From contig WAJY01000241.1 in NCBI GenBank assembly GCA_015523645.1, positions 1-23,003 on the forward strand: 23,003 bases of DNA, written 5' to 3'. The translations under genes and the position numbers were made by a program. Under the pieces are notes generated by a model, which did no database searches, was not told the DNA's origin, and was given only the letters and a program-made list of their open reading frames with translations. Positions 1-23,003 of this stretch are shown here, piece by piece. This DNA comes from Geoglobus sp. Its GTDB lineage: Archaea; Halobacteriota; Archaeoglobi; Archaeoglobales; Archaeoglobaceae. Within the stretch, counting starts at the first letter, position 1. Each line of letters starts with the position of its first letter.

Positions 1-1016
1 TTTCCAGCCTCAACGCCTCTGTCTATTATCTCCCTTCCCAGCATCTGGAAACCTCCGCATATTCCTACAACAGGCTTTTCTCTTGAAAATCTTATTATCT
101 TTTTGTCCATGCTCCATCTCCTCATCTCCTCAAGATCTCTCACCGTTTCCTTTGTTCCTGGGATTATCAGAACCTCCAGATCATCAAGCTCATCCTTCAG
201 ATCAATAAACTTAACAGCCTCCCTCATCGGCTCGAAGTCGGTGAAGTTTGAGATTCTCGGTAATTTTAGAACTCCGATTTCTCCTTGATTATCCCAATCT
301 TCTATGTTTAGGGAATCCTCACTGGGCAATCCAAGCTCAAAATACGGGATTATTCCAACAACTTTAATGCCGGTAATTTTCCCGAGTTTTTGAACACCGG
401 GATAGAGCAACCCTTCATAACCCCTGAATTTGTTGATAACAAAACCTCTCACAAGCTTCCTTATGTCTTCTGGTAAGAGTGAGTATGTGCCGTAAAGGGA
501 TGCGAAGCTTCCACCCCTGTCTATGTCTGTCACTATGTATATGTCCGGACTTGCAATTCTTGCGATTCCTATGTTTGCAATATCTGTTTTATACAGATTG
601 ATCTCAGCCATACCTCCTGCCCCCTCAATTATCACTAGATCATTCTCACTCTCAAGACTTGTGAATGCTTTTTCAACAACTTTCAGGAGCTCAGGAACCT
701 CTTTATAATAATCAAGAGCATTGACATCCTTGACAGCTTTGCCCATAACCACAAGCTGGGACATTAGATTTCCCTTTGGTTTGAGCAACACAGGATTCAT
801 TCTTACATCTGGTTTTTTCCCAGCTGAATAAGCCTGATAGGCTTGAGCGTATGCTATCTCATCTCCATCTTCAGTTACATATGAATTCAGGCTCATGTTC
901 TGGGCTTTGAATGGAACAACCTCATAACCCCTCTTCGACAGAATTCTGCAAAGGGCTGAAACCATAACAGATTTTCCAGCACTGCTTGTTGTTCCTGCAA
1001 TCATGATAGATGGCAC
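1..1016 (-). CDS. cbiP: Cobyric acid synthase (glutamine-hydrolysing), N-terminal part; runs off the left edge
   Basis: I translated this by eye on the minus strand; it is open at the window edge. The enzyme amidates four carboxyl side chains of adenosylcobyrinate diamide in cobalamin synthesis, using glutamine and ATP. A P-loop-like GTTSSAGKS lies at residues 8-16, as in the dethiobiotin-synthetase-like ATP domain, followed by the family motifs KAQNMSLNS and EGAGGMAEI. Near the edge, GICGGFQMLG carries the glutamine amidotransferase nucleophile Cys320. About 338 residues are visible of the usual 480 or so; the end of the amidotransferase domain is missing. I chose GTG at 1016: a GGTGG site lies just upstream, and the codon directly follows the TGA of the preceding methyltransferase gene, so the two are probably cotranscribed and coupled. 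ATG at 1004 is the alternative start. Family identity is secure. Confidence 0.93.
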   Translation of the reverse strand, partial: MPSIMIAGTTSSAGKSVMVSALCRILSKRGYEVVPFKAQNMSLNSYVTEDGDEIAYAQAYQAYSAGKKPDVRMNPVLLKPKGNLMSQLVVMGKAVKDVNALDYYKEVPELLKVVEKAFTSLESENDLVIIEGAGGMAEINLYKTDIANIGIARIASPDIYIVTDIDRGGSFASLYGTYSLLPEDIRKLVRGFVINKFRGYEGLLYPGVQKLGKITGIKVVGIIPYFELGLPSEDSLNIEDWDNQGEIGVLKLPRISNFTDFEPMREAVKFIDLKDELDDLEVLIIPGTKETVRDLEEMRRWSMDKKIIRFSREKPVVGICGGFQMLGREIIDRGVEAG

Positions 1017-1544
1017 TCATTCCACCTCTTTGCCAAGTTCAGCAACCCTCTTTCCTCTTTCAGATGGAACTATTCTGATTTTCGCATTCTCAAATTCCAT
1101 GCTAAAAACCTTCCCATCAAGAACCCTGTCAAGAAAGACCGCCAGAGCAGACACCTCGCTGTGAGGCTGATTGCCAATTGAGATGTTGAGGTCTGCAAGC
1201 TTAAAAACATCTGCAGGAACCTTCTCAGATCCAACGATGACAAGGATTTTCCTTGCTTTCTTAATCTCCCCAATCTTTTCAGGAAGAGGAATGCCATACA
1301 TTGTCAGATGCACCTTTAGACCATCAAATTCCTTCACAATCTTTCTCCATGAGCCGACATGCTTTACAAAGAATTTCCCTCCCCATCTTTCAACAACATC
1401 TTCTATGTTTTTGAAAAGCCTTTCATCCGCAACATCAAAATATATTCCCATTGCTCCAAAGGCTCTTGCAGTTAGAGCAACATGGCTTGAAACTCTTTTG
1501 TCTCTATTCTTTCTGTGTCCGAGTCTCAGCACAAAAACCTCCAC
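1017..1544 (-). CDS. trm56: tRNA (cytidine(56)-2'-O)-methyltransferase, archaeal Trm56
   Basis: This SPOUT-fold enzyme is known to 2'-O-methylate C56 in the T-loop of archaeal tRNAs using S-adenosylmethionine. The N-terminal segment [17 protein letters not shown] and the C-terminal knot segment with [10 protein letters not shown] and [17 protein letters not shown] are both characteristic of the family. I prefer the GTG start at 1544, giving 175 residues that begin [11 protein letters not shown]. It removes a 32-base overlap with the racemase gene upstream and drops an N-terminal stretch not expected in the family. An in-frame ATG at 1607 would give 196 residues. The gene sits between the racemase and cbiP on the same strand, and its stop abuts the cbiP start. 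A second tRNA methyltransferase of the SPOUT class, Trm10 type, lies at 16180-17166. Confidence 0.92.
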
Positions 1545-1575
1545 AGTCTCTTTAAAGCATGTCAGGAGATAAAGC

Positions 1576-2565
1576 TTACCTTGTATGAAACTTGGCTGGA
1601 AAACCAAGAATCTTTATCTTCTCCCCCTCAAACTCCACCTCTCTGACATTCCAATAGTTTTTCAGAGAATCCTTCAGCGATCTTACAATTGAGTAAGGAA
1701 CCTTCTCATTCAGAGCTTTTTCAATCTCCTCTGAAGTCAGGTTTTCCAGCTTTTTTTCTATCTCCCTCTTTATCTCATCAAATCTTCTCACCCTCTCCTC
1801 AAACGTCATGCCATTGTAACCAAGATCAAGAGACAAGCACAATTCATCCCAGAACTTCTGCTCATCCAGAATTCCAAAGGAAACGTAGCAGTCTTTTGCC
1901 CTGTATATCTCATATCCTGGATTCCTGTAAAAATCGGGTAAATGCTCTCCTCGATTAATCATAGAAGATGCATGAAGAGGTATAGAAGAAATAGCAGTAT
2001 CGTACATGCTCAGGTCTATATACACACCCTCTCCAGTTCTCAGCTTTCTTATGTAGGCTGAGAGTATCGCAATTGCCGAAAACAGAGAGGATGAGAGGTC
2101 AGAAAGCTGTACATTTGGATCTACAGGTTCATCTCTCTTCAATCCTGCAAGCCAGATTATTCCAGCATGAGAGAGTATGTTTATGTCATGAATTGGTCTT
2201 GTTAGGTCTGATTTCTGCCCAAAACCGCTTATAGAGCAGTATATTATTCCCTCATTCACCTTTCTCACATCCTCATAGGATATTCCCAGCTTTCTTACTG
2301 TGCCAGGTCTAAAACCTTCAACAACAACATCAGCCTTTTCAGCAATCTTTAAAAACTCTTCTCTACCTTCCTCGCTTTTTAAGTTTATTCTGACAATTTC
2401 CTTTCCGTAGTTGAAGTTTGCAAAAATTTCCTTTCTATAGCGCATTGGATCACCTTCAGGCGGTTCGATCTTTATCACCCTTGCTCCAAGATCGCTCAAA
2501 ATCTTGCAGCAGTATGGTGCTGGGTAGTAGTATGCGACCTCAACAACAACCATGCCTTTGAGCAT
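1576..2565 (-). CDS. Family III CoA-transferase fold protein, alpha-methylacyl-CoA racemase-like
   Basis: The protein has the CaiB/BaiF fold: an N-terminal [19 protein letters not shown] nucleotide-binding segment and [13 protein letters not shown]. With the ATG at 2565 (329 residues), His126 falls in IHDINILSH and Asp156 in QLSDLSS. These match in motif and spacing the His126/Asp156 catalytic pair known from Mycobacterium tuberculosis alpha-methylacyl-CoA racemase. A Glu/Asp pair near 234-235 (LDEQKFW) may be the partner of that enzyme's Glu241. I infer epimerisation of 2-methylacyl-CoA thioesters, although a CoA-transferase role is not excluded because Asp156 is also the transferase nucleophile position. 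It is slightly short for the family (usually about 360). It diverges from the beta-oxidation operon across a promoter region of about 56 bases. A TTG at 2574 is a less likely start. Confidence 0.82.
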
Positions 2566-2588
2566 GGAAAACAACAGAAAACATTATT

Positions 2589-2610
2589 AATTTAACAATT
2601 GCGTTAAATT
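2589..2610. promoter_or_regulatory. Perfect inverted repeat in the divergent racemase/thiolase promoter (candidate operator)
   Basis: AATTTAAC (2589-2596) and GTTAAATT (2603-2610) are exact reverse complements separated by AATTGC. The 22-base element lies between two divergent starts (2565 minus, 2622 plus). It overlaps the AT-rich stretch that must supply both TATA boxes, so a bound protein could block both promoters. No regulator is identified. AT-rich palindromes also arise by chance. Confidence 0.5.
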
Positions 2611-2621
2611 CGGTGACAATT

Positions 2622-3785
2622 ATGGCAGTCATTGTGAGCGGTGTTAGAACACCCATCGGCAAGTTCGGAGGTGGATTAAAAGACGTTTCTGCCGTTGAGC
2701 TCGGAAGCATAGTTATAAGAGAGGCAATAAAGCGAGCCGGGATATCTCCTGAAGATGTGGATGAGGTTATCATGGGACAGGTTGTTACTGCAGGCTGCGG
2801 TCAGAATACTGCAAGACAAGCAAGCCTTCTGGCTGGAGTTCCAAGTAATGTTCCAGCCTACCAGATAAACAAGGTATGCACATCTGGACTAAAGGCAATA
2901 GCCCTTGGCAACATGGCTATTGAGAGTGGTGAGGCTGAGGTTGTTGTTGCAGGTGGTATGGAAAGTATGAGCAATGCTCCATATGCATTAATGAAGGCAA
3001 GATGGGGTTACAGAATGTTCAATGACTCTCTTGTTGATCTCATGGTTCACGATGGTTTGCTGGATCCGATTTACAAGCAGCACATGGCAGAGAATACAGA
3101 AGATGTTGCCGATGAGTTTGGGGTTACGAGGGATGAGATGGATGAGTGGGCGTACAGAAGTCATGTAAGGGCTGTAAAGGCTATTGATCAGGGAAAATTC
3201 AAAGAGGAAATTGTTCCGGTGAGAGTTAATGGAAGGATTGTTGAAGTTGATGAGAATCCGAGGAGGGATACAAGTCTTGAAAAGATAAAGAGTTTAAAGC
3301 CTGTTTTCAGAAAAAACGGAAAAATTACAGCTGGAAACGCTCCAAATACAAGTGATGGAGCTTCTGCCGTTGTTCTGATGAGGGAAAAGAAGGCTAAGGA
3401 GCTTGGAGCTGAACCAAAGGTGGAAATAATCTCGTACGGACAGGCTTCGCAAGATCCAAAGTACATTGCCACAGTTCCTGCATATGCTGCAGAAAATGCA
3501 TTGAAAAAAGCTAAGCTGGACAAGGATGACATAGGTCTCTGGGAGATAAACGAGGCATTCGCAGCAGTAACGCTGATTTCAGCAAAATACGTGATGAATC
3601 TTGACCTTGAAATCGTTAATGTTAATGGGGGTGCGATAGCTCTTGGGCATCCAATAGGTGCAACTGGGGCGAGGCTTGTGGTAACGCTCATGCATGAGAT
3701 GATGAGAAGGAGAGTTGAGTTGGGAGTTGCAACATTATGTGCAGGCATGGCTCAGGGAGATGCAGTAGTCTTGAGGAAATATTGA
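2622..3785 (+). CDS. Acetyl-CoA C-acetyltransferase / 3-ketoacyl-CoA thiolase
   Basis: The protein (387 residues) is a complete classical thiolase, which cleaves 3-ketoacyl-CoA with CoA to release acetyl-CoA, or runs in reverse. The acyl-accepting Cys86 lies in NKVCTSGLKAIALG, the catalytic His343 in GGAIALGHPIGATGAR and the second Cys373 in TLCAGMAQG. This is the full catalytic set of the acetyl-CoA acetyltransferase family, unlike the divergent archaeal HMG-CoA-pathway thiolase. I chose ATG 2622 because GGTGA lies seven bases upstream; the in-frame GTG at 2613 is inside that ribosome site. It leads a compact operon with acyl-CoA dehydrogenase and 3-hydroxyacyl-CoA dehydrogenase, so a catabolic beta-oxidation role is the best inference. 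No enoyl-CoA hydratase is in the operon. Confidence 0.94.
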   Translation: MAVIVSGVRTPIGKFGGGLKDVSAVELGSIVIREAIKRAGISPEDVDEVIMGQVVTAGCGQNTARQASLLAGVPSNVPAYQINKVCTSGLKAIALGNMAIESGEAEVVVAGGMESMSNAPYALMKARWGYRMFNDSLVDLMVHDGLLDPIYKQHMAENTEDVADEFGVTRDEMDEWAYRSHVRAVKAIDQGKFKEEIVPVRVNGRIVEVDENPRRDTSLEKIKSLKPVFRKNGKITAGNAPNTSDGASAVVLMREKKAKELGAEPKVEIISYGQASQDPKYIATVPAYAAENALKKAKLDKDDIGLWEINEAFAAVTLISAKYVMNLDLEIVNVNGGAIALGHPIGATGARLVVTLMHEMMRRRVELGVATLCAGMAQGDAVVLRKY

Positions 3786-3795
3786 GGTGAACCTC

Positions 3796-4944
3796 ATGAA
3801 CTTTGAGCTTGATGAGGAGCATAAAATGCTTCAGGCTGCTGTAAGGGAATTTGCCGAGAAGGAGATAATGCCCTACGGAAAGGAGTATGATGAGAAGAGG
3901 GAATATCCGATGGAAATTTACAGAAAAGCTGCCAAACTAGGATACATCGGAGCAAGCATACCGGAAGAATACAATGGAGCAGGAATGGACGTGCTTGCTG
4001 AGGCAATTATCAGCATCGAATTTGCCAGGGCAGACAGCGGAATAGGATCTGCAATAGATCTTGCTGTTCTTGGTGTTCCGATGATCATGAGGTTCGGTAG
4101 TGAGGAACAGAGGGAGAACTTCATGGCTAGGGTTCTGAAAGGTGAGGGACCTTCAGCCATTGCCATCACAGAACCCGATTGCGGTACAGACGTTGCTGCA
4201 ATAAAAACTAGAGCGATAAAGGATGGAGACGAATGGATATTGAATGGAACAAAGACGTTCATAACAAATGGAAGCGTCGGAATTTTCACAATAGTTCTTG
4301 CGAAGACAGCAAAAACGAATCCACCTCATCGTGGCATATCAGCATTCATAGTTGAGCCTGAAAGAGAAGGCTATACTGCAAGGCAGATAGATAAGATGGG
4401 GATGCGCTGTCATGATACATGCGAGATCATGTTGAATGGGGTGAGAATTCCTGAGGATCATCTTGTTGGGAGGGAGAACAACGGCTTCTATCAGCTAATG
4501 GCATTTTTCAATGAAAGCAGAATCAAAATTGGTGCTATACACCTTGGAATTGCCCTCGGGGCATATGAGAGAGCTCTCAGCTATGCAAAGGAGAGAAAGT
4601 CCTTTGGAAAGCCATTAATTGAACATCAGGCAATAGCATTCAAGCTTGCAGAAATGTATACAGCCATTGAAGCCAGCAGACTTCTTGTGTTGAAGGCTGC
4701 TTGGCTTGTTGATAAGGGTAAAGCCGATCCCGCTTTAAGCTCTGCAGCAAAACTCTATGCCAGTGAGACAGCAGTCAAGGTGACATACGAGGCTGTTCAG
4801 ATATTTGGCGGTTATGGCTATAGCAAGGAGTACGATGTTGAGAGGTTTTACAGGGATGCAAGGGTTGGGACGATTTATGAAGGTACTAGTGAGGCTCAAA
4901 AAATTGTAATTTCAAGAAAACTTGCTGGAAAGATAAGGGTGTGA
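3796..4944 (+). CDS. Acyl-CoA dehydrogenase (FAD)
   Basis: The enzyme (382 residues, normal length) catalyses the first step of beta-oxidation, making trans-2-enoyl-CoA and passing electrons to an electron-transfer flavoprotein. The FAD/substrate segment AIAITEPDCGTD is at about 121-132 and NGTKTFITNGS at 150-160. The C-terminal YEGTSEAQ carries the catalytic base Glu362, at the position used by short- and medium-chain enzymes (not the isovaleryl type). The chain-length preference cannot be read from this. ATG 3796 is preferred: GAGGTGA sits directly upstream and contains the in-frame GTG at 3787 that gives a three-codon-longer reading frame. It starts ten bases after the thiolase stop, and the next gene begins five bases after its own stop, so all three are one transcript. 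No etfAB genes are in the window. Confidence 0.95.
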   Translation: MNFELDEEHKMLQAAVREFAEKEIMPYGKEYDEKREYPMEIYRKAAKLGYIGASIPEEYNGAGMDVLAEAIISIEFARADSGIGSAIDLAVLGVPMIMRFGSEEQRENFMARVLKGEGPSAIAITEPDCGTDVAAIKTRAIKDGDEWILNGTKTFITNGSVGIFTIVLAKTAKTNPPHRGISAFIVEPEREGYTARQIDKMGMRCHDTCEIMLNGVRIPEDHLVGRENNGFYQLMAFFNESRIKIGAIHLGIALGAYERALSYAKERKSFGKPLIEHQAIAFKLAEMYTAIEASRLLVLKAAWLVDKGKADPALSSAAKLYASETAVKVTYEAVQIFGGYGYSKEYDVERFYRDARVGTIYEGTSEAQKIVISRKLAGKIRV

Positions 4945-4949
4945 GTTGA

Positions 4950-5813
4950 ATGAGGATTGAGGAGGTAAGCGTTGTTGGTGTTGTTGGTGCAGGAACAATG
5001 GGTCATGGAATAGCTCAGGTTTGTGCTATGGCTGGTTACAGTGTAGTTATGATAGATATCGAGGAGAAGTTTCTGGAAAGGGGGATGGAAAGCATAAGGA
5101 GAAGTCTTGAAAAACTTAAAGAGAAAGGGAAAACAGAGGACGTTGAAGAGATAATTGAAAAGATAGAGACAACCACAGATCTAAAAGGCTTGGAAAAAGC
5201 TGATGTTGTAATTGAGGCGATTATAGAGGACATGAATGCAAAGAAAGAAGTTTTTAGAGAGCTGAGCGGTATAGTTAAGAGGGAAGATGCAGTCTTCGCC
5301 TCAAATACATCAACCCTCAGCATTACAGAGCTTGCCTCGGTCACAAGAGCCCCGCAGAACTTTGTCGGAATACACTTCATGAATCCCGTTCAGATCATGA
5401 AGGGTGTTGAGATTGTTAGGGGTTTGCTAACAAGTCAAGAGACTTTGAATTTCGCTGTTGAGTTCTGCAGAAAAATTGGAAAAGAGCCGATTATCTGCAA
5501 GGATTCACCTGGCTTTATAAGCAATCGAATACTCATGCCTTGGATAAATGAGGGCATATGGGTTCTTTATGAGGGAATTGCGAGCAAAGAAGAGATAGAC
5601 AGAGGAATGAAACTTTTCACAAACGTACCAATGGGACCTCTTGAGCTTGCTGACTTAATTGGCTTGGACATCTGCCTCTCAGCAATAGAGACACTTCACA
5701 GAGAACTTGGAGACAAATACAGACCATGTCCACTTTTGAAACAGATGGTTAAAGCCGGACTATTGGGAAGAAAAACTGGAAAGGGATTCTATGATTATAC
5801 TGAGCCTCAATAG
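4950..5813 (+). CDS. 3-hydroxyacyl-CoA dehydrogenase (NAD)
   Basis: The protein (287 residues) is a stand-alone 3-hydroxyacyl-CoA dehydrogenase of the size of bacterial Hbd/FadB2. The dinucleotide fold [14 protein letters not shown] lies at 10-23. Asp36 at the end of the second strand favours NAD over NADP. The catalytic His142 lies in GIHFMNPV and its partner Glu154 in [16 protein letters not shown] at about 186-195 begins the C-terminal dimerisation domain. It has no fused enoyl-CoA hydratase domain, so that step must be encoded elsewhere. It is the third gene of the thiolase operon. Its last 23 bases are overlapped by the membrane-protein gene at 5791 in another frame. Confidence 0.94.
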
Positions 5814-6240
5814 GCGAAGAATTCTGGCGATACTTTTTGCCTTAACGATTCTTGTCCATTCTGCAAAGGCAGATGTAATTTTCCCATTAACCCTGACTTT
5901 ACTACCATTCTATCCTCTAATACTTTTTCCAGAGATTGCGATTCTCTATGCTGTTAAGGAATTTTTCGGAATGAATGCAGGTCTTCTTGAAGTTTTGTCG
6001 AGTGTTCTTCTTGCAAATATCTTAAGCGGAGTTTTGGGTTTGGTTGTCATTCTGCCATTAAGATCTGGTGTTGCTTACATTCTTTCAGCTTGGCTCTATT
6101 CCACAATCACAGAATTTCCGGCATACAAACTCCTGCTGAGAATTAGCTTGTTTAAAGCCCTAAAACTCTCCACACTTCTCAATGCATCTTCCTATCTCAC
6201 TATCATGGCATTCTTGTATCTCCGCTTTGGCTATTTCTGA
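5791..6240 (+). CDS. Small integral membrane protein, function unknown
   Basis: I do not recognise this 149-residue protein. It has a positively charged start (LNRRR) followed by a hydrophobic segment (about 10-27) that could be a signal anchor. Further hydrophobic stretches lie near 28-55, 60-90 and 92-110, with a final one at about 130-146, so three to five membrane spans are likely. I see no cysteines, metal motifs or charged residues inside membranes that would name a transporter family. The ATG at 5791 lies 23 bases inside the end of the 3-hydroxyacyl-CoA dehydrogenase gene. Translation by coupling is plausible, though the ribosome site is weak (GGGA). Its co-location with beta-oxidation genes hints at no specific role. 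Confidence 0.6.
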
Positions 6241-6261
6241 TTTGATCCTTTTTCAAAACGT

Positions 6262-6269
6262 TTTTAAAG
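6262..6269 (+). promoter_or_regulatory. TATA box of pgk
   Basis: TTTTAAAG is centred about 26 bases before the pgk ATG and is preceded by a purine-rich stretch. No Shine-Dalgarno site lies between, so the transcript is probably leaderless. Confidence 0.55.
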
Positions 6270-6290
6270 CACCTTAAAAAATAAAATACG

Positions 6291-7532
6291 ATGATTGACG
6301 GTTATCCAACTCTTGACAACATTGATTATACCGGCAAGAAAATTCTCATGCGAGTGGACATAAATGCTCCAATTGTCGAATCAGAAATTCTGGACATAAC
6401 CAGATTTAAAAGTCACGTTCCAACAATAAGGGAACTTGAGGAGAGCAAGGTAGTTCTGATAGCCCATCAGTCAAGACCTGGAAGAAAGGACTTCACAGAT
6501 TTGAGCAAGCACGCAGAAGTTTTTTCAAGGCTGCTGGACAGAGATGTTTCCTATGTTGATGAGCTTTTTTCTGAATGCGCAATAAGAAGAATAAAGGAGA
6601 TGGAAGATGGAGATATAGTCCTGCTTGAAAACGTGAGATTTTATTCTGAGGAGGATCTAAAAAAAACGCCTGAGGAGCATGCAAACTCTCACATGGTGTC
6701 AAGGCTATACAGATACTTTGACTTTTATGTAAATGATGCATTTTCAGCCTCTCACAGAATGCATGCAAGTCTGACAGGTTTTCCTGTTGTTTTGCCTTCC
6801 GTGATAGGGAGACTTGTTGAAAAGGAGGTTAGAGCCCTCACAAGAGCCTTGAGAAACAAAGGCAGGAAGGCTTTCATTCTCGGAGGTGCTAAGATAAGCG
6901 ACTCTGTCAGCGTGCTAAAAAACGTTCTCACGAATGGAATTGCAGAGAAGGTGTATCTGACAGGAGTTGTTGCAAATTACTTTCTCATTTTAGACGGATT
7001 CGATCTTGGAGAAAAGAACAAGAAGATAGTTGAGGATAACAGAGAGGATGTTAGAGATGATGAGATAAGGAAGATGCTAAAGGAATTCAGAGAGCGGATT
7101 CTCCTTCCAACAGATTTTGCTGTTGAAATTGAAGGAGAGAGGGTTGAGGTGAGTCTGGAGGAGATGGAAGGGATGGATAGCAAGCCGGTAATAAAGGACA
7201 TTGGAACAGAAACTCTGAAAAAGTTTGCGGAAGAAATTCAGGAGTTCGACATTGCTGTGATAAATGGTCCTGCTGGTGTTTTTGAGGAAGAAGAATTTTC
7301 TCTCGGAACATTTGGAATTTTGAAGGCGGTGTCTAAAGCTGGCTATTCCGTTGTTGGGGGCGGTCACATTTCAACAGCTGCAAGGCTTGCAGGGCTTGAA
7401 GGAAAACTCGATCACATCTCAACCGGTGGTGGGGCAAGCATAAGATTTTTGAGCGGAGAAAAGCTCCCGGCGCTTGAGGTTATAAGGGAGTATTGGGAGA
7501 AGAAATGGAGCAGGATCTTCAAATCTGATTGA
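6291..7532 (+). CDS. pgk: Phosphoglycerate kinase
   Basis: The enzyme interconverts 1,3-bisphosphoglycerate plus ADP and 3-phosphoglycerate plus ATP in glycolysis and gluconeogenesis. The 413-residue length is usual for archaea. N-terminal substrate motifs are present: RVDINAP (21-27), HQSRPG (59-64), ENVRFY and FSASHRMHAS. The C-terminal nucleotide domain has NGPAGVFEEEEF, GGGHISTAA and STGGGASIRFLSG. The gene is monocistronic: a TATA box lies 26 bases upstream of the ATG, and the downstream ClC gene converges on it with one base between the two stop codons. In an Archaeoglobales-type organism the gluconeogenic direction is likely (inference). Confidence 0.97.
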   Translation: MIDGYPTLDNIDYTGKKILMRVDINAPIVESEILDITRFKSHVPTIRELEESKVVLIAHQSRPGRKDFTDLSKHAEVFSRLLDRDVSYVDELFSECAIRRIKEMEDGDIVLLENVRFYSEEDLKKTPEEHANSHMVSRLYRYFDFYVNDAFSASHRMHASLTGFPVVLPSVIGRLVEKEVRALTRALRNKGRKAFILGGAKISDSVSVLKNVLTNGIAEKVYLTGVVANYFLILDGFDLGEKNKKIVEDNREDVRDDEIRKMLKEFRERILLPTDFAVEIEGERVEVSLEEMEGMDSKPVIKDIGTETLKKFAEEIQEFDIAVINGPAGVFEEEEFSLGTFGILKAVSKAGYSVVGGGHISTAARLAGLEGKLDHISTGGGASIRFLSGEKLPALEVIREYWEKKWSRIFKSD

Positions 7533-7533
7533 T

Positions 7534-9279
7534 TTAAATTTCAAGCCTGGCAAGCTCCCTTGCATGGGCTTTCATTATATCACTTCTCGTTATTATACCG
7601 ACAAGCTTGCCATTCTCAACAACAGGCAGTCTGCCAATGTCGTTCTTAATTAACATCTTTAATGCATTTTCAAGATTTTCTGAGGGAGAAATAGAGATGA
7701 CATTCTTATTCATAACATCCTCAACCTTGAGCTTTTTTCTCTCTTCCGGAGAGACCTTGTTTATGTCGCTGAGGGTTAGAATTCCAACAAGCCTTCCATC
7801 TTCAGTCACAGGAAAGCCGAGGTGTCCTGTTGTCTGAACAAGATACAGGACATCTTCAAGCGTGTTTCTGGGGCTGACAGTTATTATCTCTCCAGACTTT
7901 GTCATCGCATCCCTAACATTTAGGGTTTCAAGTATGTCCTTAACTAGCTCTCTTCTGTATGCTGGGCTGTCTGCCCTTGTATCAACCTGCTCTCTGTAAA
8001 TGCTGATGTTGGTGGAGAAGAGATATGAGACGGTGGATGCTGTCATTATTGCTGGCAGAAGCCCATAACCACCACTCATCTCCAGAACCATTATTATGCT
8101 TGCTATCGGAGTTTTAGCAACAGCAGATATGAAAGCTCCCATTCCTATGAGAACATAGGCACTCGGATTTAGAGTGTTTGTCGGTGCTATCATTTCAATC
8201 ACATTTCCCATCATCGCACCAACCATGCTTCCTATGACAATCGATGGGGCAAAAACACCTCCACTGCCACCACTTCCAATTGAGAAAGACGTTGCAAGAA
8301 TCTTTCCGGCTATAATCAGAATTATAACCCAGAGTGTCAGCTGGTTGTCAAGGGCAAGCTGAACATATCCATAGCTCATACCTAGCGCTTGAGGAGCTTT
8401 CAAGGCTATTATTCCTGTAAGTAATCCTCCAAGAAGAGGTTTGATCCAGTTTCTGGTTTTAAGCCTTTTAAAGAGATCATGTACTGTGTAGAAAATTTTG
8501 ACATACACCATCGCTATAAACGCACACACAGCTCCAGTTAAGGCAAAGAAGGGCACCTCATCTATCCCCGGGACACTAAAGCCACTGGCTTTAAATATAC
8601 TGCCTGGTGTTTGGTGATTCAGGCTTGTGAGAAATCCTATGAAAACAACATACGCAATTATTGAGGATATGAACGCATACACCAAACCCTCTGTTTCTGT
8701 ATCCCTTCTGTAAAGAACTTCAACAGCAAAAAGAGCACCTCCAAGAGGAGATCTAAATATGCTCCCTATTCCACCGGCAACTCCCGAGATGAGCAGAATC
8801 CTTTTCTCTCTGTCAGGCAGTTTCATCTTCTGGGCTATGAATGAGCCAAATCCAGCACCAATCTGGGCAATTGGACCTTCCCTTCCTGCGCTTCCACCGC
8901 TCCCTATTGTCAATGCAGTTGCAACAGCCTTAACCAGCGGCACTCTTCCTCTTATATTTCCCTTTTCCTTGTGAAACGCTCTTATCACGGCATCTGTTCC
9001 ATGACCTTCAGCCTCAGGAGCAAATCTGTAAACGATAAGTCCGCTAAGCAAGCCACCAATGGCAGGGATGATAAAGTATGGTAGAAAAGGTTTTATTTCA
9101 AAACTGAAGATCTTAAGCTCTCCATATGCATTTGGTATTTCCATGCCACCCATACCCTCAAGAAAAAAAGCTGTGGAGAGGTCGATAAGTGTATAGAGTA
9201 AAATCGCTCCAAAACCTGAAACCACACCGGTTAGTATCACAAGAAGCAGGAAATAACCCTTTGGATACCGTTCTTCCAC
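7534..9279 (-). CDS. ClC-family chloride channel/transporter with two C-terminal CBS domains
   Basis: The protein is 581 residues. About 1-435 form the ClC membrane core and about 450-578 two CBS domains, which in this family bind adenine nucleotides and regulate transport. The gating glutamate Glu134 is in GREGP. The third ion-pathway motif reads GSGGSGGVFAP. The usual GSGIP is replaced by GHGTD at about 92-96, a variant I associate with prokaryotic ClC-CBS proteins. Aligned by the conserved proline (Pro177 with E. coli ClC Pro193), Val187 takes the place of the internal proton glutamate Glu203. This is a channel-like feature, though some exchangers also lack that glutamate. The start is GTG 9279, with TTTATAAT centred 25 bases upstream, so it is probably leaderless. 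Confidence 0.93.
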   Translation of the reverse strand: MEERYPKGYFLLLVILTGVVSGFGAILLYTLIDLSTAFFLEGMGGMEIPNAYGELKIFSFEIKPFLPYFIIPAIGGLLSGLIVYRFAPEAEGHGTDAVIRAFHKEKGNIRGRVPLVKAVATALTIGSGGSAGREGPIAQIGAGFGSFIAQKMKLPDREKRILLISGVAGGIGSIFRSPLGGALFAVEVLYRRDTETEGLVYAFISSIIAYVVFIGFLTSLNHQTPGSIFKASGFSVPGIDEVPFFALTGAVCAFIAMVYVKIFYTVHDLFKRLKTRNWIKPLLGGLLTGIIALKAPQALGMSYGYVQLALDNQLTLWVIILIIAGKILATSFSIGSGGSGGVFAPSIVIGSMVGAMMGNVIEMIAPTNTLNPSAYVLIGMGAFISAVAKTPIASIIMVLEMSGGYGLLPAIMTASTVSYLFSTNISIYREQVDTRADSPAYRRELVKDILETLNVRDAMTKSGEIITVSPRNTLEDVLYLVQTTGHLGFPVTEDGRLVGILTLSDINKVSPEERKKLKVEDVMNKNVISISPSENLENALKMLIKNDIGRLPVVENGKLVGIITRSDIMKAHARELARLEI

Positions 9280-9300
9280 AGTAATTTTTCGATGTCAGGA

Positions 9301-9308
9301 TTTATAAT
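9301..9308 (-). promoter_or_regulatory. TATA box of the ClC gene
   Basis: TTTATAAT (plus-strand reading) is centred 25 bases upstream of the GTG start at 9279. With no ribosome site between, it supports a leaderless GTG start. Confidence 0.5.
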
Positions 9309-9330
9309 GTTTCTCATTTTTATTTTTCAG

Positions 9331-9840
9331 CTATTTAAGTGGCAAGAAAAGATCGTACTCGTATTCAGGATTGACAATAGCAAAACCGAATTTTGTGTAG
9401 ATGTGGAGGGCTCTTCTGTTGTCCTTTTCTGTAACGAGAGTGATCCCTTCAAAACCCATCTTCCTTGAGTATTCTATTGCAAGCTCGAGAAGTTTTTGCC
9501 CTATCCCCCTGTCCTGATAATCCTGATGGACAAATAAAGATAGATCAACGTACTTCCAGTCCTTTGTTGGAACCAGGGAGCAGTGTCCGATTATTCTTCC
9601 CCTGTGTTCAGCAATAAGCGAAAAACCGTTCTCGGCAAGGTAATCTACCCACTGCTCGATTGCAATTCTCGTTGATGGAGGCAAGCCAAGACATCTGTTT
9701 TCTGGAGAGAAGGTTTGGTACATGCTTATAAGCTTCTCCCTGTCTGTTTTATGATCGTACCTCCTTATGACAATCCTTTCCCCTCTCCTGTCAAGGTAGC
9801 TCACTGGCTCAAACTCGATGAACTCTCTTTCAACATGCAT
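9331..9840 (-). CDS. GNAT-family N-acetyltransferase
   Basis: The protein (169 residues) has a single GNAT domain covering about 22-165. Acetyl-CoA binding motif A is seen as LFVHQDYQDRGIGQKLLELAIEYSRKMGF, with the Q/R-x-x-G-x-G loop as QDRGIG. Motif B is near ALHIYTKFGF. The N-terminal part (RRGERIVIRRYDHKTDREKLISMY) is the usual first strand and helix. The sequence resembles single-domain archaeal GNAT proteins annotated only by family. The substrate cannot be told, and small molecules, ribosomal proteins or other proteins are all possible. It is on the same strand as the ClC gene but has its own AT-rich promoter: a TATA-like element near 9863-9870 about 27 bases before the ATG, flanked upstream by an inverted repeat. 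Confidence 0.88.
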   Translation of the reverse strand: MHVEREFIEFEPVSYLDRRGERIVIRRYDHKTDREKLISMYQTFSPENRCLGLPPSTRIAIEQWVDYLAENGFSLIAEHRGRIIGHCSLVPTKDWKYVDLSLFVHQDYQDRGIGQKLLELAIEYSRKMGFEGITLVTEKDNRRALHIYTKFGFAIVNPEYEYDLFLPLK

Positions 9841-9870
9841 AACTTAATTAGCTTGGAGATCGAGATATTT

Positions 9871-9896
9871 ATTATTAACTGGAAATTATTAATAAT
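9871..9896. repeat. AT-rich inverted repeat upstream of the GNAT gene
   Basis: ATTATTAA (9871-9878) and TTAATAAT (9889-9896) are exact reverse complements with ten bases between, just upstream of the probable TATA box of the GNAT gene. It could be an operator. Base composition is very AT-rich, so chance is a real alternative. Confidence 0.3.
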
Positions 9897-9935
9897 TTAA
9901 TTCAATTCTGCCTTAAATTTCAAAATGCGAGAGTT

Positions 9936-10265
9936 TCAAAGAAAATCCTTTTTAGCCAGTTCATCCAAAATTATCTGAGCTATCTGATGAATCAAATCTT
10001 CTATCGGCTTTGAAACCCTTAGCATCATTATGGCATTTGAATCCAATGGCGGTGCAACAGCCATCTCAACGCCTTCAATTCCTGCATCTCTTACTGCTTT
10101 TGCTATCTCACCCTTTGCAATAACAACATCCCCCCTCTTCATGAGGTATCCTGTATGAACAGTGTCAGGCATTTCCACGAAAAGAATGAAGGTTGTGTAA
10201 TTCTTTCCTCTCTCAAGTATCTGGTAGCTGATTTTCCTTCCCTCTATTTCAAAGCTTCCTTCCAT
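9936..10265 (-). CDS. Conserved-looking hypothetical protein, about 109 residues
   Basis: I do not recognise a family. The protein begins with two strand-like segments (SFEIEGRKISYQILERG and YTTFILFVEM), then shows alternating strand and helix ending in an amphipathic helix (IEDLIHQIAQIILDELAKKD). It looks like a small soluble alpha/beta protein with no cysteine and no obvious catalytic or metal motif. I prefer ATG 10265: a TATA-like CTTTTAAAAT centred near 10292 lies about 27 bases upstream and suggests a leaderless transcript. A TTG at 10271 is the alternative. It diverges from the 10415 gene across about 150 bases. Confidence 0.68.
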   Translation of the reverse strand: MEGSFEIEGRKISYQILERGKNYTTFILFVEMPDTVHTGYLMKRGDVVIAKGEIAKAVRDAGIEGVEMAVAPPLDSNAIMMLRVSKPIEDLIHQIAQIILDELAKKDFL

Positions 10266-10314
10266 GATCAATGATCAATTAAAACTTCTTTTAAAATTTT
10301 ATTTTCATGCAATA

Positions 10315-10350
10315 AATGCTAATTGGGAGAAAGATAGCAGGGGTAGCATT
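10315..10350. repeat. Inverted repeat in the 10266-10414 divergent intergenic region
   Basis: AATGCTA (10315-10321) and TAGCATT (10344-10350) are exact reverse complements with 22 bases between, in the largest gap of the window. It could be an operator pair for either divergent gene. The rest of the gap holds AT-rich promoter sequence, with a TATA-like GATTAAATAG near 10372-10381 serving the plus-strand gene, and nothing else I can name. Confidence 0.3.
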
Positions 10351-10414
10351 GGCATCCAAAGATTATAGTAAAGATTAAATAGTGGTATGGGATGATTAAT
10401 AATGGTGATTTGCT

Positions 10415-10849
10415 ATGGCTGAGAAGATGAGAGTGGTTCTGTGCGGATACGATCCGGTTCTTGTTAGAGGATATGTGAGAGCGAAAAATGAGGAGGCTCT
10501 CTGGTTCTATCTTCCAAAGGAGCTGTACAAGGATTACAACCTAAAACCGGGTGACAAGGTTAAGGGAACTGTTGAGAAGATATATGCTGGAGCAACCGGA
10601 GAGGTTGTTGCTGAGCCGAATGAAGATTTTGAATGGACGACATCCCAATTCACCGGAATGGCTGTTGTTGTGGATTTTGACTTTATTGCAAAATACAAGC
10701 TAACAGCCTGGCACTTCTTGGAGCTTACAGTAAAGTCTGTTGTTCAGGATGGAGAGGAGAAGGAGGTTTATCCGGGGGAGGTTAAGGAGAGAAAGATCTG
10801 GCCTGAGGATAAGCTGAAGCTCAGGTATACACTAGCATACGTTGAATGA
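10415..10849 (+). CDS. Hypothetical protein (144 residues), coupled to an MBL-TPR hydrolase
   Basis: I do not recognise this family. After VLCGYDPVLVRGYVRAKN, a segment PKELYKDYNLKPGDKVKGTV resembles the swapped-hairpin pattern of AbrB-like or OB/beta-barrel proteins. The fit is loose, and no DNA-binding claim follows from it. The remainder (FEWTTSQFTGMAVVVDFDFI to RKIWPEDKLKLRYTLAYVE) is strand-rich with several aromatic residues. It has one cysteine and no membrane segment. GGTGA lies about ten bases before the ATG. The last four bases (ATGA) overlap the start of the metallo-beta-lactamase gene, so the two are translationally coupled and probably act together. Confidence 0.75.
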   Translation: MAEKMRVVLCGYDPVLVRGYVRAKNEEALWFYLPKELYKDYNLKPGDKVKGTVEKIYAGATGEVVAEPNEDFEWTTSQFTGMAVVVDFDFIAKYKLTAWHFLELTVKSVVQDGEEKEVYPGEVKERKIWPEDKLKLRYTLAYVE

Positions 10850-11922
10850 AAAGCATGTCCTTGAATGAATGGGTAAGAATAGGGGAAAGTGGTTTTATTT
10901 CCAATATTCTTTTTCTTGAGGGCTTTGAGAATTCTGCAAACATATACGTTGTTGAGGGTGATGGGGAGATATCTCTAATTGATACAGGCAATGACTATAC
11001 AGCCTTTCCAGAGCTTTTTGACATTCACAAGGTTGATGAGATATCTGCTGTATTTTTAACCCATTCCCATAACGATCACAGCCTTGGGTTAATAGATCTC
11101 CTACAAAATTACACCGATTTTGACAATCTTGACTTGTATGTTCATGAAGTTTTCCATGAGAGGTTGAAGAAGGTTATAGAGCATTATGGAAGGGATATCA
11201 GAATCAGAACTCTGAAGGGTGGAGAGAATATCAGACTCTCTGGAGAGAGATTTGAGGTTCTCAAAACTCCCGGGCATACAATTGACAGCCTCTCCCTATA
11301 CCATCCGGAATCACTAACCCTTTTCTCAGGTGATGCTGTCTCGGCAAAGCCTGTTATAGACAACACGCTTGGAGGAAGGCTTACAGACTTCATAATCTCA
11401 TTGAGACATCTCAGAAAAAAGAAGGTTGAGCTAATATTGCCAGGACATACACTTCCTGGATTGAACAGAGACAATGAAATTCTGAACAGAGCATATCTCA
11501 AAGCAATAGGCTTTCTCTCTCCAAATTACTCGCTTGTTGAGTCTGCAAGGGAGGCTATAAAAGCAGGAATGATTGAAGAGGCTTTGTTTGCACTTGAAAA
11601 GCAAATAGAGCTTGAACCTGAGGATGAAGAGGCGAAAAAAATGTATGCCTCGCTTCTTGCAGATTTGGGAGAAAGTGAAAAGGCAGTAAAGCTAATCAAG
11701 GAACTTCCAGAATCTGCAGACACGCTTTATCTTTTGGGAATGATTGCAATGAATGATGGGGAACTTGAAACCGCTGAAAAATACTTGAAAAAATCACTTG
11801 AAATGAGGGATGACAGACTGACCAGACTCGCTCTCGTGTCTGTTTTGGTTGAAATGGGGAAAATTGAGGAGGCTAGAGAATTTCCGGAGTTCAAATTGGT
11901 TGAAAAAATTAATGAGAGATAG
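10846..11922 (+). CDS. Metallo-beta-lactamase-fold hydrolase with C-terminal TPR repeats
   Basis: The protein is 358 residues. About 15-205 form a metallo-beta-lactamase fold with a full two-metal set: THSHNDH at 72-78 (His73, His75, Asp77, His78), His144 in TPGHT, Asp163 in SGDAV and His201 in LPGHT. This pattern matches glyoxalase II-like thioester hydrolases and many uncharacterised hydrolases. About 225-350 are helical and contain tetratricopeptide-like repeats (for example AIKAGMIEEALFALEKQIELEPEDEEAKKMYASLLADLG, here read as a repeat by its spacing of Ala/Gly/Leu), which usually bind other proteins. No signal peptide is seen, so it is cytoplasmic. It overlaps the previous gene by ATGA. 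The substrate is unknown; hydrolysis of a thioester or lactone is one option. Confidence 0.88.
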   Translation: MKSMSLNEWVRIGESGFISNILFLEGFENSANIYVVEGDGEISLIDTGNDYTAFPELFDIHKVDEISAVFLTHSHNDHSLGLIDLLQNYTDFDNLDLYVHEVFHERLKKVIEHYGRDIRIRTLKGGENIRLSGERFEVLKTPGHTIDSLSLYHPESLTLFSGDAVSAKPVIDNTLGGRLTDFIISLRHLRKKKVELILPGHTLPGLNRDNEILNRAYLKAIGFLSPNYSLVESAREAIKAGMIEEALFALEKQIELEPEDEEAKKMYASLLADLGESEKAVKLIKELPESADTLYLLGMIAMNDGELETAEKYLKKSLEMRDDRLTRLALVSVLVEMGKIEEAREFPEFKLVEKINER

Positions 11923-11923
11923 C

Positions 11924-11961
11924 GTGACAAACCGTTAAGATTTTATATTGGATATTGTCAC
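11924..11961. promoter_or_regulatory. Inverted repeat bracketing the TATA box of the CoA-transferase operon
   Basis: GTGACAA (11924-11930) and TTGTCAC (11955-11961) are exact reverse complements 24 bases apart. Between them is TTTTATATTGG (11941-11951), the probable TATA box for transcription starting near 11970. Such flanking is what a dimeric repressor or activator site would look like. The regulator is unknown. Confidence 0.5.
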
Positions 11962-11977
11962 TATCTATTGTGTTAAA

Positions 11978-11986
11978 AAGGAGGAG
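11978..11986 (+). promoter_or_regulatory. Strong Shine-Dalgarno site of the first CoA-transferase gene
   Basis: AAAGGAGGA lies 5-6 bases before ATG 11992. It is one of the strongest ribosome sites in the window, and it contrasts with the many leaderless genes around it. Confidence 0.7.
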
Positions 11987-11991
11987 ATAGG

Positions 11992-13500
11992 ATGGGAGAG
12001 GAAAATGGTAAAACAATTGAAATTGAAATAAGTGATATCAGGGATACTCTTCTGCCAAGACCATGGCCAGTAACCAAACCAAGGAAAAAGGAGGAGATCT
12101 ATGCTCCATGGGTTAAGGATCCGAGAGATCCAGAGGGAAAATACGGAGCATTCATTGAGGAGAACATTAGCTGGGAGAAGGCTGAAGGAAAGCCATGGGC
12201 ATTGGATGGACTGCTTGTATTGGACTGCACCATATGGGGAATGGCTGGGGCAATCTGCGGTTCATATCTAGCAGAGCTGGGAGCAACTGTTGTTAAGATT
12301 GAACCACTTGAAGGCGATCCGCAAAGATACCTGTATCCTTTTGGAAGAGAGGAATATGCATTTGAAGATATATACACCGGAGAGAAGGTGAGTCCGACAT
12401 TCATACATGAGCAGAGGAATAAGTATTCAGTAACCTTGAACCTTGAAACTGAGAAGGGAAGAGAGCTTTTCAAAAAGCTTGTTACAAAAGCTGACGTGGT
12501 TCTTGAAAACTACCCGCCAGGTACATTTGATGAGTGGGGCATAGGTTACAGACAGCTAAGCAAGATAAATCCAAGGCTCATATACGTGTGGTTCGGTCAG
12601 CTTGGACAGTGGGGTAGCATGAAGGACAGAACCTCAAAATATGGACAGTGGATGCTTGATCCTGTAGGGCTTTGTTGCAGTGAGTTCGTCCATTCAACAG
12701 GTTATCCTGCTGACTTACTGCCAAGAGAGCATGGAGGTAACCCATCACGCTCTGGAGAGTGGGTTGGAGACATAGTTGCTGGAGTCCATGGAACAATTGC
12801 GATTCTTGCAGCTCTCTATTACAGAGAAAACGTCAGCAATAGAGGTCAGTTTATTGAGGCTACATCTGCTGAGTGTTACATGGATATTTGTGATTTCAAT
12901 GTTGCTTGGTATGGTTTTGATGGCAGTATAAAGGCTAGAACCGGTGGTTGGGATCCGAATCTCAATCAGTACGCTTGGAATCCATGCAAGGATGGATATC
13001 TGATGATAGGTGGTCAGACTGACAGGCTTTGGTACAGAATCTTGCAGGTCATAGCTCAAGAAGATCCAGAGGGAGCTAGACTCATTGCTGAGGATCCATT
13101 CCTCAAGGAGATGGCTGCGAGGAATGCCCTTGAAGGGTTGATCAAGACCTACACGATCACAGCCCAGTGGCTTGCTCACAACACAAGAGCTGAGGGAGAG
13201 AGAAAGATGGTTTCAAGAGAGGTTGCTGCTGCTCCAGTGCTGTTTATAGATGAGATTGCCGAGTATGAGCACTTCGTTTATAGAAGGCATGTGACCGAGG
13301 TTTATGACGAGCATTACGGTAGGGTGTTCGTCTCAAACTCACCTCTGGCTCACCAGCACAAGACCCCTGCAAGGATAAAATGGCTCGGTAGACCTCTCGG
13401 ACTTGATAATGGAGAGATTTTTGCAAGATACCTTGGCATAGGACCTATGGAGCTTAAGAAGCTCGCATTGGAAGGAGTTGTTAAGTGGTATCATGAGTGA
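11992..13500 (+). CDS. Family III (CaiB/BaiF) CoA-transferase, long subunit A of a paired enzyme
   Basis: The protein is 502 residues, about 100 longer than usual. It starts with an unusual segment of about 70 residues rich in Pro, Trp and charges (PRPWPVTKPRKKEEIYAPW). The CoA-transferase fold follows: SYLAELGATVVKIEPLEGDP (91-110), then GTFDEWGIGYRQLSKINPRLIY. Asp260 in WVGDIVAGVHG is at the position of the nucleophilic Asp that forms the aspartyl-CoA anhydride in formyl-CoA transferase. The known reaction type moves CoA between a donor acyl-CoA and an acid. It is paralogous to the next gene 11 bases downstream, so a heterodimer like benzylsuccinate CoA-transferase BbsEF is inferred. The substrate is unknown. 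Assigning it to BbsE or BbsF would need a tree. Confidence 0.88.
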   Translation: MGEENGKTIEIEISDIRDTLLPRPWPVTKPRKKEEIYAPWVKDPRDPEGKYGAFIEENISWEKAEGKPWALDGLLVLDCTIWGMAGAICGSYLAELGATVVKIEPLEGDPQRYLYPFGREEYAFEDIYTGEKVSPTFIHEQRNKYSVTLNLETEKGRELFKKLVTKADVVLENYPPGTFDEWGIGYRQLSKINPRLIYVWFGQLGQWGSMKDRTSKYGQWMLDPVGLCCSEFVHSTGYPADLLPREHGGNPSRSGEWVGDIVAGVHGTIAILAALYYRENVSNRGQFIEATSAECYMDICDFNVAWYGFDGSIKARTGGWDPNLNQYAWNPCKDGYLMIGGQTDRLWYRILQVIAQEDPEGARLIAEDPFLKEMAARNALEGLIKTYTITAQWLAHNTRAEGERKMVSREVAAAPVLFIDEIAEYEHFVYRRHVTEVYDEHYGRVFVSNSPLAHQHKTPARIKWLGRPLGLDNGEIFARYLGIGPMELKKLALEGVVKWYHE

Positions 13501-13511
13501 GGTGATTTGAG

Positions 13512-14915
13512 ATGGTGGGTAGTTGGAGTTTTGATCCTCCATTTGATAGAAATCCTGAAACAGATGAAGAGATGGAAAAAATACCTTTTGAGGAATACTG
13601 CAGGAAGGTTTTTGATCCGAAAAAGACATTTGACAAGCCTGAAGCTTTGAAGGGCTGGAGACACATATCATCAACAATGTACATTCTAAGTCCACATGTG
13701 GGAGCAACACTTGCAGAATATGGAGCAGAGGTTATTAAGGTTGAGATGCCAAGACTTGGAGATCCAATGAGACACACCTCACCCTTTAATGAAGCTTATC
13801 TCTGGCCCGAAACTGATCACAGACCCCTTGTTGGAACAGGATTTGGATTCCTACATGCTAACAACAACAAGTACTTTGTTACCCTAGACTATCACGCTGA
13901 AGAAGCAAAAGAACTTTATTACGATCTTGTGAGAATCTCAGACAGCCTTGCAGAGTGTTATCGCCCTGGAACTTTCTACAGATGGGGAATTGGCTATCCT
14001 CAGCTTAAGGAAGTGAATCCGAGACTTATTTACTGCTGGCTTGGTGGCTTCGGTAACTACGGACCAAGAAGATATGGAGGGAGCTACGACATTCTTGGAC
14101 AGGCTTGCGGAGGACTTGCAGCCATAACAGGATGGCATGAGGATTTTGGAGGACACCCAACAAAGCATACAAACTGGATTATAGACTGGTACTCTGGGCT
14201 CACCTGTACTATTGGATTGCTTGCAGCAGCTCATTACAGAAGAAAAACTGGAGAAGGGACAATGATCGACTTCTCACAGATAAGTGCATCAACAAGAGCC
14301 ACGGGCTATTCATTCCCGCTCTATGGCAGGTTTGGTGTGGTGAGACAGAGGTGGGGCAACTGGGACACGTTGCTCTGTGTTCATGGAATCATAATGACAG
14401 GAAAGACTGACGATCCGGAGCATCCAAACCCGCAGATAAGTGTTGAGAGCAGATACGTTATGGTTTCAGCCTTCCAGGATGAGGACTTCAGAGAACTCTG
14501 CTATCTCATAGGCAGACCTGATCTCTGGGAGAAGTACAAGTCCTTCAAAGAGAGGGTAAAGCCCGAGGCTCAGATAGAAATCTACAGAGCTCTTGAGGAG
14601 TGGGCATCTGACAAAACAAGGAGCGAGGTTGTTGAGGCTATAAACAATGCTGGGTTGATAGCAGTCCCAGTTATGTCTGCAAAGGACATATATGAGAGTG
14701 ATCACTTCTGGGAGAGGGGCACGATAAGGTGGGTTGATGATCCATTGTTTGGAGAAGTTTTAACCCAGAACTGGCATTGCAAGCTTAGCGAGACACCACC
14801 AAGAACAAAGTGGGTATGGAGACCGATTGGTAGTGACAATATTAGAATATACCACGAACTGCTTGGATATCCAATGAGCAAGCTCAAGGAGTTCTGGGAG
14901 AAAGGGATTATCTAA
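13512..14915 (+). CDS. Family III (CaiB/BaiF) CoA-transferase, long subunit B of a paired enzyme
   Basis: The protein (467 residues) is paralogous to the preceding subunit; compare [20 protein letters not shown] here with FDEWGIGYRQLSKINPRLIY there. An N-terminal extension of about 45 residues precedes [20 protein letters not shown] (67-86). [17 protein letters not shown] is the usual middle motif. Asp225 in WIIDWYSGL occupies the catalytic aspartate position, so both subunits of the pair keep it. About 80-120 contain an insertion with [14 protein letters not shown] lies ahead of ATG 13512. The next gene starts 12 bases after its stop. Function is inferred as CoA transfer to an unidentified carboxylic acid. 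The high aromatic content (many Trp and Tyr) is notable but does not identify the substrate. Confidence 0.88.
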
Positions 14916-14927
14916 GGAGGTGTAAGA

Positions 14928-15401
14928 ATGGTTTACTACTGGGAATGTGAATGTGGATGGGTCAACTACCTTGATCCATATTATTTCTGGAACTGGGAAG
15001 GGAAGGTGAAGTGTGCTGGATGTGACAGCGTTGCAAGATTCAGATTCCTAAACGGCGAGCTGTTGGAAGGACCGACAAAGGTTGATGAGGAGCCTGATGT
15101 CTTGCCACTCTATGCAGACAATCCAAACGATGGATATGTTGCATACAAGGTTGGAGTAGAGGGCAAGACGAGACCCTTCTACGGCTTGATGAGAGATCCA
15201 AAGACCTATACAGGAGAGGCTAGGGTTAGAACAGAAAATCTGAGGGGTAATTTCATAAGGAGTGCTCCGAATCAGCCGAAGAAAGCTGGTTTTGCAGAGG
15301 TCAGGAGATTTGCCTGGATCGACAGAACAAAGAGCAGCGATGTCTGGGGAGAGGACAAGTATCCAGGAAAGCCTGTTTATGGTCCTGATGTGGAGGAGTG
15401 A
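14928..15401 (+). CDS. Cysteine-ribbon protein of the CoA-transferase operon, unknown family
   Basis: The protein has 157 residues. At the N-terminus, Cys7-x-Cys9 and Cys29-x2-Cys32 (CECG and CAGC) form a zinc-ribbon-like or iron-sulfur-binding knuckle pair in a very aromatic setting (YLDPYYFWNWEG). These are the only cysteines. The rest (about 50-157) is polar, rich in Pro, Gly and Arg, with few predicted helices (DEEPDVLPLYADNPNDGYVAY and later RRFAWIDRTKSSDVWG), and looks like an extended or beta-rich domain. It has a perfect ribosome site (AAGGAGGTG, about seven bases before ATG) and sits between the paired CoA-transferases and a five-cysteine protein. A structural or electron-transfer subunit of the CoA-transferase complex is my inference. 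I do not recognise the family. Confidence 0.8.
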   Translation: MVYYWECECGWVNYLDPYYFWNWEGKVKCAGCDSVARFRFLNGELLEGPTKVDEEPDVLPLYADNPNDGYVAYKVGVEGKTRPFYGLMRDPKTYTGEARVRTENLRGNFIRSAPNQPKKAGFAEVRRFAWIDRTKSSDVWGEDKYPGKPVYGPDVEE

Positions 15402-15406
15402 TAGCC

Positions 15407-15694
15407 ATGGAGAGTGAGGCGAAGGAAAAATTCAGTTTTCCAGAAGATGCTGGACCCAAGCCACCAATTCTCACTCCAGAGCAGGCTGAATTTATAAAGC
15501 AGTTTCCCCACAAGTGCAAGGACTGCAAGTGGCTGAAGCCGATAATTCCTGGCACGGTATTTCCACCAGCAGACCTTGTTGGATACTGCAAGATAATACA
15601 CTGGCCATTCTACTGGTGTGTTAGCAAATACGTTGTTGTCAAAAACTGCAAATGGTTTGAGGAAAGAAGTGAAGATCAATACCTCAAACACTAA
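15407..15694 (+). CDS. Small five-cysteine protein, possibly a HiPIP-like iron-sulfur subunit
   Basis: The protein has 95 residues. Cysteines are at 37, 40, 61, 71 and 81 (KCKDCKW...GYCK...YWCV...NCKWFEE). The CxxCKxx start and the closing NCKWF recall the small beta/gamma subunits of benzylsuccinate-type glycyl-radical enzymes, which are known to bind a [4Fe-4S] cluster in a fold like high-potential iron-sulfur protein. That likeness is from memory of the motif, not an alignment, and no glycyl-radical enzyme is in the window. ATG 15407 has GGAGGAG eight bases upstream; the in-frame GTG at 15398 lies inside that site. The five-base gap from the preceding gene marks the same operon. A zinc-binding role is the alternative. 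Confidence 0.78.
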   Translation: MESEAKEKFSFPEDAGPKPPILTPEQAEFIKQFPHKCKDCKWLKPIIPGTVFPPADLVGYCKIIHWPFYWCVSKYVVVKNCKWFEERSEDQYLKH

Positions 15695-15696
15695 AT

Positions 15697-15704
15697 TTTT
15701 AAAA
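15697..15704 (+). promoter_or_regulatory. TATA box of the 47-residue cysteine-rich gene
   Basis: TTTTAAAA begins three bases after the stop of the previous gene and is centred 25 bases before ATG 15726. No ribosome site is present, so transcription from here would be leaderless and separate from the upstream operon. Confidence 0.5.
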
Positions 15705-15722
15705 TCTTTCTTTTTTCTTTTT
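15705..15722 (+). terminator. T-rich tract after the CoA-transferase operon
   Basis: Fifteen of 18 bases are T on the plus strand, directly after the stop of the five-cysteine protein. Archaeal RNA polymerase often terminates at such tracts without a hairpin, so this may end the operon transcript. It overlaps the promoter-to-ATG interval of the next gene. Confidence 0.4.
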
Positions 15723-15725
15723 ATC

Positions 15726-15869
15726 ATGCAAGAATATTTCTGCATTTATGATCCTGCTGTTAGATGTATTGAGGATCAAAGCCATGATAAATGGGAAAAG
15801 GCTTGTAGAACCTGCCCGATTTTGGAAGGTCTGAAGTCTGGAAAGGGATGCGCAAGCATAGAATGGTAG
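15726..15869 (+). CDS. 47-residue cysteine-rich microprotein
   Basis: The microprotein has five cysteines at 6, 14, 27, 30 and 42 (FCIYDPAVRC, ACRTCPILEG, GCASIEW) in 47 residues. The CxxC pair plus flanking cysteines suggests zinc or iron-sulfur binding. It carries both acidic (DPAVRCIEDQ) and basic parts. The start is ATG 15726, with a TATA box centred 25 bases upstream and no ribosome site, hence leaderless. The frame stays open upstream to 15618, but that part overlaps the preceding gene in another frame and is unlikely to be coding. The next gene begins nine bases after its stop with a clear AGGTGA site, which makes a two-gene unit likely. Function is unknown. Confidence 0.68.
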   Translation: MQEYFCIYDPAVRCIEDQSHDKWEKACRTCPILEGLKSGKGCASIEW

Positions 15870-15878
15870 GTGAAAGCC

Positions 15879-16151
15879 ATGGTTCACGATTTCGGCAGAT
15901 TCGGGAATATTCAGGAGATAAAGATGATGGTTGAGAGATGGTACAGCAAATACATGGACATGGGAGATGAAATGGCTGTTCAGATGTTCATGGATGATCT
16001 TGAGTCTGTCTTTCCCTACATCACATTTCTCTACCAAAGGGGAGAGATAGACTTTGATGAATACAATGAGTTTCACAGTTTTTGTGAGGAACTGATAGAG
16101 AGGCTTATGGAAAAGGCTGGAATTGAAGATATCGACAGATCCTTCCGCTGA
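15879..16151 (+). CDS. Small acidic helical protein (90 residues), unknown function
   Basis: I recognise no family. The sequence is mostly helical and acidic: helices are likely at about 10-28 (IQEIKMMVERWYSKYMDMG), 30-45, 58-80 (DFDEYNEFHSFCEELIERLMEKAG). There is one cysteine and no membrane segment. ATG 15879 has AGGTGA five bases upstream; the in-frame GTG at 15870 is part of that site. It is nine bases behind the 47-residue cysteine-rich gene and 28 bases ahead of the Trm10-type gene, which has its own TATA box. A partner or chaperone-like role for the neighbouring small metal-binding proteins is possible but only inference. Confidence 0.72.
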   Translation: MVHDFGRFGNIQEIKMMVERWYSKYMDMGDEMAVQMFMDDLESVFPYITFLYQRGEIDFDEYNEFHSFCEELIERLMEKAGIEDIDRSFR

Positions 16152-16152
16152 A

Positions 16153-16160
16153 ATTTAAAT
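16153..16160 (+). promoter_or_regulatory. TATA box of the Trm10-type gene
   Basis: ATTTAAAT is centred about 24 bases before ATG 16180, in a 28-base gap without a ribosome site, consistent with a leaderless transcript. Confidence 0.45.
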
Positions 16161-16179
16161 TTTAATTTTTAATCCATTT

Positions 16180-17166
16180 ATGAGGCTAAAGGACATCTTT
16201 ATTGAGAAGGCTAGAGAGAGGGGAATTGAGAAGATATATGCTCCAAGGCTGAAAAAGTCCGATCCTCTTGCATTTCTCGCTTCCCAGATAGCAAGCGGTA
16301 GAATTAGCCTTTACAAGCCGAAAAAATCAAATAGGCTTTGCCTCACGATTTATGGAGAGTTTGTTGAGGGAATTCCAGATGCGTTTGCAGGAAAAGGGGA
16401 TGGTAAGGCAATTCTGGATAAGAATGATCTTCTTGATTTTTCATCCCGATTCCCCTATATTGTGATAGATTGCAGTTTAAGGGACATTCATTCACAGAAA
16501 GAGCTGATCAGCCTTGACAAGCAGATCAGAAAGACTCTCTCTGTTGTTAGAAAATTCATGTGGGATGAGAGGCTTGTTATCACATCCTTCAATTCTGGAA
16601 TCTCTGCACTACACTACCCATCAACTGAGGATTTTTTGGAGAAAATGGGCTTTAAAAAAGCAGTTCTTCTTGATCCAAATGCTGAGGAGAAGTTCAATGG
16701 AGAGAGAGCTGAATGCTTTATAATCGGTGGAATAGTTGACAAATCTGGGAACAAGAAAGGCGCAACAGAGAAAATTTACAGAAGGCTTGAAAAAAGCGGA
16801 ATAGAGGTTGAAAGAAGAAGAATAGAGCTTAGAGGAGATATAACAGGAGTTCCTGACAGAATAAATCTTATTGCCGAGATTGTGCTTAGGGCGGTGTTGG
16901 ATGGTTGCGATGTTGAAAAAGCCATATATCTCTCTCAAAACAGAAAGATAGCTAGATGGAGGCTTAGAAAGGAGATTGTTAGAAAGTCTGAGATTGCATC
17001 TATCAATGGCAGGAGATTCAGATTTATCAGAAAATCCCTTTTCAAGGATTTATCTGGCTGGCTTAAGATCAATGAGGAGGATTTTTATAGATGCGCAAGA
17101 GATATGGGCATTATTGTGATCGATGATAGCTTAACTCCGAAAAGACTTAAAGTAAAACCTTTTTAA
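16180..17166 (+). CDS. Trm10-type SPOUT tRNA m1A/m1G position-9 methyltransferase
   Basis: The protein (328 residues) matches the archaeal Trm10 family, whose known members methylate N1 of A9 and/or G9 of tRNA with S-adenosylmethionine. The SPOUT knot region has CFIIGGIVDKSGNKKGAT, with Asp187 at the position of the aspartate proposed as catalytic in yeast Trm10. It then continues through RGDITGVPDRINLIAEIVLRAVL. An N-terminal RNA-contact region of about 80 residues precedes it, and a basic C-terminal domain (REIVRKSEIAS onward) follows. Whether it acts on A, G or both cannot be told from sequence by eye. It is followed nine bases later by the thioredoxin gene, which may be cotranscribed or use its own promoter inside this gene's end. 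Confidence 0.88.
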   Translation: MRLKDIFIEKARERGIEKIYAPRLKKSDPLAFLASQIASGRISLYKPKKSNRLCLTIYGEFVEGIPDAFAGKGDGKAILDKNDLLDFSSRFPYIVIDCSLRDIHSQKELISLDKQIRKTLSVVRKFMWDERLVITSFNSGISALHYPSTEDFLEKMGFKKAVLLDPNAEEKFNGERAECFIIGGIVDKSGNKKGATEKIYRRLEKSGIEVERRRIELRGDITGVPDRINLIAEIVLRAVLDGCDVEKAIYLSQNRKIARWRLRKEIVRKSEIASINGRRFRFIRKSLFKDLSGWLKINEEDFYRCARDMGIIVIDDSLTPKRLKVKPF

Positions 17167-17175
17167 ATCAACCAC

Positions 17176-17586
17176 ATGGATGAGATTGAGAGAATCAGAC
17201 AGAAAAAGATGCTGGAATTGATTGAAAAATTGAGCGAAAAAGGTGAGAAAAAGATGAAAAGCCAAATTGATCATCCTGTGAAGGTGGATTCAAGAAATTT
17301 TGATGAAGTCATCTCCAAAAATGAGAATGTTGTTGTTGATTTCTGGGCTGAATGGTGCATGCCGTGCAGAATGATCTCGCCCATAATCGAGGAACTTGCA
17401 AAGGAGTATTCAGGAAGGGTAGTTTTTGCAAAGCTAAACACAGATGAAAATCCATCGCTTGCCGGAAGGTTTGGGATTACAGGAATTCCAACTCTGATGT
17501 TTTTCAAGAATGGCAGGGCGGTTGACAAGATTGTAGGAGCCCTGCCAAAGGCTGAGTTGAAAAGATGGATTGAAAGGAACCTGTAG
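17176..17586 (+). CDS. Thioredoxin with N-terminal charged extension, active site WCMPC
   Basis: The protein (136 residues) has a thioredoxin fold at about 34-136. The redox pair is Cys61-Met-Pro-Cys64 in FWAEWCMPC, with Met in place of the usual Gly, and the cis-proline is Pro105 in TGIPT. The Trx fold reads normally otherwise (DFWAEW, LNTDENP, FKNGR). The first 33 residues (IERIRQKKMLELIEKLSEKGEKKM) form a charged helix absent from typical 105-110-residue thioredoxins; similar extensions occur in some archaeal thioredoxins. It serves as a cytoplasmic dithiol-disulfide reductant. No thioredoxin reductase gene is in the window. There is no ribosome site. A TATA-like CTTAAAGT around 17146-17152 in the end of the trm10-like gene lies about 27 bases upstream. 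Confidence 0.93.
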   Translation: MDEIERIRQKKMLELIEKLSEKGEKKMKSQIDHPVKVDSRNFDEVISKNENVVVDFWAEWCMPCRMISPIIEELAKEYSGRVVFAKLNTDENPSLAGRFGITGIPTLMFFKNGRAVDKIVGALPKAELKRWIERNL

Positions 17587-17634
17587 TTATTTTTCCTAGG
17601 AAGATTTTTATTGTGAAAGTCTTTTTTAGAGATA

Positions 17635-18873
17635 ATGATAGCGAGGGACGTTGAATTTGAGGGACACCTCATCGATTCAAACATATTCACTAGGGTGCTT
17701 GACACGATACTAGACCTTGAAGGAGAATTTGAAATAACCGAATTCAAGATAGGGAAGAGAAAGGAGGACAAGAGCTATGCAAGAATGACAGTTTTTGGTA
17801 GAGATGAGAGGCATCTTGATGAAATACTAAAGGAACTTCACAAGCTTGGTGCAAGAATTCCGGATGCGGAGAATGTTGAGCTTTCAAGAGCTCCAGCCAA
17901 CAGAGTTTTACCGGAAAACTTCTACGTGACAACAAACAATCCCACATACATAAGGCTGGATGGAGAGTGGATTCCTGTTGAGGACATAGGGATGGACAGG
18001 GTTATTGTTGTCGAACCAGATAGAAAAAAAGCCTACTGCAAGTTTCTTAATGAAGTTAGAGTGGGAGATCTTGTTGTTGTAGGGGAAAGAGGAGTTAAGG
18101 TGATTCCACCTGAAAGACCTAGGAAGTCCTCAACCTTCGAGTTCATGGGAGGATATGTATCGACTGAGAGACCCACTCCAAATGTGATAAAGGCAATTGC
18201 AAGAGAAATTGTTGGGGTAAAGAGATCGGGGGGAAAGATAGCAGTAGTAGCAGGACCGGCTGTAATTCACACAGGATGCAGAGACTCGCTTGCAGGGATG
18301 GTGAGGGATGGATACGTGGATGTTTTGCTTTCCGGAAATGCCTTGGCTGTTCATGACATTGAGATGTCTCTGTTTGGCACCTCTCTTGGAATGGATATAA
18401 AAACTGGAAGACCCGTTCCTGGAGGTAACAGGCATCACATACATGCAATTAGCAAGATAATATCTGTAGGTGGAATTAAGGAGGCTGTGGAAACTGGCAT
18501 GATAAAGGAAGGTATAATGTACGAATGCATCAAAAAAGGCGTTCCATTTGTTCTTGCGGGATCAATAAGGGATGATGGTCCGTTGCCAGAAGTAATAACA
18601 GACACCATGGCTGCAAAAAGGGCAATGAAGGATGCTTTGAAAGGAGTTGAGATGGTTATAATGCTTGCCTCGATGCTCCACAGCATTGCAGTTGGAAACC
18701 TGCTTCCCTCGACTGTCAAAACTATATGTGTTGATGCTAATCCATCTACAGTTACAAAGCTTGTTGACAGAGGTAGTCATCAAGCCATAGGAATTGTCAC
18801 GGATGTTGGGCTCTTCCTCCCAGAGTTGTATGAAAAGATAAAGGAGGTTGAAAAGGAGTTATCCCACAATTAG
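17635..18873 (+). CDS. Archaeal LOR/SDH-type ornithine cyclodeaminase
   Basis: The protein (412 residues) matches the TIGR00300/LOR-SDH family, in which an archaeal member (Methanococcus maripaludis) is reported to convert ornithine to proline plus ammonia using NAD(P). The same domain forms the C-terminus of cyanobacterial ArgZ/AgrE. An N-terminal LOR-like domain (about 1-100, starting REVEFEGHLIDS-like as RDVEFEGHLIDS) precedes a nucleotide-binding C-terminal half containing SGGKIAVVAGPAVIHTGCRDSLAGMV, SGNALAVHDIE and PGGNRHHIHAISKI. It lacks the arginine dihydrolase domain of the cyanobacterial enzymes. It is not homologous to the classical bacterial ornithine cyclodeaminase. A TATA-like GATTTTTATTG is centred 27 bases before the ATG. 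Its last 15 bases overlap the convergent PhoU-type gene. Substrate assignment is by family only. Confidence 0.85.
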   Translation: MIARDVEFEGHLIDSNIFTRVLDTILDLEGEFEITEFKIGKRKEDKSYARMTVFGRDERHLDEILKELHKLGARIPDAENVELSRAPANRVLPENFYVTTNNPTYIRLDGEWIPVEDIGMDRVIVVEPDRKKAYCKFLNEVRVGDLVVVGERGVKVIPPERPRKSSTFEFMGGYVSTERPTPNVIKAIAREIVGVKRSGGKIAVVAGPAVIHTGCRDSLAGMVRDGYVDVLLSGNALAVHDIEMSLFGTSLGMDIKTGRPVPGGNRHHIHAISKIISVGGIKEAVETGMIKEGIMYECIKKGVPFVLAGSIRDDGPLPEVITDTMAAKRAMKDALKGVEMVIMLASMLHSIAVGNLLPSTVKTICVDANPSTVTKLVDRGSHQAIGIVTDVGLFLPELYEKIKEVEKELSHN

Positions 18874-19842
18874 CTCCCTAACTCCCCTGTTTATTGAAAT
18901 CTCACCTATTGATTTTATTTTCCTGCATATATCTATAAACGGATAGATGAGCAAGGGATCTTCAGCCCTCTCCCTCATCTTCTCTAAAAACTCATCTTCA
19001 AGCTCGTTTGACATCTCAAGAACCTCGTTGGCTCTGTGTATGTTGGAGCTAAGGTACGAATCCATTGCCTTGTTGAACATGTCCTCTACATTTAGCAAGA
19101 TGTTCTCAAATCTTTTAGAGATTTGATTATAGTCTGGGTGCCTGTAAAGATTCTCTGAGAAATCGAAAAGGGAATCTGCTATCTCCTCAAGGGTTTTTGC
19201 TATGATCCTCATGCCGAGTATGCTTCTCAGCTCGCTCCACTTTGATGGTGACATCATGTCCTTGATTATCCTGTTTTCAAGTCTCACAGCAAGCAGATAA
19301 AGTCTGTCTGCATCCTCTTCAAGCTTTGAAACATCCTTCAAACCCTCCCTGTCATCTATTCTTATGCAGTCTACTATTGTTTCGATTATTCCTGAAACTA
19401 TCTGTGACATTCTCTTCAATACTCCCTCAACATCAAATTCTGTTGTGGTTAGGCTTCTCAGCACCATCTTGTCCTCGCATGCGTCAATAACCTCAACACC
19501 TATAACATCATGAACTATCCTGCTTATCCTGCTAACAACCTTTGGCGAGATGAGGTTGTCCTTGATAACAATCTCATCAAGACCCTGGATGTACAAGGCT
19601 ATGAGAAACCTTCTCAGAAAATTCTCATCATACTTTGGCAGGTTTTCAACAACAGCCTTAACTATTTTGTTGTTTTCTGAATACTTCTTTGGAAGTATCT
19701 TTATCACATTCTCATCAATGTCCAGAAGTATTTCATCTCCTTGATCAAGCCTATTCCTCTTTATCCAGCTTTTTGGAAGAGAAACCATGAAGCTTGATCC
19801 ACCGATAAGCTGAAGTTTTCTTACCTCCACATTTATACTCAT
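18859..19842 (-). CDS. AbrB-PhoU phosphate-uptake regulator-like protein
   Basis: The protein is 327 residues. Residues about 5-50 (KLQLIGGSSFMVSLPKSWIKRNRLDQGDEILLDID) form a SpoVT/AbrB swapped-hairpin DNA-binding domain. The rest (about 120-320) is a PhoU-like helical region with repeated heptad patterns and acidic metal-binding-type motifs (KLEEDADRLY, ALDSYLSS-type helices, SNELEDEFLEKM). Archaeal proteins with this layout are annotated as phosphate uptake regulators and usually lie near pst genes. None is present here, so the regulated process is uncertain. The gene converges on the ornithine cyclodeaminase-type gene, with 15 bases of overlap at the stops. Confidence 0.87.
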   Translation of the reverse strand: MSINVEVRKLQLIGGSSFMVSLPKSWIKRNRLDQGDEILLDIDENVIKILPKKYSENNKIVKAVVENLPKYDENFLRRFLIALYIQGLDEIVIKDNLISPKVVSRISRIVHDVIGVEVIDACEDKMVLRSLTTTEFDVEGVLKRMSQIVSGIIETIVDCIRIDDREGLKDVSKLEEDADRLYLLAVRLENRIIKDMMSPSKWSELRSILGMRIIAKTLEEIADSLFDFSENLYRHPDYNQISKRFENILLNVEDMFNKAMDSYLSSNIHRANEVLEMSNELEDEFLEKMRERAEDPLLIYPFIDICRKIKSIGEISINRGVRELIVG

Positions 19843-19882
19843 ATGTAGAAATTAAAATATTTTTCCCCATGACTATAATAAA

Positions 19883-20152
19883 TCAGGAAGAATACTTGGG
19901 ATCATCCTCATATCCGAGAATCAGATCTTGGAGCATTTTGGTTGCAAGACCTATAAGAATCTCATCATCGGCAAGAATCTCCCTTATAATCATCAGAGAT
20001 GTAGCCTCCTTAAGCTCTTGACTTCTGAGTCTGTCGAGATGTTCAAGAAGCTTCACAGCAAGAGAGTATATTTCTGCCAGTCTTGCATCATCCTCTTCGT
20101 CAAATTCCTCCTCGTCAATCTCTATCTCCATAATCTCCTCAAATTCGTCCAT
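19883..20152 (-). CDS. Acidic hypothetical protein, 89 residues
   Basis: I do not recognise a family. The N-terminal 22 residues are extremely acidic (MDEFEEIMEIEIDEEEFDEE), followed by helix-forming sequence (LAEIYSLAVKLLEHLDRLRSQELKEATSLMIIREIL) and an acidic tail. No cysteine, metal motif or membrane segment is present. A TATA-like GAATTTAAATAC (20173-20184 on the plus strand) is centred about 25 bases upstream of the ATG, which suggests a leaderless gene. It lies between the PhoU-type gene and the protein disulfide oxidoreductase gene on the same strand, with gaps of about 40 bases on both sides. Its acidity suggests a nucleic-acid mimic or chaperone-like partner, but this is only a guess. 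Confidence 0.72.
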   Translation of the reverse strand: MDEFEEIMEIEIDEEEFDEEDDARLAEIYSLAVKLLEHLDRLRSQELKEATSLMIIREILADDEILIGLATKMLQDLILGYEDDPKYSS

Positions 20153-20191
20153 TGCTTTCCCACTTATTTCAGAATTTAAATACCTTTTCTC

Positions 20192-20878
20192 TCATCTCGT
20201 GTCAATTTCTTTCCCTGCATCAGCATCCTTGACAAAGCCTAAGAGGTAAACCTCAGGATACGAACCAACAAGCTGAACAGCATTTCCCTTTTCAAGGTTT
20301 CTTATAACCGTGTGTGGAACACTCATGACACCCCACCTTTCAGCCAAGGCTGGAAATTCCAAGCTCTCGATCATTTCAGCAGCTATTCTTTCACTTGCCA
20401 TTGCAAACTGATGGGCTAAAAGCACAGCCTTCGGACAGTATGGACAGGTTGGTGTAACGTAAACCTCAATTTTAAGATTGCTGTTTAGCTTTTGAAGCTC
20501 TTCTATGGTTTTCTCGCTAATTTCAAGTTGTCTTCTTGAGACATACATTATATCCTTTATCAATGCCGTGAATTCATATCCTGACGGCAAGCCTGTAAAT
20601 CTCACCCTTGAGTCAAGCTCTCCTTCTGAATCAACTACAACAATTGAGGGAGCATGAAAAATGCCTAAATCTTTTGCAATCTCATCATGAATGCTGTGCA
20701 TTTCTAGCTCTATCTTGTCAGAAAGTTCTGCAACCTCCTCAAGAAGTTGCTTGGCATCTCTGCAGTGAGCACATCCTTCATCCTCAGTCAGAAAGAGATT
20801 GAGCTTGACGTTGTCTATGAGAATTTTTTCAAACTCCTCTTTCAGATACCTCTTGTCCTCCTCTCTTATCATACCCAT
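20192..20878 (-). CDS. Protein disulfide oxidoreductase (tandem thioredoxin folds)
   Basis: The protein (228 residues) has two thioredoxin-fold units with redox sites CAHC (36-39) and CPYC (145-148). The positions agree closely with hyperthermophile protein disulfide oxidoreductase (Pyrococcus furiosus, with two CxxC sites). This family forms and shuffles disulfides in cytoplasmic proteins of thermophilic archaea. Cis-prolines are in FHAPSIV (Pro77) and SVPHTV. The first unit's CAHC differs from the CQYC of the Pyrococcus protein. I chose ATG 20878, five bases after GGTGG. The in-frame GTG at 20887 lies in the ribosome site. A TATA-like TAATATTAAT near 20908-20922 upstream gives a leadered transcript. 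It diverges from rfcS. Confidence 0.92.
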   Translation of the reverse strand: MGMIREEDKRYLKEEFEKILIDNVKLNLFLTEDEGCAHCRDAKQLLEEVAELSDKIELEMHSIHDEIAKDLGIFHAPSIVVVDSEGELDSRVRFTGLPSGYEFTALIKDIMYVSRRQLEISEKTIEELQKLNSNLKIEVYVTPTCPYCPKAVLLAHQFAMASERIAAEMIESLEFPALAERWGVMSVPHTVIRNLEKGNAVQLVGSYPEVYLLGFVKDADAGKEIDTR

Positions 20879-20958
20879 TTGTTCCACCTTAAACTGCTTT
20901 AGCCTACTAATATTAATACCTTAGCTCTTCAGTCAAAACTTGCAATTTATTCAGAAGA

Positions 20959-20967
20959 TTTTAATAT
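20959..20967 (+). promoter_or_regulatory. TATA box of rfcS
   Basis: TTTTAATAT is centred 27 bases before ATG 20990. No ribosome site lies between them, so the transcript is probably leaderless. Confidence 0.5.
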
Positions 20968-20989
20968 CAGGCAATCCATTGAAAGAACG

Positions 20990-21961
20990 ATGGATACGGA
21001 GATATGGGTTGAGAAATACAGACCAAGAACCCTTGACGAGGTTGTAGGTCAGGATGAAGTCATAAAGAGACTTAAAGGATATGTGGAAAGAAAGAACATA
21101 CCCCATCTCCTTTTCTCAGGACCACCCGGAACTGGAAAGACAGCAACATCAATAGCCCTAGCCAGAGATCTTTTTGGAGATGTCTGGAGGGACAACTTTA
21201 TCGAGATGAATGCCAGTGATGAAAGGGGAATAGATGTTGTGAGGCACAAGATCAAGGAGTTTGCCAGAACTGCTCCCATTTCCTCACCCTTCAAAATAAT
21301 ATTTTTGGATGAGGCTGATGCACTTACCCCTGATGCACAGGCAGCTCTCAGAAGGACAATGGAAATGTATTCAAGAACATGCAGATTTATTTTGAGCTGC
21401 AACTATGTTAGCAGGATAATCGAACCAATTCAGAGCAGGTGTGCTGTGTTCAAGTTCAAGCCGATATCAAAGGATGCTATGAAGAGAAGGCTAATTGAAA
21501 TATGTGAGAAAGAGGGTTTGGAGATTGACGATGAGGCACTGGAAGCCCTGATTTACATTTCGGGAGGGGACTTCAGGAAGGCAATAAATGCCTTGCAGGG
21601 AGCATCTGCCCTCGGACAGAGAATTGATGCGAACATGATCTATCAAATCACAGCCACAGCCAAGCCTGAGGAGATTGAAAAGCTCATTGAAACTGCAATG
21701 AAAGGAGATTTCCTTTCTGCTAGGGAATTTCTTGATTCTCTAATGATAGAGTATGGCATGAGTGGTGAGGACATAGTATCACAGCTTTACAGGGAAATAA
21801 TTGGTTCAAAGCTTGATGAAGCGGTGAAGGTGGTTTTGATTGACAAGCTTGGAGATGTGGACTTCAGAATAACGGAAGGTGCCCATGAAAGAATTCAACT
21901 GAGTTCATACCTGGCATATCTAACCCTGATTGGAAAGAAAAAGAAAAGTAAAGGAGACTGA
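20990..21961 (+). CDS. rfcS: Replication factor C small subunit
   Basis: The protein (323 residues) is the AAA+ ATPase of the archaeal clamp loader that opens and loads the PCNA ring at primer ends with the large subunit RfcL. Walker A is GPPGTGKT (44-51) and Walker B LDEAD (106-110). The SRC motif is QSRC (148-151), which holds the arginine finger. The family signature NASDERGIDVVR follows Walker A by about 22 residues. There is no intein, although many archaeal rfcS genes carry one. The short lysine-rich tail (KKKKSKGD) is usual. rfcL is not next to it; the next gene is a four-CBS protein under its own promoter. Confidence 0.98.
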   Translation: MDTEIWVEKYRPRTLDEVVGQDEVIKRLKGYVERKNIPHLLFSGPPGTGKTATSIALARDLFGDVWRDNFIEMNASDERGIDVVRHKIKEFARTAPISSPFKIIFLDEADALTPDAQAALRRTMEMYSRTCRFILSCNYVSRIIEPIQSRCAVFKFKPISKDAMKRRLIEICEKEGLEIDDEALEALIYISGGDFRKAINALQGASALGQRIDANMIYQITATAKPEEIEKLIETAMKGDFLSAREFLDSLMIEYGMSGEDIVSQLYREIIGSKLDEAVKVVLIDKLGDVDFRITEGAHERIQLSSYLAYLTLIGKKKKSKGD

Positions 21962-21985
21962 GTTAAATTTCGCTCTGAGAGTTTT

Positions 21986-22005
21986 CAGAATCTCTTAAGA
22001 TTCTG
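21986..22005. promoter_or_regulatory. Perfect 8-base inverted repeat before the TATA box of the CBS-protein gene
   Basis: CAGAATCT (21986-21993) and AGATTCTG (21998-22005) are exact reverse complements around CTTA. It lies just upstream of the TATA box (TATATATT, 22013-22020) and could bind a regulator. As RNA it would form an 8-base-pair stem, so part of rfcS termination is an alternative, but no T-tract follows. Confidence 0.45.
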
Positions 22006-22012
22006 GGTAAAG

Positions 22013-22020
22013 TATATATT
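22013..22020 (+). promoter_or_regulatory. TATA box of the four-CBS gene
   Basis: TATATATT is centred about 30 bases before ATG 22047, so transcription would begin after the upstream in-frame GTG at 22029. This favours ATG 22047 as the start. Confidence 0.55.
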
Positions 22021-22046
22021 TAACTAAAGTGTTGAAGTCAAATACC

Positions 22047-22913
22047 ATGAAGGCAAAGGACATCATGAACAAGGATGTCATATATGCAGAACTTCCAAAT
22101 ACCAGAGATTATGTACTGGAGCTTTTCAAAAAACACGGTATATCCGCTGTGCCAGTATTAAAGGAGGGTAAGCTGGCAGGAATCGTGACAAGAAAAGACA
22201 TTTTGAGAAAGATTGAGGAAGATCAGCTTGCATTATTAATGACCCCAAATCCCAAGTATGTTACCCCAGACACTGATTTCTACCAGGTTGTTGGCATTCT
22301 AGCCACAACCCACTTCAGAAGACTTCCAGTTGCTGAAAATGGTGAGCTTGTGGGCATCATAACTGTAAGGGATGTTATAGAGATTATCGGGGAGATGGGG
22401 ATAGAGAAGAGCATAGCAAACTACATCAAAACCACAACAGTATGTGTTTGGGAGGAGACTCCCTTGAATGTGGCTGGGGAGATAATGAGAATTGCAAACA
22501 CTGAGGCTTGTCCGGTTCTAGATAGTTCTGCAAGGGTTGTTGGTATCATTGATGAAAAGATACTGCTGACAGAAACACTGATAGAGGATTTCATTGAATC
22601 AAGAGAGTATGTGTCTTCAAGTGACATCGATGATACTTGGGCTTGGGACGGTGTTAGAGATTATGCTGTGAAGTACTTTGAGGTCAGCGTGATAAAACTT
22701 CCGAAAGAACCTGTGAAAGACTACATGAAAAAGCCTGTTTTTGCAAACCTTCAGACATCCGTTTCAAAGGTTGCAAGAGAGATGTGCAGAAATGATCTTG
22801 ACTACATTCCGGTTCTTGATGCGAATGACAGGTTTGTAGGCTTAATTTCCGACAAGGATGTGCTGAACAGCATAACAGAGATTGGTGAGAGCTTAGTACC
22901 TTCTCAGAGCTGA
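22047..22913 (+). CDS. Four-CBS-domain protein, nucleotide-sensing regulator of unknown target
   Basis: The protein (288 residues) consists of four CBS motifs: about 1-55 (DIMNKDVIYAELPNT to GIVTRKDILRK), 62-115 (MTPNPKYVTPDTDF to GIITVRDVIEI), 122-175 (IKTTTVCVWEETPL to GIIDEKILL) and 225-280 (YMKKPVFANLQTS to GLISDKDVLNS). CBS pairs are known to bind AMP, ATP or S-adenosylmethionine. No enzyme or DNA-binding domain is attached, so the target must be a partner protein. The start is ATG 22047, on the basis of the TATA box position (see above). A GTG at 22029 begins the longer frame. The last 21 bases overlap the minus-strand gene at the right edge. Confidence 0.92.
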   Translation: MKAKDIMNKDVIYAELPNTRDYVLELFKKHGISAVPVLKEGKLAGIVTRKDILRKIEEDQLALLMTPNPKYVTPDTDFYQVVGILATTHFRRLPVAENGELVGIITVRDVIEIIGEMGIEKSIANYIKTTTVCVWEETPLNVAGEIMRIANTEACPVLDSSARVVGIIDEKILLTETLIEDFIESREYVSSSDIDDTWAWDGVRDYAVKYFEVSVIKLPKEPVKDYMKKPVFANLQTSVSKVAREMCRNDLDYIPVLDANDRFVGLISDKDVLNSITEIGESLVPSQS

Positions 22914-23003
22914 CTCAAAGAGAGAACCCCTTGATGCCAGTAGATCGAGGATTAGATTGTAGCATTCTTCCTTGACAACATTCAAAGGCTCCTCTGCATT
23001 AAC
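22893..23003 (-). CDS. Unidentified protein, C-terminal 36 residues only
   Basis: An open frame enters from the right edge and stops at TAA 22893, giving VNAEEPLNVVKEECYNLILD followed by LLASRGSLFESALRRY. It converges on the CBS gene with a 21-base overlap. The segment looks helical (ECYNLILDLLASRG). No family can be assigned from so little, and coding status is supported only by the open frame and the sensible residue composition. Chance is not excluded. Confidence 0.5.
   Translation of the reverse strand, partial: VNAEEPLNVVKEECYNLILDLLASRGSLFESALRRY

Follow-up and report, generated by a model that had tools for sequence, protein, structure and literature searches.

What do two long CoA-transferase genes of the CaiB type do together with the very small genes that follow them on the same strand? 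This question was raised by a locus of Geoglobus sp. lying in a stretch of 23,003 nucleotides, which was analysed as a whole (hereafter, the window). The original prediction singled out six consecutive genes (A to F) as a candidate undescribed CoA-activation system, in which paired CoA-transferase subunits are accompanied by two to four tiny cysteine-rich or acidic partners. The present annotation of such a unit is limited to 'CaiB-like CoA-transferase' and hypothetical proteins. The answer that we favour, with a probability of about 55% and on the basis of sequence comparisons, is that these genes code for a heteromeric CoA-transferase of family III and for small proteins dedicated to it, which would act in anaerobic acid breakdown.

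A gene unit conserved in archaea and bacteria

Rechecking of the open reading frames reproduced the six genes and their spacing as originally described. All of them lie on the + strand: A (11992..13500, 502 aa) and B (13512..14915, 467 aa) encode CaiB/family III CoA-transferase subunits, and are followed by C (14928..15401, 157 aa), D (15407..15694, 95 aa, with an ATG start), the five-cysteine protein E (15726..15869, 47 aa) and the acidic, fast-evolving F (15879..16151, 90 aa), with successive gaps of 11, 12, 5, 31 and 9 bases. Upstream of A, beyond the limits of the original prediction, we found T (10415..10849, + strand, 144 aa), a protein of unknown fold, and M (10846..11922, + strand), which combines a metallo-beta-lactamase fold with C-terminal TPR repeats. 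Next to them is O (9939..10271, - strand, 111 aa), whose function is unknown.

In order to define the unit, we gathered loci through relatives of B (102 found, 80 kept), giving 81 loci with the window, so that B was present in every locus by construction. A was scored only where at least 1700 bases preceded B, and the other genes only where enough sequence followed it (700 bases for C, 1100 for D, 1500 for F, 2600 for T and 5200 for M); T and M were counted on whichever side they lay, up to a distance of 8 kb. Among the loci with room, orthologues of A, C and D were found in 67/67, 75/75 and 73/73, respectively, F in 69 out of 72 (absent from L003, L012 and L039), T in 65 out of 66 (absent from L007) and M in 52 out of 57. 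The M misses were L003, L037, L039, L044 and L076, the first being scored as such because its M lies just past 8 kb. E was restricted to archaeal loci (7/81, with the five cysteines aligned in all seven) with more copies in other genomes of archaea (e.g. L084-L086, L094 and L095). O was likewise archaeal (8/81 loci), and remained with T-M where these were separated from A-D (L003 and L082).

Carriers comprised archaea and several bacterial phyla. The usual order was T-M-A-B-C-D-E-F in archaea and A-B-C-D-F-T-M in bacteria, with the same gene set. Conservation of gene order outside one genome had been set beforehand as a test of the prediction, and the order extended far beyond that, into both domains. 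Since C, D and F keep their order across archaea and bacteria, the A-F set cannot be attributed to chance. Regarding the two to four partners predicted, the common set is made up of C, D and, nearly always, F, together with T and M, which the count had missed, and E is an archaeal extra: the conserved unit is bigger than first described. That seven genes stay together in hosts as far apart as hyperthermophilic archaea and sulfate-reducing bacteria implies a specific metabolic task.

The small proteins were also searched on their own. Searched alone, C was found in 14 of the 59 Archaeoglobi genomes and D in exactly these 14; T was found in 12 of them and was absent from the remaining 45. B adjoined C in all 13 loci fetched from the 14 carriers (L081-L090 and L094-L096; G012 was left out). 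Thus, within the Archaeoglobi, the small proteins were not met apart from the transferases, as the prediction would have it. In a phylum sample of 295 genomes, C was found in 14, all belonging to the window's own family. The trees of A and B (34 loci each) were broadly alike in branching, and their pairwise distances correlated at 0.94 overall and 0.89 in bacteria; the correlations of C and D were weaker in bacteria (0.41-0.63), all of these values being calculated without a housekeeping control.

Small proteins and the question of a complex

The cysteine motifs originally reported, CxC and CxxC in C and five cysteines each in D and E, were found again in the rechecked sequences. C consists of a predicted N-terminal zinc ribbon (C/H..C, then CxxC), with Cys9, Cys29 and Cys32 in 77/77 sequences, and a highly conserved tail of about 70 residues. 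Its Pfam matches were sub-threshold zinc ribbons, with Zn_ribbon_5 in 8 of 37 members (best E 0.0018). The structural model of C had block means of 82-94 up to residue 80 and pLDDT below 50 at residues 86-135, and we found no fold match for it. D shows the pattern HxCxxC-x20-C-x9-C-x9-C: His35, Cys37, Cys40 and Cys61 were present in 75/75 sequences, Cys81 and His65 in 74 and Cys71 in 66. Its model was weak (pLDDT 66) and none of 38 members passed a curated Pfam cut-off (best E 0.05). F was the most variable protein and kept Trp21 and Cys69 in 70/70 sequences; the window copies of E and F had no Pfam match above cut-off. None of 36 T members matched Pfam at E 0.01 or better (best E 0.014). M matched PF00753 (E 4.3e-19) and TPR repeats. 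Its predicted metal-ligand motif, HxHxDH with His144 and Asp163, is kept and nearly invariant: in 62 aligned sequences, H73 was present in 61, H75 in 60, D77 in 52 (E in 9), H78 in 61, H144 in 61 and D163 in 60.

These features suggest how the unit might be assembled. C would be a zinc-ribbon protein whose tail probably wraps a partner subunit, its conservation despite being predicted unfolded alone being what is expected of a wrapping subunit. D may be a small metal-binding subunit (Zn or Fe-S), and F an accessory protein. The original prediction viewed the small proteins as structural or redox partners, and it is plausible that they are such subunits of a single complex. T, together with M, would probably hydrolyse or edit a CoA thioester or lactone in the same pathway. 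A more ambitious version, in which A-D, F and the T-M module form a previously unrecognised multi-subunit CoA-transferase machine with obligate metal-binding small subunits, devoted to an anaerobic substrate and transferred as a whole between Archaeoglobales and sulfate-reducing bacteria, we advance as a tentative possibility that falls short of an even chance.

Alternatively, the locus could be one catabolic operon with no single complex, A/B being an ordinary heteromeric CoA-transferase and C, D, F, T and M acting independently of it, in the pathway or in its regulation, and held together by co-regulation and joint transfer. The separability of T-M from A-D in two loci and the variability of F fit this idea. 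So do two features upstream of A: a stretch 5′ of the gene that is alike in most of eight aligned archaeal sequences, which would suit a separate promoter for A, and, in 23 of 80 loci, a same-strand gene of a single group, whose one scanned member was a sigma-54 activator. However, C and D were never absent where the sequence permitted their detection, and a tail as conserved as that of C, yet unfolded alone in the model, speaks for a wrapping subunit. We consider this explanation somewhat unlikely.

The transferase subunits

The favoured reading, a heteromeric CoA-transferase, depends on the nature of A and B. PF02515 matched A (E 3.3e-75, model positions 1-360 of 366) and B (E 2e-78, positions 1-365 of 366) far over its cut-off, and the extra N-terminal segments that had been predicted were apparent as about 70 (A) and 45 (B) residues preceding the domain. 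In family III CoA-transferases, CoA moves between acids via an Asp-linked intermediate. As anticipated, the catalytic position is filled in both subunits: Asp260 of A and Asp225 of B aligned in one Asp column with solved family III proteins, which we take to be that of Frc Asp169. Asp225 was kept in 80/80 aligned orthologues of B and Asp260 in 65/69 of A, the other four (L007, L008, L016 and L019) having Ser, which makes B probably the catalytic subunit. A and B would then form a heteromeric family III CoA-transferase in which B provides the essential Asp, the residue that would hold the acyl group as CoA is handed over from a donor thioester to the substrate, presumably a carboxylic acid degraded anaerobically.

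From the catalytic Asp alone, a transferase cannot be told from a racemase or another enzyme of family III. A and B could share the fold but act on one acyl-CoA as an isomerase, racemase or intramolecular transferase. Racemases are among the solved PF02515-related proteins, both subunits matched NCBIfam entries at scores far under the curated cut-offs, and the best solved match of both in phmmer searches, 4ed9 (101.6 and 105.1 bits), is named only as a CaiB/BaiF family protein. Formyl-CoA, succinate-hydroxymethylglutarate and benzylsuccinate transferases nevertheless outscored the racemases when compared with A, and for B nearly all of these transferases did so. We regard such an activity as improbable.

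Neighbouring genes and host traits

The surroundings of the unit fit its reading as a CoA-transferase system: a similar acyl-CoA ligase was nearby in 18 of 80 loci, and 12 of 80 had a 4HBT-type thioesterase close by, as did the putative F. placidus genome. The neighbour tally covered 125/125 listed downstream and 110/158 listed upstream ORFs, leaving out loci L001-L009, L014, L015 and L023 and ORFs shorter than 190 aa; the 48 unscanned upstream ORFs included nearly all those of the sigma-54 group, one of which was scanned, and others left out by hand. Among the best 25 of 91 and 126 families, the commonest were AMP-binding (6/125 downstream, 8/110 upstream), GATase_4 (7/125), Amidoligase_2 (5/125) and Lactamase_B (5/110), the remaining ones occurring at most four times each.

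Regarding host physiology, dsrA was over the cut-off in 25 of 34 bacterial carrier genomes, hand-picked from 70 bacterial loci, and in 5 of 14 archaeal carriers (G010, G021, G022, G046 and G054), with weak matches under it in G000 (the window's genome), G023 and G027. As nine bacterial and nine archaeal carriers had no match above the cut-off, sulfate reduction appears as a frequent host trait rather than a requirement. BzdO was over the cut-off in 14 of 59 Archaeoglobi genomes, seven of the 14 with the cluster and seven without it; counting the partial matches of G000 and G030, nine of the 14 had it. This association (Fisher p 0.014, or 0.0009 with partial matches, uncorrected for kinship) is loose, and the putative G. 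ahangari genome breaks the benzoyl-CoA link. This genome and that of the putative F. placidus are closed and would belong to culturable organisms, which offers a way to identify the substrate.

Could the unit belong to the 'Magic' cluster of anaerobic benzene degradation (Toth et al. 2026), or be its orthologue? In this cluster, from benzene degraders among anaerobic Desulfobacterota, two type III CoA-transferase genes likewise lie side by side, with a hypothetical protein after them (PMC13101534), and F. placidus, whose putative genome is a carrier, is reported to use benzene. On the other hand, the main text of PMC13101534 does not contain the words beta-lactamase or zinc, and the putative G. 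ahangari genome carries the unit although its genome paper finds no benzoate degradation genes. The FAD/Fe-S/FAD trio and MaoC genes of the cluster were found neither among the window ORFs scanned nor among the best 25 neighbour families per side, and we judge the relationship very unlikely. Glycyl-radical fumarate-adding enzymes have small cysteine-rich subunits, and we give almost no credence to D (or E) being one of them, with A/B as the accompanying BbsEF: although PF02901 matched in six of the 14 archaeal carriers, the putative G. ahangari genome being one of them, it gave no match in the other eight, including the closed G023 (putative F. placidus), nor in the window's genome (90.5% complete), and the profile of D matched no such chain in the PDB.

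Comparison with known systems

The proposed CoA-transferase with dedicated small proteins differs from the systems closest to it. Enzymes of the formyl-CoA transferase type are built from a single kind of subunit and are not known to have conserved partners that are small and rich in cysteine, nor is the benzylsuccinate CoA-transferase BbsEF known to have counterparts of C, D, F, T or M. The former (e.g. 4ed9 and 10uh) share the fold, as judged by sequence, and the Asp column with A/B, and their chains, of about 385-456 aa, are shorter. BbsEF (PDB 9fn0) resembles A/B in having two different family III subunits and in serving anaerobic acid activation, but its chains of 409-410 aa leave no place for the long N-terminal extensions. 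Its phmmer scores (73.1 and 56.5 bits against A, 92.1 and 43.0 against B) were below those of 4ed9 and several others, so that, by these scores, A and B are no closer to BbsE and BbsF than to other family III proteins. A described equivalent was not found in the open-licence literature, in agreement with the original view of the system as undescribed. Altogether, these comparisons indicate that the unit is neither BbsEF nor a glycyl-radical partner and, as far as tested, not the 'Magic' cluster, which is built on a GlcDEF-like flavoprotein trio, MaoC proteins and an AMP ligase (PMC13101534). If our reading is true, its subunit architecture would be new to the family III CoA-transferases of the open-licence literature.

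Gene content and order of the unit across genomes

The original prediction placed two CoA-transferases (A, 11992..13500; B, 13512..14915) ahead of small cysteine-rich or acidic partners (C, 14928..15401; D, 15407..15694; the 47-mer E, 15726..15869; the 90-mer F, 15879..16151), and re-checking of the window confirmed the six ORFs and their gaps. PF02515 covered A and B over nearly the full domain length, identifying them as family III CoA-transferases, and orthologue alignments revealed conserved residues in the N-terminal extensions of both. The host genome, assigned to Archaeoglobi, is a draft of 1.71 Mb in 294 contigs, with a completeness of 90.5%. Using B as query against a one-genome-per-species collection, we found 102 relatives and kept 80 (10 archaeal, from Archaeoglobales, and 70 others). 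According to record titles, the non-archaeal carriers included Deltaproteobacteria/Desulfobacterales/Syntrophobacterales, Aquificota, Bacillota, Chloroflexota, Acidobacteria, Nitrospinae and Desulfovirgula. When these 80 loci and the window were searched with profiles, each gene being counted only where the contig was long enough, we detected A in 67 out of 67 loci, C in 75 out of 75, D in 73 out of 73 and F in 69 out of 72. A 144-aa protein (T, 10415..10849) and a protein with a metallo-beta-lactamase fold and TPR (M, 10846..11922) were present in 65 out of 66 and 52 out of 57, respectively, while E appeared in only 7 of the 81 loci, all of them archaeal.

The gene order was A-B-C-D-F-T-M in bacteria and usually T-M-A-B-C-D-(E)-F in archaea, one archaeal locus (L009) showing the bacterial order. 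In two loci (L003 and L082) T-M was apart from, or opposite to, A-D, indicating that these constitute two loosely joined halves. Five assemblies, recognised by contig accession prefix and title, carried two copies of the unit or part of it (L048 and L076; L044 and L059; L047 and L062; L039 and L065; L045 and L070), which suggests paralogues with different substrates.

Since selection of the loci had relied on B, we also ran separate searches for C, D and T in the 59 Archaeoglobi genomes. C was found in 14 and D in the identical 14, whereas T was present in 12 of them and absent from the remaining 45; the two C carriers missing T (G012 and G022) may have short C contigs. Among 295 genomes of a phylum sample, C appeared in the same 14 only, and B adjoined C in all 13 of these 14 genomes whose locus was inspected, that of the window included. 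This patchy archaeal distribution, which covered 6 out of 16 genera, would fit a unit that has been transferred or repeatedly lost. With B as protein query, 323 clusters reached E 1e-60 or better among 7996 candidates scored; the names given among the 120 listed were CaiB-like, CoA transferase or hypothetical.

Conserved residues of the transferases and their partners

The active-site residues of the unit were conserved. Asp225 of B was Asp in all 80 orthologues aligned and Asp260 of A in 65 out of 69, Ser taking its place in L007, L008, L016 and L019, of which two are archaeal and two bacterial; B is therefore the likelier catalytic subunit. In a tree with three other CaiB proteins as outgroups, all on very long branches, A and B formed two separate clades that branched broadly alike, though not identically (L009 and L011 were placed differently), and their distances were correlated (0.94).

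C presented Cys9, Cys29 and Cys32 in 77 out of 77 sequences and, in 74, either another Cys or a His located two or three residues before the Cys, ahead of a conserved NYLDP; the exceptions had Asp at this place (L012) or called starts that truncate the region (L042 and L079). This conservation points to a zinc ribbon; the segment after it is rich in invariant residues and was unfolded in the predicted model. In D, His35, Cys37, Cys40 and Cys61 were kept in 75 out of 75, Cys81 and His65 in 74 and Cys71 in 66, so that D likely carries one four-cysteine metal site, either Zn or Fe-S. F conserved Trp21 and Cys69 (70 out of 70). The counted metal ligands of M were kept in its orthologues, and M is thus probably an active hydrolase. 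No Pfam model matched above cut-off for C (37 members), D (38) or T (36); for F and E, the scan covered the window copy only and likewise gave nothing above cut-off.

Genomic context and candidate pathways

Upstream of A, the window contains an inverted repeat, GTGACAA-N24-TTGTCAC (11924-11961; 0 in 100 shuffles), whose right half was kept in L001 and L002, while the left half had one change in L002 and was lost in L001. Downstream of the unit lie a 328-aa protein (16180-17166), for which Pfam gave an SFM1-like match under the cut-off and relatives of which come after F in four archaeal loci (L001, L002, L004 and L005), a thioredoxin (17176-17586) and an adjoining LOR/SDH-ArgZ-like protein (17635-18873). 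A beta-oxidation set was observed at 1579-5813, with a 332-aa CaiB protein first (minus strand), followed by thiolase, acyl-CoA dehydrogenase and 3-hydroxyacyl-CoA dehydrogenase (plus strand).

Neighbours were listed for ORFs of at least 190 aa in all loci except L001-L009, L014, L015 and L023, and 125 out of 125 downstream and 110 out of 158 upstream were scanned. Apart from a few families they were diverse (among the first 25 of 91 and 126 families), and the unit thus looks self-contained. A same-strand gene of one sequence group preceded A in 23 out of 80 loci, its single scanned member being a sigma-54 activator. AMP-forming acyl-CoA ligases were nearby in 18 out of 80 and 4HBT thioesterases in 12 out of 80; five scanned ligases had no NCBIfam match above cut-off among the best 25 models.

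Sulfate reduction was rejected as the defining trait, as dsrA scored above cut-off in 25 out of 34 hand-picked bacterial carriers and 5 out of 14 archaeal ones. Benzoyl-CoA metabolism was also rejected: among Archaeoglobi genomes the unit only loosely tracked BzdO, and it was present in a congeneric one-contig genome (1,770,093 bp) that matches Geoglobus ahangari 234 in published size, a species without benzoate degradation genes according to its genome paper (PMC4600277).

The best supported reading is a family III CoA-transferase heteromer, in which A and B, with dedicated small subunits, would use a carboxylic acid as substrate during anaerobic catabolism, and T-M would be an associated hydrolase module. 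Conservation of the gene set and of the active-site residues was observed directly; complex formation, metals, reaction and substrate are what we infer for the unit.

Comparison with known systems

A glycyl-radical enzyme was present in 6 of the 14 archaeal carriers and absent from 8; the genome of the window gave no match. The portions consulted of PMC13416013, PMC10570749, PMC8322695 and PMC3236036 did not describe the unit, and searches of the open-licence literature, which covers neither subscription papers nor preprints, listed none recognised as a description of it. BbsEF resembles the unit in pairing two family III subunits; in a comparison with solved proteins, however, A and B were not especially close to it, and the lack of a glycyl-radical enzyme match in the genome of the window is a further difference. 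The 'Magic' cluster of anaerobic benzene degraders (PMC13101534) contains an analogous transferase pair, whose partners differ from those of the unit.
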